From assembly GCA_029860345.1 (NCBI GenBank), contig JAOUBJ010000001.1, positions 383,089 through 447,088 on the forward strand: a DNA stretch of 64,000 nt, in the 5' to 3' direction. Shown in pieces: positions 1 to 64,000 of the stretch. The notes below the pieces were generated by a model, which made no database searches, was not told where the DNA came from, and saw nothing but the letters and a program-made list of their open reading frames with translations. The position numbers were made by a program, and so were the translations under genes. The stretch is from Candidatus Zixiibacteriota bacterium (GTDB lineage Bacteria; Zixibacteria; MSB-5A5; GN15; FEB-12). Each line of letters starts with the position of its first letter. Within the stretch, counting starts at the first letter, position 1.

Positions 1-878
1 GTGGTGGATCTGTGGTGGATGCCACCAAGTTCATTGCCGCGGCGGCTTGCTTCAAAGGCGCCGACCCATGGGCCATTCTCAGTCAGTGGAAACCGGTCAG
101 AGAGGCGGTGCCTTTCGGTTCGGTGCTGACACTGCCCGGTACCGGGTCGGAGATGAACTCAGGCTCGGTGATATCGCGCGCCGAAACCGATCAGAAACTG
201 TTCTTCAACTCACCGGCTGTCTACCCGCAGTTTTCTATTCTTGATCCCGAGACGACATTCAGCCTGCCGACAAGGCAAACAATCAACGGCATTATCGATG
301 CCTATGTTCATGTCGCCGAGCAGTACCTGACATACCCGGTTAACTCTCCTCTGCAGGATCGATACTGCGAATCAGTCTTGCTGACTCTCATTGAAGAGGG
401 GCCCAAAGTTCTGAGAGAGCCCAACGACTACGATGCCCGCGCCAATGTCATGTGGTGCGCCACTTGCGCACTAAACGGTTCGGTCGCTCCCGGTACCCCG
501 AGCGATTGGGCGACGCATATAATCGGCCATGAGATCACCGCCCAGTACGGCCTGGACCATGCGCAAACATTGGCCCTGGTTCTGCCGGGAACTCTCCAGG
601 TCCAAAGAGAGGCCAAGAAAGATAAGCTGTTGCAGTATGGCGCACGAGTGTTTGGCATCGACAGTGGTGCAGACGACGAACGTATCGACGCGACTATTAC
701 TGCGACCGAAGAGTTCTTCCGTTCACTGGGTCAGATGACACGCCTGTCCGAGTATGAAATCGCCGACGAAGCTTGCGATATCATTGCCAGGCGGATGGGC
801 GCCAAGCCGGTGAAGTTCGGCGAGCATCAGGATATCGGCCAGGACAAAACGCGGGAGATAATGAAGCTGAGGGTGTGA
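1..878 (+). CDS. yqhD: NADPH-dependent aldehyde/alcohol dehydrogenase, YqhD type (5' end outside window)
   Basis: Iron-containing (group III) alcohol dehydrogenase that reduces aldehydes with NADPH in the cytoplasm. The frame is open from base 3, where it reads GGSVVDATKF, matching the nucleotide-binding GGGSVIDGTKF segment of YqhD, so roughly the first 100 residues are missing. Visible family features are LPGTGSEMNSG, the metal-site segments DAYVHVAEQY and YGLDHAQTL, and a C-terminal GEHQDI that supplies the last His. Similarity to E. coli YqhD runs through to the C-terminus. An internal ATG at 18 lies inside the conserved fold and is not a start. The stop is followed at once by the terminator of the opposing tRNA-Sec. 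The YqhD assignment is from recalled sequence; the physiological substrate cannot be told. Confidence 0.9.
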   Translation, partial: GGSVVDATKFIAAAACFKGADPWAILSQWKPVREAVPFGSVLTLPGTGSEMNSGSVISRAETDQKLFFNSPAVYPQFSILDPETTFSLPTRQTINGIIDAYVHVAEQYLTYPVNSPLQDRYCESVLLTLIEEGPKVLREPNDYDARANVMWCATCALNGSVAPGTPSDWATHIIGHEITAQYGLDHAQTLALVLPGTLQVQREAKKDKLLQYGARVFGIDSGADDERIDATITATEEFFRSLGQMTRLSEYEIADEACDIIARRMGAKPVKFGEHQDIGQDKTREIMKLRV

Positions 879-879
879 G

Positions 880-913
880 AAAAAGTGTACGTTCTTGGAA
901 CCGCATGTACAAA
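880..913 (-). terminator. Candidate terminator downstream of tRNA-Sec
   Basis: On the minus strand, just past the tRNA 3' end, TGTAC pairs with GTACA around an inner GTTC/GAAC stem with a CAA loop and a five-base bulge. It is followed by CTTTTTCT. The position fits intrinsic termination of the tRNA transcript, but the stem is bulged. Confidence 0.4.
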
Positions 914-915
914 AG

Positions 916-1009
916 CGGAAGGGGTGGGAATCGAACCCACCGGGGACAGCATAACTGCCCCCCACACGGCTTTGAAGGCCGGGACCGCCACCAGACGGCA
1001 TCCGCTTCC
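916..1009 (-). tRNA. selC: tRNA-Sec (anticodon UCA)
   Basis: A 94-nt minus-strand gene with the hallmarks of selenocysteine tRNA. It starts GGAAGCGG, has the anticodon loop CUUCAAA (anticodon UCA) on a GGC/GCC stem, a long G-rich variable arm (GGGGGCAGUUAUGCUGUCCCC), a T arm GUGGG-UUCGAUU-CCCAC, and ends CCUUCC plus discriminator G. CCA is not encoded (GC then UUUU follows). The acceptor pairs well except for an apparent C-C mismatch at pair 6. Closely similar in layout to E. coli selC. It implies UGA recoding in this genome, although selA, selB and selD are not in the window. Confidence 0.93.
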
Positions 1010-1015
1010 GAAAAC

Positions 1016-1044
1016 AATATAGGAAATCGGACAAGCGACGGCAA
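1016..1044 (-). promoter_or_regulatory. Candidate sigma-70 promoter of tRNA-Sec
   Basis: Minus strand: TTGCCG at 1044-1039, a 17-nt spacer, then TATATT at 1021-1016. Transcription would begin about seven bases downstream, at the first base of the mature tRNA (1009). Confidence 0.5.
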
Positions 1045-1181
1045 ACTCAGAATTCACAGCTGTCAGGCGAGCCGACAAGTCGGTTTCTCGCGCTACGCGC
1101 GCCGTCACCCTATCTTTGGCTCGGCACAATAACCGCAAGTGCGTGTTTCAGTGATTGGCAGATTTAACCGACAAACAGGTT

Positions 1182-2012
1182 ATGGCAGTGAAAAAAGTAG
1201 CATTCCAGGGCGAACGAGGCGCCTTCTCCGAGCAGGCGGCCCGTCAGTTGGCCGGTAGTTCGGCGCGAGTTATCCCCTGCGATTCGTTCGACACTTTGTT
1301 TGACAGAGTCGAGTCCGGCAAGGCGACGGCCGGGGTTATTCCAATCGAGAATTCGTTGATTGGATCGATCCATCGCAACTACGATCTGCTGTTGGAGCGT
1401 GACCTTCATGTAATCGACGAGACCCAGGTGCGGGTGCTGCACTGTTTGATAGCTCCACCCGGAGTTACCGTGCGCAGGGTCAAAAAGGTTTTCTCCCACC
1501 CGGCGGCTCTGGATCAGTGCCGCAGGTTTTTCACCAAGCATCCGGGCCTGTCCGCTGAACCGTTCTACGACACGGCCGGTGCGGTCAAGATGCTCTCAGA
1601 GGAAACACCTCCCAATGCCGCCGCGATAGCCTCTCCCCTGGCCGCTGAAATCTACGGTATGAAAGTACTGCGCAAGTCGATCGAGGATGAAAAGTTCAAC
1701 TTCACCCGTTTCCTGTTGTTGTCAAAAAAGATGCGACCAGTGCGCGGTGTGGCCAAAACATCGGTGGTGTTCTCATTGAAGAACGAACCGGGAAATCTCT
1801 ACCGTGCCCTGTCGGTGTTCGCACTGCGTGATATCGATCTGCGTAAGATCGAGTCGCGCCCCTCCCGACGCAAGGCATGGCAGTATTACTTCTATGTCGA
1901 TTTCATTGGATCGCTGGACGAGGATCGGGTGAAGTATGCATTGGCCAATCTCGATGAGATCACGCATTTTGTCCGGATACTCGGCTGCTACCCGGCCCGC
2001 GTGAACGGGTGA
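1182..2012 (+). CDS. pheA: Prephenate dehydratase (monofunctional P-protein)
   Basis: Converts prephenate to phenylpyruvate, the committed step of phenylalanine synthesis; cytoplasmic. The start is taken at ATG 1182 (276 aa) because MAVKKVAFQGERGAFSEQAA aligns with the family N-terminus. The frame extends to a TTG at 1155, which lacks a Shine-Dalgarno sequence. Residues about 5-180 form the two-lobed dehydratase domain, with the catalytic NFTRF motif (Thr of T-R-F) near residue 173. The rest is an ACT domain with KIESRPSR, the ESRP motif that binds phenylalanine for feedback inhibition. There is no chorismate mutase domain. It stands alone between tRNA-Sec and a repeat-filled gap. Confidence 0.93.
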   Translation: MAVKKVAFQGERGAFSEQAARQLAGSSARVIPCDSFDTLFDRVESGKATAGVIPIENSLIGSIHRNYDLLLERDLHVIDETQVRVLHCLIAPPGVTVRRVKKVFSHPAALDQCRRFFTKHPGLSAEPFYDTAGAVKMLSEETPPNAAAIASPLAAEIYGMKVLRKSIEDEKFNFTRFLLLSKKMRPVRGVAKTSVVFSLKNEPGNLYRALSVFALRDIDLRKIESRPSRRKAWQYYFYVDFIGSLDEDRVKYALANLDEITHFVRILGCYPARVNG

Positions 2013-2217
2013 CGCGGTCAATCGCTTTTTGTGCTTCGCACTCGTTGAATTTCAGATATAGCACGGGCCTGCTTTCGCGTGTAGTTTCCGTGTGAACTTG
2101 GTACCCCACCCAAAGCGCTTCGCGTCGGGTGGGTTTACTTTGTGCAAAGAGGATTCCACCTGTCGCTTCGCTCTGGGTGGAGTACCGAAGACAGAGCGCT
2201 CATAGTACGGCTACGCT

Positions 2218-2241
2218 CACCCCTCGACTCCGCTCGGGGTG
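2218..2241. repeat. Constant-loop hairpin unit (CACCC/GGGTG stem)
   Basis: The stem CACCC...GGGTG encloses the core CTCGACTCCGCTCG. The same core recurs at 2330, 20039, 42231, 42268, 42547, 53317 and 53439 with different closing stems. Confidence 0.75.
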
Positions 2242-2329
2242 ACATGGTGTCGAAACCTCGCTTCGCGGCCATAAATGGCTCTGACTCCCTTCGGACCAGG
2301 GGTTTCCGACCACATTGATTTGACCGTGT

Positions 2330-2353
2330 CACCCTGAGCGGAGTCGAAGGGTC
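2330..2353. repeat. Constant-loop hairpin unit next to glnS stop
   Basis: Reverse orientation copy: CACCC, core TGAGCGGAGTCGAA, then GGGT. It lies four bases past the glnS stop codon, so it could cap or end the glnS transcript, but no T-run follows it on the minus strand. Confidence 0.75.
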
Positions 2354-2357
2354 GCCC

Positions 2358-4055
2358 CTACTTTCCCTTTTGACCCTTGTTGATCTTGGCCCAGGTATCA
2401 CGCAGAGTTACGGTGCGGTTGAATACCAGTTTGTCCGGCGTTGAATCTTTGGCGTCAACACAGAAATATCCCTGGCGTTCAAACTGGTAGGTTGTTCCCA
2501 CCTTGGCATCCTTGGCAGCCGGTTCCAGTTTGGATTGGTCGAGGATTTCCAGCGAGTTCGGATTCAGGTTCGACGTAAAATCTTCGCCCTCTTCTGTAGC
2601 CAGGGGATTCTCCTTTGCAAACAGATGATCAAAGAAGCGCAAAGTGGCGTCAATAGCATGTTCGGCCGATACCCAGTGCAACGTGGCCTTAACCTTGCGC
2701 CCATCCGGCGAGGAACCGCCGCGCGACTCGGGATCATAGGTGCATCTCAATTCCACGATATTGCCATCGTCGTCCTTGATGGCTTCCTTGCATTTGATAA
2801 AGTAGGCGTATCGGAGCCGAACCTCGCGTCCCGGCGCCAGCCTGAAGAACTTCTTGGGCGGGTCTTCGTGGAAATCATCGCGCTCGATATACAGGGCCTT
2901 CGAAAACGGCACTTGGCGCGTCCCGGCAGAGTCATCTTCCGGGTTGTTGATTGCTTCCAACTCTTCGGTCTGACCTTCGGGGTAGTTCTCGATCACAACT
3001 TTGAGCGGTTTAAGCACGCCCATAAGACGCGGCGCATGTTTGTTGAGGTCTTCTCTAACCGCAAATTCGAGATCGGCCATCGAGACGATACTGTCGCGCT
3101 TGGCTACTCCGATACGCTCCAGAAAAGTGCGGATCGCTTTAGGCGTGTATCCTCTTCGCCGCAGTCCGGCTATGGTCGGCAGTCTGGGATCATCCCAACC
3201 GGTGACATGACCCTCGGTGACGAGTTTGAGCAGCCTGCGCTTGCTGAGCACGGTGTAACTTAGATTCATTCGCGCAAACTCAATCTGCTGGGGATGGAAC
3301 ACTTCCAATTGGTCGAGGAACCAATCATATAAGGGTCGGTGGTCCTCAAACTCCAGCGAGCAGAGCGAATGGGTAATGCCTTCGATCGAATCGGACAGAC
3401 AGTGCGTGAAGTCATACATCGGGTAGATACACCACTCGTCGCCGGTGCGATGGTGGTGAGCGTGCAGGATGCGATAGAGCACCGGGTCGCGCATGTTCAG
3501 GTTGCCGGAGGCCATGTCGATTTTCGCCCGCAGTACGCGCGTACCGTCCGGAAAATCGCCTGCTTTCATTTTCGCGAACAAATCCAGGTTTTCATCGACC
3601 GAACGATCCCGGTATGGACTGTTCTTGCCCGGTTCGGTCAGGGTGCCCCGATACTCGCGGGTCTCGTCGGCGTTGAGATCGCAGACATACGCCTGTCCGA
3701 TCTTGATCAATTGAACGGCGTGCTCATAGAGTTGATGAAAGTAGTCCGAAGCATAGTACAGCCGGTCTTCCCAGTCGCAACCCATCCACCGAATGTCCTC
3801 CAGGATGGAGTCCACAAACTCAACCTCTTCTTTGACCGGGTTGGTATCATCAAATCTGAGGTTGCACAGACCGCCAAACTCGGCCGCCATACCGAAATTG
3901 AGACAGAAGGCCTTGGCGTGGCCGATGTGCAAACAACCGTTGGGTTCCGGGGGAAAACGAGTATGCACCCTTCCCTCATGTTTTCCTTTGGCGACATCGT
4001 CTGAGATGATGGTTCTTATGAAATTGGATGGTGCCGTTGCTTCGTTATCTGACAT
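2358..4055 (-). CDS. glnS: Glutaminyl-tRNA synthetase
   Basis: Class I aminoacyl-tRNA synthetase that charges tRNA-Gln. The start is taken at ATG 4055 (565 aa; [17 protein letters not shown]), which matches E. coli GlnRS; a GTG at 4079 would add eight residues. [16 protein letters not shown] holds the HIGH motif near residues 30-45, and VLSKRRL is the KMSKS equivalent. [30 protein letters not shown] and the C-terminal [13 protein letters not shown] are all typical. Full-length, with both beta-barrel anticodon-binding domains. Its presence suggests direct glutaminylation rather than the GatCAB route, although GatCAB could coexist. Transcribed away from the MarR gene. Confidence 0.97.
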
Positions 4056-4115
4056 GTTCTCACTTTCTGTGTTATTCACAAACTATGGCCTCACCCTTAT
4101 GGCGAGATTTCGGCA

Positions 4116-4144
4116 ATGATAACTATCCGGCCCGCGATTGTAAA
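4116..4144 (-). promoter_or_regulatory. Candidate glnS promoter
   Basis: Minus strand: TTTACA at 4144-4139, a 17-nt spacer, then TATCAT at 4121-4116, about 60 bases before the glnS ATG. Confidence 0.45.
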
Positions 4145-4185
4145 TCGAATTATTCCCAAAAGGAGTCATAGGAGAGCGAGCGACC

Positions 4186-4221
4186 ATGAGTACAGTTCGT
4201 GGTTCTGCCTTGAGAAAATAG
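4186..4221 (+). CDS. Possible 11-codon leader ORF upstream of marR
   Basis: An ATG at 4186 preceded by AGGAG and GGAG opens an 11-codon frame (MSTVRGSALRK) that stops at the first base of a GTTGC-GATT-GCAAC palindrome, about 57 bases before the MarR gene. The ribosome site is stronger than that of the regulator. It could be a leader peptide or chance; too short for codon statistics. Confidence 0.2.
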   Translation: MSTVRGSALRK

Positions 4222-4234
4222 TTGCGATTGCAAC
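4221..4234. promoter_or_regulatory. Palindrome, candidate MarR operator
   Basis: GTTGC-GATT-GCAAC is a perfect 5-4-5 inverted repeat 43 bases ahead of the MarR start. MarR dimers bind short TTGC/GCAA-type palindromes and usually repress themselves and the adjacent pump, so this is a plausible operator. Confidence 0.35.
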
Positions 4235-4277
4235 GATCTCTTCGTACCATATTCAGCCCGATCGACAGGGTTCAATT

Positions 4278-4739
4278 ATGAGTAAACACCGAAACATATT
4301 GTCACCCCCTTTTGGACGCACCATCGGCATGACAGCCAGGGCGTTCAAGAAGAGGCTGAGCCGCAATCTGCTCAACTCCGGAACCGATATCACGGCCGAT
4401 CAGTTTATTACACTGATGAATGTGCGACTCAGAAACGGACTGTGTCAGCGGTCGGTTACGGACATACTCGGATGCGACAAGACCAAGACGACGCGGATTA
4501 TTGACGCTCTGGAGAAAAGAAAACTGGTCACCCGGGTGCCTGACAAAGTGGACCGACGACAAAAGATTGTTCATGTCACGACCAAAGGTAGAGCGACCTG
4601 TCTTCGGCTTCAGTTAGTTGGAGAAACAACACAAAAGGAAGCGCTTCGCGGAGTGCAGGCAGGCCGGTTGAAAATCTGCCGCGGAGTGCTGGATCAGGTT
4701 TTGGATAACCTGAATAGGAGAGATGAAACCAATGATTGA
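4278..4739 (+). CDS. MarR-family transcriptional regulator
   Basis: Dimeric winged-helix regulator, 153 aa from ATG 4278, which is preceded by CAGGG. An open extension back to 4116 has no similarity and is discarded. The fold is clear: helices, then RSVTDILGCDKTKTTRIIDALEKRKLVTRVPDKVDRRQKIVHVTTKGR, i.e. recognition helix (about residues 65-83) and the D-x-R-D/R-x wing (KVDRRQKIVHVT). MarR proteins commonly repress efflux operons and release DNA on binding phenolic or lipophilic ligands. The RND adaptor and pump follow on the same strand after 120 bases, so it probably controls them. The effector is unknown. Confidence 0.88.
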   Translation: MSKHRNILSPPFGRTIGMTARAFKKRLSRNLLNSGTDITADQFITLMNVRLRNGLCQRSVTDILGCDKTKTTRIIDALEKRKLVTRVPDKVDRRQKIVHVTTKGRATCLRLQLVGETTQKEALRGVQAGRLKICRGVLDQVLDNLNRRDETND

Positions 4740-4859
4740 TCATAGGTGCAGATGCAATCGTCATAAGAGCAACCGTTGGGGATGCCGGGTCGTTACGTCC
4801 GGCCTGATAAATCCCAATATCTGTCGGTCGCCTTACTCCACTTTGTGCGGGGAGCATTC

Positions 4860-6002
4860 ATGAACCGAGTTACCAAGGTTATCTTGCCGCTCGTGATTCT
4901 GGGCTTGGGCGCGCTTTCCATGATGGTATTTCTGGGACTGCGCTCGGACCCGCCGCCGCGGGAACACACTCCACGACCGAAGATCGTTCAGGCTTATCTG
5001 GTGGATATTCATCCGGTAGCTACAGATATCACCGCCTATGGCCGGGTGGTCAGCGCACAACCGCTGGAATTGTACAGTGAAGTATCCGGAGAACTTATGT
5101 CCGGCCAGGTTGAGTTTCAGCCGGCTCAGGATTTTTCCAGGGGTGATCTCCTGCTCAAGATTGACGATCGACAGGCCCGGTTGCGGCTGAACAGTTCCAA
5201 GAGCGAACTTCTATCGGCTCTGGCCATGGCCCTGCCTGAGATCAAGACCGACTTTGGCGAGGCGTGGGAAGATTGGCGGGAGTTTTTCTCCGGCTGTGAC
5301 TTTGATCGCGGCCTCCCGGCCTTGCCCGAGACATCCAGCGAACGCCTAAAGCTGCTGCTGGCCCGATTCAATGTTTATAAGTTGTATTACGCAGTACGAG
5401 ATCACGAGATCGTGCTTGAGAAGCACCTGTTTTACGCACCCTTCGACGGGTCGATTCTCCAGGTCAACCTGAGGTCCGGCTCGACGGCTCGTAGCGGCAG
5501 CCTGCTGGGCAGCATAATCAGTCTGGAGCGACAGGAGGTGCAGGTGTCGCTGCCTGCCTCAGAACTCGGTTGGATCGACGACAGCCGACCGGTGGTTTTG
5601 ACCTCTTCTGAGACCGCCGAGAGTTGGCGCGGCCGCGTGGCGCGTATCGGCAAAAACGTCGACACACGCACCCAGACGGTTGATCTGTTTGTGGCCGTTG
5701 ATCAGCACGGCGCACCGCCGTTGTTGAATGGAGTTTTCCTGCAGGCATCGATTCCCGGTCGCACGATCGACAGCGCCGTGACGATTCCTCGTAGCGCCAT
5801 CTACGATGACAAAAGCGTCTACCGGGTTGTAGACAGCAAGCTGCAAAGCTGCGAAGTCACCGTTGCCCGCTGGGAGGTTGACTCGGCAATAGTTGCGGCG
5901 GGCCTCAATAACGGGGATACCTTGGTGGTCGAGGCGTTACAGGGTGTGACTGCGGGAATGCCGGCTACGCCAAAACTGAGCAGCGATGAAGGAAATCTCT
6001 GA
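4860..6002 (+). CDS. RND efflux periplasmic adaptor (membrane fusion protein)
   Basis: Links an inner-membrane RND pump to an outer-membrane channel. The start is ATG 4860 (380 aa) behind GGGGAG; the 28-residue upstream extension is spurious. Residues about 1-24 are an uncleaved or signal anchor helix (VTKVILPLVILGLGALSMMVFLGL). Next come the half-lipoyl/barrel-sandwich segments (VVSAQPLELYSEVSGELM and LFYAPFDGSILQVNLRSGSTARSGSLLGSIISL), a short alpha-helical hairpin, a beta-barrel and a membrane-proximal domain. The helical hairpin is not a simple coiled coil: it contains an odd acidic/aromatic stretch (EAWEDWREFFSGCDF). The last base overlaps the pump start (TGATG), so the two are translationally coupled. 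No outer-membrane factor is adjacent. Confidence 0.9.
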   Translation: MNRVTKVILPLVILGLGALSMMVFLGLRSDPPPREHTPRPKIVQAYLVDIHPVATDITAYGRVVSAQPLELYSEVSGELMSGQVEFQPAQDFSRGDLLLKIDDRQARLRLNSSKSELLSALAMALPEIKTDFGEAWEDWREFFSGCDFDRGLPALPETSSERLKLLLARFNVYKLYYAVRDHEIVLEKHLFYAPFDGSILQVNLRSGSTARSGSLLGSIISLERQEVQVSLPASELGWIDDSRPVVLTSSETAESWRGRVARIGKNVDTRTQTVDLFVAVDQHGAPPLLNGVFLQASIPGRTIDSAVTIPRSAIYDDKSVYRVVDSKLQSCEVTVARWEVDSAIVAAGLNNGDTLVVEALQGVTAGMPATPKLSSDEGNL

Positions 6003-9000
6003 TGCGCCGGGTTATTGCCTACCTCATTCGCTATCCGGTGTGGACGCACGTGCTGTTGTTCAGTGTGATCGGTTTTGGTTTGATCTCTCTGGTCCAGTTG
6101 CGTTACTCTTTCTTTCCCGAGACTACACCCAGCGTGATCACAATCCAGGTCGCCTATCCCGGTGCTTCGCCTGACGAGGTTGCCGAAGGTGTAGTACTCA
6201 AGATAGAGGAGAATCTCGACGGACTGCAGGGAGTCGACCGAGTGACTTCCGTCTCCAGAGAGAATTTCGCTACGGTGAGTGTTGAGATCACTCGAGAGGC
6301 GGAACTGGACAAAGTTCTGACCGATGTGAAAAATGCTATCGATCGTATCAACTCTTTCCCGGTTGACGCCGAGAAGCCGGTGATCTTTGAACAGAAGTTC
6401 CGCATGCGGTCTTTGTCGGTGGTCTTGTACGGTTCTACCGACTTGTACAACCTGAAGTATATCGCCGAAGAATTCCGAGATGAACTGATGGCCACAGAAG
6501 GCATTTCGCAGGTGTCTTTTGAAGGATTGCCCAACCTTGAGTTTGCAATCGAAGTGTCCGAGTCGGACCGGCGACGCTACGGTATCGGTTTCGATGAAAT
6601 CACAGCCGCTGTTCGCAAAGCCAACCTGAACATTTCCGGCGGCAAATTCGAAACAAGGGACGAAGAGATCCTGATCCGCGCCTGGGGTCGGGATTACTAC
6701 GCTTCGGAACTTTACGACCTGCCGGTGCGTGGAGCTCAAGACGGCAGTGTTGTCTATCTGCGGGACCTGGCAACCGTCACCGAACAGTGGGAAGACATTC
6801 CGGATAAACGGTACTACAACAACCAAACCGCCGTCATCCTCAATCTTGATCAGACTGAGCAGGAAGATATAATTGCCATCGCCGACAGCACCAGAGCGTA
6901 CATTCAACGCTTCAACGATTCGCACGAAAAGGTGCAGGCGGTCGTCTGGGATGACCGCACTATTCCGTTAAGACAGCGTATCGATTTGTTGATGAAGAAC
7001 GGGCTGATCGGTTTGATGCTGGTCATAATGGCCCTGGGGTTCTTCCTGAAACTGAGACTGTCATTCTGGGTCGCCGTCGGCATTCCGTTCTCGTTTGCGG
7101 GTATGTTGATCGTGGCCGGGTTTTGGGGAATCACTATCAACGTGATTTCGCTATTCGGAATGATCATCGTGGTAGGTATCCTCGTCGACGATGCCATTGT
7201 CGTGGCCGAGAATATTTACAGCCACTATGAACGCGGGGCGCCGGCGCTGAAAGCGGCCATTGACGGCACGATGGAAGTTCTGGCGCCGGTGACAACTTCG
7301 GTGTTGACAACGGTTATTGCATTTGTCCCTTACTTCTTTCTCGACGGCATGCTCGGCAAGTTCATCTGGCACATGGCGCTGGTGGTTATTGCGTCGTTGT
7401 TGTTTTCGCTGGTGGAGGCTTTCTTTGTCCTCCCGGTTCACCTGGCTCACTCACGCGGTCTCGACATAAAACAATCAATCCCGGCAATTCGTCGGAAGAT
7501 CGAAGGTATAATCCACGTGCTAACGCATCGCGTCTATGCTCCGTTTTTGCGCAAGGCGTTAACATACAAGTGGATCACAATAGTTACACCCATCGCCCTC
7601 GTAATGATGACCTACGGCATGATCCGAGGCGGCCTGATCGGCGTGACGATCTTTCCCTTTGTGGACCGAGATACAATTCCAATCAACGTCTCGCTGGTGG
7701 CCGGACGACAGGAAAAGGACACCGACTCTCTACTGGCTCACGTCGAGCGGGTTTGCTGGCAGATTAACGATGAGATCAAAAGCGAACGCGAAGACTCGGC
7801 CGACGTCGTCCTGGGCATCAAGCGAGAGATTGGCACCAACTCGCTGGGAGAGTCCGGTGGTCATGCCGGACGAATTACGCTGCAACTTCTGGACGCCGAA
7901 CTTCGCGACATGCAGAGCTATCTCATTGCCAACCGAATCAGGGGCGCCGTGGGGTCTCTGCCCCAGGTTGAGAATATCACATACGGAGGATCGGGGCACT
8001 TCGGCAAACCGATTTCGGTCAGCCTGCGGGGTCACGACTTTGAACAGTTGGACAAAGCGCGTGACCTCTTGGTGGCGCGAATGGGAGAGTTCAGCATACT
8101 CAAGGATGTAACCGACTCCGATCAGGAAGGTCGGCGTGAGATTGATATCAAACTCAAGGCACGAGCCCATGCGCTTGGTCTCACCCTGCAGGATGTGGCC
8201 GGTCAGGTGCGGCAGGGATACTTCGGCCAGGAGATCCAACGCATCCAGCGGGGACGCGACGAAATCAGGGTGTGGGTACGGTATCGCCGTGAAGATCGGC
8301 TGGCTCTGGGACAGATAGATCAGATGCGCATTGTTGCTCCCAGCGGCAACGTCTACCCTTTCAGCGAGCTGGCCGCCTACAGTATTAAACGCGGGCTTAC
8401 AACCATCAACCATGTCGATCGCAAACGCGAAATCAAGGTCGAGGCAAACCCGACCGAGGTGGAGGCGGACCTGCCACCGATCCTGGCTCAGATTGAAGAT
8501 GATGTTCTGCCCGGCATACTGGCGCAGGTGCAGGGGGTCACGGCTTCCTTCGAAGGCCAATCGCGCGACCAGATGAAGATGCTGAAATCTATGCGCAGGA
8601 CTTTTCCGGTAGCTCTGTTGGGAATGCTCGTCCTGGTGGTATTGGTCTTCAGGTCCTACGCCCAGGCCGGCCTGATATTTTCGTTGATTCCCATCGGCGT
8701 GCTGGGCGCTATTTGGGGCCACGGCATCCAGGGGATTCAGATCAACATGCTTTCATTTGTGGGCATACTCGCCCTCTCGGGAATCATCATCAACGACGCA
8801 ATCATCTTAGTCGACCAGATCAACCGCAATCTAAGGCAGGGGCAGCAGGTGTTCGAGGCTGTCCACGCAGCCGGAGTGGCCCGCCTGAGACCGATTCTGT
8901 TGACCACTATTACCACGTCGCTGGGGCTGGCGCCGCTAATTCTGGAGACAAGCCGTCAGGCACAGTTCTTGATCCCGATGGCCGTAGCCATTGCTTATGG

Positions 9001-9163
9001 ATTGATCTTTGGAACATTGATCCTCTTGATAATCCTGCCGTCAACATTTATGGCCTTTAGTTCCATCCGAGTCACCTGGGCGCGTCTTCTGCACGGTCGA
9101 AAGTTTGAACGCGAGGAAGTCGAACCGGCGGTCAGGGAACTGTCACGACCGGTTGTTGACTGA
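6002..9163 (+). CDS. RND-family efflux transporter permease (AcrB-like)
   Basis: Inner-membrane proton-driven pump of 1053 aa, the usual length, with 12 predicted membrane helices and two large periplasmic loops. TM1 is near residues 12-32. TM4 carries GILVDDAIVVAEN, with the paired Asp of the proton relay. The matching TM10 segment reads LSGIIINDAIILVDQIN, where AcrB has Lys (K940) and Asn. Many non-AcrB RND pumps likewise lack this Lys. SYPGASPDEV-like YPGASPDEVAEGV and VAGRQEKDTDSLLAHVE mark the porter repeats. Coupled to the adaptor upstream; it ends four bases from the convergent hydroxyproline gene. Likely substrates are lipophilic compounds; heavy-metal specificity is not indicated. 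Confidence 0.93.
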   Translation: MRRVIAYLIRYPVWTHVLLFSVIGFGLISLVQLRYSFFPETTPSVITIQVAYPGASPDEVAEGVVLKIEENLDGLQGVDRVTSVSRENFATVSVEITREAELDKVLTDVKNAIDRINSFPVDAEKPVIFEQKFRMRSLSVVLYGSTDLYNLKYIAEEFRDELMATEGISQVSFEGLPNLEFAIEVSESDRRRYGIGFDEITAAVRKANLNISGGKFETRDEEILIRAWGRDYYASELYDLPVRGAQDGSVVYLRDLATVTEQWEDIPDKRYYNNQTAVILNLDQTEQEDIIAIADSTRAYIQRFNDSHEKVQAVVWDDRTIPLRQRIDLLMKNGLIGLMLVIMALGFFLKLRLSFWVAVGIPFSFAGMLIVAGFWGITINVISLFGMIIVVGILVDDAIVVAENIYSHYERGAPALKAAIDGTMEVLAPVTTSVLTTVIAFVPYFFLDGMLGKFIWHMALVVIASLLFSLVEAFFVLPVHLAHSRGLDIKQSIPAIRRKIEGIIHVLTHRVYAPFLRKALTYKWITIVTPIALVMMTYGMIRGGLIGVTIFPFVDRDTIPINVSLVAGRQEKDTDSLLAHVERVCWQINDEIKSEREDSADVVLGIKREIGTNSLGESGGHAGRITLQLLDAELRDMQSYLIANRIRGAVGSLPQVENITYGGSGHFGKPISVSLRGHDFEQLDKARDLLVARMGEFSILKDVTDSDQEGRREIDIKLKARAHALGLTLQDVAGQVRQGYFGQEIQRIQRGRDEIRVWVRYRREDRLALGQIDQMRIVAPSGNVYPFSELAAYSIKRGLTTINHVDRKREIKVEANPTEVEADLPPILAQIEDDVLPGILAQVQGVTASFEGQSRDQMKMLKSMRRTFPVALLGMLVLVVLVFRSYAQAGLIFSLIPIGVLGAIWGHGIQGIQINMLSFVGILALSGIIINDAIILVDQINRNLRQGQQVFEAVHAAGVARLRPILLTTITTSLGLAPLILETSRQAQFLIPMAVAIAYGLIFGTLILLIILPSTFMAFSSIRVTWARLLHGRKFEREEVEPAVRELSRPVVD

Positions 9164-9167
9164 CAAA

Positions 9168-10223
9168 TCACCTGAGGATAAAACCGTCGCGCCGGGGGTC
9201 GTTTGGATCGATCAGGAACTCATGTCGTCCGGTGATGTAGGCGCTTCCCCCCACTTCCGGGATCACAGCGGACTGCTCGCCAAAAGTAGTCTCTTCCACA
9301 ATGCGACCGGTGAACTTGCTACCGATAATGCTCTCGATTACAACTGTTTCATCCAGGGCAATCTCGTTGCGAGCAGCCAGCAACGCCAGCCGCGCACTGA
9401 CTCCGGTGCCGGTCGGGCTGCGGTCGACCTCCCCTTCGGCGAATATGCAAACGTGACGACTGTGTGATGATTTGTCGGCCGGCGGTCCCGTGAAGATCGT
9501 GCCGTAAAGGAAACTTAGATCGGGTTCAAAGGGATGAATAACCGGACGGCTCTGCATAATCGCGCGCTTGATTCGCATGCCCGTGTCGATCAGCGCCGCA
9601 TAATGCTCCGGCACACACTCAAGGCCTACCTGAGCTGCGTCGACAAAGGCATAAAAGGCGCCGCCGAAGGCCAGATTATATGACACCGCGCCGAGTTCCG
9701 GCAGCTCGATAGTCTCGTTCAATGCCTGAGCAAATGATGCAACGTTGCGAAATGAAACGGAGGTGACCGATTCGTCCTCCAGATGCGCAAACGATGTCAC
9801 CAAGCCGGACGGTGTGTCGATTCTCACCTGAGTTACCGGAACGCTTTTCGATACCAGCCCGAGTTCCACTGCAACTTTGGTCACTGCGATGATACCGTGG
9901 CCGCACATGCTGGAGTATCCCTCGTTGTGCATAAAGAGAACGCCGAAATCGGAACCTTCCGTCACCGGTGGCGTTGTCAGGCAACCGTACATGTCGGCAT
10001 GGCCGCGTGGCTCCCACATTATAGTTGTGCGAAGATGATCCAGATTCTCAAGCAGGTAGCGACGTCGATCCAGAATTGTCTTTCCCGGCAGTTCGGGGAA
10101 ACCGTCCAGGATAATGCGCAACGGTTCCCCCCCGGTGTGCGCATCGATGGTGCGAATCTTCAACCAGTGCGCCGGTGGCTCCCAGTCGTCGGCACATCGG
10201 GGCCAGAGGAACGGCGCCTTCAT
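9168..10223 (-). CDS. trans-3-hydroxy-L-proline dehydratase (proline racemase superfamily)
   Basis: Predicted to dehydrate trans-3-hydroxy-L-proline to delta1-pyrroline-2-carboxylate. At 351 aa it has the two-lobed proline racemase fold (IDAHTGGEPLR near 26-36). The first catalytic residue is Cys107 in MCGHG. The second position, Cys in racemases and 4-hydroxyproline epimerases, is Thr271 here (DRSPTGTG). A Cys/Thr pair is the established mark of the dehydratase, as in the human enzyme. Third gene of the hydroxyproline operon: its ATG follows the dehydratase stop by one base. The reductase for the product is not in the window. A racemase or epimerase role is unlikely given Thr271. Confidence 0.88.
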   Translation of the reverse strand: MKAPFLWPRCADDWEPPAHWLKIRTIDAHTGGEPLRIILDGFPELPGKTILDRRRYLLENLDHLRTTIMWEPRGHADMYGCLTTPPVTEGSDFGVLFMHNEGYSSMCGHGIIAVTKVAVELGLVSKSVPVTQVRIDTPSGLVTSFAHLEDESVTSVSFRNVASFAQALNETIELPELGAVSYNLAFGGAFYAFVDAAQVGLECVPEHYAALIDTGMRIKRAIMQSRPVIHPFEPDLSFLYGTIFTGPPADKSSHSRHVCIFAEGEVDRSPTGTGVSARLALLAARNEIALDETVVIESIIGSKFTGRIVEETTFGEQSAVIPEVGGSAYITGRHEFLIDPNDPRRDGFILR

Positions 10224-10224
10224 G

Positions 10225-12588
10225 TTAGAATGTGCCCTGTTCAGTGCGACGGATGATCTCGTCTTGCAGGGCGTCGGTCAGGTCCACGAAATAGTCGCTG
10301 TATCCCGCTACCCTGACAATGAGGTCACGATGTTTGTGCGGTTCTTTCTGGGCGCAACGAAGGGTCTCTGCCGTCACCACGTTGAACTGTACGTGATGCC
10401 CGTCCATGGTGAAATAGGTGCGCACCAGGTGAGCCAGTTTGTCCAGACCGTCCTGATCCTGCAAAAGCTGCGGACTGAATTTCATATTGAGAAGAGTGCC
10501 GCCGGTTCGCAGATGGTCGATCCCGGCCGCCGAGTTCATGACAGCCGTGGGACCCTGTCGGTCGGAACCCTGCACCGGCGAGATACCTTCGGATAGCGGA
10601 ACACCGGCCGCTCTTCCGTCCGACATGGCGCCGACTACACTACCGAAGTAAATGTGACAAGTGGTCGGCAGCAAGTTGATGCGATGATGACCGCCGCGAG
10701 TGTTGGGGCGGCCGTCAAGAAGTCCGAAGTAGCTCTCAAAAACGCGACGGGCCAAATCATCGGGATATTTGTCGTCATTGCCGTACTTCGGCGCATCCTG
10801 CTGCAAGGTTTTTTGCAGCTCCGGATCATTGGCGAAATCCTCCCGCAAAACGTTCACCAATCGGGGGAACGTAACGGTAGGATGATCGAACACGTGGAAC
10901 TTGATGGCGGCCAGACAATCGGTGACGCTTCCCAGACCCACACCCTGAAGGTATGAGCTATTGTAACGAGCACCACCGGCGTTGTAATCCGTGCCGTCGG
11001 CGATGCAGTCATCAACCAATACTGAAAGGAAGGGCGCAGGAAGGTTCTTTGCCCACAAGCGTTCGATGATCAGGTTGCCCTTGATTTTGATGCCGATGAA
11101 GTGAGCCAGTTGATCCTCAAAGGCTGCATAGAATTGATCGAACGTCTCAAAAGAGGCTGGGTCGCCGGTTTCGAGGCCGATTTTCTCACCGGTGCGCGGA
11201 TCAAGACCATTATGAAGGGTGATCTCCAGGACCTTCACGATGTTGAAGTACCCGGTCAGGATGTATGCCTCTTTACCGAAGGCACCGGCTTCGACACATC
11301 CACTGGCGCCGCCGTTTCTGGCATCCTCCGGCGTCTTCCCTTGCCGCAGGAGTTCGGATATGATAGCATCAGTATTGAACAGCGATGGTTGGCCGTAGCC
11401 GGTTTTGATGATCTCAAGGGCTCGCATAAGCAGCCGCTGCGGACTCTTCTTGGCAATCTGCACCATCGAACTTGGCTGCAAAAGACGCATCTCTTCAATG
11501 ACATCAAGAATCAGATAGGACAATTCGTTGGCTCCATCGGACCCGTCCGGTTTCACACCACCGACATTGATCAGACAAAAGTCGGTATAGGTGTTACTTT
11601 CCTGCGCCGTGACGCCCACCTTGGGCGGCGCCGGTTGGTTGTTGAACTTGATCCAAAAAGACTGCAACAACTCACGCGCGCGCTCAGGTGTCAGTTTCCC
11701 TGAGGCAATATCGCGTTGATAAAACGGGAGCAAGTGCTGATCAAGGCGCCCCGGGTTGAAAGAGTCCCAGGTATTCAACTCGGTGATGACACCGAGATGC
11801 ACGAACCAGTAATACTGGAGGGCCTGCCAAAAACTGTCCGGGGCATGGGCCGGAACGCGACGACATATCTCTGTCATCTGCACAAGCTCGGCCTTACGCT
11901 CGGCATCGGAGGTTTCTTGGGCCAAACGCTCAAGTTCATCGGCATGTCGGTTGGCCAATCCGATCAGAGCATCGGTGGTGATGGACATGGCGGTGAGTTG
12001 GTCCCGTTTGTCCAGGGCGCCGGGGTCGTATTGAAAGTCAAGCCGTTCAATGGCGGCACTGATGTCGGCTTTGAAGTCGAGCATCCCCTTATGGTAGATT
12101 TTGTCATCGAGCACGGTATGACCCGGCGCGCGTTGTTCTTGAAACTCCGTGAACACGCCTGAGTCGTAAGCAGTCTTCCAGTCAGGGTCCATCTCTTCAA
12201 AGATGCGGTCCCTAAGAGAACGACCCGACCAAAAGGGGATCACCGTTTCGCGCTGGAGATCACGCACCTCATCGCTGACGGCGAACGAGATTTTGGGGCG
12301 ATCATTCAATATAGCCAGATCGTCCAGACTATGGGTGCAAATCTCAGGATAGGTCGGCGTTGCCTTGGGCGCTTCACCGCGTTCGCCCACGATCAACTCG
12401 CCTGAGTTTATGCATATAGTTTTGTGCTCAAGAAGATACGCAAAGGCCAGGGCCCGGGCTACCGGTGTTGAAACCTGTTGCGGCTTGCCGCTACTATAAA
12501 ACTCCGTTAGGAGCACCGCCCGTTCAATCGAAACCCGGGGCGTGGCGTCGAGACTCTGGAGCCGCAGTCGTTTGATCCGGTCGTTCAT
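10225..12588 (-). CDS. hypD: trans-4-hydroxy-L-proline dehydratase (glycyl radical enzyme)
   Basis: Oxygen-sensitive radical enzyme that removes water from trans-4-hydroxy-L-proline to give delta1-pyrroline-5-carboxylate, which can be reduced to proline. At 787 aa it matches HypD. The thiyl Cys431 and Glu433 lie in GASGCVEAG; the glycyl radical site is Gly762 in RVAGYSDYF near the C-terminus. His157, Asp275, Ser331, Asp336 and Thr642 sit at a constant minus-three offset from active-site residues I recall for Clostridioides difficile HypD, and this is the main reason for preferring HypD over choline lyase, glycerol dehydratase or PFL. The activase is five bases upstream and the 3-hydroxyproline enzyme one base downstream. 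Needs anaerobic conditions. Confidence 0.9.
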   Translation of the reverse strand: MNDRIKRLRLQSLDATPRVSIERAVLLTEFYSSGKPQQVSTPVARALAFAYLLEHKTICINSGELIVGERGEAPKATPTYPEICTHSLDDLAILNDRPKISFAVSDEVRDLQRETVIPFWSGRSLRDRIFEEMDPDWKTAYDSGVFTEFQEQRAPGHTVLDDKIYHKGMLDFKADISAAIERLDFQYDPGALDKRDQLTAMSITTDALIGLANRHADELERLAQETSDAERKAELVQMTEICRRVPAHAPDSFWQALQYYWFVHLGVITELNTWDSFNPGRLDQHLLPFYQRDIASGKLTPERARELLQSFWIKFNNQPAPPKVGVTAQESNTYTDFCLINVGGVKPDGSDGANELSYLILDVIEEMRLLQPSSMVQIAKKSPQRLLMRALEIIKTGYGQPSLFNTDAIISELLRQGKTPEDARNGGASGCVEAGAFGKEAYILTGYFNIVKVLEITLHNGLDPRTGEKIGLETGDPASFETFDQFYAAFEDQLAHFIGIKIKGNLIIERLWAKNLPAPFLSVLVDDCIADGTDYNAGGARYNSSYLQGVGLGSVTDCLAAIKFHVFDHPTVTFPRLVNVLREDFANDPELQKTLQQDAPKYGNDDKYPDDLARRVFESYFGLLDGRPNTRGGHHRINLLPTTCHIYFGSVVGAMSDGRAAGVPLSEGISPVQGSDRQGPTAVMNSAAGIDHLRTGGTLLNMKFSPQLLQDQDGLDKLAHLVRTYFTMDGHHVQFNVVTAETLRCAQKEPHKHRDLIVRVAGYSDYFVDLTDALQDEIIRRTEQGTF

Positions 12589-12593
12589 GCAGA

Positions 12594-13379
12594 CTATCCT
12601 CCGACTTTTATCTTGAATCCATGTGACTCGAACCGGCGAACCACCGATGCCGTCTGCTCATCGGTTTGAGGCCTAAGCTCGCCCAACCGTTGTACCTGGG
12701 CCGGGTCCTTAACCTTGTGATGGAAATAATGATGATACTCCAATAGGCTGATTTGATCGATTTGCGACAGTGGTTTTACAAAGGCGCAGATGGCCTCTAT
12801 GTTCTCCGGCGTGTCGGTGATGCCGGGTATCATGGGCACCCTGATGATGATAGCACATCCCAGATCGGCCAACATCTTCAGGTTGTCGAGGATCAATCGG
12901 TTTGACACCCCGACGTGCTCTTGATGCAGTTTGGCATCCATTATCTTGAGATCATACAAGAACAGCCCGACCAATTCCACGATACTCCGAATCTTCTCGC
13001 CGGGCGCATAGCCGGTTGTATCAACAGCGGTATGAATAGATCGTCTCCGGCAGGCCTTAAGAAGTTCGGTCAAGAACTCAAACTGCATCAACGGCTCACC
13101 GCCCGTGAAGGTTACGCCACCGCCGGACTGATCATAGTACGGAACATCGCGAGCCACCGCATCTATTACATCATCGGGCGGGACCGACCCCTTGGTGAGC
13201 GATGCGCGACTACCGTTGCCGCGTTGATCGTCGGGTGCGGCAGATGGGCAGCGGCTCTCCGGATTGTGACACCACCAGCAGTTCAAGGGACAACCACGCA
13301 AAAACACGGAGGTGCGAATACCGGGGCCATCATGGATGGCGTAACGTTTCAAGTCGAATAGGGCGCCTTCTACGGGCAC
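12594..13379 (-). CDS. hypE: Glycyl radical enzyme activase (radical SAM), HypD-activating
   Basis: Radical SAM enzyme that abstracts hydrogen from the glycine of the neighbouring dehydratase. The start is set at GTG 13379 (261 aa): it follows AGGAG at a seven-base spacing and gives VPVEGALFDLKRYAIHDGPG, the usual activase N-terminus. The frame is open a further 81 codons upstream, but that part is repeat-derived. GCPLNCWWC provides the CX3CX2C cluster, FTGGEP the SAM-binding motif. Unusually, the region between CWWC and the GGGVTFTGGEP strand has only one more Cys, so the two-cluster ferredoxin-like insert typical of most activases other than PFL activase is absent. Five bases separate it from hypD. 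Confidence 0.88.
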   Translation of the reverse strand: MPVEGALFDLKRYAIHDGPGIRTSVFLRGCPLNCWWCHNPESRCPSAAPDDQRGNGSRASLTKGSVPPDDVIDAVARDVPYYDQSGGGVTFTGGEPLMQFEFLTELLKACRRRSIHTAVDTTGYAPGEKIRSIVELVGLFLYDLKIMDAKLHQEHVGVSNRLILDNLKMLADLGCAIIIRVPMIPGITDTPENIEAICAFVKPLSQIDQISLLEYHHYFHHKVKDPAQVQRLGELRPQTDEQTASVVRRFESHGFKIKVGG

Positions 13380-13528
13380 AACAGGACTCCTGAATACGGG
13401 CCGCTCACTTTCACTGCCGGCCACAATATACAGAGGATAGGGTTTTTTGGGCAGAAAAATGACAATACTTGCGGCCGGTTTGAGCGATGGCCAAGGCTGA
13501 GACCAGCGCCGACGGAGTGGATGACGTG

Positions 13529-13586
13529 CTGTCGGGCGACTCGCCTGACAGCTTGCGGGTGGTGTCGGGCGGGGTCGCCCAACACC
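13529..13586. repeat. Twin-hairpin cassette, copy A
   Basis: The first hairpin (13529-13551) pairs CTGTCGGG with CCTGACAG. After nine bases the second (13561-13586) pairs GGTGT-GGGCG with CGCCC-ACACC. The second hairpin is identical over 26 bases to 17699-17724, and the first differs by two bases from 17658-17680. The two cassettes bracket the wecB-flippase-glycosyltransferase operon. Confidence 0.75.
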
Positions 13587-13699
13587 ACTCACCAAGATCG
13601 CCCGACGAAATGAGAATTCCACACCACGTGAAGCATCTGGCTCGCAGTGACGTTGATTTGCACTTTTGACTGTGACTTCAGAACTGGAAGACGAAGTGG

Positions 13700-13717
13700 A
13701 TTATACTTGAGTTGGCC
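13700..13717 (+). promoter_or_regulatory. Candidate -10 region of the wecB operon
   Basis: ATTATACTTGAGTTGGCC contains TATACT 29 bases ahead of the wecB ATG. A 16/18 match lies at 17795, at nearly the same distance from the next plus-strand gene. No good -35 is seen at either site. On the minus strand the same bases give TATAAT with GTGAGC 17 bases upstream, a weak candidate for the hyp operon. Confidence 0.3.
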
Positions 13718-13746
13718 GCAGCGCTCACCTATTATGTTGGGCAATA

Positions 13747-14835
13747 ATGAAGAGCAGACCCAAAGTTGTGTCAATCGTCGGCGCCCGTCCACAATTCGTC
13801 AAATTGGCGCCGTTGTCTCGCGCCCTGACCGGGCAGTGCCGTCATGTTATCGTCCATACCGGTCAGCACTACGATGACAACATGTCGCAGTTGTTTTTTC
13901 GACAACTCAGACTGCCGCGTCCGCAAGTGAACTTAGGTCTAAGCGGCGGGCGGCATGGCGCTATGACCGGTCGCATGCTGAGCGCTATCGAGAAACTGTT
14001 CAGCACCGATCGGCCGGATTTTGTAATTGTCTACGGCGACACCAACAGCACCCTGGCCGGCGCCCTGGCCGCAGCCAAGCTGTCTATCCCGGTCGGACAT
14101 GTCGAGGCCGGGATGCGATCATTCGTAAACGACATGCCGGAAGAGATCAATCGGCGGTTGACCGACCACCTGGCCCAGGTACTTTTTTGCCCGACCGACA
14201 CATCCATGAAAAACCTGCGCGCCGAGGGGATCAAGCAGAACCTTGTCCACTCCGGTGACTTGATGTACGAGCTGCTGCACGATTCGCGCAGTGTTATCAG
14301 AGCACACAAGCAAACTCTGCGTCGCTTCAATCTGACGGCCGACCGGTATTTGTTGATAACCGCGCACCGCGCCGCCAACGTCGACACCGTGGAGAACCTG
14401 AAGCGGTTGGTTGAGGTTTTTCGATCTGTGGATCTCCCCACGCTTTTTCCGGTGCATCCACGCACGCGGATGCAGTTGAAACGTAATCGCCTGTGGCCAA
14501 CGCTGCATAAGTTGGAAAACCTGATTCTCTGTGAACCGCTCGGTTATCTTGACACCCTCACGGCGGCCATGCATGCCCGCGCCGTTCTGACCGATTCCGG
14601 TGGGTTGCAGAAGGAGGCGCTGTTTCTGGGTACGCAGGTGCTCACTATGCGCGAAGAAACGGAGTGGGTCGAGACGTTGGGGCGCGGCAACCGATTGGTC
14701 GGTCTGGACGCCAAGCGTATTCGTCGCGCTCTGGATAATCCACAGAAGGTCGGGCGGATACCGTATCTGATCAAGCGCCGCCGACCCTCGCACATAATAG
14801 CTGCAACTGTTAATCGATTCCTGACGGGGAGGTAG
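13747..14835 (+). CDS. wecB: UDP-N-acetylglucosamine 2-epimerase (non-hydrolysing)
   Basis: Interconverts UDP-GlcNAc and UDP-ManNAc for surface glycan synthesis; cytoplasmic. 362 aa, usual length (about 370). Two-lobed GT-B-like fold: N-terminal VVSIVGARPQFVKLAPL, the catalytic region VYGDTNSTLAGALAA with VGHVEAGMRSF and PEEINRRLTDH, LITAHRAANVD, and the C-terminal UDP-binding LTDSGGLQKEA. First gene of a plus-strand operon; the flippase gene starts two bases after its stop and the glycosyltransferase follows. The product probably feeds an O-antigen or capsule-like polymer. No ManNAc dehydrogenase (wecC) is next to it. Confidence 0.94.
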   Translation: MKSRPKVVSIVGARPQFVKLAPLSRALTGQCRHVIVHTGQHYDDNMSQLFFRQLRLPRPQVNLGLSGGRHGAMTGRMLSAIEKLFSTDRPDFVIVYGDTNSTLAGALAAAKLSIPVGHVEAGMRSFVNDMPEEINRRLTDHLAQVLFCPTDTSMKNLRAEGIKQNLVHSGDLMYELLHDSRSVIRAHKQTLRRFNLTADRYLLITAHRAANVDTVENLKRLVEVFRSVDLPTLFPVHPRTRMQLKRNRLWPTLHKLENLILCEPLGYLDTLTAAMHARAVLTDSGGLQKEALFLGTQVLTMREETEWVETLGRGNRLVGLDAKRIRRALDNPQKVGRIPYLIKRRRPSHIIAATVNRFLTGR

Positions 14836-14837
14836 CG

Positions 14838-16418
14838 GTGCCGCGACGCTTGCGCACAGCGATCTACTCGGTTGCTTCGGTCGTCTTCATTTCCAAAATC
14901 CTCGGCTTTGTTCGTGGCATGGTCATAGCCCACAAATTCGGCACCAGCGCAGAATACGACTTCTACCTGATCGCGGTGATGCTGCCGGCATTGGCTTCCG
15001 GTGTGCTCGGTTATGCATGCTACTACCAGTTTGTTCCGTTCCTTACCCGCAAGGCAGAGCAAAGCGGCCCGGACGACCCGGCACTCTTCTGGAGTTCCAC
15101 CTGGTCTGCGGTCAATCTCACCCTGCTGGTCAGCGGTGCCATCACGGCGGCAATTGTCTTGATCGCGCCCTATGTACTGACTTTTTGGGATGCCGGATGG
15201 TCCCCGGAACAGTTCGATCTGATTGTCTTCTACTGCCGACTAACGGCTGCATCGGTCGTTCTCTCGGTGTCCGAAGCTTTCATGCGAGCGCTGTTGAATG
15301 TCAAAAAAATCTACGCCTACCCCGCTGCCGGGTTGAGTTTGTTCAATCTGTGCTCGATTGCCGCCATCATGCTCCTGCATCAGCACATCTCGGTTGGGGC
15401 TGTCGCCGTTGGCATGGTCGGCGGCATGATCGTGCAAAACCTGTACCTGGCCGTGCGCCTGATTCCATCGCAAGCGCTTCGATACTTCAAGGCTTCGATT
15501 GTGGACAAAGAATCCCCGCTGTTTTTGTCGGTGGCTTCGACGCTGATACTGATCGAACTGATCAACCGATCCTACTTCATGATCGACCGCTACTTCGCAC
15601 CACGCCTCGGTGAGGGTATAGTGTCGGCGCTAAATTACGGACAGGTCCTGGTGCAACTACCGGAATCAATCGTCGGATTCGCAATCGGCGCCGTGTTGTT
15701 CCCGATTTTCGCACGGTCCGACGATACGTCCGATATGTCGAGGTTCATCGCAGCCTATCGCAAAGGGATCACGGTGGCTCTTCTGTTCGCGGTACCGCTG
15801 GCCGTCTTCTTCTTTACGAATGCAGAGTCATTAGTCCATATAATCTACCATCGCGGCGCGTTCGACGAACAGTCGGTCATTATGACGGCCAGGATTCTCC
15901 GCACATTGGTGCCGTCGATCGTCGCTCTGTTTGTGGTCTCGACATCGATCCGAGCCTGCTACGCCAAAGGCTGGACAAGACCGGTACTGGTGTTCGCAGG
16001 GGTTTTCCTGGTAACCAAATTGGCCGCCACAGCCCTCCTGCCGCAGTGGTTCGGTTATGTCGGAATCTCCGCAGCTTCGTCGCTGTCGCATGTCGGATTC
16101 GGACTCGGGCTGATGGGATATATCGTGGTGCAGTGGTCACCACACGATAGAAACCGGTTTCTCTTCACTCTGCTCAGGTTGGTGCTGGCCGGTTTCTTAG
16201 TCTACCTGGCCGCCTCTGTTTTTCGCCGAATCACCTGGCCGCTCGTTGAAGAGTCCTCGCACGTGGTGATGTATCTCGCCCTGGCGGCTTCGGCCTTGGT
16301 TGTTTTTGGAACCTATGCCGCGGTTGTGGCGATGCTTGGGTTCAAAAAGTATTTCAGAGACGCTTTACCGTGGCGTCGATCGACGCGCCAGACAGAACAG
16401 GATTTGCCATGCGACTAA
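14838..16418 (+). CDS. MurJ/MviN-like polyprenol-linked oligosaccharide flippase
   Basis: Inner-membrane MOP-superfamily protein of 526 aa with about 14 membrane helices. It starts at GTG 14838 behind GGGGAGG. The N-terminus (SVASVVFISKILGFVRGMVIAHKFGTSAEYD, shortened here) has the G-F-x-R-x-x-x-I/L-A-x-x-F-G-x-x motif of MurJ, and LPALASGVLGYACYYQFVPFL follows. MurJ moves lipid II. Because this copy sits between an epimerase and a glycosyltransferase rather than in the division cluster, it may instead flip a surface-glycan intermediate, like Wzx. It overlaps the glycosyltransferase by 10 bases. No other MurJ candidate is in the window, so both roles remain open. Confidence 0.85.
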   Translation: MPRRLRTAIYSVASVVFISKILGFVRGMVIAHKFGTSAEYDFYLIAVMLPALASGVLGYACYYQFVPFLTRKAEQSGPDDPALFWSSTWSAVNLTLLVSGAITAAIVLIAPYVLTFWDAGWSPEQFDLIVFYCRLTAASVVLSVSEAFMRALLNVKKIYAYPAAGLSLFNLCSIAAIMLLHQHISVGAVAVGMVGGMIVQNLYLAVRLIPSQALRYFKASIVDKESPLFLSVASTLILIELINRSYFMIDRYFAPRLGEGIVSALNYGQVLVQLPESIVGFAIGAVLFPIFARSDDTSDMSRFIAAYRKGITVALLFAVPLAVFFFTNAESLVHIIYHRGAFDEQSVIMTARILRTLVPSIVALFVVSTSIRACYAKGWTRPVLVFAGVFLVTKLAATALLPQWFGYVGISAASSLSHVGFGLGLMGYIVVQWSPHDRNRFLFTLLRLVLAGFLVYLAASVFRRITWPLVEESSHVVMYLALAASALVVFGTYAAVVAMLGFKKYFRDALPWRRSTRQTEQDLPCD

Positions 16419-17488
16419 TGATGATTGCCATGGGTGGGTCCAATCACACCACCAAGTGGGCCACGGCCATGAGGGATGTCGGCCACGAAGTCATGCTGGT
16501 AACTTTTTATCCACCTACGCCGATCGAGGGGGTCGATATCCGCCACCTGAAATGCCGCACCCGTCCGGGCATGTTGCTTGAGATCGGGCGCGTGCGCAGG
16601 TTGGCCCAGGAGTTCCGTCCCGCTATCGTGCACGCCCACTACGCCAGCAGTTGCGGCTTCGTCGCCGTGCGCGTAGGAGTCCGGCCGCTAGTGCTTTCGG
16701 TCTGGGGGGATGACATTATAGAATTCCCGCACAGGTCACCTCTCCACCGATGGATAGTGAAGCGGGCGATTATCGGCTCAGACTTTGTCAGCGCCACCAG
16801 CCACATGCTGGCCGAGGAAACAGAACGACTGGTTGGCGGCGCGGTAAAGCCGCGCGTGATTCCGTTCGGCGTGGATTTGAACCGGTTCACTTTCTCGGAA
16901 CGACCCTCGCGGTCGACCGTTCACATCGGCACGGTACGTTGGTTGACGAAAAAGTACGGCCTGGAATACCTTATCCGCGCCTTTGCCCGACTTGCCGCCA
17001 CTCGTGACAACCTGAAGCTGACAATCATCGGGTGGGGACCACTTCGGCCGGAGCTGGAAGGGTTGGCAGGTTCGCTGGGTATTGGAGATCGGGTTACTTT
17101 TACGGGTCGTCTGCCCAACGATGAAGTGGCTCGATGTTTCGAGAGCTTCGATCTTTTTGTCATGCCCTCGGTCAGCCGGGGCGAAACTTTCGGCGTGGCC
17201 GCGGTCGAGGCGATGGCTTCGGGATTGCCCGTGGTGGCTTCGGATATCGGCGGCCTGCCTGAGGTGGTGGCCGACGGCCTGACCGGACGGCTGGCGCCGC
17301 CGGGCGACGTGGAAAGACTGACCGCCGCGCTGGAACACTATGTTGACTCCGAGGAAACTCGGCGGCGGGATGGTCGACTGGGACGCGAGCGGGTGGAAAA
17401 ACTCTTTGACTGGAAACAAAATGTTCAGATGATGTCTGCGTTCTACGCTGAAATCCTGGCCGATCCGCGATGGAGTCTCAAACCATAG
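16409..17488 (+). CDS. Glycosyltransferase family 4
   Basis: Retaining GT-B glycosyltransferase that adds a sugar to a lipid-linked glycan on the cytoplasmic face. The start is ATG 16409 (MRLMMIAMGGSNHTTKWA, 359 aa), behind CAGGA and overlapping the flippase by 10 bases. The frame from 16370 lacks support. N-terminal acceptor domain with VHAHYASSCGFVA; the donor domain has IGTVRWLTKKYGLEYLIRAF, the G-x-G-P-L-R segment, and PSVSRGETFGVAAVEAMASGLPVVASDIGG, with the E-x7-E motif binding the nucleotide sugar. Last gene of the operon; terminator-like structures follow. Donor and acceptor cannot be told from sequence. Confidence 0.9.
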   Translation: MRLMMIAMGGSNHTTKWATAMRDVGHEVMLVTFYPPTPIEGVDIRHLKCRTRPGMLLEIGRVRRLAQEFRPAIVHAHYASSCGFVAVRVGVRPLVLSVWGDDIIEFPHRSPLHRWIVKRAIIGSDFVSATSHMLAEETERLVGGAVKPRVIPFGVDLNRFTFSERPSRSTVHIGTVRWLTKKYGLEYLIRAFARLAATRDNLKLTIIGWGPLRPELEGLAGSLGIGDRVTFTGRLPNDEVARCFESFDLFVMPSVSRGETFGVAAVEAMASGLPVVASDIGGLPEVVADGLTGRLAPPGDVERLTAALEHYVDSEETRRRDGRLGRERVEKLFDWKQNVQMMSAFYAEILADPRWSLKP

Positions 17489-17515
17489 GGCATGTTGATA
17501 AACCTGTGTTCTGTT

Positions 17516-17559
17516 GTGTCGGGTCTTGATCCCGCCCCAGCGGGAGTGTGACCCGACAC
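17516..17559. repeat. Variable-tip hairpin, copy 1
   Basis: Basal stem GTGTCGGGTC/GACCCGACAC, internal loop TTGAT/AGTGT, apical stem CCCGC/GCGGG with loop CCCA. Related copies at 18956 and 19041 keep the base but change the tip. Confidence 0.75.
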
Positions 17560-17576
17560 CGATACATCGGTTTTTT
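17559..17576 (+). terminator. Candidate terminator of the wecB operon
   Basis: CCGA-TACA-TCGG followed directly by TTTTTT, 70 bases past the glycosyltransferase stop. The stem is only four base pairs, but it is stacked on the preceding 44-nt hairpin, which may help. Confidence 0.45.
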
Positions 17577-17657
17577 GCGCTTCGCGTACTGGTGTGCCGC
17601 GTGGTGAAACCGGAGAGAGCCGGCTTGACCGGCCGGCGGGTCACACGAATACCGGTG

Positions 17658-17724
17658 CTGTCAGGTGACTCGCCTGACAGCCAATAGGCTGGATAGCAGG
17701 TGTCGGGCGGGGTCGCCCAACACC
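17658..17724. repeat. Twin-hairpin cassette, copy B
   Basis: A perfect 8-bp hairpin CTGTCAGG/CCTGACAG (17658-17680), then 18 bases, then the same 26-base GGTGT...ACACC hairpin as copy A (17699-17724). Same order and orientation as copy A at 13529. Confidence 0.75.
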
Positions 17725-17794
17725 ACAGGACCCACCGCAACAGGCTGGAGGACTTTGTCAACACTCCCCAATAGCCGGGCGGCGCACTGGTTGA

Positions 17795-17812
17795 ATTATA
17801 CTTGACTTGACC
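17795..17812 (+). promoter_or_regulatory. Candidate -10 region of the membrane-protein gene
   Basis: ATTATACTTGACTTGACC includes TATACT and lies 24 bases before the ATG at 17837. It matches 16 of 18 bases with the site in front of wecB. Confidence 0.3.
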
Positions 17813-17836
17813 ATTCCCCCGACCAAAATTGACGAC

Positions 17837-18946
17837 ATGAAACGCCGTTACCATTTTGACTTTCGTGACATTCTCTGGGCGCCGGCGCGCGCCCTCTCGG
17901 CCAAGAAGATTCTGGTCATGACCCTGGCCCTCTGTCTGGCTATCATCTGCTATGACCTGTTCACCTATTTGGCCCTGGCCATCGCCGGCGAGGGACCGAA
18001 CTATGTTTTCTCGACCGACGGTTTCTTTCCCTTTCAGGTTTTTGCCTTGGGCAGCACTTTCGCCTGGCTGGTTTATGGAATCGGCGTAATCCTGGCGCTG
18101 TTGGCCCTGATGATGGGTTTCACGGCGGTGGCAGCTTTCAACATCGAAGAAGCTCGCGGCAACCGTTTTTTGCACACCCGGCAGGCGCTCAGATTTGCAT
18201 GGCAAAGGCTGCCGCAACTGTTCCTGACCGAACTGGCTCTGGCGCTTTTTGTAGCCTTCATTGTCCTGCTATTTTTTCTGTTCGGATTGATAACGAGGCT
18301 GCCGGTAGTTGGTGAATGGTTTTACGCAATCTTCTTTACACTTCCCGCGTTCATCATTGCCATCCTCACCGTCTTTATCATTGTCGTGTTCCAGGCCTCA
18401 TGGGTCCTTACCCCGGCTGTGGTGGCGGCTGATCGGGTGCGCGAGACGTTCACGGCCATTCTTGAAACGTTCTCGACATTGATAAGGCAGCCGGTACGAT
18501 GGTTATTGTACACCGGCTACTCGCTGGTGGCGGCCAAACTGTGCAGTTTCGTTTATGCCTATTTCTGCTACCGGTCGGTACAGTTTATCGGCTGGGCAGC
18601 TGGGTTGGGCGGCGGGCGACAAACCACCGACCTGATCAAATCGGGACTGTCACACCTCCCGGCCACATCCGACACGGTGCAGGAGACGTTCAACATCTTT
18701 CCCGGCATTGACTGGGGCATCTCGATTGGGCATTGGGCACGCGGCGGTGGTGGGGGGGATACGGTCGGTTACGTCATGGCCTTGATGCTCTTTTTGATTT
18801 TCGCGTCGATCATCGGCTACTTCCTTTCGATTATCGCTACCGGGCAGGCGCGGGCGTATATCGTGATCCGCTATCTGAAAGACAACTACGACCTGACCGC
18901 CGAGCCGCCTTTGTTCTCAGAAGAAGAGCCGGTCACAGATAAATAG
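17837..18946 (+). CDS. Multi-pass membrane protein of unknown function
   Basis: Not recognised. From ATG 17837 it has 369 aa (a TTG at 17807 would add 10). A basic N-terminus (MKRRYHFDFRDILWAPARAL) precedes about seven to eight hydrophobic helices: near residues 26-50, 75-105, 140-165, 175-200, 230-255 and 320-350. A cytoplasmic-looking, Arg-rich segment, EEARGNRFLHTRQALRFAWQRLPQ, lies in the middle. A Gly-rich run (RGGGGGDT) lies before the last helix. The tail is acidic (FSEEEPVTDK). The alternating helix-plus-amphipathic layout recalls glycerophosphoryl- or DUF4013-type membrane proteins, but I cannot assign a family. It stands alone, with palindromes on both sides. Confidence 0.75.
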   Translation: MKRRYHFDFRDILWAPARALSAKKILVMTLALCLAIICYDLFTYLALAIAGEGPNYVFSTDGFFPFQVFALGSTFAWLVYGIGVILALLALMMGFTAVAAFNIEEARGNRFLHTRQALRFAWQRLPQLFLTELALALFVAFIVLLFFLFGLITRLPVVGEWFYAIFFTLPAFIIAILTVFIIVVFQASWVLTPAVVAADRVRETFTAILETFSTLIRQPVRWLLYTGYSLVAAKLCSFVYAYFCYRSVQFIGWAAGLGGGRQTTDLIKSGLSHLPATSDTVQETFNIFPGIDWGISIGHWARGGGGGDTVGYVMALMLFLIFASIIGYFLSIIATGQARAYIVIRYLKDNYDLTAEPPLFSEEEPVTDK

Positions 18947-18955
18947 AATGAACGT

Positions 18956-19084
18956 CTGTCAGGTCACACTCCGCCTTCGGCGGATCAAGACCCGACAGAA
19001 CATTTACGCACTTGACAGAACATGGGAATCGTTGCGTGTTCTGTCGGGTCTTGGTTTTGGCCGGCCAAAATCGTGACCTGACAG
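18956..19084. repeat. 129-nt composite palindrome (variable-tip hairpins, copies 2 and 3)
   Basis: Copy 2 (18956-18998) has basal stem CTGTCAGGTC/GACCCGACAG and tip CCGCC-TTC-GGCGG. Copy 3 (19041-19084) has base CTGTCGGGTC/GACCTGACAG and tip TTTTGGCC/GGCCAAAA. The whole also folds end to end: 18956-18967 pairs with 19073-19084, and 18987-19002 pairs with 19037-19052. It can form two hairpins or one long cruciform. Copy 2 is inverted relative to copy 1. Confidence 0.8.
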
Positions 19085-19142
19085 AGATTCTCACAATCTA
19101 TAAGGCTCCATTTGCTTTCGAATTCCGCTTGCAATTCATTCC

Positions 19143-20006
19143 GTGCAACTCAATATTCCCCCCATGCAAACCATCCGCTCGATAAAGAAGATGCAGCTGG
19201 CGTCACGCATGTTGTCAGCCAAAAGTAAGACAATCGGACTGGTGCCGACCATGGGCTTTCTGCATGAAGGCCATCTGTCGTTGATACGACGGGCGAAAAA
19301 AGCAGCCGATGTGGTCATCGTGACTATCTTCGTCAACCCAACCCAATTCGCACCCAACGAAGACCTCGACAAATACCCCCGCGATGAAAAAGGGGATATC
19401 AAAAAGATCAAACAGGCCGGTGGCGATATTGTGTTCATCCCGAAAGCGTCGGACATTTACCCGATTGACTTTCAGACTTATGTTACGGTCGAGAAGCTGA
19501 CTAAGGGACTTGAAAGCAGCGCACGGCCAACACACTTTCGCGGCGTGACAACGATCGTGGCCAAACTGTTCAACATCACCCGCCCCGACGTTGCGGTTTT
19601 CGGCATGAAAGACTTTCAACAGGCGCAGGTGCTCAAACAGATGACCCGCGACTTAGGCTGGCCGATCAAGTTGATCGTCGCACCTACTCTGCGTGAAAAG
19701 GACGGCCTGGCTATGTCATCACGCAACAAGTACCTCACCGATCAGAAGCGAACCGAAGCACGCTGTCTTATCTATGCTCTGCGCAGCGCCAAGGCGATGG
19801 TCGCAAGCGGAGCGGTGGATACCAAGAAGATCAGGCGCGAGATGCGGGCCGCTATCAAAGCGACTTGTGTGGGCGCGAAGGTCGACTACATTGCTTTCAC
19901 CGACGCTGCTACTCTTCGACCTCTGTCCAAAGTGACTAAAGGCACCGTTTGTTCGTTAGCTGTCAAAGTGCACGGTGTCCGGTTGATCGACAACATGAAG
20001 CTGTAG
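19143..20006 (+). CDS. panC: Pantothenate synthetase
   Basis: Condenses pantoate and beta-alanine with ATP to give pantothenate for coenzyme A; cytoplasmic. 287 aa from GTG 19143; an ATG at 19164 is an equally good start, and neither has a clear Shine-Dalgarno sequence. Family motifs are VPTMGFLHEGHLSLI (ATP site with the HxGH equivalent), VVTIFVNPTQFAPNEDLDKYPR, FRGVTTIVAKLFN, VFGMKDFQQAQVLKQM and GLAMSSRNKYL (the KMSKS-like SSRN). No panB or panD is nearby. Confidence 0.96.
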   Translation: MQLNIPPMQTIRSIKKMQLASRMLSAKSKTIGLVPTMGFLHEGHLSLIRRAKKAADVVIVTIFVNPTQFAPNEDLDKYPRDEKGDIKKIKQAGGDIVFIPKASDIYPIDFQTYVTVEKLTKGLESSARPTHFRGVTTIVAKLFNITRPDVAVFGMKDFQQAQVLKQMTRDLGWPIKLIVAPTLREKDGLAMSSRNKYLTDQKRTEARCLIYALRSAKAMVASGAVDTKKIRREMRAAIKATCVGAKVDYIAFTDAATLRPLSKVTKGTVCSLAVKVHGVRLIDNMKL

Positions 20007-20038
20007 AATTGTCGGTCACTCTGAGCATCCCACAACCT

Positions 20039-20062
20039 CACCCTGAGCGGAGTCGAAGGGTG
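20039..20062. repeat. Constant-loop hairpin unit
   Basis: CACCC, core TGAGCGGAGTCGAA, GGGTG: a perfect five-pair stem around the shared core. Confidence 0.75.
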
Positions 20063-20067
20063 ACACT

Positions 20068-20091
20068 GTCAGGATCACAAGGATTCCTGAC
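20068..20091. repeat. GTCAGG-type hairpin followed by CTACAAGA
   Basis: GTCAGGAT pairs with ATTCCTGAC across a CACAAGG loop, and CTACAAGAT follows. The same base and tail occur at 53158-53222. Confidence 0.6.
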
Positions 20092-20198
20092 CTACAAGAT
20101 GAGATTGCCGCGCTCATCCGCGAAGCGCGGTTTCGCTCGCAATGACCCGAAACTGAATTCGGCTTAACAACGGCGGGTCCTGACATCCCGCGGCAGGC

Positions 20199-20234
20199 AA
20201 AAAAATGACCGCTGGGTCGGGCAAAACCCAGCGG
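20199..20234 (-). terminator. Rho-independent terminator of the flagellin gene
   Basis: On the minus strand, 50 bases past the flagellin stop, CCGCTGGGT pairs with ACCCAGCGG (nine perfect pairs) across an eight-base loop. CATTTTTTT follows (T-run at 20205-20199). A second small hairpin GGCTAT/ATAGCC lies at 20244-20258, between stop and terminator. Confidence 0.85.
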
Positions 20235-20283
20235 CCTTCCACAGGCTATCCTATAGCCAGGGGAGGGAGGTGTTTTTACTCGG

Positions 20284-21054
20284 CTACTTTGTGCCCAGCA
20301 TTCTCAACACCGAGTTGGCCTGAATCCTGGTGTGCGACATCAAAGCCAGCGATGACTGCACCTTAATCATTTCACCCACCATCGTTGCCACTTCCAGAGC
20401 ATAGTCGGCATCGCGATGCAGCGACTCGGCCGCCTGTAAGTTCTGCGCCGTGATCTCAAGTGAGGAACGTCGCGACTCCAAATCGTACTTTTGGGTCGCC
20501 CCCAATTCAATCTGCACCGAATCCAGTTCGGCGATAGCGTCATCAATAACCGCAATAGATGCTTCGGCCGCCTCGGCGCTGGACAGATCGACGTTTTCGA
20601 GTTTGCTCACATCGGCCGGCGCCCCTTCGGAACCATCGAGCATGTTGGTACCATTGTAGACCGCACTGTCGGCGGTGTGGTTGTAGTTATCGACGATATA
20701 CTCCCCCGCCTGGGCGAGAGCCGCCTGAGAAGTGTCGTCGTTGAATCCCTCACTGGCGGCGCTGACGGCCAGGCCGCGCAACTCGGTCAACTGACTCCTC
20801 ATCTCACCAACCGTCGATGATGCGGTCTCGTACTTATTAATCAGGTGCGAGGTGTTCTCTATTTCTTGATTGAGAGACCCTATCTGGGCTCGAAACTGCT
20901 CGGAGATTACCAGCCCGGCCGGATCGTCTGAAGCCCTGTTGATTTTCAGACCGGATGTCAGTTTCTCCATACTCATGTACAGATTCGAGTAACTGTCGGC
21001 GGTCTTTCTTGCCACGCTCAAGGTGGCCAGATTAGTGTTAATACTGATGCCCAT
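20284..21054 (-). CDS. fliC: Flagellin (short, D0/D1 only)
   Basis: Structural subunit of the flagellar filament, exported through the flagellar type III apparatus. The start is ATG 21054 (256 aa): AAGGAGG stands four bases before it, and MGISINTNLATLSVARK is the normal start. The N-terminal D0/D1 (residues 1-140) has MEKLTSGLKINRASDDPAGLVISEQFRAQI in segments; the C-terminal D1/D0 ends with AESLHRDADYALEVATMVGEMIKVQSSLALMSHTRIQANSVLRMLGTK-type heptads. Almost no variable D2/D3 domain separates them, so the filament would be thin and smooth. No other flagellar gene is in the window. A TTGACA at 21156-21151 has no clear -10, and no sigma-28 box is evident. A hook-associated protein is less likely. 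Confidence 0.93.
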   Translation of the reverse strand: MGISINTNLATLSVARKTADSYSNLYMSMEKLTSGLKINRASDDPAGLVISEQFRAQIGSLNQEIENTSHLINKYETASSTVGEMRSQLTELRGLAVSAASEGFNDDTSQAALAQAGEYIVDNYNHTADSAVYNGTNMLDGSEGAPADVSKLENVDLSSAEAAEASIAVIDDAIAELDSVQIELGATQKYDLESRRSSLEITAQNLQAAESLHRDADYALEVATMVGEMIKVQSSLALMSHTRIQANSVLRMLGTK

Positions 21055-21345
21055 GCGCCCTCCTTTCGAGGCAGCCATCAGTGGCTGAGTTCCTTCAAGG
21101 TTGAATACAGCAGCCTGCGTGCCGAACGGTTACCGTCGTAAGCCTGTGCGTGTCAACTCGTTAGGCGACACGAGCTGAATCGCAATATGCGAATGTATCG
21201 TCTCGTGCCCATTGTCTGTAGGTCGGTCAACCCAAACGAACGGCGCACGCCAGGCGGTGAGACTTCCGGAGGCGGCAACTTCAATCGTCCAACTGCGTAT
21301 AGCCGTATTAATGTACGAACCGCAAACAACTTCAACTCGATCACG
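21055..21345. other. Divergent regulatory gap, flagellin / ABC transporter
   Basis: A 291-bp region with the strong flagellin ribosome site at its left end. The ABC gene frame is open back to 21187, but that segment has no similarity to ABC proteins and is treated as leader. Confidence 0.45.
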
Positions 21346-22266
21346 ATGGTATCTGCGTCCGTTATCGCAACCAGCCGACTGACTCGTCGCTACGGCAGCC
21401 TGGTGGCTGTGGACGCCCTGGACCTGACCGTTCCGGAAGGGTGTGTCTACGGCTTTCTGGGTCCCAACGGTTCCGGCAAAACCACCACCGTTCGGATGTT
21501 GCTTGGATTGATTGGCCAGGACTCAGGCTCCGTGTCCATTTTCGGCGGGAATCTGAAGACTGATCGACGAACGATTCTCAGTCAGGTCGGCGCCATGGTG
21601 GAGCAGCCGTCATTGTACATGCATCTTACCGGACGAGAGAATCTCGAAATCCATCGGCGATTATTGGGATTGAATAATGATCGGATCGATCAGTCCCTTC
21701 GGATCGTTGAGATGGATGATGCTGCCGACCGCCCGGTGCGCACATACTCGCTGGGTATGAAACAGCGGATGGGATTGGCCCTGGCTTTGCTGGCCGAGCC
21801 GAAGTTGCTGATTCTGGACGAACCGACCAACGGGCTGGACCCGCAGGGCATTATCAAGATGCGCGATCTTATCAAACGGCTACCTCATCAGATGGGTGCT
21901 TCCGTCTTTTTGTGCAGCCATCTGCTGACCGAAGTCGAGCAGGTCGCCGACTATGTCGGCATTATAAACCAGGGCAATCTGCTGTTTGAGGGAACGTTGG
22001 ATCAACTCAGAGATCGACAGCAGCGAGTAGTTCGGCTGCGAGCCGACCGACCTGATGAGTGTCTTAGCCTGTTGAATGAAAACGGGTGGTCGGCGCACCT
22101 TGGGCCGGATTGTATGATTGAAATTGGCGTGGCTGAGTTCGACCAAGCGGCGGAGATTAACAAACTGTTGACCGGGGTCGGCATCAGTGTTTATGAACTG
22201 CGCCCGGTCAATCCTTCGCTTGAGTCCCTTTTTCTCAAAATGACCGCAAACTCCGGGGACACTTAG
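21346..22266 (+). CDS. ABC transporter ATP-binding protein (BcrA-like)
   Basis: ATPase of an ABC-2 exporter, 306 aa from ATG 21346 (VSASVIATSRLTRRYGSLVAVDAL). The frame extends upstream to 21187 without homology. Walker A GPNGSGKTT is near residue 40; Q-loop MVEQPSLY; signature YSLGMKQRMGLALALL, the variant usual in the BcrA/CcmA-like drug and lantibiotic class; Walker B LLILDEPTNGLDP; H-loop CSHLL. The C-terminal 90 residues form the regulatory tail of this class. It is followed by its permease after one base (GGACACTTAG then GATG). Likely exports or confers resistance to a peptide or lipid; substrate unknown. Confidence 0.93.
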   Translation: MVSASVIATSRLTRRYGSLVAVDALDLTVPEGCVYGFLGPNGSGKTTTVRMLLGLIGQDSGSVSIFGGNLKTDRRTILSQVGAMVEQPSLYMHLTGRENLEIHRRLLGLNNDRIDQSLRIVEMDDAADRPVRTYSLGMKQRMGLALALLAEPKLLILDEPTNGLDPQGIIKMRDLIKRLPHQMGASVFLCSHLLTEVEQVADYVGIINQGNLLFEGTLDQLRDRQQRVVRLRADRPDECLSLLNENGWSAHLGPDCMIEIGVAEFDQAAEINKLLTGVGISVYELRPVNPSLESLFLKMTANSGDT

Positions 22267-22267
22267 G

Positions 22268-23017
22268 ATGCATGATTTCACGCGGGCGTTAAGTGCGGAA
22301 CTGTTGAAAGCGCGTCGCACCGCCGCCTTGTGGGTAGCCATTTTGGCGCCGTTGTTGGTTGTCGGCATCCAGACCATAGTCATGTCACAGATCGACCAGC
22401 CGACCTGGGGCGCGGACAACGCCTGGGTATGGCTGCAGCGATCAACCGGCGCCATGTGGGCATTGTTTGTGTTCCCGATGCTGATCGCGCTGATTACTAC
22501 ACTGACCAATGCCCACGAGCACAACTCACGCGGGTGGAAACAACTCTTCGCCTTACCGGTGAATCGCCAGGCCGTTTATCTGGCCAAGCTGGCCCTGAGT
22601 TGTGGGTTATTGCTCATCGCCACGATGGTACTGTGGGGTTCGTATCTGACCGCCGGTTGGGTTATGAGTGTTATCAAACCGGATTTCGGTCTGGGGGCGC
22701 CTGCTCCGATGGCTCAGACGCTACTGACGTTCGTGCAAATCTTTTCGGCGGCCGGTCTCTTGATTTCATTGCACCACTGGATCTCGGCGCGTTACGCATC
22801 GTTCGCGATTGCAATCGGAGTCGGCGTGGCCGGTACTTTCATTGGCATGGTGCAGGCGAAAGGTTTGTTCCAGAAACTCTTTCCGTGGAAACTGCCGATG
22901 AATATTCAGTCGAATGACCCTGACATGATACCAATCGCCCTGCTGGTCGGTATCCTGGGTGGGTTAGCGCTGGCCGTTATCGGGAGTATCAGTTACTGCC
23001 GCCGCGACGTTGTGTAG
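22268..23017 (+). CDS. ABC-2 type permease
   Basis: Membrane partner of the preceding ATPase, 249 aa with about six helices: near residues 17-38, 60-82, 105-130, 150-170, 178-198 and 222-243. The N-terminal ALSAELLKARRTAALWVAILAP is the amphipathic start common in ABC-2/BcrB and lantibiotic-immunity permeases. The middle has NAHEHNSRGWKQLFALPVNRQAVYLAKL, the coupling-helix region. One base separates it from the ATPase. It converges on ftsZ; a GCCGGCGG/CCGCCGGC hairpin at 23044-23087 lies between them without a T-run. Confidence 0.88.
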   Translation: MHDFTRALSAELLKARRTAALWVAILAPLLVVGIQTIVMSQIDQPTWGADNAWVWLQRSTGAMWALFVFPMLIALITTLTNAHEHNSRGWKQLFALPVNRQAVYLAKLALSCGLLLIATMVLWGSYLTAGWVMSVIKPDFGLGAPAPMAQTLLTFVQIFSAAGLLISLHHWISARYASFAIAIGVGVAGTFIGMVQAKGLFQKLFPWKLPMNIQSNDPDMIPIALLVGILGGLALAVIGSISYCRRDVV

Positions 23018-23197
23018 GTTTTGTGTCTTGGGATCACTCAATCGCCGGCGGTACATTTCCCGCCCCAAAAAGGACAGCGCCGCCGGCTGGGTAGGTCCGG
23101 CAGCGCTGCAGTGGAGGAACCAAGTATCATATAGAGCCCGCCGACTGGCGGCGTCTCCAATATGCCTTTGAGATATCTGTCGATGAAGACAGACTAA

Positions 23198-24487
23198 TTA
23201 GTTATTCTCATCCAATCTCCTGATATAGGCCGGGATGGTCAGATCATCTTCGGAAAACATCGGAACACGATTGCGCGTAACCCCGGTGCCGCCGTTGCCG
23301 CCGGATATTCGCGGATTGTCGCTGAACGAAGGAACGGAATCCTCCTCATTGGTACCAGCCGCCATGGCTTGAGCCGGATCGACCGGCTGCGCCTCTACAT
23401 GTGGATGTTGCTGTAGAACCACTGCGTTGTCCGGGAAGAGCGACATCGGTTTGCCGGGCCCGGCCGGCTGTTGCTGTGTCTTCGTTCTCTGTATAACCGG
23501 CTGTTTGGAGTCGGTTTCACCGATACCGGTAGCAATTACCGTGACTCGCATCTGGTTGTCCATGCTCGGATCAATCACGGCGCCGAAAATGATATTGGCA
23601 TCACTGCCCGCTTCTTCATAGATCAGCGAGGTAGCCGTGTTAACATCGAACAGCGTCATGTCCTGCCCACCCGTGACATTGATGAGTACGCCATGGGCGC
23701 CGCCGATAGCGACATCCTCCAGGAGGGGTGAAGAAATCGCCTGGCGGGCCGCATCGGTTGACTTATCATCACCAGTGCCAAAGCCGGTGCCCATGATGGC
23801 GTTGCCCATTTCCAGCATAACCGTGCGAACATCGGCAAAGTCACAGTTGATCAGGCCGGGAATGGTTATCAGGTCGGAGATACCTTTGGTTGCCTGGTGC
23901 AGAATCTCATCGGCGATGGCAAAGGCTTCGGTCAGTTTGGTCCGTTTGTCGACGATCTGAAGCAAGCGTTCGTTGGGGATAGTGATCAGCGTATCCACCT
24001 TCGCCTTCACTTCGTCCAGTCCCTGATTGGCGCGCTGGATACGTTTGTTACCTTCGAACCTGAATGGACGGGTCACGATGGCAACTGTCAGGGCACCGGC
24101 GGCCTTGGCGATTTCGGCCACAACCGGCGCCCCGCCGGTTCCGGTGCCGCCCCCCATACCGGCGGTAATAAACACCATGTTGGGGCTGCCGATTGCCTCG
24201 GCCACCGCCTGACGGCTCTCTTCCATGGCACGCATCCCCACCAGGGGATCGGCTCCGGCACCCAGCCCGCCGGTGACCTCATGACCGATCTGAATCTTCG
24301 TGTCGGCCAGTGCCTGATCCAGCACCTGGGAGTCGGTGTTGACACAGATGAACTCGACTCCTTTGAGACCGGACTCGATCATGCGATTGACGGCGTTCCC
24401 ACCGCCACCGCCGACGCCGACTACCTTTATGTTGGCGTAGCCGATGAAATCGTCAGCGAAGTTGAACTTGTGTTTTGTTTCTGCCAC
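23198..24487 (-). CDS. ftsZ: Cell division protein FtsZ
   Basis: Tubulin-like GTPase that forms the division ring. The start is set at GTG 24487 (429 aa) because AAGGAGG lies eight bases upstream. A longer frame from 24535 would overlap ftsA. GTPase domain: [17 protein letters not shown], the tubulin signature [12 protein letters not shown], and the T7-loop DFADVRTVM. The C-terminal linker is about 90 residues, rich in Pro, Gln and Asn. The end is [14 protein letters not shown], the conserved peptide that binds FtsA. Last gene of the dcw cluster, 26 bases after ftsA. No terminator with a T-run is seen downstream. Confidence 0.97.
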
Positions 24488-24513
24488 GACTTGTTCCTCC
24501 TTGAACAGGCTAT

Positions 24514-25734
24514 TCAGAAGCGTTTTGTTATCCAATTCTCGAATCGTTTTAACAGACCACGACCGCTGGACCGATTGTCTACCACCGTCTCATCCTGGAA
24601 ACTGTGGATCAACAGCCCATGGGCGGTGTCGAAACGATTGTCTTTCAATTCATCCGCGGTATGTTCTATCTGACTGATTTCTCCAACCCTGACCCTGGTG
24701 TCAAAAATCTGTTCGGCCAGTTGGATCATTCCGTCCAACAGCGCACCACCCCCGGTCAACACCAAGCCGCCGGTCAGCATGTCGGCGACGGCCGCTTTTT
24801 TCACTTCTCTGAAGGTCAATGATAGAATCTCTTCCATGCGTGGTTCGATAATCGAAGCCAGGACGTTGCGCGATATCTCCTTGGGTGTCTGAGCCGAGGC
24901 TGATGGTATTGTCAACATCTCGGCCGGATCAGCCATTGAGGCCAGGGCGCAGCCATGCGAGAGTTTGAGAGTCTCGGCTTGGTCGACCGAGCAGCGCAGG
25001 CCGATTGCGATATCGTTGGTGACATTGCGCCCACCCAGCGGTATTACGGCGGTGTGTCTGATGGCTCCCTCGTGAAAAACCGAGAAGTTGGTGTGATCAC
25101 CGCCGATATCGAGCATGACGATACCGTTCTCGGTTTCCTCATCGGTCAGTAGGGCGCCCGACAGCGCCAGCGACTCAAGCACCATGCGGTCCACTTCCAG
25201 GTGACATCGTTCCAGAGCGCGATAGATGTTCCTGGCCGTGGTGATCGAGGCCGTAACGATATGAGCTTCTACTTCGAGTCGCACGCCGGCCATGCCGATG
25301 GGATCCTTGATGCCGGACTGGTCATCCACAGAAAACGTTTGCGGAATAACGTGAATGATCTCGCGATCAACCGGTATGGCCACGGTCCGCGCAGCTTCAA
25401 CAGCCCTTCGGATATCGGCGCGGGTGATTTCATTGTCGGAGCGACCAACCGCGATCACGCCGTGACTATTGATGGAACGGATGTGTTCACCGGCGATGCC
25501 GACCGTGATCCGATCTATTTCCGTGGCCGAAGTCATCTGGGCGTCTTTGACGGCGCGCATGATCGAACGCACCGTCTTCTCCATATCCACAACCACGCCG
25601 CGCTTTAGACCTTCGGCGGCGGCTTCGCCATGCCCGATGACATACATGCGCCCTTCTTCGTCCGCTTCACCCACCAGGGCTACGATCCTGGTGGTGCCTA
25701 TATCCAGCGCTGCTCTGAGATTCTCCGACGCCAT
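24514..25734 (-). CDS. ftsA: Cell division protein FtsA
   Basis: Actin-like ATPase that tethers FtsZ to the inner membrane. The start ATG 25734 (406 aa) follows the ftsQ stop by one base, with GAGG upstream; a GTG at 25755 would overlap fts[16 protein letters not shown] is phosphate-binding motif 1, followed by the 1C SHS2 domain ([22 protein letters not shown]), [16 protein letters not shown] (phosphate 2) and [12 protein letters not shown] (adenosine motif). The C-terminus [13 protein letters not shown] is the amphipathic membrane-targeting helix. Complete. Confidence 0.96.
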
Positions 25735-25735
25735 C

Positions 25736-26461
25736 TTAGCTTTTGCCTCGCTCACAAATGATCATGTCATCAAAGCGCAGGTCCATCAGCCGCACTTTTT
25801 CAAAGTCGACGCCGAACCGGGTGATGAACCGGGCAAAACGATCCATGTCCTGGATCATCGTCTGCGCCCGGAGTTTCAGCCGGTACGGCAGACCGGCCAC
25901 GGTTACGGTCAGTCCGAACTGGTCCGAGAAATCGATCTCCTCGATCAAGCGGAATAGATCGCGATGTTCATGGCGTAACCGTATCAGCTTTCGCGTGACC
26001 ACTTCGGCCCTTGTTTCGCTGCACCGTTCGAACATCGAACTCACGGTCAAGCCGGTCAACACGGGGCGCTCCCAGTTGTCGACCGGGCGTGTCAGTGGGA
26101 CGACCCGTCCATGGTCGTCGATGCCGTACAAACGAGTCGTTTTCTCATCGAGCAGAAAGCACTCGGGAACGAAACGATTGGTGGCGATTTCGAGACGATG
26201 GGGCAACGACCACGAGAGATCGACTTTGTACACGTCGGTCTCCTCAAGCATCTTTTCGGCGGCAGACTCAAGCGATTGGAAAGGTCCTCGGTTGCCGTCC
26301 AACATCTGAAGTTTTTGACGCCAATCCTCGAACGAAGCATCATTTACCGTGACCTCGCGCAGTCGGCAGGCCTGAGTGTAGTTTACCACGAAGACGAGCG
26401 CCACACCTGCTACCGATGCGGCCGCGAGACCCAGTTTCATTCTGCCGGACAAACGATTCAT
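25736..26461 (-). CDS. ftsQ: Cell division protein FtsQ
   Basis: Bitopic inner-membrane protein linking FtsB/FtsL to the divisome. 241 aa; one membrane helix near residues 9-27 (LGLAAASVAGVALVFVVNY), then a POTRA-like region (VTVNDASFEDWRQKL) and the beta domain with VDLSWSLPHRLEIATNRFVPECFLLDEKTTRLYGIDDHGRVVPL, here given in part as the usual R-x-P-x-x-L pattern. Divergent in sequence but correct in position and topology. Its ATG overlaps the murC stop by four bases (ATGA). Confidence 0.87.
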   Translation of the reverse strand: MNRLSGRMKLGLAAASVAGVALVFVVNYTQACRLREVTVNDASFEDWRQKLQMLDGNRGPFQSLESAAEKMLEETDVYKVDLSWSLPHRLEIATNRFVPECFLLDEKTTRLYGIDDHGRVVPLTRPVDNWERPVLTGLTVSSMFERCSETRAEVVTRKLIRLRHEHRDLFRLIEEIDFSDQFGLTVTVAGLPYRLKLRAQTMIQDMDRFARFITRFGVDFEKVRLMDLRFDDMIICERGKS

Positions 26462-27831
26462 AGTGTCTTCAATGCTTCTTTCAATTCATCGCAGGCCAAC
26501 GTTATCGACCCGGCGCCCATGATGATTATCATGTCACCTTTGCGCACTAGTTTCATCACCTCTGCCGCCACGTTGGAGCGCGGACCGATGCACGAAAAGC
26601 GGGCGCCCTCTGAGGCGCCGGCCCGACGTGCGATCAGTTCGGATGTGACGCCTTCGATTGGCTCCTCACGGGCGGGATAGATATCGGTCAACAGACATTC
26701 ATCGGCTATCGAGAGCGACTCGGCAAACTGACCGGCGAAGTCGCGTGTGCGGCTGTACAGGTGCGGCTGATAAACGACAATGACGCGACGCCCGTAGGTC
26801 TCACGAGCGGTTGTCAGTGTGGCCGCGATCTCTGTTGGATGATGGGCATAGTCGTCAACCAGGATGACCTCGTTGAACTCACCAATGATTTCAAAACGAC
26901 GCCTGACCCCGCCGAAGGATGCCAACCCTTCGGCTATGGCCGACATGGGTACCTCCACTTCACGGCAGGCAGCCACGGCAGCCAGCGCGTTTAATACGTT
27001 GTGGCGGCCGGGAACAGACAGGGAGACTTCCCCCAACAACTCGTCGATGTGCCAAACAGTGAACCGGGTGCGACCGGCCACCAGCTTAACATCGGTGGCT
27101 CGATAGTCGGCGGTCGCGTCGAAGCCAAAAGTGACCATGGGACGCGCTATCTCGGGGCGCACCAGCGCGAGGTTGGCATCGTCGGCCGAGATGATCACCG
27201 ACCCGTAGAAAGGCACGCGGTTCATGTATGTGACAAACGAAGCGAGCAAGTGGTCCATGCCGTCATAGCAATCCAGATGGTCGGCTTCTATGTTGGTGAC
27301 GACGGCAACGGTTGGGTACATGGCCAGGAACGACCGGTCGTACTCATCAGCTTCCGCTACCAGATAGTCGCCCTTTCCGAGAGCCGCCCCGCTACCGAGA
27401 CCGGCCACCACGCCGCCGACGATGATAGTCGGATCGTAATCGGCGTGGCGCAAAACACTGCCGATCATTGAAGTGGTGGTCGTTTTGCCGTGGGTCCCGG
27501 AGACGCCGATGGAACGCTTGAGACGCATCAACTCGCCGAGCATCTCGGCCCGTTTGATGACCGGGATACCAGAATCGCGTGCGGCCATCACCTCAGGATT
27601 GTCGTCGCTGACAGCCGATGAAATCACCACCAGATCGGCGTCCTCCAGGTTCTCAGCAGAGTGTCCTTGGTGGACCTTCACACCGAGCGTGACCAGATAG
27701 TCGGTCACGTCACTGGTGGCGAGATCGGAACCTCGCACGTCGAATTCGAGGTTGAACAGCAACTCGGCGATCCCGGACATACCGGCGCCGCCGATACCTA
27801 CGAAGAAAAGTTTTTTGTACTTACCAAACAT
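26458..27831 (-). CDS. murC: UDP-N-acetylmuramate--L-alanine ligase
   Basis: Adds L-Ala to UDP-MurNAc, the first ligase step of peptidoglycan stem-peptide synthesis. The start is ATG 27831 (457 aa; MFGKYKKLFFVGIGGAGMSGIAE), the family N-terminus. A GTG at 27885 overlapping the murG stop as GTGA would add 18 residues and may be the coupled start. ATP loop GVSGTHGKTTTTSMI, LVAEADEYDRSFL, and VDDYAHHPTEI are all typical. Lies between murG and ftsQ. MurB, often adjacent, is not in this cluster. Confidence 0.95.
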   Translation of the reverse strand: MFGKYKKLFFVGIGGAGMSGIAELLFNLEFDVRGSDLATSDVTDYLVTLGVKVHQGHSAENLEDADLVVISSAVSDDNPEVMAARDSGIPVIKRAEMLGELMRLKRSIGVSGTHGKTTTTSMIGSVLRHADYDPTIIVGGVVAGLGSGAALGKGDYLVAEADEYDRSFLAMYPTVAVVTNIEADHLDCYDGMDHLLASFVTYMNRVPFYGSVIISADDANLALVRPEIARPMVTFGFDATADYRATDVKLVAGRTRFTVWHIDELLGEVSLSVPGRHNVLNALAAVAACREVEVPMSAIAEGLASFGGVRRRFEIIGEFNEVILVDDYAHHPTEIAATLTTARETYGRRVIVVYQPHLYSRTRDFAGQFAESLSIADECLLTDIYPAREEPIEGVTSELIARRAGASEGARFSCIGPRSNVAAEVMKLVRKGDMIIIMGAGSITLACDELKEALKTL

Positions 27832-27881
27832 AGTTTTCCGACACCGAAAGGCGGCTGGTGTTTTGGTGACAAGGCTCGTGG

Positions 27882-29021
27882 TCACGAACGCTTGGCCTTT
27901 CGTGTCTCTTCTATCAGTTCAATAATGTCCTTGGCGATGACATCCACCGCCGGTTTTGAGTCCCTGGTCTGAGCGACCACCGCCGCTTTCATGGTAGCAT
28001 GCTGCCCGGACTCGAACAGATCGACAGCTCGGCCGATCAGGTCACACTCATCCAGGTCGTTCTGATCCACCATTACGGCCAATCCCCTCTGGACGAACTC
28101 CAGCGCATTCTTGCGTTGGTGATCTTCGGCCGCATGCGGAAAGGGAACGAGAATCGCCGGTATGCCACAGGCCGTCAGCTCAGCCAACGACAGCGCTCCG
28201 GCGCGGGCTACCGCCACGTCGGCAGCCGCGTAGACCAGGTCCATACTTTGTGCAAAGGGGAAGAGGGAGCAACCCTGAGCCTTATCGCCCGCATCGACGG
28301 TCACATCCTTGTAATCCCTCTTTCCCGTTTGCCACAATAATTGATACTTATTCTTCAACGAATTATTCTCAAGACTCCTTAGCACTGCCTGATTGACGGC
28401 TCGTGCACCCTGACTGCCACCGAGCACGAGGATCGTCCGTTTGTCGGGGTCCAGCCCGAACTCATTCAGGGCCGCAGCCCGGTTGCCGCCCATTACCGAT
28501 GATCGCACCGGATTACCGGTCACCATGATCTCACCCGTCGTCTTGAGGTAGTCCGCGGCGCCTGAGAATCCGAGGTAAATCCTTTGGGCTCGGTTAGCCG
28601 AATGTCTGGTAGCGATACCCGGATACGAGTTTTGCTCCTGCAAGACCGTGGGGATACCTCGGGCGCCGGCCACGCGCAACACCGGCCACGAAACATAGCC
28701 ACCGGTGCCGACGACGACATCAGGTGCAAAACGTCTCAGCAGCGCCGATGCTTTGAACAAAGCCAGTGCGATCACGAACGGCAGCAGGAGATTACGCGGC
28801 GTCAACGAACGCACGAGGCCGCGCATGTTGATCAATTCCAACGGATAGCCAAGTGAATCGCGCAGACGATATTCAAGGCCATGTTTGGTGCCGACAAACC
28901 TGATCTCGACATCAGTATGTCCGGACAGCATCTCTTTGACACGATCAGCAATAGCAATGGCCGGATACAGATGACCACCGGTGCCGCCGCCTGCGAAGAG
29001 TATTCTGAAACCACCGCTCAT
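27882..29021 (-). CDS. murG: Undecaprenyl-PP-MurNAc-pentapeptide N-acetylglucosaminyltransferase
   Basis: GT28 enzyme that adds GlcNAc to lipid I to give lipid II at the inner face of the membrane. The start ATG 29021 (379 aa) overlaps the ftsW stop as ATGA; the upstream frame to 29399 reads through ftsW in another frame and is false. FAGGGTGGHLYPAIAIA is the first glycine loop, GTGGYVSWPVLRVA the second, and VLGGSQGARAVNQAV the third. ARAGALSLAELTACGIPAILVPFP binds UDP-GlcNAc. Confidence 0.96.
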   Translation of the reverse strand: MSGGFRILFAGGGTGGHLYPAIAIADRVKEMLSGHTDVEIRFVGTKHGLEYRLRDSLGYPLELINMRGLVRSLTPRNLLLPFVIALALFKASALLRRFAPDVVVGTGGYVSWPVLRVAGARGIPTVLQEQNSYPGIATRHSANRAQRIYLGFSGAADYLKTTGEIMVTGNPVRSSVMGGNRAAALNEFGLDPDKRTILVLGGSQGARAVNQAVLRSLENNSLKNKYQLLWQTGKRDYKDVTVDAGDKAQGCSLFPFAQSMDLVYAAADVAVARAGALSLAELTACGIPAILVPFPHAAEDHQRKNALEFVQRGLAVMVDQNDLDECDLIGRAVDLFESGQHATMKAAVVAQTRDSKPAVDVIAKDIIELIEETRKAKRS

Positions 29022-30118
29022 GATCTGACCGTCCGTCGTGAGAGGTTCAACAATACACCAACGGCCGCACTGGACATCAACAAAGATGATCCACCGTAGG
29101 AGATGAAAGGCAGCGGTAGCCCGGTAACCGGTAGCAACGATGTCACCACGCCGATGTTGACGGCAATGTTGACAAACAACGATAGAGTCATACCGGCCGC
29201 CAGCAGGTATCCGAATTTGTCGGGTTGTTCGTATGATATCTTGAGACCACGCCACAAAAGGTAAAACAAGACGCACAGGATTAGCATGAGTCCGACCAGG
29301 CCGACTTCCTCGCCTGAGGCGGCAAAGATAAAGTCGGTGTGCGGGTATGGCAGGAAAAAGAGTTTCTGTCGTCCTTCGCCGAGTCCCACACCCAACCAAC
29401 CACCGGCGCCCAGAGTCAGCGCGGCCTGTTTGGCCTGGTAACTACCCAACAGTGGATCAGCCACCGCAGCCAGGAAATCTGTGATGCGATCTTTCTTATA
29501 ACCCAGGCCGAAGACAACTGCCGCTCCCACCGCCGCCAATGGCAGTACAGCCGCCGCCAGATGTTTCAGTCGTGCGCCGGCCAGGAAGAAGATGCCGATT
29601 ACGGTAATGGAAATCACTATGGTGCTGCCGAGATCGGGTTCCAAAAGAATCAGCGCCAGGCCGACGCCCACCAGCGGCAGATACGGCATGAGTAGTTGTC
29701 TGAGATCGGTAAGATCGCGACGCGGGTTGGCCAGTGAAAAGGCCAGGTAGAAAATGAGCACGAACCGGAAGACCTCCGAAGGTTGACCGGAGAAGGGTCC
29801 CAGAACTATCCAACGATGCGCTTCGTTTCGGGCGGGTCCGAAAAAAGCAAGCACCAGAAGGGCCATGCTGAGGGCTACAGCCGGCGCCGAGTAGATGGCC
29901 AGCCTTTGCAGGTTCAGCTTGCTGATTACAAAAACGGCGACCAGCGACAATAGCGTCCAGAGACATTGCTGGCGTAGGAACAACAGATGAGAACCGAAAC
30001 GTCCCTCGGCCAATATCGACGAGGTTGAATAGATCATGACCAATCCGATAACCAGCGCCGCCAGGTAGGCCGCGAGAAGTCGTTCATCGATGGCGCCTTT
30101 AGTCGCTGATCGTTTCAT
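29018..30118 (-). CDS. ftsW: Septal peptidoglycan polymerase FtsW (SEDS family)
   Basis: Membrane glycosyltransferase that polymerises lipid II at the septum with FtsI. The start ATG 30118 (366 aa), behind AGGA, overlaps murD by 20 bases; the 75-residue extension upstream reads inside murD and is rejected. About ten helices. SEDS motifs: MIYSTSS, GQPSEVFRFVLIFYLA, LLEPDLGSTIVI (with the catalytic Asp of the LEPD motif), KQAALTLGAGGWLGVGLGEGRQKLFFLP-type loop, DFIFAASGEEVGLVG and LPVTGLPLPFISYGGSS. Confidence 0.95.
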   Translation of the reverse strand: MKRSATKGAIDERLLAAYLAALVIGLVMIYSTSSILAEGRFGSHLLFLRQQCLWTLLSLVAVFVISKLNLQRLAIYSAPAVALSMALLVLAFFGPARNEAHRWIVLGPFSGQPSEVFRFVLIFYLAFSLANPRRDLTDLRQLLMPYLPLVGVGLALILLEPDLGSTIVISITVIGIFFLAGARLKHLAAAVLPLAAVGAAVVFGLGYKKDRITDFLAAVADPLLGSYQAKQAALTLGAGGWLGVGLGEGRQKLFFLPYPHTDFIFAASGEEVGLVGLMLILCVLFYLLWRGLKISYEQPDKFGYLLAAGMTLSLFVNIAVNIGVVTSLLPVTGLPLPFISYGGSSLLMSSAAVGVLLNLSRRTVRS

Positions 30119-31490
30119 TCTCTTTCCTGTCGCTTCTGAGTTCGGCCACGGCTGTTTTGAAAGCCTTGCCGCGCTGCTCGTAATTGTCAAACATGTCGAA
30201 GCTGGCACATCCGGGTGACAACAGCACCGTTTCACCCGGTCGCGCCTGAGCGAAACTGGTCCTGACCGCAGCCTCGAGTGATTCTGCAAACTGCACGGCG
30301 AAGTTTCGACCCAGACTGTCGAACATTTTGTCTTTGGCTTCACCGATCAGCACGACACTCGATATCCTCCCGCGTCCATAAGTCGACAACGGTTCGTATG
30401 ATGCCCCCTTGTCGCGACCACCGGCGATGAGATGTATCGGCGTGTCGATCGAACGCAGGGCATAGCAAACCGAGTCGACATTGGTGGCTTTGGAGTCATT
30501 GATAAAGTCTATTCCGGCCACCCGCGCAACAGATTCGAGCCGATGTTCGACACCGGGGAATTTTTTGAGAACTCGGGCCATCACCTCGACATCGACACCG
30601 ATCAATCCGGCCACAGCCACAGCCGCGGCGGCGTTTTGAAGATTATGCGGTCCGGGGATGCGAATATCCCGGGCAGAAACTACTCGCGATCCCCGACCGC
30701 TCAGTGCTAAGAAAAGATCACCGCCTGAGACCCAAACCGCATTGTCGGTCGTCTCTTCGGTGGTAAAGAACATTTTGGTAGCCGCCGTTTGAACGTTGTC
30801 GGCTATGATCTCATTGTCCTGCGCATTCAATATGAGGAAGTCATTCTCGGTCTGATTTTCGGTGATTCGGTATTTGAGTTTCTTGTAGGCATCGAAGCTA
30901 CCGTGCCGGTCGAGGTGGTCGGGCGATAGGTTCAGGATCAGCGCTATGTGCGGATTGAAATCTGCAATCCGTTCAAGCTGAAACGTCGACACTTCCACCA
31001 CGGCCACGCTGTCCGGTCCGATCTTATCGGCCACCTGCGCAAAAGGCAGCCCGATATTGCCGCACACCAGGCTGTCCAGTCCGGCTGCGGTCAGGATCTC
31101 ACCGATTAACGTTGTCGTGGTGGTCTTGCCGTTGGAGCCGGTCACGCCTATGATCTTGCCGCGACAAACCCACGAAGCGAACTCAATTTCGGAGAAAACA
31201 GGGATACCTTTGCTCTGGAGTTTTTTCAGGATATCAGCGGTGGGCGGTACGCCGGGCGAGACGACGACATAATCTGATTGCAACAAACGATCAGTGTGGC
31301 CGCCGGTCTCGAATGGGATACCTTCCTGTTTGAGCTGGGCGGTCACTTCGGACAGGCTGTCGGCTCCGGCGGCATCGGAGACAAAGGGCAACCCTCCGTA
31401 GGCGGCGGCCAGCGATGCCGCGGCCAGCCCGGAGCGTCCCATTCCAATTACGCCGATCGATCGCTCGTTTATTCGTTCAGCAACAGTCAT
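30099..31490 (-). CDS. murD: UDP-N-acetylmuramoylalanine--D-glutamate ligase
   Basis: Adds D-Glu to UDP-MurNAc-L-Ala. The start is ATG 31490 (463 aa) with GAGG five bases upstream; an adjacent GTG at 31493 would add one residue. N-terminal Rossmann-like domain SIGVIGMGRSGLAAASLAA, ATP loop GVTGSNGKTTTTTLIGE, SPDHLDRHGSFDAYKKLKYRI, FINDSKATNVDSVCYALRS and LLSPGCASFDMFDNYEQRG are family marks. Lies between mraY and ftsW. Confidence 0.96.
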   Translation of the reverse strand: MTVAERINERSIGVIGMGRSGLAAASLAAAYGGLPFVSDAAGADSLSEVTAQLKQEGIPFETGGHTDRLLQSDYVVVSPGVPPTADILKKLQSKGIPVFSEIEFASWVCRGKIIGVTGSNGKTTTTTLIGEILTAAGLDSLVCGNIGLPFAQVADKIGPDSVAVVEVSTFQLERIADFNPHIALILNLSPDHLDRHGSFDAYKKLKYRITENQTENDFLILNAQDNEIIADNVQTAATKMFFTTEETTDNAVWVSGGDLFLALSGRGSRVVSARDIRIPGPHNLQNAAAAVAVAGLIGVDVEVMARVLKKFPGVEHRLESVARVAGIDFINDSKATNVDSVCYALRSIDTPIHLIAGGRDKGASYEPLSTYGRGRISSVVLIGEAKDKMFDSLGRNFAVQFAESLEAAVRTSFAQARPGETVLLSPGCASFDMFDNYEQRGKAFKTAVAELRSDRKENETISD

Positions 31491-31497
31491 CACATCC

Positions 31498-32586
31498 TCA
31501 TCGCACCTTTAGAGTGGCCAGAGTAACCAAGGCGCACAGGGCGCCGACAATCCAAAACCGGACAACGATCTTTGACTCCGCCCATCCGCACAGTTCGAAG
31601 TGGTGGTGGATAGGCGCCATCTTGAACACGCGCTTGCCGCCACGATAGCGATACGACAAAACCTGGATGATAACCGACAAGGCCACCATCACGAACACTC
31701 CCGCCACAATCACCAGTAGCAGCTCTTTCTTCAACAGGATGGCGATAGCACCCATAGCGCCGCCAAGGGCTAACGATCCGGTGTCGCCCATGAACACTTC
31801 AGCCGGATGCGAGTTGAACCACAGGAAGCCTAAGGCTGAGCCGATAGCGGCACCGCAGTAAATGGACAACTCCCCGGCACCGGGCAGGTAGTCGATGGCC
31901 AGATACTGCGAGAAATCGACTCGTCCGGACACATAAGCGATGCCGGCAAAAGTCATGAAGCAGAGACCGCACAATCCGATGGCCAGGCCGTCAAGTCCAT
32001 CGGTGAGGTTGACGGCGTTTGAGGAACCGGTAATCACCAGCACCACGAAGGGGGCGTAGAATACTCCAAGAGTCAGGACGTAGTTTTTGAAGAATGGTAT
32101 CTCAGTGGTGCCGTCGTAGCGATTTTCCGGCGCCAACCAAATAAGTGCGGCAGCAAAGATAGCTCCCAGCAGAAGCTGTCCGATCATTTTCTTGCGCGCC
32201 ACCAGTCCTTTCGGCTGGCCTTTGATTGCTTTGAGATAATCATCCATGAAGCCGATCGCTCCCAGCCAGGCAGTGACAAGGAGGATCATCTGCGTGAAAT
32301 AATTTGTCAGGTCCGACCACAAGAGTGTTGGAATAATGATCCCGGCAAGAATGATCAACCCGCCCATGGTCGGCGTCCCGGCTTTCTTCTGATGACCCTG
32401 GGGTCCCTCCTCGCGAATGGTCTCGGTTACCTGATACTTTCTGAGCAGGCGAATGAAAAAGGGACCGAGGATCAGACAGATGAAGATAGCCGTCACGGTA
32501 GCACCGGCGGCTCGAAAAGTAATGTAGCGGAAGACGTTCAGTCCGGACACATACTCGGTGAGGGGCGCCAGGAGGTGATAGAGCAT
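31498..32586 (-). CDS. mraY: Phospho-N-acetylmuramoyl-pentapeptide transferase
   Basis: Transfers phospho-MurNAc-pentapeptide to undecaprenyl phosphate, making lipid I. 362 aa with ten helices. Motifs: AGTPTMGGLIIL, GFMDDYLKAIKG (catalytic Asp pair), NLTDGLDGLA, FLWFNSHPAEVFMGDTGSLALGG and the C-terminal MAPIHHHFELCGWAESKIVVRFWI (three-His motif). Its ATG shares one base with the murF stop (TAATG). Confidence 0.97.
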   Translation of the reverse strand: MLYHLLAPLTEYVSGLNVFRYITFRAAGATVTAIFICLILGPFFIRLLRKYQVTETIREEGPQGHQKKAGTPTMGGLIILAGIIIPTLLWSDLTNYFTQMILLVTAWLGAIGFMDDYLKAIKGQPKGLVARKKMIGQLLLGAIFAAALIWLAPENRYDGTTEIPFFKNYVLTLGVFYAPFVVLVITGSSNAVNLTDGLDGLAIGLCGLCFMTFAGIAYVSGRVDFSQYLAIDYLPGAGELSIYCGAAIGSALGFLWFNSHPAEVFMGDTGSLALGGAMGAIAILLKKELLLVIVAGVFVMVALSVIIQVLSYRYRGGKRVFKMAPIHHHFELCGWAESKIVVRFWIVGALCALVTLATLKVR

Positions 32587-33980
32587 TAACCATCCTCCCC
32601 TTGGTGAGCAACAGCGTGGATAACTGCCTCCAGTCCGACTCCGCGTGAGGCTTTCACATAGACGAAGTCATTGGCCATGAAGTAGGCGCCAAGTTCGACG
32701 GCGCAGGAGGCGGCGTCGGGGTGGTGACGTAGTCTCGATAGTTCAATACCTGTACCGACCAGCGAATCGAAAGTGTGTTTCGATAGCGGTCCTACCAGAG
32801 CGGCCAAGTCAAATTCATGTTGCGCCAGCAGTTCCCCGACTTCCCGATGGTACTTCTCTGCCTCACGACCCAGTTCGAGCATGTCACCCAAAACCACAAT
32901 GCGTCGGGACGCCGCCGGTAAAGCGAAGAATGCCTCCAGACCGGCCCGAACCGAGGCCGGGTTGGCGTTGTAACAGTCTGAGACAAAAGTGATTCCGGCA
33001 TGCTCTACGGTCTGTCCACGCATCGGCGCGGTGGAGAGTTGGATGTTCTCAGTGTCGACGTCTTCGAAATCGAAGCCCAGCGTTCTAACGATGGCGTAGG
33101 CGCCCAGCAGATTGGCCACCTGGTGTCGACCGGCTAACGGCAGCCGGAATTTGTAACCTTCGATTGTGACGTTGGTACTGTCGACACCGTTCGGTTCGAC
33201 TTGGTCGACAGAGAAATCCGCTTCACTGTCCAGCGCGAAGGTGATCGGATTGTCACGTACCAGCATAGCCTGTTTCATCAGGATAGTATCATCGGCGTTG
33301 ATAACCAGCGGTACACCGGGGTCAGCGTCGCGTACCAGATCGAGTTTGGCGCACGCGATTGACTCGACAGTGTCCAGAAACTGTAGGTGAGATGGACCCA
33401 CGTTCGTAATGGCTACCACGTCGGGCCGCACGATCTCGGCTAGTTTCGGCATCTCGGTGGTTGTAGAGATGCCCAACTCCAGCACCGCGTGTTTAGTATT
33501 CGGATCAATGGCAAAGAGCGCCAGCGGCACACCGTACAGATTGTTGAGATTGCCCGGTGAACGGTACACGTCGGGCGTCACCGCTGCCAGTAAGTGATAT
33601 GTTAGTTCTTTGGTCGTAGTTTTGCCGTTGGAGCCGGTAATACCGATAATGCGTGCATCAAGTTTGTCACGATAGTCTGCGGCCAGGGTGAGCATGGCCT
33701 GGTGACTGTTGTTTACGGCTACCACGGCTACATCGCCCCGGACGTTTTGGAGACCGGGCCAGGTTTGTTCGGCCACGATCCCGGTCGCGCCTGCATCGAC
33801 TGCGGCCGTTATGAAGTCATGTCCGTCGTTGTGCTCGCCGCGAATGGCCACGAAGAGCTGTCCGGCTGTGATCGAGCGGCTGTCTATGCCGACACCCGCG
33901 AAAGTGCGGGCGGCGTTGTCCGTGTTGTAAACGGTACCGCCGGTGATGGCTGCCAGATTATCGAATCGCAACGTAATCAA
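32586..33980 (-). CDS. murF: UDP-MurNAc-tripeptide--D-alanyl-D-alanine ligase
   Basis: Adds D-Ala-D-Ala to complete the pentapeptide precursor. 464 aa, starting at TTG 33980, which overlaps the murE stop (TTGA). N-terminal uridine-binding domain (GVGIDSRSITAGQLFVAIRGEHNDGHDFI in part), ATP loop GITGSNGKTTTKELTY, NLNNLYGVPLAL, LELGISTTTEMPKLAEIVRPD and VSDCYNANPASVRAGLEAF. The D-Ala-D-Ala ligase gene (ddl) is not in this cluster. Confidence 0.96.
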   Translation of the reverse strand: MITLRFDNLAAITGGTVYNTDNAARTFAGVGIDSRSITAGQLFVAIRGEHNDGHDFITAAVDAGATGIVAEQTWPGLQNVRGDVAVVAVNNSHQAMLTLAADYRDKLDARIIGITGSNGKTTTKELTYHLLAAVTPDVYRSPGNLNNLYGVPLALFAIDPNTKHAVLELGISTTTEMPKLAEIVRPDVVAITNVGPSHLQFLDTVESIACAKLDLVRDADPGVPLVINADDTILMKQAMLVRDNPITFALDSEADFSVDQVEPNGVDSTNVTIEGYKFRLPLAGRHQVANLLGAYAIVRTLGFDFEDVDTENIQLSTAPMRGQTVEHAGITFVSDCYNANPASVRAGLEAFFALPAASRRIVVLGDMLELGREAEKYHREVGELLAQHEFDLAALVGPLSKHTFDSLVGTGIELSRLRHHPDAASCAVELGAYFMANDFVYVKASRGVGLEAVIHAVAHQGEDG

Positions 33981-35476
33981 TTCCCTTTGTCACTCACTAA
34001 TCCGGTGTATCCAAGCTCGGCCAGAACGCGGCGCGCCTCCAAGGCATCGTCGAACTCGTATCTGGCGCCCTTGATTTCCTGATAGTTTTCGCTTCCCTTG
34101 CCGGCCAACAACACGACATCGCCGGGTTGCGCCATCTTCAACAGGGCCTCGATGGCCGCACGTCGATCTTCAATGATCTCGTGTTGATCGCCTTCGAGGC
34201 CGGGTACTATTTCATCGATTATTGTTTGAGGGTCTTCGCTTCGTGGATTGTCCGAGGTCACGACGCAGAAGTCGGCCGCGGCACTGACCGCCCGGCCCAT
34301 CAGCGGGCGCTTTCCACGGTCACGATCGCCACCGCAACCGAACAATGCCAGCACCCTGCCCTGCGACATCTCGCGTGCAGTTTCGCAGAGGCGGGTCAGA
34401 GCATCGGGCGTGTGGGCAAAGTCGACGTAGACGGCGAACGGCTGGCCGCACTCGATGTAATTAAATCGACCCGGAACCGGTTGGGCGCTCTCCAGCCCAC
34501 GAACAACACTGTCGATATCAACTCCGGCGGCCAGGCCGGCCGCGGCGGCAGCCAGGCCGTTTATCAAGTTGAACCGACCCGGCAATGGGAAGGTGACGGT
34601 GTGTACGCCCATCGGTGTCTTAAGATCGAACACCGTCTGAGCAGCTTCCAGTTCGAAGCCGGTGCAGTATACATCGGCACTGCTGTCTTGCAGAGAGTAG
34701 GAGATGTAGGATGAACTGAAGTCGCCAAAGAAAGAACGAAATTCCGGCACATCGAGATTGATGACGGCGTAGCTCAGAGGTCCGTCGAGTCGTTTTACGA
34801 GCTGCTTTTTGATTTCCAAGTATTCTTCCATGGTCTTGTGGAAGTCCAGATGATCGCGTGTGATGTTTGTGTAAACAGCCACGCGGAATTCGATGTTGTC
34901 TACCCGGTGCAGGGCCAGCGCGTGTGAAGACACCTCGATGACGGCATTGACGCAATGATTCCTCTTCATGAGATGCAGCAGCCGCTGAAGGTCCAGCGAC
35001 TCCGGCGTGGTGCGTTCGGCCGGGAAAGTCTCTTTGCCCGTGTCGTAGACGGTGGATGTCACCATCCCCACCGTTTTGTTGCGCGCCTGGAGAATGTTTC
35101 TGATAAGATAGCAGACGGTGGTCTTACCGTTGGTGCCGGTGACACCGCAGGCCTTGATCTTTTTGCCCGGGTAGTCGTACAGGCGAGCGGCCAGGTCGGC
35201 CAGGGCTCGGCGGGTATCGGGTACTTTGACATAGTTGGGCGTTAGTTCGCATTCATCATGCTCACCGACAACAGCCACGGCTCCGCGCTCGACAGCGTCG
35301 GCAATAAACTCGTGGCCGTCCACCTGGAAACCTGAGATGGCGACAAACAGACTGTTGGGCGTTGCCTGTCGCGAATCGTAGGCGATGTTATCGATTTCGA
35401 TATCGCCGGAACCGGTCAGGTCGGCCTGCTTTAGTCCGCTGAGCAACTGGCCAAGTTTGATGTCGACCTCCAACAT
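33977..35476 (-). CDS. murE: UDP-MurNAc-L-Ala-D-Glu--meso-diaminopimelate ligase
   Basis: Adds the third stem-peptide residue. 499 aa. YDSRQATPNSLFVAISG, ATP loop GVTGTNGKTTVCYLI, ERTTPESLDLQRLL, VIEVSSHALALHRV, NITRDHLDFHKTMEEYLEIK-type catalytic strand, and VTSDNPRSEDPQTII. The DNPR motif is the recognised mark for meso-diaminopimelate rather than lysine, so this cell probably has Gram-negative-type (A1gamma) peptidoglycan. Its ATG follows the ftsI stop by one base. Confidence 0.96.
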   Translation of the reverse strand: MLEVDIKLGQLLSGLKQADLTGSGDIEIDNIAYDSRQATPNSLFVAISGFQVDGHEFIADAVERGAVAVVGEHDECELTPNYVKVPDTRRALADLAARLYDYPGKKIKACGVTGTNGKTTVCYLIRNILQARNKTVGMVTSTVYDTGKETFPAERTTPESLDLQRLLHLMKRNHCVNAVIEVSSHALALHRVDNIEFRVAVYTNITRDHLDFHKTMEEYLEIKKQLVKRLDGPLSYAVINLDVPEFRSFFGDFSSSYISYSLQDSSADVYCTGFELEAAQTVFDLKTPMGVHTVTFPLPGRFNLINGLAAAAAGLAAGVDIDSVVRGLESAQPVPGRFNYIECGQPFAVYVDFAHTPDALTRLCETAREMSQGRVLALFGCGGDRDRGKRPLMGRAVSAAADFCVVTSDNPRSEDPQTIIDEIVPGLEGDQHEIIEDRRAAIEALLKMAQPGDVVLLAGKGSENYQEIKGARYEFDDALEARRVLAELGYTGLVSDKGN

Positions 35477-35477
35477 C

Positions 35478-37556
35478 CTATATCGACCGACACTTTAGTC
35501 GGCAGGTTTGGTCGTTTTTCAGTTCGGCGCCCGCTCGGATTGATTGTTTTACCACTCGTCCACGGCCTTCGATGGTAAACATCACGCCGAGGTGATCCAG
35601 CCAGGCAGATGCTTCCCGAATCGATAGACCCACCAGATCGACCATGCATGGCGAGTCATCGTTGGCGGAGGAGACAGCCGCCAGAACATGATCATCACGA
35701 ACGATCATGCGGTCGGCGGCCGGGAACTGCCAGAGGACAAAACCGCTGTCGGCGTTGCAGCGCAGACTCAGACCACGACTTTCGGCTCGCGCCCGAGCGG
35801 CATCGACATTTCTCCCGATGAGGTCCGGGACCTGAGCGGTGGTTTCCAATTCGTCCGTTCGCTCCACCAGTATTCTTTCCGGCGGCGTGAACAGTTCGGC
35901 GTTGAGACGCGCATAGCGCTCGGCGATCTTGCGAAAGGCCGGACCCGCCGTCCAGCCGCCGTAATGAACCGGGTGCGGTTCCACCAGCAACACGATACCG
36001 GCAATCAGCGGTTGTTCGTATGGAAAGAAGCCTGCGAAACTGCCGATGAATTTATTCTTGAAGTAACGTCGGTTTTCCAAATCAGGAATCTCGGCCGTGC
36101 CCGTCTTGCCGGCGATTGAGACAATATCCGACTGCACCGGCTCGGCTGTGCCTACTTCCACCACGCCCCGTAGGACCGCCTGCAACGTGTCGATAGTCTC
36201 TTTGGTGGCCACGCGACCGATGACTTCGCGGGATCGCCGGTCGGCTATGTACCCGTCCCCATCAACCCCGCCCAGGATCAGGTGTGGTCGCAATAGTTCA
36301 CCACCGTTGGCGATGGCCGCAAACCCAGTGGCCATCTGCAGCGCGTTGACGGCTACGGCGTGGCCCATGGCCAGGGCCGACACGGTGTAGTCCGACCATC
36401 GTTCGGGAGCCACAACACTCCCCCGTGTTTCGCCCGGCAGACCGATGCGCATTTTCTGGCCGATGCCGAAACGCCGCGCCGTGTTGTATAACTCATCGCC
36501 ACCCAGTTGAATGGCATACTTGCCCATACCAATATTGCTGGAGAGTTCCATCACCTGGCGAAAGCTCATCCAGCCGTGCTTCTTGTCATCACGCAAGAGC
36601 CTTCGTCCAATCCTCCACTTGCCCTCTTCGCAGTATACGGAATCATCAAAATCTATAACGCCCGCATCCAGCATACCGGCGGCGGTGAAAGCTTTGAAGA
36701 TTGAGCCGGGCTCGAATTGGTCGGTGACGGTACGTAGTTTGGTGGGCCGGGTGGGCGTGCGGTCGCTGGGATCGAAGTGGGCCATGGCCAGAATGTCACC
36801 GTTGTTACAGTCGAGCATCACCACCATGCCGCTGACCGCTTTGTGCTCGGTCACGGCGGCTTTCAGTTCTTCTTCGGCAATCTCCTGCAACTGCCAATCG
36901 GCCGTGAGCACCACCGAACGGCCCGGGGACGGTTTCACCAGAGCCTGCTCCTTGACCCGGAATGTGTTGCGCAAACCATCGCGGTAGATGTCGGCCATGC
37001 CTTCGCGACCGGCCAAAGTTGAGTCGAAAGCGTACTCAAGTCCGGAGCGGCCGGCGTTGTCGATATCGGTAAAACCGAGTATTTGCTTGCCCACCAAGCC
37101 AAAAGGATAGGAACGATGAGCCGAGCGTCTTAGATACAAACCGCGCGGTGCGGTTTCGGAAATGTGTTCAGCGGTGGCATCATCGAGCTGCCGTTTGATC
37201 CATCGGAACCGGCGCGAGGCCAGACCGAACTTGCGCTTGGCCGTGCCGGATTTCAGCTTGAGAAACTTTTCGAGATAGCTCCCTACCGATTTTAGCTCCT
37301 CTTGATTGGCCGGATAGGCGTACAGAGAAGAGACTATTATGTTATCGGCCACCACCTGGCCATTGCGGTCGTACACCAGACCACGGGCGGCCGGGATGTC
37401 GACGGTTCCCTCTGATTGATTCCTGACGATCTCGGTGTATTGAGCATGCTTGAGGACTTGCAGATGTACCAGACGCGCCGCGACCACCACAAAGAACAGA
37501 CATACCAAAACCAACAGGGTTCCAAGGCGCAGTCGTTGCTGCCGAGTCAGACTCAC
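35478..37556 (-). CDS. ftsI: Septal penicillin-binding protein FtsI with two PASTA domains
   Basis: Class B transpeptidase that cross-links septal peptidoglycan. 692 aa. Membrane anchor near residues 11-30; dimerisation domain with ARGLVYDRNGQVVADN; transpeptidase with SxxK at Ser285-Lys288 (EPGSIFK), SxN at 339-341 (SSN) and KTG at 484-486 (AGKTGTAE). After about residue 570 come two PASTA repeats (VPDLIGRNVDAARARAESRGL; MVDLVGLSIREASAWLDHLGV). PASTA-tailed forms are best known from Gram-positives (PBP2x, SpoVD), and also occur in FCB relatives. Overlaps ftsL by four bases. Confidence 0.94.
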   Translation of the reverse strand: MSLTRQQRLRLGTLLVLVCLFFVVVAARLVHLQVLKHAQYTEIVRNQSEGTVDIPAARGLVYDRNGQVVADNIIVSSLYAYPANQEELKSVGSYLEKFLKLKSGTAKRKFGLASRRFRWIKRQLDDATAEHISETAPRGLYLRRSAHRSYPFGLVGKQILGFTDIDNAGRSGLEYAFDSTLAGREGMADIYRDGLRNTFRVKEQALVKPSPGRSVVLTADWQLQEIAEEELKAAVTEHKAVSGMVVMLDCNNGDILAMAHFDPSDRTPTRPTKLRTVTDQFEPGSIFKAFTAAGMLDAGVIDFDDSVYCEEGKWRIGRRLLRDDKKHGWMSFRQVMELSSNIGMGKYAIQLGGDELYNTARRFGIGQKMRIGLPGETRGSVVAPERWSDYTVSALAMGHAVAVNALQMATGFAAIANGGELLRPHLILGGVDGDGYIADRRSREVIGRVATKETIDTLQAVLRGVVEVGTAEPVQSDIVSIAGKTGTAEIPDLENRRYFKNKFIGSFAGFFPYEQPLIAGIVLLVEPHPVHYGGWTAGPAFRKIAERYARLNAELFTPPERILVERTDELETTAQVPDLIGRNVDAARARAESRGLSLRCNADSGFVLWQFPAADRMIVRDDHVLAAVSSANDDSPCMVDLVGLSIREASAWLDHLGVMFTIEGRGRVVKQSIRAGAELKNDQTCRLKCRSI

Positions 37557-38047
37557 CGATCACCCCCCTCATCGCCCAGAACATCCGGCCTTAGCCTGCG
37601 GAGATCACCGGCCGTGGCGCGGCTTGGTGAAATGGCCGGGACGTGACGGGTAACTCGTTCGATGGCTTGAAACATAGTAGCCAGGTCGTCCGGTTGGGGA
37701 AGTTTTTCTTCCTGAGAAACCAGGGTGAAGACCTGATCAGCCATGGCTGGTTCGAGCCCCAGCGTGTCCCGAGCGTAGCGCTCAATCCGACCGGCCGAGG
37801 ATAATTCGGCCAGGCGGACGTTGAGTTTTGAGGCGGCATCGACGAGACGGTTGTTCTCGGCCCGCAGTCGGGATACATCCTTGACCAATTCCAGAACCCG
37901 CACCCGCTGCCAGACATGAATGACGCAGATGGCCAGGAACAGGGTCACCAGAATGGCCACCGGGAAATAGCGGTGGGCCATAATCCGGTTGGCCGTCGAA
38001 GAGCGTATTTCAACTGTTTCCTTGAACTTGCGGACCGGCTTTCTCAT
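37553..38047 (-). CDS. ftsL: Cell division protein FtsL
   Basis: Small bitopic divisome protein that, with FtsB and FtsQ, activates FtsWI. 164 aa: a basic cytoplasmic N-terminus, one helix near residues 28-47 (YFPVAILVTLFLAICVIHVW), then a leucine-rich coiled coil (RVLELVKDVSRLRAENNRLVDAASKLNVRLAEL, in part) and RIERYARDTLGLEPA. It also has a roughly 60-residue charged tail beyond the usual length. Overlaps rsmH and ftsI by four bases each. Assigned on topology and position; sequence identity in this family is always low. Confidence 0.87.
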   Translation of the reverse strand: MRKPVRKFKETVEIRSSTANRIMAHRYFPVAILVTLFLAICVIHVWQRVRVLELVKDVSRLRAENNRLVDAASKLNVRLAELSSAGRIERYARDTLGLEPAMADQVFTLVSQEEKLPQPDDLATMFQAIERVTRHVPAISPSRATAGDLRRLRPDVLGDEGGDR

Positions 38048-38994
38048 GATGCCAGCCTCTGAGCAACGCGTAGCCGAGCCGACCGGGAGCGAGGGTTGGC
38101 CGCCTTTTCATTCTCTGAAGGGGTAACTGATCGGCGCGTGATGATGTCCACTTGCGGTTTCTTGTCGCAGGCACAAACCGGGAGTTTCGGCGGACAGATA
38201 CAGCCGGTGGCGGCCTCTTGAAAGAAGCGTTTGACCATACGGTCCTCGAGCGAGTGGTATGAAATGACGGCCAGCCGTCCGCCCGGCTTGAGGCAGCTCA
38301 GTGTGTCGGGAAGAACTTGTGTTAACTCAGCCAATTCGGCGTTGACGGCAATACGCAACGACTGAAAGACACGAGCCGACAATTTGATGCGGTGTGGCGG
38401 CGGTGAGTGATCCTTGACAACGGCGGCAAGGTCTCGGGTGGTGGTGAGCATTCTCTTTTGTCTTTCCCTGACGATCGCGCCGGCCAGCCTGGCCGCCTGC
38501 TTCACCTCACCGAAATCACGCAGGATGGCGGTGAGTTCATTCTTGCTCAGCGAGTTTATCAGTTCGGCTGCCGTTGGTCGACCGGACCCAGGGTCGAACC
38601 GCATGTCCAGAGGACCGTCGATACTGAATGAAAACCCGCGCTTGGCATCGGCCAATTGATCCGACGAAAGTCCCAGATCAATGAGGATGCCGTCATAACT
38701 TGTCTCTCCAATGCGACCGGCTACAGTCTTGAGATCACCATAGGCGGCGTGAACAACCTGCTTGACCTGCCCGCAGTCGGCCAGGTGCTGTCGAGCCCGC
38801 TTGACCGCCTCCGGGTCTTTGTCCAGTCCGTAGAGGCGGGCGACTCGGCCTAAACCCTTGGCCAGCGCTTTCATGTGGCCGCCACCACCGGCGGTAAGGT
38901 CGATATAGGCGCCTTCCGGATCGCCGATCAAAAGCTCGACAACCTCGGCTACCAGCACCGGCTGGTGACTACTCGCGCTCGCGCCCGGGGTCAT
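38044..38994 (-). CDS. rsmH: 16S rRNA (cytosine1402-N4)-methyltransferase
   Basis: SAM-dependent enzyme that methylates C1402 in the decoding centre. 316 aa. HQPVLVAEVVELLIGDPEGAYIDLTAGGGGHMKAL in part is the SAM-binding start; LIDLGLSSDQLADAKRGFSF, SLRIAVNAELAELTQVLP and ISYHSLEDRMVKRFF are signature segments. The N-terminus overlaps mraZ by 26 bases. Normal second gene of the dcw cluster. Confidence 0.96.
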   Translation of the reverse strand: MTPGASASSHQPVLVAEVVELLIGDPEGAYIDLTAGGGGHMKALAKGLGRVARLYGLDKDPEAVKRARQHLADCGQVKQVVHAAYGDLKTVAGRIGETSYDGILIDLGLSSDQLADAKRGFSFSIDGPLDMRFDPGSGRPTAAELINSLSKNELTAILRDFGEVKQAARLAGAIVRERQKRMLTTTRDLAAVVKDHSPPPHRIKLSARVFQSLRIAVNAELAELTQVLPDTLSCLKPGGRLAVISYHSLEDRMVKRFFQEAATGCICPPKLPVCACDKKPQVDIITRRSVTPSENEKAANPRSRSARLRVAQRLAS

Positions 38995-39448
38995 GAACCG
39001 ATGACAGTCGCTCGGCTACATCCTCGTAGCTTCCGGCGAACTGCTCGAGATAGTACTCATACCGTTGCGGGTCCCATATCTCCAACCACCTGTCGACCCC
39101 GATCACCAGCAGGTCCTTCTTCAGGGCAGCTTCACTGATCAAATGCCCCGGTATCAGAATACGACCACTGCGATCCGGCTCCACGGCGCCGGCCGACGAA
39201 TAAAAGCGCCTACTGAAATAGCGAAAATCTCGTTGCGTGAAGTTGAGGGAGGCGAAACGACGTTGGATTTCGGCCCATTCCGCTTCGGGATAGAGAGTCA
39301 GACAACCCTCCAGTCCTTTGGTAAGGACCAGCGAACCAGTCAAAAGCGATTCACCGTCCGGCCCTTTAACGGCGCGCAGCCTGGCCGGAAGGGCAAAACG
39401 GCCCTTGCCATCCATTGTCGTTTGGTAGCGACCGACGAATCCGGTCAA
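38969..39448 (-). CDS. mraZ: Transcriptional regulator MraZ
   Basis: AbrB-fold DNA-binding protein that represses the dcw operon in E. coli by binding repeats upstream of its own gene. 159 aa, slightly longer than usual. The start is TTG 39448, with GGAGG nine bases upstream. Two AbrB halves: GRYQTTMDGKGRFALPARLR (residues about 7-26) and VEPDRSGRILIPGHLISEAAL (about 93-113), each with the D-x-K/S-G-R core. First gene of the cluster, with candidate operators at 39459-39475. Confidence 0.95.
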   Translation of the reverse strand: MTGFVGRYQTTMDGKGRFALPARLRAVKGPDGESLLTGSLVLTKGLEGCLTLYPEAEWAEIQRRFASLNFTQRDFRYFSRRFYSSAGAVEPDRSGRILIPGHLISEAALKKDLLVIGVDRWLEIWDPQRYEYYLEQFAGSYEDVAERLSSVHDPGRERE

Positions 39449-39458
39449 AAGTGTGTTC

Positions 39459-39475
39459 CTCCACTTTTCGCCACT
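39459..39475 (-). promoter_or_regulatory. Candidate MraZ-binding repeats
   Basis: On the minus strand AGTGGCG and AGTGGAG lie exactly 10 bases apart just before, and overlapping, the mraZ ribosome site. MraZ is known to bind TGGG/GTGG-type repeats with a 10-bp period; a related GGTGGGG lies between the -35 and -10 boxes. Confidence 0.45.
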
Positions 39476-39494
39476 TCTTGCTCTTATTGACCAT

Positions 39495-39524
39495 AGTGTA
39501 CTACTTCACCCCACCAAATGTCAA
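39495..39524 (-). promoter_or_regulatory. Promoter of the dcw cluster
   Basis: Minus strand: TTGACA at 39524-39519, an 18-nt spacer containing GGTGGGG, then TACACT at 39500-39495. About 47 bases precede the mraZ start. Confidence 0.6.
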
Positions 39525-39885
39525 GCTGTTTTATACCTATTATTGAGAAAATAAACGGGCTTAAGCCTCAGTTATTCAAAGAGTAAGCGATGGGCAATTT
39601 GTGATGTGAGCTAAGGTTGTGAACCCGAACCAAGTTTGGCCCATAGCCGCACACGAAAAACAGGCTGGAATCGTGGTCTAAATCCTTTGACTATTGGCAG
39701 TTCGCCACTGTTCGCCGGCTCAAAACCGGGCCACCGTCAATAATCCTCCACCTCAAACCACCCACCTAACAGCTTGACACACAACTTATTACAAATCAAA
39801 AAATAATGAGCCAGGCTCGCCTGGCAGCACAGGCCGACTGTTTGCACTACTATGAGCGGATTCAGAGTGAAACGGATGGCTCTAA

Positions 39886-42195
39886 GTGAAACTTGTAGTA
39901 TTGACAACGTTCTTACCGATCTTGCTTGCCTGTACAACCACGGCGACCGAAGCCCCGACCATAGAATTCGACCCAGACCTGGTGGCGTTTGTGGGAGAAA
40001 TTGGCCAGGTGGGGTATCATGACTTCGAACCGGTCAGCGTCGGCCGATCCCTCACTCTGCCGGGCAGGACCTACTACGTCGCGCTTGAAAATGGGCAGGA
40101 CGAGTCCGCGATAAGCTATAATGTGGGCGAGGCTCACACTCTTGGTTCGCTGGCCGATGAACATCTGCTTGAGGACATGCAAACCCGCTCCGGCGAATTC
40201 AACCCGGACGACTATGACGGCCTGCTTGATCCTGTCAACACTTCGGAAGCGCTTCAGGCTACCGGTGTGGTGGCGGTGGGAAATGTCCGCTGGGCCAAAT
40301 TGCTACTTCTGCCGATTACCGTGTCCGAGTCCGGTGAAGTTCAGTTTATCGACGGCCTCACTGTTTACCTGGATCAAGAACCAGTCGCCAACGATCAACT
40401 CATGCAATCCGATCCCGCGGGGTCATCACACGCCGGGATGGCGGATCGAGCGGACCTTTCAGTAAGCTCCGAGGTGGCCTCATACTTGATCATCACAGCC
40501 CCCCATCTGGCCGCGCCCATGCAGCGGCTGGCCTGGTACAAGAACAGTATTGGATGTCGGACGTCGTTGGCATACATCGATGAAATCCTCGCTATCCAAA
40601 CTGGTCGCGACGAGGCTGAACAGTTGCGCAACTATCTGACTGAGTTTTACGCCCAAGGCGGCAGCTATGTTCTTCTGGCCGGTGATGCAACCGTTCTTCC
40701 AATCCGCTACGCCTACCACCGGGCCGTTGATGAGGCCCCGCCGCTTCTGCAACAACAGGTCAGCGATCTGTACTTCGCCGACCTGAGCGGTGAGTGGGAC
40801 CTTGATAACGATAACGTGTGGGGAGAGCGCACCCACGACCAGGCCGATCTGACCCCGGAGCTGATGGTGGGGCGGTTGCCCTTCAACACTATCGAACAGT
40901 TTGACGATTATGTCGACAAACTGATTGCCTACGAAACTGAGCCGGGCGGTGATGAAAGAGAGTACCTGGATCGGGCCTTCTTCTTTTCATCGGATCAGAT
41001 GCGCGACTATTCCGGCGGCGGCCAGCACGCACGAATCGCTTTGGCCTATCCGGACCACTTCGGCATCGACACCGCGGCCGGGGTCGAATTGACGCGCGGC
41101 GACGATCCCGACCCGCACAACGCGCTACCCCGCGAGCTGGAGGATGTGCTGTCGGACGGTTATGGCATCGTGAACATCATCGCACATGGAACAGGTAATC
41201 TCTTCGAAGTGCGTACCTCCGGTTACAATAACTGGCCCAAGACCAGGTTCACTACCGACACAACGGCCAGCGACAACGGTGCCGTGGGGAATCTGACAGC
41301 CAACGGCAAGACCTCGTTTTACTATTCGCTGGCTTGTGACAACGGCGCTTTCGATTATGATTACAGTGGGCTCTCGCCCAACTTTGTGGTATCGGCGCTG
41401 GCTCAGCCCAAAGCAGGGGCGGTGGCTTTCGTGGCCAATTCACGTTGGGGTTGGGTGGGCTCCAGCCATCTTTTGCAAAAAGCGTTTTTCGATTCGATGT
41501 TTGCTCACCGCGGTCGCGCCGCTGTTGAGGCCATGTACGGCTCCAAACTGCGGTATTACTACGTCCGTGATGTCGTCTATGGACAGAACTTCTATGGCGA
41601 TCCAACCGTGGTGGTCTACGACCAGGTGCCCGGTCTTCTTGATGTCGACATCATGACGGACGCCGGTAGTTTCGAGATTGATGTGACCTCCGGCGGCCAA
41701 CCGGTAGCCGGATGCCTGGTCACGCTTAGTGACAGCACAGGAGCAATCCTGAGCATAAGCACGTCGCAATCCGGTGATGCTTCCTTTGAAGTTGAATACT
41801 CGCCGATGAACAGCTACACCATTGCCGCGGTCAAAGGTGGTTTCACGGTGACCCGACGCTTTCTGTCGCCCGCCATCGCCGCCGATGTCGATGAACTTGT
41901 CGACGACAATCTCCCGTTGGAATTCAGTCTCTCACAGAATTATCCAAACCCGTTCAATCCCACCACTACTATTCTTCTTGAGTTGCCGCATCGTACCAAT
42001 GTGTCTCTGTCGATTTACAACGTTCTCGGTCAGCACGTAGCGAAGTTGATCGACGGCCCTCGTTCACATGGCACCTACGAAGTAACCTGGGACGGTCGCA
42101 ACAACGACGGTCGACAGGTTACCAGCGGTGTTTATTTCTATCGTCTGATTACCGACAACCATAGTGCAACCAAGAAGCTGATGTTGCTTCGTTAG
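39886..42195 (+). CDS. Secreted C25-family (gingipain/PorU-like) peptidase with C-terminal sorting domain
   Basis: Exported cysteine protease, 769 aa, starting at GTG 39886 directly after an in-frame TAA. Residues 1-16 are a signal peptide ending LLAC, a possible lipobox. Residues about 30-190 are a propeptide-like beta domain. The C25 caspase-like core runs from about 195 to 580, with the catalytic pair His434 (IIAHGTG) and Cys484 (YYSLACDNG). An Ig-like module follows (about 590-660). The end (about 680-769) is the FCB sorting/FlgD-like domain with SQNYPNPFNPTTT and GVYFYRLITDNHSATKKLMLLR. Gingipains and the PorU sortase belong here; which this resembles more is unclear. Likely secreted by a type IX-like system. 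Confidence 0.88.
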   Translation: MKLVVLTTFLPILLACTTTATEAPTIEFDPDLVAFVGEIGQVGYHDFEPVSVGRSLTLPGRTYYVALENGQDESAISYNVGEAHTLGSLADEHLLEDMQTRSGEFNPDDYDGLLDPVNTSEALQATGVVAVGNVRWAKLLLLPITVSESGEVQFIDGLTVYLDQEPVANDQLMQSDPAGSSHAGMADRADLSVSSEVASYLIITAPHLAAPMQRLAWYKNSIGCRTSLAYIDEILAIQTGRDEAEQLRNYLTEFYAQGGSYVLLAGDATVLPIRYAYHRAVDEAPPLLQQQVSDLYFADLSGEWDLDNDNVWGERTHDQADLTPELMVGRLPFNTIEQFDDYVDKLIAYETEPGGDEREYLDRAFFFSSDQMRDYSGGGQHARIALAYPDHFGIDTAAGVELTRGDDPDPHNALPRELEDVLSDGYGIVNIIAHGTGNLFEVRTSGYNNWPKTRFTTDTTASDNGAVGNLTANGKTSFYYSLACDNGAFDYDYSGLSPNFVVSALAQPKAGAVAFVANSRWGWVGSSHLLQKAFFDSMFAHRGRAAVEAMYGSKLRYYYVRDVVYGQNFYGDPTVVVYDQVPGLLDVDIMTDAGSFEIDVTSGGQPVAGCLVTLSDSTGAILSISTSQSGDASFEVEYSPMNSYTIAAVKGGFTVTRRFLSPAIAADVDELVDDNLPLEFSLSQNYPNPFNPTTTILLELPHRTNVSLSIYNVLGQHVAKLIDGPRSHGTYEVTWDGRNNDGRQVTSGVYFYRLITDNHSATKKLMLLR

Positions 42196-42230
42196 AGGTT
42201 GGCGGAGTAAGGCGACCAAGATTGCGGAGT

Positions 42231-42293
42231 TCATCCTTCGACTCCGCTCAGGATGAGGTGGGTGCTATCATGCTTCGACTGCGCTCAGCATGA
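42231..42293. repeat. Two constant-loop hairpins with covarying stems
   Basis: Unit one (42231-42256) closes with TCATCC/GGATGA; unit two (42268-42293) with TCATGC/GCATGA. The enclosed cores are TTCGACTCCGCTCA and TTCGACTGCGCTCA. The C-to-G change in the left arm is matched by G-to-C in the right arm, so pairing is kept. Confidence 0.8.
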
Positions 42294-42375
42294 CATCCAT
42301 CGCCGGGCGGACACGGTACGCCACCAAGAGGCTTTGCGTCGGGTGGGATTCTTGGTGTTCGCAGAAATGTAGTAG

Positions 42376-42399
42376 GGCAGGCATGTCTTCAGACCTGCC
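42376..42399. repeat. GGCAGG/CCTGCC hairpin
   Basis: A six-pair stem around a 12-base loop containing TCTTCAGA. Confidence 0.45.
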
Positions 42400-42460
42400 G
42401 ACGGTGGCGGGTTCACGCCGCGGCGCGCAGGCGAAGACGGACCCGCCCTGCGGGTGCCAC

Positions 42461-42491
42461 CCGCCCATAAATGGGTCTCATGCGCTTCGCT
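42461..42491. repeat. CCCATAAATGGG element, copy 1
   Basis: A 31-base stretch containing CCCATAAATGGGTC and ATGCGCTTCGCT. It matches 53472-53502 at 30 of 31 positions; a partial version occurs near 2268. Confidence 0.7.
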
Positions 42492-42546
42492 ATAGGTAGG
42501 GTACCGTGTGGCGGGCGCGCGAAGCGCGAAAAACAGGCCTGCCTGT

Positions 42547-42570
42547 CACCCCGAGCGGAGTCGAGGGGGG
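42547..42570. repeat. Constant-loop hairpin unit
   Basis: CACCC, core CGAGCGGAGTCGAG, GGGGG: near-perfect stem, reverse orientation. Confidence 0.65.
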
Positions 42571-42617
42571 CTTCTTTTAGGGCGACGCAAGGCCGCCCCC
42601 TACGCGGCGCTTTGTGC

Positions 42618-43874
42618 TCAGTCCTGAGTCACTTCCCGAATCACCTGAACAAACTGCTCGACCATTGCCTCCGACGTATAGCGACGCGCATAACCTGGTC
42701 GCGGATCGATGATCAGTGTCCCGTCGATCGCCTTTCGTGCCATTTCCATAACGAACTCCACGGCGCGCGAGAGCTCCGATGAACTATTCTGATCGAAACT
42801 GCAACCAGACTGGGTCTCCTCGATCATTTGAGCAACCTGACTGTCCGGCGGCACGGCTGCAATGATCGGTCGTCCGGATGCAAACAGATCGAATAATCGG
42901 GACGGCACGATTCCTTGTTCCTTGGTCGAGGCAAGACTGATGTACAAAAGCGAAGAGACCGACAGAATCTCAATCGTCCGCCGTCTGCTCTGAAAACCAT
43001 GAGCTTGAATAATACCGCTCAATTGATATTTGTGCAACTGAGCCTGAAACCAATCTGTGTCCAGACGACCTACCTGGAGCAGTTTTATTCGGTTGAACAA
43101 TTCAGGTGATTGCTTGCGCAGCATTGCCAACAGTTGGAACAAAGGCTCGACCGGCACCAATTCGTCGAAGGTACCCAGAAGCCCGATATTTACTGTCGTG
43201 CGATCACTCGGCGGCTGCCATATCCGGGCCAGGTCGTTGTCATAGCCGTTGTATATCGTTCGACCGCTTCCAAGGTATTGCGCGATGGCCGGATTACACG
43301 TCGTCAACGCCGCCGCACGCCTTTTGAAGCTATCGATTAACTTCCATGCGCGTTCACATCGGGCACGGTCTGCAAAGGTATCTTCGATTTTGTGACTCAG
43401 CCAATAGTCGCGAAAGTCGGCGATCCAGGGCAGCCCGGTTTCAGCCACCAGCGCTTCTGCAACCGAATGGCACGAGATCGGTGGTGAGGTTGAGATTATT
43501 GCAGCGTATTCATTGGCCCGCATCAGGCTCTTTGCTTTCTGCACGGCCCGGCGGACCCAACCGCGTTTGTTGTCGGGGAAGAATCTGTCGGACAACCATC
43601 CGGCCCTTCGAATTTTTGCGTCGCTGACTTTACGAATCCCAGCCAGATACATAAGCCTCTGCGGATCATAACTGCCGGAACGATGGATGCATGATCGGTC
43701 GAGTCCTTCGAGCAATTCAGTCTCGAAAACACGATAGGCCACCGGCTTGACCGTGAGCACGTCGCAATGAAGGCCATGTGCAGGCAATAGTCGAAACAGC
43801 GACAGGGGTCGTCCCACACCGGCGCCGCCGAGAGGTGGGAAGTAATAGCATATTAGCAAAACGCGCGGTGTCAT
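42618..43874 (-). CDS. Glycosyltransferase (GT4-like)
   Basis: Cytoplasmic GT-B glycosyltransferase of 418 aa, last gene of a seven-gene minus-strand run. N-terminus RVLLICYYFPPLGGAGVGRPLSLFRLL is the glycine-rich acceptor-domain start seen in many family 4 enzymes, with STSPPISCHSVAEAL and WIADFRDYW. Donor domain: IGLLGTFDELVPVEPLFQLLAML, QVGRLD, then SLASTKEQGIVPSRLFDLFASGRPIIAAVPPDSQ, where the E-Q-G...P-S-R-L-F-D motif replaces the usual E-x7-E. Its ATG overlaps the upstream glycosyltransferase stop by four bases. Probably builds a surface polysaccharide; sugar unknown. Confidence 0.86.
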   Translation of the reverse strand: MTPRVLLICYYFPPLGGAGVGRPLSLFRLLPAHGLHCDVLTVKPVAYRVFETELLEGLDRSCIHRSGSYDPQRLMYLAGIRKVSDAKIRRAGWLSDRFFPDNKRGWVRRAVQKAKSLMRANEYAAIISTSPPISCHSVAEALVAETGLPWIADFRDYWLSHKIEDTFADRARCERAWKLIDSFKRRAAALTTCNPAIAQYLGSGRTIYNGYDNDLARIWQPPSDRTTVNIGLLGTFDELVPVEPLFQLLAMLRKQSPELFNRIKLLQVGRLDTDWFQAQLHKYQLSGIIQAHGFQSRRRTIEILSVSSLLYISLASTKEQGIVPSRLFDLFASGRPIIAAVPPDSQVAQMIEETQSGCSFDQNSSSELSRAVEFVMEMARKAIDGTLIIDPRPGYARRYTSEAMVEQFVQVIREVTQD

Positions 43875-44947
43875 CGGGATCTACTCTCGGCCAAATTGCG
43901 CATGATTTCAATCTGAGCGGCTACGTTAGTTTCAAAGATAGCATCCTTCCGCACTCTGTCCAGATTGGACTGTCTCACCGCACCGAAGTCATCCGCCCGG
44001 TCAACTAATGCTCTTAGAATCAATCTCAATGATTGGTCATCATCATTGGGATATAGGCGTCCGTTTTCGTCGTTCAGCCACTCCCGCACGCCGGGTATAT
44101 CGGCAGCGATGGGAAACAGCCCCAAGGCCATAGCTTCGATCAGCGAAGCCGGTGAAGAATCCGAACGTGAAGCCGAGAGATAAACATCGTGCTCGGACAT
44201 GAGTTTAAGAAACTGCCGGCGCGGTTGCCGATCATAGAGTTGCACGCTCGGCGCGGGACAGGCGGCAACCTGCTCGCGGAACCTGGACGCGCCGACACCC
44301 CACGACGGAAAAGTCAGTTGAACGCTGCCGTCGGTAAGCAACGGCTTTAGCGCGCGCAATATGAATTCATTGTTATAGACCGGCGCCTGTGTTCGCGGTA
44401 CGATAATACGAAGCGGCTTTTGAAATCTGTAGTCGGTTTTGTGCATGGAAAGAAAGCGACGCTCAATTCCCCAGGGAACGACACTCCTGGCTTTCAGATT
44501 GGCGATAGATTCAGCCGCAGCTACAAGATAGGCGGAGTCGCCGATTACGTGGTCGGCAGTGCGTAGCGCGCGGCCTGTTTTCCATCGGTGCAAAACCGAT
44601 TTGTGCGGCACGATGAGAACATCAGACCCCCACAGATTCAGCACGATTGGCGGGCTGGTACCCTTCCGGGCCAAAGCTGCGGTGAAACCGTAACCGGAGG
44701 CGAAGTGTGGATTGATCACGTCGGGATCGAACTGCCTGATCAGTCGACGTGTCTGCGGCACGGTCGAAAGATAGTAGAGCGCTTTGATGGGACCACGACC
44801 TTGGAGCAAGTGATGTTCCATCCGGCCCGGCTCCAGCGATGCGGTCATAACCTCGCAGCCCTGAAGCTCCAGTTGATCGGCATACCTTTCGGTATGAAAG
44901 GCCACGGCGTCGGCCAACAACAGTACTTTCAGGGCCGCCCGATTCAT
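43871..44947 (-). CDS. Glycosyltransferase family 4
   Basis: 358 aa from ATG 44947, which overlaps the preceding stop as ATGA; the frame upstream to 45010 lies in the transferase gene and is dropped. KVLLLADAVAFHTERYADQL starts the acceptor domain; NPHFASGYGFTAALARKGTSPPIVLNLWGSDVL parallels the glycosyltransferase at 16409. The donor domain has IIVPRTQAPVYNNEFILRAL and YLSASRSDSSPASLIEAMALGLFPIAADIPGVREWL, with the E-A-M-A-L-G nucleotide-sugar motif. Works with its neighbours on a lipid-linked or surface glycan. Confidence 0.88.
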   Translation of the reverse strand: MNRAALKVLLLADAVAFHTERYADQLELQGCEVMTASLEPGRMEHHLLQGRGPIKALYYLSTVPQTRRLIRQFDPDVINPHFASGYGFTAALARKGTSPPIVLNLWGSDVLIVPHKSVLHRWKTGRALRTADHVIGDSAYLVAAAESIANLKARSVVPWGIERRFLSMHKTDYRFQKPLRIIVPRTQAPVYNNEFILRALKPLLTDGSVQLTFPSWGVGASRFREQVAACPAPSVQLYDRQPRRQFLKLMSEHDVYLSASRSDSSPASLIEAMALGLFPIAADIPGVREWLNDENGRLYPNDDDQSLRLILRALVDRADDFGAVRQSNLDRVRKDAIFETNVAAQIEIMRNLAESRSR

Positions 44948-45870
44948 AGCCATCGCCCCAACCAGGATTTGAAAATGTGACAATTGTACGCGTGAGATTC
45001 TCCACCCCACTTGGACTTGTATTCCAGCAGCCCCTGTGCGTCATCTGGCGAAGCGCCCAGGTTGAGACGTATCACGCCACGCTCTCTCAACCGACGAATC
45101 AGGTCCCACAACATGTATTGATTTGCCTTCAGGTTCGAGAACGCTTTGTCGTAGCAAACCTGCCAGTGCAAAGCGGTCGTTCCTTCGACAAGACAGATGT
45201 GTGAGACCACGGGTTGTCCTTCGTGGTCACACCAGAGCCAGATTATTCGATCATCGCGTGCCGCCAGTGCAGCCAGCCCTTGATAGAACCGTGCGGAGTA
45301 TGTTAGCTTTCTCTTGTGTCGTCGCTCCGTCGCTTCCATCAACCGCATGAAACCCTTCATGTGCGACTCGCTGCGAAACCGTTGGATTGTCACCTGCTCT
45401 CGTGCCGCTTTGCGCAATTCTGACTGCAACTTCTTGTCCGGCGGCGTCCACTCTGCACCCGAGATGCCGATGATCGTGGTGGAACAAGCCAGCGCCGAGT
45501 AGTTGGTGAAGGTTTTGTAGCGGTTGTCAAAATCGGTGAAATGTGCTTTCAGGTATCCGGCCTTGGCAATCGCGTCGAGGATAACTTCAGCGGCCTGATC
45601 ATGCAGTGCGGTATCCCCGGCGCGCAACAAAACGCGGCTGCCCAAACCATCAGGCATCGACTGAAAACGTCGCACCGGTCGCATTCCGAATTCCACTCCC
45701 ATAAGCAGGGCAACGATCTTAGAATCTGCATGGGCCGCCCAATAGACAACTCTGCCGCTCAAGGGCGCCCATAGAGATGCAAATGCTTTCGACAGCAACA
45801 GCGAATCGCCGCTTAGGATTTGCAGCAGGTCCTCATGAGTCCCGTCTGCTGTGAGTCGTGTGACTTTCAT
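44944..45870 (-). CDS. GNAT/FemAB-like acyltransferase
   Basis: 308 aa from ATG 45870, which shares one base with the stop of the propeller gene (TGATG); the frame to 45984 is false. Tandem GNAT folds of the FemAB/BioF2-like (Acetyltransf_6) type: an N-terminal half with LLMGVEFGMRPVRRFQSMPDGLGSR, then KLQSELRKAAREQVTIQRFRSESHMKGFMRLMEATERRHKRK-like basic region, and the C-terminal half with HWQVCYDKAFSNLKANQYMLWDLIRRLRERGVIRLNLG and EYKSKWGGE. Such proteins add aminoacyl or acyl groups to cell-wall or exopolysaccharide intermediates. Donor and acceptor unknown. Confidence 0.8.
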   Translation of the reverse strand: MKVTRLTADGTHEDLLQILSGDSLLLSKAFASLWAPLSGRVVYWAAHADSKIVALLMGVEFGMRPVRRFQSMPDGLGSRVLLRAGDTALHDQAAEVILDAIAKAGYLKAHFTDFDNRYKTFTNYSALACSTTIIGISGAEWTPPDKKLQSELRKAAREQVTIQRFRSESHMKGFMRLMEATERRHKRKLTYSARFYQGLAALAARDDRIIWLWCDHEGQPVVSHICLVEGTTALHWQVCYDKAFSNLKANQYMLWDLIRRLRERGVIRLNLGASPDDAQGLLEYKSKWGGESHAYNCHIFKSWLGRWL

Positions 45871-48092
45871 CACTGACGAACCAGTAGAATCTTCCCTCGC
45901 TGAACTCCTCCCCGGTCGTCCTCCAGTATATAAATGAAGACTCCGGAAGCCACTGCCGTCCCGGCATCGTTGCGTCCAAACCATCCACGGTTGGCGTCCA
46001 ATTCTGAAACCAGCTCACCGGCGGGCGTGTAGATACGCACCGTGCCTGGTCGGCCCCAGTTGAAAGCAAGGCTGTCGTGCGGCGAACGGATTACAAATGG
46101 ATTCGGAAATGCCACCACTTCTTCCAGATCAAAGACGATTTCTCCCACCGGTGATGTCAAAAGAGAAATCCCGGCGTCGGTAGCAATGTACAAATCGCCG
46201 GTTGCCTGGTTGAGAGTAAGGGCATTGATCTTGTCATTGACCAGGCCGCTGTTGGACGTTACGTATACATCAAAGCTACCGGCGGTGGCGTCAAAACGAG
46301 CCAGCCCCGACCGAGTCCCGATCCAGAGATTTCCGCGCCCGTCGAACTCAAGGTCTGTGATGTCACGGTCGACCCCGGCCGGTAAGTCGACGTCAACGAA
46401 TCGTTCGATACCCGGATCGTAGCGCGAAAGCCCGACATTGGTACCAACCCAGAGGATACCGTCGGGGGCGAAACGAACCACCCGGACATTATTGGAGCGG
46501 AGGAAGCTATTGTCTTCCGTATAATGCACACATGAATTGTCGCCGCGATCAAATGGGTCCACACCGACATTGCAGACATATACACCGTTGAATTCGTTGC
46601 CGACCGCCACCAGGCCGGCGCGATAGTCAAGGGACACAACAAAGGTGTGATCGATGCCGTCGGTGGAGCCGAGCGCATCCCATCCGTTGACGGGGTCATC
46701 GATGTTGCTCAGGTCGGCTATGGCAATCGGATTGCCGTTGGCGGCGCGATAGCACGGAACGAAGAGATAACGTCCATCGGTGGCCAGGTCATAGATGACC
46801 ACGAATCTCAGACCGTTGGGCGGATCATCGGTGTTGCCGATCAGAGTCGAGTTCTGTTCGTCGTAATTTGTAACCGCTCCGTTTTCAATTCTGAACAAGC
46901 CGGTTCCGAAAGTCCCCACCCATGAGGCGCCGGTGGAATCCGAGATGGCCACCATTGTACGCGAACCGTTATCGAAGTCGTAGGTTGTCCACAGTTGATC
47001 GATTAACGTAGCTGAGGTCGTGTCGGTGAATACGGCTGTAATGCGGCCGTCGGCGTTGACGGTCAGATCGGCGACCTGATTGGAGGGTAACCCGGTCCAG
47101 GCATATTCGCTGAAGACGGTGCCGTTATCATAGTAGAGCCCCACCCGGTCGGCGGCCAGCCAACGACGATCACCGAACATTAAACCGGTACTGGGCGCTC
47201 GGGGCAGACCCGGTGTCGGGAGCAGCACGGGTGTGCTGTCGGCAATCACACCGTACCCACCGGCGAAGTAGAAGAACAGGGAGTCGTTTTCGATTGACAG
47301 ATCGGTGAAGGGTCTGCCGATGCCGACATTCAGTCGAACAACGCTGGTATCCGTGGGGCTGACGGTAAGACGCCATAGTCCGGTGGAGGCGGCCACAAAA
47401 AGATCTGCCCCAAAGGCAACCACCCGCGCCAGGCCACCACCGTTGAAGAGCTCCGATGAAAAGACTGTCCAGTTATAGCGCGACTTAAGCTGCACCGGGT
47501 TCACAGTGGTGGCCACAGCCAATCCAGCCGAAGTGGCCAACCAGATCGTGTCGTTGATCAACAACAGATCGTTAACTTCCGGGAAATCCGGCAAACTGCC
47601 GAAGCGACCGTAGCTGTCTTGAATCTGGCCGTTGTCCTTCGCCTTGGAAAAAAGCACCAGTCCAATCGAGGTGCCGACCCAAAGGTCATCGCCGTCGTCG
47701 GCCAAGGCGAATAGATCAATAGGGTCATCATTGTTATCTCTGAACACGAACTGTTTGGGCGCGGTCTGGTTGAACCTGACCAATCTGCCTTTACCGGCCA
47801 CCCATTGGCGGCCCGAGTCGTCAACAATCATCTCGTGGATCTCGGTGGTACCGAGACCGTCGACGTTTGTAAATGCTCGCCCTGGTTGGTCGAAATCAGG
47901 AATGGCCAGCAATCCACCGCTTGAGGCTACCCACAAAGTATCATTGATTACAGCCAGCCGGTTGGCCTGCCTAAGGGAGGTCCATGTCCCCCACTCAAGT
48001 GCAACGACCGGTCGACAAAAGCCGAAGACAACGGCCGGCAGTATCAGGAACCAGAGTTTTTGGAGGCGGGCATGAACTTTCGGATTATCCAT
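45870..48092 (-). CDS. Secreted beta-propeller (Reg_prop) protein with C-terminal sorting domain, PorZ-like
   Basis: 740 aa. Residues 1-32 form a signal peptide (LWFLILPAVVFGF...VVA-L). Repeats of the two-component-regulator propeller type run through residues 40-650, for example NDTLWVASSGGLLAI, DDLWVGTSIGLVLF, DGILWVGTNVGLSRYD and GNLWIGTRSGLARFD; there are probably two propellers. The last 85 residues are the sorting domain (VVAFPNPFVIRSPHDSL; TAVASGVFIYILEDDRGGVQRGKILLVRQ). This matches PorZ of the type IX attachment complex in layout, a protein reported to bind anionic LPS. Starts inside lnt (49-bp overlap) and is coupled to the acyltransferase. PorZ function is an inference. Confidence 0.82.
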   Translation of the reverse strand: MDNPKVHARLQKLWFLILPAVVFGFCRPVVALEWGTWTSLRQANRLAVINDTLWVASSGGLLAIPDFDQPGRAFTNVDGLGTTEIHEMIVDDSGRQWVAGKGRLVRFNQTAPKQFVFRDNNDDPIDLFALADDGDDLWVGTSIGLVLFSKAKDNGQIQDSYGRFGSLPDFPEVNDLLLINDTIWLATSAGLAVATTVNPVQLKSRYNWTVFSSELFNGGGLARVVAFGADLFVAASTGLWRLTVSPTDTSVVRLNVGIGRPFTDLSIENDSLFFYFAGGYGVIADSTPVLLPTPGLPRAPSTGLMFGDRRWLAADRVGLYYDNGTVFSEYAWTGLPSNQVADLTVNADGRITAVFTDTTSATLIDQLWTTYDFDNGSRTMVAISDSTGASWVGTFGTGLFRIENGAVTNYDEQNSTLIGNTDDPPNGLRFVVIYDLATDGRYLFVPCYRAANGNPIAIADLSNIDDPVNGWDALGSTDGIDHTFVVSLDYRAGLVAVGNEFNGVYVCNVGVDPFDRGDNSCVHYTEDNSFLRSNNVRVVRFAPDGILWVGTNVGLSRYDPGIERFVDVDLPAGVDRDITDLEFDGRGNLWIGTRSGLARFDATAGSFDVYVTSNSGLVNDKINALTLNQATGDLYIATDAGISLLTSPVGEIVFDLEEVVAFPNPFVIRSPHDSLAFNWGRPGTVRIYTPAGELVSELDANRGWFGRNDAGTAVASGVFIYILEDDRGGVQRGKILLVRQ

Positions 48093-49633
48093 AGTGCCGT
48101 CAATATAGCCACGATTGAAACCGTAAACAAGAACGAGAACCGACCGACCAGATCGCCGTGCTTCGTATATAAGGAGTATTCATCCAATAAGCCCACTTGA
48201 CCGACCAGGGCGTCGACCGTATACAAGTCCAGTTCGCCGTGCATCCGTCCGTAGCCATCAACAATGAAAGTCAGGCCGCTGTTGGCCGAGCGTGCAAACC
48301 AGCAACGATTCTCGACGGCCCGAGTGATAAAGATGCGTGCGTGCTGGTGAAGACCCGGTGATCGGCCCCACCAGGTATCGTTGGTAATGCCCACCACGAA
48401 CTGGGCGCCATCGATAATGGTGCGGCGCACAAACTCCGGGAATGCAGTTTCGAAACATATCAAAACCGAGTAGCTGGCTTCCGGCAGATTGAACATCACC
48501 GAGGAATCGCCGGGACGAAAATCGGACCACCATTGGACATCGTATTGATCGATAAAGGTGAGGTACTTCCTCAAAAAGTCCTTGCGCATGAACGGCAGTT
48601 GGTCCTGGTATGGCACCTGTTCGGAAAAAGGTACCAGTTTGACCTTGTGGTACGATTGCTCAAACCCTCCGGTGGGGCCAAGCTGAAAGCAGGAATTGTG
48701 GTAGCGCTGCACGCCTCCGGGGTAACTGATCGCCAAGGCGCCGACCAAATGGTAGCCGGCCGACTTGCGAGCCACTTCAGCGACTCTCTGGCGACAACCG
48801 CGGTCATTGGACAAATAGCAGGGCGCCGCCGTCTCCGGCCATACGTAGAGCTTCACATCCTCTTGGGCCACCGCCTGAGTGATGGAGTCATAGAGATCGA
48901 TACTGTGGAACTGGTTTCCCTCGCTCCACTTTTCATGCAGCGGCACCGAGCCTTGCATCAAAGCCAGTTTGAAATCACCATCGATCGGAATGCGCGGCAA
49001 TTCGATCCATCCATAGGCGGACAAAGCGACAATGATACCGGCTGAGGCAAACAACGCCGTAATCCGACGCTCCGGCGAAAGTGTCTTGCGAAAGCACTGC
49101 CATAACAAAACGTTGACCGTCACGATCAAGAACGTAAGCCCGTGCACCGAGGTGACGGAGACGAATTGCAGGATGTATGAGTAGTACGCCTGAGTATAAC
49201 CCAAGTCGGACCAGGGAAAGGCAAACTGCGTGAGCGTGCGAAAATACTCCATGCCGGTCCAGAGAATTGGTAAGGCGACCAGAGCAAAAACCGGTCGTAG
49301 CCGATAGAGTTTCCAGAAAGTCATCAGAACCGCCGTGTAGTACCAGCCCACAATCACCACGGCGGCAATCATGCCCGGCGGCGTGACCATGCCGACCCAC
49401 CAGATTGAGAACAACGTGAAAAAGAAACTGAAAAAGTAGGCGGCGTTGAAAGCAGCTCGACGTTCAAGCGAACTGATGATCCAAATCGGACGCACCAACG
49501 AGAACCAAGCCAGAAAACCCAGATGCTCCGGGTAAAAGGCCAGTGAAAGTAAAAAGGACCAGACCAGCAACTCGAGGCGACGCCGTCGTACAACGACATC
49601 CTGAGGAAGAATGACGCGGCCGATTCTTGTCAA
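48044..49633 (-). CDS. lnt: Apolipoprotein N-acyltransferase
   Basis: Inner-membrane enzyme that N-acylates the lipoprotein amino-terminal Cys, a diderm function. 529 aa from TTG 49633, the only available start. Six N-terminal helices, then a nitrilase domain with Glu267 (YVWPETAAP), Lys330 (SYHKVKLVPFSEQVP) and Cys393 (LICFETAFPE), and a C-terminal helix. WWGRSPGLHQHARIFITRAVENRCW is typical. The ribosome site is weak. Lies 16 bases after gpmI and overlaps the propeller gene, so outer-membrane lipoprotein maturation and surface-glycan genes are co-transcribed. Confidence 0.95.
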   Translation of the reverse strand: MTRIGRVILPQDVVVRRRRLELLVWSFLLSLAFYPEHLGFLAWFSLVRPIWIISSLERRAAFNAAYFFSFFFTLFSIWWVGMVTPPGMIAAVVIVGWYYTAVLMTFWKLYRLRPVFALVALPILWTGMEYFRTLTQFAFPWSDLGYTQAYYSYILQFVSVTSVHGLTFLIVTVNVLLWQCFRKTLSPERRITALFASAGIIVALSAYGWIELPRIPIDGDFKLALMQGSVPLHEKWSEGNQFHSIDLYDSITQAVAQEDVKLYVWPETAAPCYLSNDRGCRQRVAEVARKSAGYHLVGALAISYPGGVQRYHNSCFQLGPTGGFEQSYHKVKLVPFSEQVPYQDQLPFMRKDFLRKYLTFIDQYDVQWWSDFRPGDSSVMFNLPEASYSVLICFETAFPEFVRRTIIDGAQFVVGITNDTWWGRSPGLHQHARIFITRAVENRCWFARSANSGLTFIVDGYGRMHGELDLYTVDALVGQVGLLDEYSLYTKHGDLVGRFSFLFTVSIVAILTALWIIRKFMPASKNSGS

Positions 49634-49649
49634 CAGGCCAAGCAGCTTG

Positions 49650-51197
49650 TTACCCTCGTTCTATTAGTGATTTCCCGGTCATCTCAGCCGGGACGTTGAG
49701 TTCCATAACGTGAAGAACAGTGGGTGCAATATCAGCCAGAATACCACCTTCGCGCAGAGCAACAGTTCCCTTTCGTCCAACCTTCTCAGCCGGATCATAC
49801 AAAACGCACGGAACCGGGTTGGTCGTATGTGCGGTCCATGGCCCACCGGAGTCGGGATCGATCATCATTTCAGCATTGCCGTGATCGGCCGTAATCAGGG
49901 CCACCCCAGCCTGACTCCCGACGGCCTCCAACAGCCGCCCCAGTCCGATATCGACAGCTTCCACAGCCTGCCTGGCGGCATCGAAATCGCCGGTATGACC
50001 GACCATGTCGCAGTTGGCATAGTTCAGCACAATCAGATCATACTCGCCCGATGCTATTTTTTGCACCGCATTGTCGGTAACAGCCACCGACGACATTTCC
50101 GGTTGGAGATCGTAGGTAGCCACTTTGGGGGACGGGATCAAGTCGCGATCCTCTCCATCGAATGGTTTTTCGACACCGCCATTGAAAAAAAACGTCACAT
50201 GCGCATACTTCTCAGTCTCAGCCGTGCGAAGTTGTTTTTTGCCGGAGCGCGCAAGAACGGCGCCCAGAATGTTGTCAAGCCGCGTTGATTGGAAAACCAC
50301 TTTGGCCTCGGTCATGGTGACATCGTAGTTGGTCATGGTGACCAACTCGACCTGAGGGTTGTCGGGGTGGTGGTAGCCATCGTTGGCATAACCCAGGAAC
50401 ATCTGAGAGAGCTCGCGCACCCGGTCGGCGCGGAAATTGAACATGACAGCCAGATCGTCATTGTTCAGACATCCGGACGGCCCGCCGTCGTTGGTTATCA
50501 CCAACGGCTCGATGAATTCATCGGTGACGCCGGCTGCATACGATGCCTTGATGGCTTCGAGCGGGTCGTCGAACCTCTGTCCCTCTGCATGCACGATTGC
50601 TCGGTAGGCTTTATCCACACGCTCCCAGCGCTGGTCACGATCCATGGCGAAGTAACGACCGGATATAGTGGCCACCCGGCCCAGCCCTATCTCCTTGAAC
50701 TTGTCCAGCACCTCTTTCATAAAATGTTGACCGGAGTCGGGTGGCGTGTCACGGCCATCCATGAAGGCGTGGAGGTAAACCTCGCCGACGTTTCTATCTT
50801 TGGCCATCTGGACCAGCGCGTAAAGATGCTCCAGGGAGGAGTGTACGCAACCATTGGAGACCAGTCCGAAAAGATGCATCCCCTTACCCGCAGCCGCGGC
50901 GCGATCAATGGCTGATGATAGCGATGGATTTTCGAAGAACGAACGGTCGGCGATTGCCTGATCGATGCGCGAGATATCCTGATAGACGATGCGGCCCGAA
51001 CCGAGATTGAGATGCCCCACTTCGCTGTTGCCCATCTGCCCGTCGGGCAGGCCAACGGCAGCGCCGGAGCCATCAATCAGAGTGTTGGGATGCTCGGCCA
51101 TCAGCCGGTCGAAATTCGGTTTGGTTGCTAAGGCGATAGCGTTGTCGGGCAGCGGCTCGCGCCAGCCAAAACCATCCATAATGCACAGAAGAATCAT
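49650..51197 (-). CDS. gpmI: 2,3-bisphosphoglycerate-independent phosphoglycerate mutase
   Basis: Interconverts 3- and 2-phosphoglycerate in glycolysis, with two manganese ions. 515 aa, standard length. ATG preceded by AAGGGA. LLCIMDGFGWRE is the first metal motif; the nucleophilic Ser is in QMGNSEVGHLNLGSGRIVYQD. The inserted phosphotransferase domain carries HAFMDGRDTPPDSG and TISGRYFAMDRDQRWER; the C-terminal metal ligands lie in NYANCDMVGHTGDFDAA and ITADHGNAEMM. Lies 26 bases after purM. Confidence 0.97.
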   Translation of the reverse strand: MILLCIMDGFGWREPLPDNAIALATKPNFDRLMAEHPNTLIDGSGAAVGLPDGQMGNSEVGHLNLGSGRIVYQDISRIDQAIADRSFFENPSLSSAIDRAAAAGKGMHLFGLVSNGCVHSSLEHLYALVQMAKDRNVGEVYLHAFMDGRDTPPDSGQHFMKEVLDKFKEIGLGRVATISGRYFAMDRDQRWERVDKAYRAIVHAEGQRFDDPLEAIKASYAAGVTDEFIEPLVITNDGGPSGCLNNDDLAVMFNFRADRVRELSQMFLGYANDGYHHPDNPQVELVTMTNYDVTMTEAKVVFQSTRLDNILGAVLARSGKKQLRTAETEKYAHVTFFFNGGVEKPFDGEDRDLIPSPKVATYDLQPEMSSVAVTDNAVQKIASGEYDLIVLNYANCDMVGHTGDFDAARQAVEAVDIGLGRLLEAVGSQAGVALITADHGNAEMMIDPDSGGPWTAHTTNPVPCVLYDPAEKVGRKGTVALREGGILADIAPTVLHVMELNVPAEMTGKSLIERG

Positions 51198-51223
51198 GCT
51201 ATCCCTTGGATCAATGCAGTCGT

Positions 51224-52285
51224 TCAGTCACCGATCATGACCACCGGTTCGCTTCCGGTGACAACTCGGCCGATCCTATAAACCTGTTCACCCATCTGTT
51301 CTACAGCGGCACAGACGCTATCGGCATCTTTTGCCTCGACCACGATTATATAACCGATGCCCATGTTGAAGGTTCGATAGATGTCGTCAGGATCGATGTT
51401 CCCCAGGTCTTTAAGAATCGTGAAAATCGGCGGCACCGGCCACTTGCTCTTGTCGATCTCGGCGCTCAGACCGTCGGGCATGACGCGATTGAGATTGCCC
51501 TGGATTCCACCGCCGGTAATATGCGCCATGCCGTGGACGGCAAACTGAGGCAACAACGGATGCACAATCGGCGCGTAACAGCGATGCACAGCCAAAAGCG
51601 CCTCACCGATTGTCGTTTTTAGCTGCGGGAAAAAATCGTCCGGCTTGAGACGAGCGATCTCAAAGACGACCTTTCGGGCCAAAGTGAAACCATTTGTGTG
51701 CAGACCGTTCGAGGGCAGACCAAGACAGACGTCACCCTCTTTGATAGCCGAACCGTCGATGACATTGGCCCGATCAGCCATACCGACGATAAACCCGGCC
51801 AGATCGTACTCACCCGGCTGGTAAAGATCTGTTAGTTCCGCTGTCTCGCCGCCCAAAAGAGCCATGCCGACATTTCGACAGCCGCGGCTGAGTCCTTCGA
51901 CCAAGTCGGCCACCACGTTTTGGTCAAGCTTGCCGATGCCGATGTAGTCCAAGAAGAAAAGCGGCTTGGCGCCGTGCACCAGAATATCACCAACACAATG
52001 ATTGATCAGGTCTTCGCCGACAGTGTCGTGACGCCCGGTCACGAAAGCCAGTTTCAGTTTGGTGCCGACTGAGTCGGTCGAGGAAATAAACACCGGCTCG
52101 GCCAGGCCGCTCATGTCCGGCTTGAATAAACCTCCGAAAGCTCCAATATCGCTCAGCACCTGGTCGTTGAAGGTCGACGCAGCCAGTTTCTTGATTCGCT
52201 GCACGGCGGCGTCACCGGCTGAGATATCGACTCCTGAGTCGGCGTATGTGAGTTTGGTTTTCTTGCTTGAGTCGTTCATTGGCAT
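51224..52285 (-). CDS. purM: Phosphoribosylformylglycinamidine cyclo-ligase
   Basis: Closes the imidazole ring in purine synthesis (FGAM to AIR). The N-terminus is uncertain: ATG 52285 (353 aa) or 52279 two codons later; GTG/ATG extension to 52303 is less likely. TYADSGVDISAGDAAVQRIKKL, STDSVGTKLKLAFVTGRHDTVGEDLINHCVGDILV in part, FLDYIGIGKLD, ALLGGETAEL and THITGGGIQGNL-like AHITGGGIQGNLNRVMP are the AIRS motifs. No Shine-Dalgarno sequence is seen and a TATAAT abuts the ATG. Divergent from the methyltransferase gene. Confidence 0.95.
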   Translation of the reverse strand: MPMNDSSKKTKLTYADSGVDISAGDAAVQRIKKLAASTFNDQVLSDIGAFGGLFKPDMSGLAEPVFISSTDSVGTKLKLAFVTGRHDTVGEDLINHCVGDILVHGAKPLFFLDYIGIGKLDQNVVADLVEGLSRGCRNVGMALLGGETAELTDLYQPGEYDLAGFIVGMADRANVIDGSAIKEGDVCLGLPSNGLHTNGFTLARKVVFEIARLKPDDFFPQLKTTIGEALLAVHRCYAPIVHPLLPQFAVHGMAHITGGGIQGNLNRVMPDGLSAEIDKSKWPVPPIFTILKDLGNIDPDDIYRTFNMGIGYIIVVEAKDADSVCAAVEQMGEQVYRIGRVVTGSEPVVMIGD

Positions 52286-52314
52286 TATATATGTGGCGAC
52301 CAAATGAAAGTCAA
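52284..52314 (-). promoter_or_regulatory. Candidate purM promoter
   Basis: Minus strand: TTGACT at 52314-52309, a long 19-nt spacer, then TATAAT at 52289-52284 touching the first purM ATG. If real, the transcript would be leaderless or nearly so. Confidence 0.3.
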
Positions 52315-52334
52315 CCAGTATACAGGAGCGAGAG

Positions 52335-53123
52335 ATGCCTGAACCCAGAAATCCCTATGAGAATCCCGACCTGTACGAATTGGCTTTCAGTTGGCGCGAT
52401 TACGCCAAAGCGACCGATTTTATCAGCGAAGCGGCCAGACTGGCCGGCTGTGCCGAGATCAAGTCGATGGTCGAACTGGGCTGCGGACCGGGGCAGTACT
52501 GCCGCGAATTCGGACGACGGGGCGTGACCGCCTACGGTGTCGATTTGTCGCCGGAGATGGCTCTGTACGCTCAGAGAACCTACGACGAAGAGAAACTGCC
52601 CGGCCATATTCTCGAAGCCGACATGCGGGATTTCCGGCTGGAGCAAAGGGTCGACCTGGCCTGCTGCATGATGGCGACTTTCAGTCACCTGTTGACCAAT
52701 CGCGACATTGTCGAACACCTGGATGCCGTGGCGGACAACCTGCGAGAGGGTGGGTTGTACGTTTTGGAACTGCCACACCCGCGTGATGCCTTTGACACCG
52801 GGAAAAGCACCCAGGATGTTTGGGAGATGGAAGAAGAAGGGGCCAAGCTGTCGATTGATTGGTGCTCGGACGGAGTTTTCGATCCGCTAACCGAGACCGA
52901 CTTAGGGACGGTAAAATTCAGCCTTGAGCAGGACGGCCTGGTCAAAAACTATGAGAGTCCGAGCGAGTCACGACGCCTCGTGTTTGGAACCTTGCGAGCA
53001 TTGTTGGACCTGTCCGGGCGGTTTCATATTGCCGCGATGTATGGCGACCTCGATGTAAACATTCCGTTCGACAACGCCAAAGCAGCCTGGCGGCTGGTGC
53101 TTGTGCTCCGGAAGAGTCCGTAA
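52335..53123 (+). CDS. SAM-dependent class I methyltransferase
   Basis: 262 aa; ATG 52335 follows AGGAGCGAGAG. NPYENPDLYELAFSWRDYAKATDFI precedes the SAM-binding motif I MVELGCGPGQYCREFGRRGVTAYGVDLSPEMALYA (in part). Then EADMRDFRLEQRVDLACCMMATFSHLLTNRD carries motifs II-III, and LREGGLYVLELPHPRD motif post-III. This resembles small-molecule or metabolite methyltransferases of the Methyltransf_25/31 type. The substrate is not evident. It stands alone on the plus strand, back to back with purM. Confidence 0.88.
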   Translation: MPEPRNPYENPDLYELAFSWRDYAKATDFISEAARLAGCAEIKSMVELGCGPGQYCREFGRRGVTAYGVDLSPEMALYAQRTYDEEKLPGHILEADMRDFRLEQRVDLACCMMATFSHLLTNRDIVEHLDAVADNLREGGLYVLELPHPRDAFDTGKSTQDVWEMEEEGAKLSIDWCSDGVFDPLTETDLGTVKFSLEQDGLVKNYESPSESRRLVFGTLRALLDLSGRFHIAAMYGDLDVNIPFDNAKAAWRLVLVLRKSP

Positions 53124-53157
53124 TGAGACTAACCCACCCGCAATTCCACAGGAGTAG

Positions 53158-53214
53158 GTCAGGACCCTTGTGGTCCTGACTGTCGGTCTTTGTCAGGTCC
53201 GTAAAGGACCTGAC
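53158..53214. repeat. Two GTCAGG-type hairpins with covarying tips
   Basis: GTCAGGACC/GGTCCTGAC around CTTGT (53158-53180) and GTCAGGTCC/GGACCTGAC around GTAAA (53192-53214). CTACAAGA follows the second, as it does at 20092. Confidence 0.75.
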
Positions 53215-53235
53215 CTACAAGAGAAGCAACCGTAG

Positions 53236-53275
53236 GTCGAAAGCCCTGTGGTTTCGACATCCCGCGCAGCGCGGG
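53236..53275. repeat. GTCGAAA and CCCGC hairpins
   Basis: GTCGAAA/TTTCGAC around GCCCTGTGG (53236-53258), then CCCGC-GCAGC-GCGGG (53261-53275). Confidence 0.6.
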
Positions 53276-53316
53276 ATTCTTTGGTTTTGGCTTGGTGGTC
53301 GATAATGTCGAGACCC

Positions 53317-53338
53317 GTCCTTCGACTCCGCTCAGGAC
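53317..53338. repeat. Constant-loop hairpin unit (GTCCT/AGGAC stem)
   Basis: GTCCT, core TCGACTCCGCTC, AGGAC. A third stem type around the same core. Confidence 0.7.
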
Positions 53339-53438
53339 GACCCTTCGGGCCAGGGGTCTCGACCTACAGAGAATTGCTACAAGAAAAGATGGACCCCGGC
53401 CTTCGCCGGGGTGACAGGTAACCGAGCATTACGGCGCA

Positions 53439-53460
53439 CCCTTCGACTGCGCTCAGGACG
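53439..53460. repeat. Constant-loop unit, imperfect stem
   Basis: CC-TTCGACTGCGCTCA-GG with poorly matched outer arms; shares the G variant of the core with 42268. Confidence 0.55.
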
Positions 53461-53471
53461 ACACGGTCAAG

Positions 53472-53502
53472 CCGCCCATAAATGGGTCACATGCGCTTCG
53501 CT
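53472..53502. repeat. CCCATAAATGGG element, copy 2
   Basis: Matches 42461-42491 at 30 of 31 positions. The sequence after it (GAACCCATTTATGAG near 53518) repeats CCCATTTATG in inverted form. Confidence 0.7.
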
Positions 53503-53540
53503 CCTCCGACGAGCGAGGAACCCATTTATGAGTGATTTGT

Positions 53541-54536
53541 CTACCGCCCCTCTTCATCCAGGACATCCAACAAATCCTGATAATCTTCCGGGGGATCGCG
53601 GTGGAGGTCAAGAAGGTCACCGGTCACCGGATGCGTGAACTTAAGCCGCGCCGCATGCAGCGCCTGGCGGGGTAGAATCTCAAGCAGCTTTTTGGCCAGC
53701 AGTCGTTCCGGAGCAAAGATACCACGGTGCCACTTCTGGCGGCCACCATAATCGGGATCGCCAAACACGGGATGACCGACGTGCGAAAAGTGCACGCGTA
53801 TCTGATGCGTCCGTCCGGTGTGGAGGTTCACTTCGAGCAGATCATAGGATCGAAATCGATCCTGTAGCTTGTAATCGGTCACCGATTCCCGACTGTTGAC
53901 ATGAGTGACTGTCATCCTTTTGCGGTTTTTCAAGGACCTTCCTATCGGAAGATCGATAGTTCCCGCCTCCTCTTTGACGTGCCCGCAAACTAAAGCGGAA
54001 TAGCTGCGTGTCACCCGACGTTCCTGGACCGCTTTTTGCAGAGCGCTTAGCACAGTGTCGGTCCGAGCCACCACCAAGAGACCAGAGGTATCTTTGTCCA
54101 GTCGGTGCACGATTCCCGGACGGTCGGCGCCGCTCGACTGCGGCAGGCTGCCCAGGTGGTGAACCAGAGCGTTGACCAGTGTTCCCGAATGGTTTCCGAC
54201 GGCCGGATGGGTGACCATCCCGGCCGGTTTGTTGACTACCACCAGATGCTCATCCTCATGCACGATATCGAGCGGAATCGGTTCGCCTTTCAGGTCCGTT
54301 TTGACCACCGGCGGGATGGCCAGAATGATTGTCTCCCCCCCTTTGACCCGATGTTTCTTGAGGACCGGCTGACCGTCGAGCGTGATCAGACCGCTTTCGA
54401 ACAACTTCTGGATGCGGCTGCGAGTGAGATTCAGATCATCGCGGGAGGCAAGATAGCTATCCAGTCGTTTGGGCGGCAGGTCATCCGGGATAGTGATCAC
54501 TACTTCCGGTCTATTCTGATGGCTGGGCTTGGGCAC
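53541..54536 (-). CDS. rluD: RluA/RluD-family pseudouridine synthase
   Basis: Isomerises uridines in 23S rRNA; cytoplasmic. 331 aa from GTG 54536. An N-terminal S4 RNA-binding domain (RLDSYLASRDDLNLTRSRIQKLFESGLITLDG, in part) is followed by the catalytic domain. The active-site Asp is in HRLDKDTSGLLVVAR; YSALVCGHVKEEAGTIDLPIGRS and LEVNLHTGRTHQIRVHFSHVGHPVFGDPDYGG are family marks. Length and S4 domain suggest RluD, but RluC-like specificity cannot be excluded. Eight bases follow the pdxJ stop, so it is co-transcribed with pdxJ. Confidence 0.92.
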   Translation of the reverse strand: MPKPSHQNRPEVVITIPDDLPPKRLDSYLASRDDLNLTRSRIQKLFESGLITLDGQPVLKKHRVKGGETIILAIPPVVKTDLKGEPIPLDIVHEDEHLVVVNKPAGMVTHPAVGNHSGTLVNALVHHLGSLPQSSGADRPGIVHRLDKDTSGLLVVARTDTVLSALQKAVQERRVTRSYSALVCGHVKEEAGTIDLPIGRSLKNRKRMTVTHVNSRESVTDYKLQDRFRSYDLLEVNLHTGRTHQIRVHFSHVGHPVFGDPDYGGRQKWHRGIFAPERLLAKKLLEILPRQALHAARLKFTHPVTGDLLDLHRDPPEDYQDLLDVLDEEGR

Positions 54537-54544
54537 AATGGTTC

Positions 54545-55276
54545 TTACTGGGTCGGCACCGGTTTATCAATCAACCTCAGCATCTCTATTACTGCCCGCT
54601 CGTACCCCACCAGCAGGGCGCGGGCGGCGACGGCGTAGCCGACTACGAATTCGTCGGCCAGGCCCAGTTCCACAATCGGCGAGAGATTACGATAGGTCAG
54701 ACCCCGTCCACAATTGACGGCTAATCCGGCTTTCGCAGCAGCCGCTGCCGTGGCATCGATACGATCCAGTTCCTGCTGAGCGGCTTCAAGCGTCCGGGCG
54801 TTGGTGTAACCCAAACAGTTCAGCAGGATGGTGGTACCGCCAAACCTGGCCACCTGCTTAACCTGCTCGCTCTGAGGGTCCACAAAGAACCCAACCAGCA
54901 CGCCGACTGCCGTCAGGCGGTCGGTCAGATCGCGATAGTCAATCTCGGTGTTGGTAAGATCCACAGGCAGGAGAGCAGCATCACCACCCTGTTGATCGGA
55001 TGCGAATGTCACCATCCACGGCTTGACTTCGAGCGCCTTGGTCACAAACTGCTCGGACGGCGGCATTTCAAGGGTGAGCCTGGTTTTGACCACACCTTTC
55101 AAGAGATACAGATCACGATCACGTATGAACTGACGTTGGGGTGAAATCTGGATGGCTATCCCATCGGCGCCGGCCAACTCAGCCAGCACGGCGGCCTGCA
55201 CCGGGTCCGGTTCGGCAAAGCCGCACAGACCACGCAGCGCCGCCACTGCATCGACATTTATCGTGAGTGATGACAA
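54545..55276 (-). CDS. pdxJ: Pyridoxine 5'-phosphate synthase
   Basis: Condenses aminoacetone phosphate (from 4-phosphohydroxythreonine) with deoxyxylulose phosphate to give pyridoxine phosphate. 243 aa, a TIM barrel. The start is TTG 55276, with AAGGAG six bases upstream. LTINVDAVAALRGL, EPDPVQAAVLAELAGADGIAIQISPQRQFIRDRDLYLLK (in part), TFASDQQGGDAALLPVDL and VNCGRGLTYRN match the family. Some usual residues differ: GINVDHVATLR-type His is Ala here (VDAVAAL), and the common EQR-like and AGHGL motifs read DQQ and CGRGL. It is therefore divergent. Confidence 0.9.
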   Translation of the reverse strand: MSSLTINVDAVAALRGLCGFAEPDPVQAAVLAELAGADGIAIQISPQRQFIRDRDLYLLKGVVKTRLTLEMPPSEQFVTKALEVKPWMVTFASDQQGGDAALLPVDLTNTEIDYRDLTDRLTAVGVLVGFFVDPQSEQVKQVARFGGTTILLNCLGYTNARTLEAAQQELDRIDATAAAAAKAGLAVNCGRGLTYRNLSPIVELGLADEFVVGYAVAARALLVGYERAVIEMLRLIDKPVPTQ

Positions 55277-55340
55277 GAGACACTCCTTGTTTCAATTTAG
55301 GTCGAGCCCTGATCCTTGGTCCCGACTCTCATCAAACCAA

Positions 55341-55369
55341 AACCTATCGATAGCCATTAAGGATGTCAA
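55341..55369 (-). promoter_or_regulatory. Candidate pdxJ-rluD promoter
   Basis: Minus strand: a perfect TTGACA at 55369-55364, a 17-nt spacer, then TAGGTT at 55346-55341, about 65 bases before pdxJ. Confidence 0.35.
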
Positions 55370-55391
55370 ATTCAAAATGTATTTAGATGAT

Positions 55392-56192
55392 CTACCTGGT
55401 TAGATGGCTGACCAACTCGTCGGCCAGGGCGCAGAACTGTTCGGTGGAAACTTGCTCGGCGCGGATGTCAACCGGCAGATTCATTTTCAAAAGCAGCGAC
55501 CGCAGGAATTCGGGGCCTGTGGTAACCTCACCGAGTAGATTGTTTACCAGCAGCTTGCGTCTTTGTCTGAATGCCGCGCGCACGATTCGCTGGAAGGGCA
55601 CCGGATCGGCCACGACATCGGCGGCCTTCGGAGTCATTCTGACTACCGCCGAAGTCACTTTGGGCGCTGGTCGAAAAGCGCTCGGCCCAACCGTGAAACA
55701 GGTCTCCACGTCAAAATACAACTGGGTAAAAATGGCCAGGGGTGACCAGTCTTTACTGCCGGGCGACGAGGCCAAACGTTCGGCAACTTCTTTCTGCATC
55801 ATCAGAAAGGCCACCTGCACGGACTCCCGGTTCTGCACCACCCACTCGATCACCGGAGAACTGATCTGGTATGGAAGATTACCTACCAGCACAAAGGGTG
55901 CGAGCTTGGCCGCTGTTGGGTCCAACCTGAGAAAGTCCTGATTGAGTATCGAACTGTTGGGGTAGTTTTCGAGGAGCTTCTCAAGATATCCAATCAGATC
56001 CCTATCGATTTCTACAGCGGTAACGATGGCGCCTGATTGAGCCATCGGCAGGGTCAACGCGCCGCGGCCGGCGCCGATCTCGATTATAGACTGGGCGTCG
56101 GTGGGTTGAATCAGATCTATGATTCTTTGGATGGTCTCTTTTGAAATCAGGAAGTTCTGGCCCAGACGTTTCTTGGGACGATAGCCGCTCAT
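55392..56192 (-). CDS. rsmA: 16S rRNA (adenine1518/1519-N6)-dimethyltransferase
   Basis: KsgA/Dim1-family enzyme that dimethylates two adenines of helix 45 late in 30S assembly. 266 aa. YRPKKRLGQNFLISKETIQRI, motif I IEIGAGRGALTLPMAQSG, VEIDRDLI, and motif IV VGNLPYQISSPVIEWV with the NLPY catalytic loop. FRQRRKLLVNNLLG in the C-terminal helical domain. Last gene of the ftsE-to-rsmA run; ATG three bases after the tatD stop. Confidence 0.96.
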   Translation of the reverse strand: MSGYRPKKRLGQNFLISKETIQRIIDLIQPTDAQSIIEIGAGRGALTLPMAQSGAIVTAVEIDRDLIGYLEKLLENYPNSSILNQDFLRLDPTAAKLAPFVLVGNLPYQISSPVIEWVVQNRESVQVAFLMMQKEVAERLASSPGSKDWSPLAIFTQLYFDVETCFTVGPSAFRPAPKVTSAVVRMTPKAADVVADPVPFQRIVRAAFRQRRKLLVNNLLGEVTTGPEFLRSLLLKMNLPVDIRAEQVSTEQFCALADELVSHLTR

Positions 56193-56195
56193 GGG

Positions 56196-56972
56196 TCAAT
56201 CCCCAAAAGTCTCCACCAGTCGGTACAGTTTCTGGCAGGCTCTATCGGTAACCCTCTCTACTTCGTCGACCGAAATCGAACGAAGCTCGGCCAGCTTGCG
56301 GCAGGTGTGTTTTAGGTAGGCCGGTTCATTTGTCTTGCCGCGATGTGGTACCGGCGTCAGGTATGGCGCATCGGTTTCCAGCACGATTTTCTCAAGCGGC
56401 ACCTCGGCTGCCACTTGAGCCATCCCGGCACCTCGGTAAGTGATAACACCACCCAGACCGACGATAAAGCCCAACTCAAAAACCTCGTGCGCTTCCTCAA
56501 CCGTTCCGGGGAAGCAGTGGAACACACCGCCCGGCAAGTCAGCTGAGTACACACGCACAATGTCAACTGTCTGGCGAAACGCCTCGCGAGTATGAATCAC
56601 AACCGGCATGTTCAGCTTTGCGGCCAATTCCAATTGTTGATGAAAGGCTTTCTTCTGGACCGGACGAGGTGACAGGTCCCTGAAAAAATCCAGCCCGATC
56701 TCGCCGATAGCGACTACTTTGTGGTGAGAGGCAAGCTGCTCAAGCTCGGTGAGGATGTCTTCGTTGACAGTTTTTGCATCGTGCGGATGAACACCAACCG
56801 TGGCATATATCATCTCGTGGCTTGAGGCCAAGTCGACCGACCTTCGGGAGGATTTGATATCGGCGCCGATATTGACTACTGTGTGAACAGAGGCACCCCG
56901 GGCCGCAGCCAGTACCTCGTCGAGCCTGGAGTGGAACGGTTCAAAGTCCAGATGGCAATGGGAGTCGATCAT
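56196..56972 (-). CDS. tatD: TatD-family metal-dependent deoxyribonuclease
   Basis: TIM-barrel hydrolase with 3'-5' DNase activity in characterised members. 258 aa from ATG 56972, which shares one base with the metG stop (TGATG). IDSHCHLDFEPF holds the first metal His pair; VGVHPHDA, IGEIGLDFFRD (metal Glu), VIHTREAF, FHCFPGT and LETDAPYLTPVPHRGKTNEP (metal Asp) are all present. tatD next to metG and rsmA is a common arrangement. Confidence 0.95.
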   Translation of the reverse strand: MIDSHCHLDFEPFHSRLDEVLAAARGASVHTVVNIGADIKSSRRSVDLASSHEMIYATVGVHPHDAKTVNEDILTELEQLASHHKVVAIGEIGLDFFRDLSPRPVQKKAFHQQLELAAKLNMPVVIHTREAFRQTVDIVRVYSADLPGGVFHCFPGTVEEAHEVFELGFIVGLGGVITYRGAGMAQVAAEVPLEKIVLETDAPYLTPVPHRGKTNEPAYLKHTCRKLAELRSISVDEVERVTDRACQKLYRLVETFGD

Positions 56973-58891
56973 CAACTCACTCTGGCGCCCAGCGGCAGGT
57001 CGCCGTCCGGTATCACCAAAGCCAGCTTCTTGCCTTTGCTTGCCGCCAGCAGCATGCCGTTGGATTCTACGCCACGGATTTTGGCCGGCTTGAGATTGGT
57101 CACGACAATTATGCTCATGCCGATGATCTTTTCCGGGCTGTACTGTTTGGCAATACCGGCCACGATCTGACGTTTATGGTCACCCAGATCGATCTGAAGC
57201 TTGAGTAGTTTGTCGGCTCCTTCGACTGTCTCAGCTTCCAGCACTTTGGCCACGCGCATGTCGGCTCTGGCGAAGTCGGAAATGTCCAGCAGGTTGGCTT
57301 CAGCCGATCCCGCATCCGCGGTTACAGCCGGCTTCTTGGCTTCGGATGGCTTCAGACGCGGGAAGATCGATCCATCGATATGAATCTTTGCGCCCGGCTG
57401 GAGGTTAAAGAATTCGCGTGCATTGTCCAGGGAGAGTGTGCTGTCGTCGAGTGAGAGTACGCCACGCAGCTCACGCATCTTTGTCGGCATAACCGGAAAG
57501 AGCACCACCGACACAATCCGCAGGATTTCGCAGCAAGTATACAGAACACCGCCAAGCTCATCGGTGCGTCCCTCTTTAGCCAGTTTCCAGGGGGCCAGGT
57601 CATTGAAGAATTTGTTGGCGGCGCGCACCATGTCTATCGCATCGCCGATGGCGCGACCGATGCGAAAACCATTTATGTGTTCGTGTGCGGCGTTCGGCAG
57701 TCGCTCCGCCTGTTCCATCAAAGCCTGCATTCCCTCAAGGCCCTCCAGCGGTTTGGGCAAACGACCCTCAAAGTTGACCATGACCATCTTGGCCACCCGT
57801 GAAACCAGATTGCCGAGGTCGTTGGCCAGGTCGGAGTTGTATTGAGTGATAAACCGGTTGGCCTGAATGTCGCCGTCGATGCCGAATGGGTACTGCGTCA
57901 ACAAGAGGTATCGGGCCCCATCCGCGCCGAATTCAGAGACCATGTCATTGGGGTCTATCTTGGCCCCGATTGACTTCGACATTTTCTGTCCATCCACAGT
58001 GAAGAAGCCGTGAAGGAACATAGTCTCGGGGAGTTTGACTCCGGCCGCCATCAACATGGCCGGCCACCAAAGACAATGAAACTTAAGGATGTCTTTGGCC
58101 ATGAGGTGGACCACGTCGGCCTTGTTCCACCATTTGTCGAACTTGTCCGGATCATCGGCATACCCGATGGCACTGATATAGTTCGAGAGGGCGTCGACCC
58201 AAACATAAGCCACCTGCGATTCATCGAACGGCAACGGGATGCCCCATTTGACTCTTTCGCGCGAGAGAGAAAAATCGGGCAAGTCCTGATCGATCAGTCC
58301 GAGGACCTCTCGTCTTCGTTCATCGGGCAGAATTTTCAGTTCGCCGGTCTCGATCTTCTCCTTCAGAATAGGCAGGTAGGCGCTGAGTCTGAAAAAGTAG
58401 TTTTCCTCTTTGAGTTTTTCCGGTGCTTTCTGGTGATCCGGACAGAGGCCATCAACCAGCTCCTTCTCGGTGAGAAATTTCTCGCAACCGGTGCAGTAGA
58501 GACCTTCATAGTAGCCAGAGTATACTACATCAAGGCCGTCGTCTGTCTTGGCGGCTCGCATGGCGTCGAGGATTTTCCGGACCGCCTCTTCATGACGTTT
58601 GGAAGTAGTGCGAATGAAATCGTCGTAGGCAATATCGAGATTCGTCCAGGCTTGTTTGAAAGTTTCGATCGATTTGTTACAGAACTCGACTTCGGAGACA
58701 CCGGCTTCAGCAGCGGCTTCGGCTACTTTGGAACCGTGTTCATCGGTCCCGGTCAGGAAAAAGGATTCGCGTCCGGTCAGTCGATAGAATCGAGCCAGCA
58801 GGTCGGCTGCAATTGTCGTGTAAGCATGGCCAATATGCGGTTTATCATTGACGTAATAAATCGGCGTGGTAACATAGAATGGTCTTGGCAC
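56972..58891 (-). CDS. metG: Methionyl-tRNA synthetase
   Basis: Class I synthetase that charges initiator and elongator tRNA-Met. 639 aa from GTG 58891, with GAGGAG eight bases upstream. YVTTPIYYVNDKPHIGHAYT contains the HIGH equivalent; TDEHGSKV; a single zinc knuckle (CTGCEKFLTEKELVDGLCPDH); FFTVDGQKMSKSIG has the KMSKS loop. The helical anticodon-binding domain has the usual W near residue 450. The C-terminal 110 residues are a Trbp111/EMAPII-type tRNA-binding domain (FARADMRVAKVLEAETVEGADKLLKLQIDLG, in part). Three bases after the PSP1-gene stop. Confidence 0.97.
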   Translation of the reverse strand: MPRPFYVTTPIYYVNDKPHIGHAYTTIAADLLARFYRLTGRESFFLTGTDEHGSKVAEAAAEAGVSEVEFCNKSIETFKQAWTNLDIAYDDFIRTTSKRHEEAVRKILDAMRAAKTDDGLDVVYSGYYEGLYCTGCEKFLTEKELVDGLCPDHQKAPEKLKEENYFFRLSAYLPILKEKIETGELKILPDERRREVLGLIDQDLPDFSLSRERVKWGIPLPFDESQVAYVWVDALSNYISAIGYADDPDKFDKWWNKADVVHLMAKDILKFHCLWWPAMLMAAGVKLPETMFLHGFFTVDGQKMSKSIGAKIDPNDMVSEFGADGARYLLLTQYPFGIDGDIQANRFITQYNSDLANDLGNLVSRVAKMVMVNFEGRLPKPLEGLEGMQALMEQAERLPNAAHEHINGFRIGRAIGDAIDMVRAANKFFNDLAPWKLAKEGRTDELGGVLYTCCEILRIVSVVLFPVMPTKMRELRGVLSLDDSTLSLDNAREFFNLQPGAKIHIDGSIFPRLKPSEAKKPAVTADAGSAEANLLDISDFARADMRVAKVLEAETVEGADKLLKLQIDLGDHKRQIVAGIAKQYSPEKIIGMSIIVVTNLKPAKIRGVESNGMLLAASKGKKLALVIPDGDLPLGARVS

Positions 58892-58894
58892 CTG

Positions 58895-59833
58895 CTAACT
58901 CCTCTCTGATTCGGTATCAGTTTCCGGCGGTCGACCGTTTTTGTCCGACGGTCTATTTGTCGGCCTTTGACGCCTCTTCCTTGCGTCGGTGGAGCCGTCG
59001 GCAGTTGAGCCATGGATGGTCTCGGCCCGTCCTTTGGGGGTCATGAGCCCGTCGGCGGGGCTGCTGAAGCGATGACCTTCGGAATCTCGAATGATTGCTT
59101 CTTCCTTGAAGATATCAATCCGTTCGATAGTGCCCGACTCGCCCGCTTTGGTAGTGACATGCGAACCGGCAGCCGGAAAACGGCGCTTGCATTCACCATA
59201 CTGCCCGGCTTCATAGCGAAGGCAGCAGAGCAGGCGACCGCAGTTGCCTGAGATTTTGGCCGGGTTCAAAGGTAAATCCTGCTCGCGGGCGTGCTGCGTG
59301 GAGATGGGAGCAAAATCCTGGATGAAGGTGTTGCAACACTGCCTCAGACCGCAGATACCGTAGCCACCCAGCCGCCTTGCCTCGTCGCGCACACCTATTT
59401 GTCTAAGTTCGATACGGGTCCGAAACTTGGCCGCCAACTCCTTTACCAGTTCGCGGAAATCCACGCGGTGATCGGCCGTGAAGTAAATGGTCATCTTGTT
59501 GCCGTCGAACTGACATTCAACATCGACCACTTTCATCTCCAGCTTGTATGTGGCGACTGTCTTGATGACTTCGCCTTGAAAGTCGCGTTCCCTGCTTCTG
59601 AGGTCTTGAAGCGCCTCGACATCTTCGCCCGAAGCCCGCCTTAGAATGGAACGGGGTCGCCCGCGGTCACCTAAGTCCGATTGAGTTTCTACTTTGTTGA
59701 GCAACACTCCGATGTCCTCGCCTCGTTCGGCTTGCACGATTACCAGGTCATCGATTTTGAGGGAGTGATAATAGCTGTTGAAGAAGTACTCTTTGCGCGA
59801 ACCTTTGAATTCTACCAGATATAGTTCAGCCAT
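58895..59833 (-). CDS. ricT: PSP1-domain protein, RicT/YaaT family
   Basis: 312 aa. The PSP1 domain lies at residues about 60-190. Its cysteines (GICGLRQCCNTF and SGNCGRLLCCLRYE) are those that hold iron-sulfur clusters in the RicAFT complex of Bacillus, which aids RNase Y in mRNA processing. The start YLVEFKGSRKEYFFNSY and LVIVQAERGEDIGVL is usual. The tail from about 270 is low-complexity, basic and polar (RKRRQRPTNRPSDKNGR). No ricA or ricF is nearby, so the partner and role here are unknown. A holB-PSP1-metG-tatD order is also common in Firmicutes. Confidence 0.9.
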   Translation of the reverse strand: MAELYLVEFKGSRKEYFFNSYYHSLKIDDLVIVQAERGEDIGVLLNKVETQSDLGDRGRPRSILRRASGEDVEALQDLRSRERDFQGEVIKTVATYKLEMKVVDVECQFDGNKMTIYFTADHRVDFRELVKELAAKFRTRIELRQIGVRDEARRLGGYGICGLRQCCNTFIQDFAPISTQHAREQDLPLNPAKISGNCGRLLCCLRYEAGQYGECKRRFPAAGSHVTTKAGESGTIERIDIFKEEAIIRDSEGHRFSSPADGLMTPKGRAETIHGSTADGSTDARKRRQRPTNRPSDKNGRPPETDTESERS

Positions 59834-59866
59834 CGATTTATTCCATTTACTGCCGACGCCGGATTA

Positions 59867-60994
59867 TTAACGTGATCGGGTGGCGTCGATCAACGCCCTG
59901 AGCTTGAGCACCAGAGCTGTCAATGAGCCAAGAATATGCACATTCAAGCCCAAATCGGCAAGGCTAATCTTGATTTGGTCGGACATCTCGGCCGCCAGGC
60001 GAGAATCGACAAAATAGGTCGACAATTTCTTCAGGTCGGCGGCAAAGTCGATGTTGGTCAGTTCGTTGTCGTCGCCAAGGACGGCAAAGCGCGAACAGTC
60101 ACGGATTAACGATTGCCACAGCTTCAGCAATTGATCCGCCTGGCCACGATCGCGGGGGCTTATCAACTCCGACAGGTGGGCCACGACTTCGGGGCCATCC
60201 TGCGTGAGCAAAGACTTGAACAGGAGAAAACCGACCGCTCGCTGGGACGAATCCTCATCCTCTTCGCCGTGGATCAACTCGATAGCTTTGCCCAGTGAGC
60301 CGTCGGCAATGCGGGACAGAAGCTGAGCCCGGCTTGCGGTCAATTGGTACTGCCCGATCAGATACTGTTCGATTGCTTCGGAGCCGATACGTTCCAGCCT
60401 GACTTTTTGGGCACGCGACTGGATGGTCGGCAGAAGCGCTTCCGGCCGTTCGGCGGTGAGCACTATAACCGTATCGGTGGGAGGTTCTTCGATCATCTTC
60501 AGCAGGGCGTCGGCTGAGTCGAGCCTCATTCGTTCCATGCGATCAAACAAGACCAGCCGCGTGATGCCTTCGGGCGCTTTGCGACTGAGTGAACGTTTGA
60601 TTTCGCGGGCCGTGGCAATGGGAATATTGGTGGTGGCCGTGGCAGTGATGAGGGCAAACGGTTCACGACGCCGAGTTTCCAAAACCTCGTTGGTCAACTC
60701 GACGGCATCAGTCGAGGTCTTGTGCGGCGGCAAAGGAACGGCCACCATGAGACCCTCAAAATTCAATCCGAAAACAGCGCGGCAGTTGCGACAGGCACCG
60801 CACGGAGTGAGATCGGTGTCCTCTTTTTTGGGCTGCTCACAGTTGAGCAAGGCGGCCAGCGACACCGCCAGAGCCCAGGGACCCAGTCCTTCGCGGCCAT
60901 GAAAGAGGTATGTTCCGGCCACCCGGTCGGACTCGAATGACCGCGCCAACAGCGTCCAGGCTTTGGGTTGGAATTGTCGGATATCAAAGGGCAT
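59867..60994 (-). CDS. holB: DNA polymerase III delta-prime subunit
   Basis: Clamp-loader subunit of the AAA+ fold. 375 aa from ATG 60994, overlapping the envC stop by 11 bases. The Walker A region is degenerate (HGREGLGPWALA, no Lys), as expected for delta-prime, which does not hydrolyse ATP. The zinc module is CEQPKKEDTDLTPCGACRNC. RLVLFDRMERMRLDSADALLKMIEEPPTDTVIVLTAERPEALLPTIQSRAQ in segments is the family core (L-L-K-x-x-E-E-P-P). The C-terminal collar domain is weakly conserved. Confidence 0.88.
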   Translation of the reverse strand: MPFDIRQFQPKAWTLLARSFESDRVAGTYLFHGREGLGPWALAVSLAALLNCEQPKKEDTDLTPCGACRNCRAVFGLNFEGLMVAVPLPPHKTSTDAVELTNEVLETRRREPFALITATATTNIPIATAREIKRSLSRKAPEGITRLVLFDRMERMRLDSADALLKMIEEPPTDTVIVLTAERPEALLPTIQSRAQKVRLERIGSEAIEQYLIGQYQLTASRAQLLSRIADGSLGKAIELIHGEEDEDSSQRAVGFLLFKSLLTQDGPEVVAHLSELISPRDRGQADQLLKLWQSLIRDCSRFAVLGDDNELTNIDFAADLKKLSTYFVDSRLAAEMSDQIKISLADLGLNVHILGSLTALVLKLRALIDATRSR

Positions 60995-62141
60995 CAAATC
61001 GTATCCACTTCACGGGATCAAGCGGCTGGCGTCCCTCTCTCAGTTCGAATTTCACGCGACCTTCCGAGGCCGCTACGGCCACCTGGTCACCGGCATGCAC
61101 ATAGCGACCGACTGTCACCGCGACGCGGTCCAGTCCGGCATAGGTGCTGTAGTACCGATCACCGTGATCCAGGATAACGAATTTCCCGTAGCCACGCAAA
61201 TCCCCAACGTAAGCCACTGTGCCTGCCCCCACGGCTGTGACCTTTCGCCCCGCCGCAGCCTTGATGGTAACACCCGGTGAGAACGATTTCAGGTGGGTTA
61301 TCGGATGCACCTTCGATCCAAAAGTCTCGATGATTTTCCCCCGCACCGGCGGCGGCAATTGTCCCTTCATCGACGCAAATACGGACGGCGGCAGCGTCTG
61401 ACCGGGCGGTGGCTGACGCTGTTGTTCCAAGCGGGCGATGATGCCCTCCATCTCCTCGGCCGCCTGTTGCAGCATCAGCAGATGGTCGGCTTCTTCGGTT
61501 TTACGACGACGCAGGGCCTGAAGCTTTTTCTGTTGCCGCTCTTTTCTGCTTTTGTCGAGCGCCGTGGCGGTCTCTTTCTTCTTCTTGAGTCCGGCCACGC
61601 GCGATTTTTCACCTGAGAAATCATCCAACTGTTCGATTGATTCGTTCAGATAGGCCGATGCGGCTGCTACGTGACCGGCCTCGAAATCAGCCAGGGCCGT
61701 AAGGTAAACGACGCGACGGTTCAACTCCACTTCCTGATTGGGCGCTTCGGAAGTTGCCGCCGTGGGGCTATGTGCTACCAGATAAAAACGATGAACACCA
61801 GCCAGGAATCGACGCCGGGTCTGTTGGTAATCATCACGGCTCTGTGTCAACTGTTCGGTGGCCGCTCCAATATCTTTCTTTATGGCATTCAGCTTCTTGT
61901 TCAAGCGCTGGATCACCTTCCGATTGGATACGATTTTCTGATCGTACTCGGAGACGTTTTTTTGAACGCCCGTCTCTTCGCGCTTGAGTGAGTCCAGTCT
62001 CTTTTGCCCCTGTTCGACTTCCTCTTGAATCTGCTGGAGTTCTTTTCTCTGATCGAATATCTTCTCTTTTTGGTCCTTGGCCGAAAGCAAGCCGACCGGG
62101 ATGCACACGGCCAAAAGAACTGTCAGGGTAGTCACTCGCAT
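60984..62141 (-). CDS. envC: EnvC-like murein hydrolase activator (degenerate LytM/M23)
   Basis: Secreted or periplasmic protein of 385 aa. Signal peptide at residues 1-21 (TLTVLLAVCIPVGLLSA). A long coiled coil runs from about 22 to 240 (charged heptads such as KELQQIQEEVEQGQKRLDSL and LNKKLNAIKKDIGAATEQL). The M23/LytM fold spans about 265-385. All zinc ligands are lost: the usual H-x-G-x-D reads SFSPGVTIKA, Y-A-H-L reads YAGLD, and the final H-x-H reads GRVKFELREG. This is the pattern of EnvC, which activates amidases under FtsEX control. ftsX lies four bases upstream and ftsE beyond it. Confidence 0.9.
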   Translation of the reverse strand: MRVTTLTVLLAVCIPVGLLSAKDQKEKIFDQRKELQQIQEEVEQGQKRLDSLKREETGVQKNVSEYDQKIVSNRKVIQRLNKKLNAIKKDIGAATEQLTQSRDDYQQTRRRFLAGVHRFYLVAHSPTAATSEAPNQEVELNRRVVYLTALADFEAGHVAAASAYLNESIEQLDDFSGEKSRVAGLKKKKETATALDKSRKERQQKKLQALRRRKTEEADHLLMLQQAAEEMEGIIARLEQQRQPPPGQTLPPSVFASMKGQLPPPVRGKIIETFGSKVHPITHLKSFSPGVTIKAAAGRKVTAVGAGTVAYVGDLRGYGKFVILDHGDRYYSTYAGLDRVAVTVGRYVHAGDQVAVAASEGRVKFELREGRQPLDPVKWIRFDAL

Positions 62142-62145
62142 GGGT

Positions 62146-63003
62146 CTACCTGAGCATCTTTCTGATTCCGAGGTAGCCGCTCACCAGACCGACAAAAGAT
62201 ACCACGCCTACGAACATGGCCATTTCTTCAAGTGGCGGCAGAACCAGCTCGAATCGGGCGAAGGACACCCGCGAGTGAACGTATAGCACCGCTGCCCATC
62301 CGGCCAGGCCGGAAAGAGAGCTGATGACGAGTCCCTCCAGTAAAAACGGTGCAGCCAGAAACATGCGACCGGCTCCGAGAATCTGCATCTGGCGGAAACC
62401 AATGGCCCGGGTCTGGGTCATGAGACGGATATTGTTGGCCGAACCAATTAACGCCGCCATCAGAATCAAGCCGCCCAGGATCATCCCCAGGCTCAGAGTG
62501 ATGGCTCGCGTCTCTTCGGCTTTGGCCAACCAGCGTTGCCCGTAGAAGGCCAACTCAACCCCTTCCATCTGCAGTACCTGGGTCTCGACTTCGGTCATTG
62601 CCTTGGTGGTGAGGGCATCATCTTCGAATGTTAGTATATATGAAGCAGGTAGCGGATTGGTGCTGTCGTAACCGACTAACAGATCGGCGCCGATCAGGTC
62701 GGCCAGTCTGCGGCGCGCCTGATCGGTTGAGATGAAAGTCACACTCTTGACACCGTCGACCTCCTGAAGCTTCGGCTGCAAGTCGAGCTGGGTTGAATCC
62801 GACGATGGTGCTTCTATGAACAACTCCATTTCCATCTCTGACAGCATCTGCGTATAGAAGCGATCCGATGTCCCGGCCGCAATCCAGAAAAGATCGAACA
62901 ACAAAAACAACAGAGTGAGCGACATGAACGAACTGAAAGCGGCGCCTGGATGGCCGAAAAGATTGCGCAATAACTCTCTTGCGATGTGGGTCAGGGCTTT
63001 CAC
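62146..63003 (-). CDS. ftsX: Cell division protein FtsX
   Basis: Inner-membrane partner of FtsE that transmits ATPase cycles to EnvC. 285 aa from GTG 63003, overlapping the ftsE stop as GTGA. Basic N-terminus LTHIARELLRNLFGHPGAAFSS; first helix about residues 27-46; periplasmic domain 48-165 (MEMELFIEAPSSDSTQLDLQPKLQEVDGVKSVTFIS, in part), the EnvC-binding region. Three more helices follow near 170-195, 215-240 and 255-278, with the MacB/FtsX-type NNIRLMTQTRAIGFRQMQILGAG loop between. Confidence 0.93.
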   Translation of the reverse strand: MKALTHIARELLRNLFGHPGAAFSSFMSLTLLFLLFDLFWIAAGTSDRFYTQMLSEMEMELFIEAPSSDSTQLDLQPKLQEVDGVKSVTFISTDQARRRLADLIGADLLVGYDSTNPLPASYILTFEDDALTTKAMTEVETQVLQMEGVELAFYGQRWLAKAEETRAITLSLGMILGGLILMAALIGSANNIRLMTQTRAIGFRQMQILGAGRMFLAAPFLLEGLVISSLSGLAGWAAVLYVHSRVSFARFELVLPPLEEMAMFVGVVSFVGLVSGYLGIRKMLR

Positions 63004-63665
63004 AGCAGAGTACCGTTTTCGATTCGTAAGTGATCACTGGCCGGCAGGACTTTGCTGTCGGTCTCGGAGGTTAGAATGATCATCGACCGCCCGGACAACG
63101 AGACCCGCACCAGGTAGTCGAAAATGTCCCCATAGGTGGCCGGGTCCAGCCCTGCCGAGGGTTCATCGATTATCAACAACGGTTGGTGGGCTATCGAAGC
63201 GCGCGCAAACTGAGCCAGAGTGTATTCCACCCGCGTGAGTTGATATGGACGCAGTCCGGCCTGTTTGAGTAGCTTGAACTCGGTCAGTGTTTTCATCAGC
63301 CGCTCACGGCGGATACGTCGACGTTCGGCAATGAGGATCAGCGGGAAGAGTACGTTTTCGGCAACCGTCAAGCTCGGCACCAGATCATAGACACCACCCA
63401 CGCCGCCGACCCGACGTCGTAGTCGTTTCAGCCGATGCCTGCGCCCCGGCTTCAGAGTCTCACCAAAAAGCTCGACGGCGCCACTGTCGGGAAACTTCAG
63501 GCCCAATAACAGTTCGATCAGAGTCGTTTTGCCTGAGCCGGCCGCCCCGGATATGACAACCGACCTTCCGGCGGAGATAGACAAATTGACATCTTCAAAA
63601 ATCGGTTCGCCGCGATCCGAAGTATGAAAGACGTTGCTGAATTCGACTATCGGTTTGTTCGCCAT
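63000..63665 (-). CDS. ftsE: FtsE-like ABC ATPase with degenerate signature, Q- and H-loops
   Basis: Cytoplasmic ATPase of the FtsEX complex, 221 aa. Walker A is intact (GAAGSGKTT, residues 40-48), as are Walker B (LLIIDEP, 163-169) and the D-loop (SAGLDP, 170-175). Three other motifs are not. The signature, normally LSGGE/Q, reads LTRVE (143-147, in YQLTRVEYTLAQFARASI). The Q-loop Gln is replaced in VGGVGGVYDLVP (aligned position Gly91). The H-loop His is replaced in ILTSETDS (Ser200). It may bind ATP yet hydrolyse poorly. Position before ftsX and envC supports the FtsE call. Divergently transcribed from the next gene; no clear ribosome site. Confidence 0.9.
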   Translation of the reverse strand: MANKPIVEFSNVFHTSDRGEPIFEDVNLSISAGRSVVISGAAGSGKTTLIELLLGLKFPDSGAVELFGETLKPGRRHRLKRLRRRVGGVGGVYDLVPSLTVAENVLFPLILIAERRRIRRERLMKTLTEFKLLKQAGLRPYQLTRVEYTLAQFARASIAHQPLLIIDEPSAGLDPATYGDIFDYLVRVSLSGRSMIILTSETDSKVLPASDHLRIENGTLL

Positions 63666-63788
63666 AGACAGAGACCAGTGCAGGATTCTCAGATCGTTTG
63701 ACTTTGCAGGCGCAAGGTCGTAGTTTCAATTGTTATCAACAATCGGTCAACTTTACCGAACTATGATTGTAAAAAGGCTACGAACAAA

Positions 63789-64000
63789 ATGACAACAAAA
63801 AACCTCATGATCCGCTCACTGGTCGCCACCCTGATAACGCTGTGCACGGCCGGTCAAGTGTCCTCACAAGAGTGGCAAAGCATCAAGTTTCCCAGTCCGG
63901 CCAATCTTACCGGCGTATGCTTTGTGCATCCCGATACCGGCTTTGTGGTCACCGACTATGGTGAGTTTGGTCGCACCGTCGATGGTGGCAAACGCTGGTT
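63789..64000 (+). CDS. Secreted YCF48/BNR-repeat-like protein (3' end outside window)
   Basis: Starts at ATG 63789 and stays open to the window end (70 codons). Residues 1-27 look like a signal peptide (LMIRSLVATLITLCTAGQVSS). Then EWQSIKFPSPANLTGVCFVHPDTGFVV-type sequence and GEFGRTVDGGKRW, the repeat of YCF48/BNR-like propellers (F-x-D-x-x-x-G-W/F-V-V...G-x-I-x-x-T-x-D-G-G-x-x-W). Such proteins in FCB bacteria often end in a sorting domain, but the end is not visible. A TATGAT about 26 bases upstream could be a -10 box. Confidence 0.75.
   Translation, partial: MTTKNLMIRSLVATLITLCTAGQVSSQEWQSIKFPSPANLTGVCFVHPDTGFVVTDYGEFGRTVDGGKRW

Follow-up and report, generated by a model that had tools for sequence, protein, structure and literature searches.

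The closest described system is the E. coli-type combination of REP elements, BIMEs or REPINs and the transposase TnpA_REP (group 2 / subclass 2.2). Its imperfect hairpins follow a tag on their 5' side and have a stem interrupted by an internal loop. They are spread between genes, form inverted dimers, and also flank, as inverted copies, the RAYT genes, of which there are one or a few (PMC8266576, PMC6006769, PMC2817692). Canonical REP tags are given as GT(A/G)G, and residues W94, Q95, E100, H101 and R104 of E. coli TnpA_REP are named for the GTAG region, in the accessible part of PMC6006769. The same part describes TnpA_Y1 subclass 2.6, mostly in Bacteroidetes, and class 3 as having repeats without the GT(A/G)G tag and with weaker 'atypical secondary structures'. 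As stated in the available text of PMC8266576, known RAYTs bind the REP as single-stranded DNA via the tag and an irregularity of the stem and cut at nearby dinucleotides, and an artificial GTTG tag mutant abolishes cleavage in Stenotrophomonas maltophilia. A natural clade with another tag bears on the way in which RAYTs select repeats and cut sites.

The present study concerns three hairpins in a stretch of 64,000 nt (the window) from a Candidatus Zixiibacteriota genome. It is highly probable that they are REP elements of a Candidatus Zixiibacteriota RAYT system, two forming a tail-to-tail dimer and one lying in a head-to-head REPIN (Table 1). The REP/RAYT system itself is of a known kind and shares the E. 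coli-type traits listed above. Many extragenic palindromes that form hairpins were found, as were two inverted REPs joined as one unit, a RAYT gene flanked by inverted copies (in the own genome, and on both sides at 14 of 22 loci of its clade), and a RAYT with HuH motif, catalytic Tyr and Y1 domain. The departure is the GTT(G/C) tag paired with a residue-replaced RAYT clade. Instead of an unpaired GT(A/G)G such as GTAG at the foot, the tag here is GTT plus a fourth base that is paired; the internal loop is constant, whereas the outer stem drifts through compensatory changes; and the RAYT residues at Q95, E100, H101 and R104 are replaced. Repeats near the gene without GT(A/G)G recall subclass 2.6 and class 3, from which the family differs by its strong structure and constant tag; the separation from 2.6 follows the description of that subclass in the accessible part of PMC6006769.

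Table 1. Features of the hairpin loci, in window coordinates.
Feature	Position	Strand	Basis or detail
Copy 1 REP hairpin	17516-17559	+	sequence read, genome pattern match, DNA folding
Copy 1 tag GTTG	17513-17516	+	tag G at 17516 is the first paired base
Partner inverted REP of copy 1	17633..17741	-	sequence read, pattern match; similar partner in other copies
Partner REP basal arms and tag	17634-17642 + 17729-17737; tag CAAC 17738-17741		
Two other short hairpins in partner-REP tip	17654..17725	.	about 17657-17681 and 17699-17725
Head-to-head REP dimer (REPIN), GTTG to CAAC	17513..17741	.	boundary conservation in other copies
281-bp MITE-like element around REPIN	17488..17768	.	ends GGGCATGTTGATAAA and TTTGTCAACACTCCC
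Membrane protein, 379 aa	17807-18946		
Copy 2 REP hairpin	18956-18998	-	unit 18956..19001; pattern match, DNA folding
Copy 2 tag GTTC	19001-18998	-	
Copy 3 REP hairpin	19041-19084	+	unit 19038..19084; pattern match, DNA folding
Copy 3 tag GTTC	19038-19041	+	
Copies 2 and 3 as tail-to-tail REP dimer	18956..19084	.	cruciform-capable by folding; gap without motif in relatives

The first-pass annotation had described hairpins at 17516, 18956 and 19041, and their stems, internal loops and tips agree with that description. Folded singly as DNA, copies 1, 2 and 3 reach -18.9, -15.7 and -14.5 kcal/mol (z -6.4, -5.4 and -6.1). It had also been proposed that copies 2 and 3 make up a 129-nt palindrome able to extrude a cruciform. 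The palindrome is real yet imperfect, with perfect inner arms of only 17 nt. The cruciform capacity is supported by folding of the strand 18950-19090 (-46.1 kcal/mol, z -8.6), which gives a long imperfect cruciform with two side hairpins.

The family is not confined to the window. The strict motif TGTCRGGTC...GACCYGACA occurs in 35 copies in the 4.76-Mb genome (reversed-pattern control, 0) and a looser motif in 130 copies (control, 0). Within the order the strict motif is present in 22 of 41 genomes, the own genome included, and the loose motif in 62 of 80, some of the low counts being due to chance. In the aligned copies (34 of the 35 own strict copies, L025 being left out by the orientation test) the order is GTT, a paired base that is mostly G or C, basal stem, GGTC, internal loop YTG facing TGTG, and variable tip. 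The full unit is thus GTT, a covarying basal stem, a fixed internal loop (GGTCYTG / TGTGACC) and a covarying tip. The conserved unit takes in the 5' GTT tag, so the hairpin unit is directional. Covariation was assessed on 55 copies in the fetched DNA of the own genome, the tag and the inner motif being the sole fixed parts of the pattern. Outer stems were paired in 322 of 330 cells as compared to 266 +/- 5 when 3' arms were swapped between copies, which shows that changes in stem and tip are compensated, the tag and the internal loop being kept. Over the 11 distinct 5' arms, 64 of 66 positions were paired (46 +/- 3 with swapped arms), and 48 of 52 distinct tips folded better than the mean of their own shuffles. 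Two outcomes had been named beforehand as counting against the family, namely copies only at this site and tips that do not pair elsewhere; with 35 genome copies and paired tips, neither was observed. The idea of a dispersed family with a conserved base and a variable tip is supported, with the correction that the basal stem is not fixed family-wide, as 11 different 5' arms occur.

Five Y1 transposase genes were found in the own genome, and four of them pass the NCBIfam REP transposase model NF047646. A RAYT at C10:19006-19530 scores 75.4 bits in this model, below the curated cut-off of 80. This gene is bounded by two inverted GTTC hairpins, one on each side, and the 5' hairpin (GTTCTGTTGGGTCCTGATTTTGGCTTGCCAAAATTGTGACCCGACAG), which closely resembles copy 3 of the window, terminates about 12 nt upstream of the ATG. 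The domain of its clade matches Pfam Y1_Tnp above the cut-off, and H74, H76 and Y134 (HuH motif and catalytic Tyr) are invariant in 13 sequences. The clade profile matches one PDB sequence, TnpA_REP 4er8 (E = 6e-12). In the alignment to this E. coli protein W94 is kept and Q95, E100, H101 and R104 are replaced, the E. coli numbering being inferred from a printed alignment. The replaced tag-reading residues fit a changed guide and are no proof of one; RAYTs outside the clade vary at these positions too. The change at the Q95 position alone was rejected as a marker of GTT tags, because the non-clade Zixiibacteriota RAYTs L064-L071 also have no Gln there and show no GTT hairpins, and because the clade member L045 retains Gln.

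Among the 80 searched genomes of the order, 22 have a close relative of the C10 RAYT, with best matches of at least 118 bits; below this group the scores drop to 86 bits. The stop-free close relatives form one clade with support 100/99 in a tree of 51 sequences. For this tree 51 of 54 rows were kept (L077, L080 and L108, two of them clade members, were dropped for stops), and the input covered the clade loci from the 80-genome search that were free of stops. By a flank script that requires an 8-bp hairpin immediately after a tag, 14 of 22 clade loci have GTT hairpins on both gene sides, as compared to 5 of 66 other RAYTs; for one side or more, the figures are 19 of 22 and 15 of 66. The 66 comprise the 4 other RAYTs of the own genome, 8 from the 80-genome search and 54 of 71 non-clade loci (17 omitted). 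At three clade loci (L054, L058 and L063) the script detected no GTT hairpin. When the inner GGTCYT module was required in addition, 6 of 9 clade loci matched, against 0 of 71 and 0 of 8 non-clade loci. Several clade genes are bounded by both GTTG and GTTC hairpins, e.g. L046, L050, L051 and L053. Among records of at least 50% identity, 7 of 9 are named Zixiibacteriota, Zixibacteria or GN15, one is 'bacterium' and one Ignavibacterium sp.; record QNAF01000384.1 matches the clade locus of G042, a genome in the family of the window.

The copy numbers of the motif follow the clade in part. The median is 25 copies in the 22 genomes with a clade RAYT and 3 in the 58 others (Mann-Whitney p = 7e-7, a value that takes no account of their common ancestry). 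However, 28-56 copies are present in seven genomes that gave no match to a clade RAYT (G001, G003, G005, G006, G053, G058 and G062), and the first four of these belong to the genus of the window. Such genomes may be explained by draft gaps or by loss of the RAYT; as they stand, they count against a strict pairing of RAYT and REP. No motif copy is present in the clade genome G068, whose RAYT is bounded by a GTTC variant. In the GTTC hairpins flanking this gene (L047), GGTGCTAG replaces GGTCYTG, and it is possible that RAYT and REP are changing together there. The clade RAYT L055 of G029 is flanked by a short near-perfect palindrome, GTTCCGTCAGGTCCTCAGACCTGACGG, without a tip stem, which is a reduced REP form.

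Copy 1 lies in a larger arrangement. Many copies are placed head to head with a closely spaced partner of a different basal stem (GTTGCGGTGGGTC). Both outer inverted repeats, with ends like GGGCTTGTTGAYAAA / GGGCTTGTTGAYAAACCC, are present in 13 of the 35 strict copies, often at 179 bp. A perfect 4-bp target duplication is found in 7 of these 13, and their flank letters agree at 39 of 52 positions as compared to 18.9 +/- 3.5 with swapped flanks (0 of 5000 swaps as high). As a set, these 13 copies resemble MITEs. The element around copy 1 has outer ends with only a partial target duplication (CATA / CAAT), and the G with which this element begins is also the final base of the stop codon upstream. 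These data would suit the view that the GTTG copies exist solely as the interior of a MITE that a DDE-type transposase moves, with no part played by the RAYT. This is nevertheless unlikely. The core repeats also occur without outer ends, unlike a MITE, and the left outer repeat is missing from 16 of the 35 copies (the two GTTC copies of the window included), under a lax test that allowed 5 substitutions in 15. The two GTTC window copies were set aside beforehand from the left-boundary count. In the other 14 copies TTG is present in 14/14 and GTTG in 13/14 (ATTG in the remaining one), and information, which is 1.5-1.85 bits there, does not exceed 0.6 beyond the tag. The right boundary was located in 23 of 35 copies, and in the 8 of these without a left outer repeat conservation ends at CAAC. 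The sharp ends GTTG...CAAC are the layout of a REPIN. The clade RAYT genes bounded by both types of hairpin further argue against a RAYT that is unrelated. It seems that a MITE has taken up some members of the hairpin family.

The hairpins could also be structured RNAs (small RNAs, terminators or stabilisers of mRNA 3' ends) kept for gene regulation. The strong folds and covarying stems would suit such a role, and so would the location of copy 1, 28 nt 3' of a stop codon, and of copy 2, about 10 nt 3' of another. We consider it very improbable. In an Rfam scan of the window only tRNA-Sec was matched, and the hairpins had no match at gathering score. It was observed that 34 of the 35 strict copies lie outside predicted ORFs (one overlaps an ORF); the coding fraction of the window is 92%. 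Gene calls were rough and neighbours could be typed for all but 2 of the 34 intergenic copies. The 32 typed copies comprise 16 tandem, 8 convergent and 8 divergent gaps as compared to 20, 6 and 5 window gaps, so there is no clear bias to gene ends and a general gene-end role is not indicated. The small RNA genes suggested by the first-pass annotation are not supported, and a small RNA or riboswitch reading was rejected for the lack of an Rfam match and of a gene-end bias. Directionality and the sharp end at the tag likewise do not fit a structured RNA. The selenocysteine tRNA gene itself is located at 915-1010 of the window, minus strand.

Comparison with relatives points in the same direction, both sites being empty there. 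The gap between the membrane gene and panC, which holds the dimer, is about 220 nt in the window and about 65 nt in the same-genus genome G002, and the motif is absent from this gap at all 18 further loci, including G002, that have the two genes. The gap between the glycosyltransferase and the membrane gene is about 350 nt as compared to about 80 nt in the same-genus genome G001, the only other locus with this pair, where no hairpins are found. In the same-genus relative L154 the 281-bp element is absent from the corresponding gap. The simplest reading is that the REP elements were inserted in the lineage of the window. The membrane protein matches no Pfam family at E 0.001; of the 80 genomes of the order, 70 have relatives of it, in many cases beside panC. 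The earlier picture of a device built around this gene is not supported, as the hairpins are absent where relatives retain it; regulation of the gene by the hairpins was rejected on this ground and on the lack of a Pfam family. Read as REP elements, seemingly regulatory hairpins are explained away, and no host function has to be invoked for the copies in the window. Chance inverted repeats or an assembly artefact, for which the few copies within the window itself are the only point, have a negligible probability, as chance is ruled out by the motif counts against zero controls and by the spread of the loose motif over the order.

The REP reading rests on a dispersed, directional, GTT-tagged family with covarying stems, a fixed loop and sharp tag ends, on a RAYT clade flanked by like hairpins, and on relatives whose corresponding gene pairs have no such elements between them. 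By analogy with known RAYTs, the clade RAYT would bind the REP hairpin as single-stranded DNA via the GTT tag and the internal loop, and would cut beside it with the HuH/Tyr centre; such cutting would lead to the spread of REP elements. A MITE that has inverted ends and duplicates 4 bp of its target may now be an additional carrier of some GTTG REPINs. The fuller scheme, a separate Zixiibacteriota RAYT lineage with replaced tag-reading residues and a guide code changed from GT(A/G)G to GTT, with fixed-loop recognition and drifting stems, plus capture of REPINs by a DDE-type MITE, is put forward tentatively, as we judge the case for it nearly balanced and leaning slightly against. If true, one sequence would be spread by two unrelated chemistries.

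GTTC and GTTG are absent from the main texts of PMC6006769 and PMC3733652, and likewise PMC2817692; in the accessible part of PMC8266576 GTTC is absent and GTTG appears only as the artificial mutant. That mutation abolishes cleavage in Stenotrophomonas maltophilia, yet GTT is the standing tag here. No paper on REPs in Zixibacteria was among the literature matches listed, and a family tagged with GTT may already have been published elsewhere (subscription papers, supplements).

The clade RAYT shares its genome with four other RAYTs (L037, L038, L039 and L041 of G000), three located among GTAG palindromes and one among GTGG palindromes. These tags were read by eye, and the script detected tags for L037, L038 and L041. 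There seem to be five RAYT systems in this genome, which offers a ready comparison. Another type of repeat is present in the tip of the partner REP of copy 1, where the two short hairpins consist of GCTGTCAGGTGACTCGCCTGACAGC and a GTGTCGGGCG...CGCCCAACAC stem. Hairpins resembling them occur together in L007, L009, L019 and L028, and these are perhaps the REPs of another RAYT.
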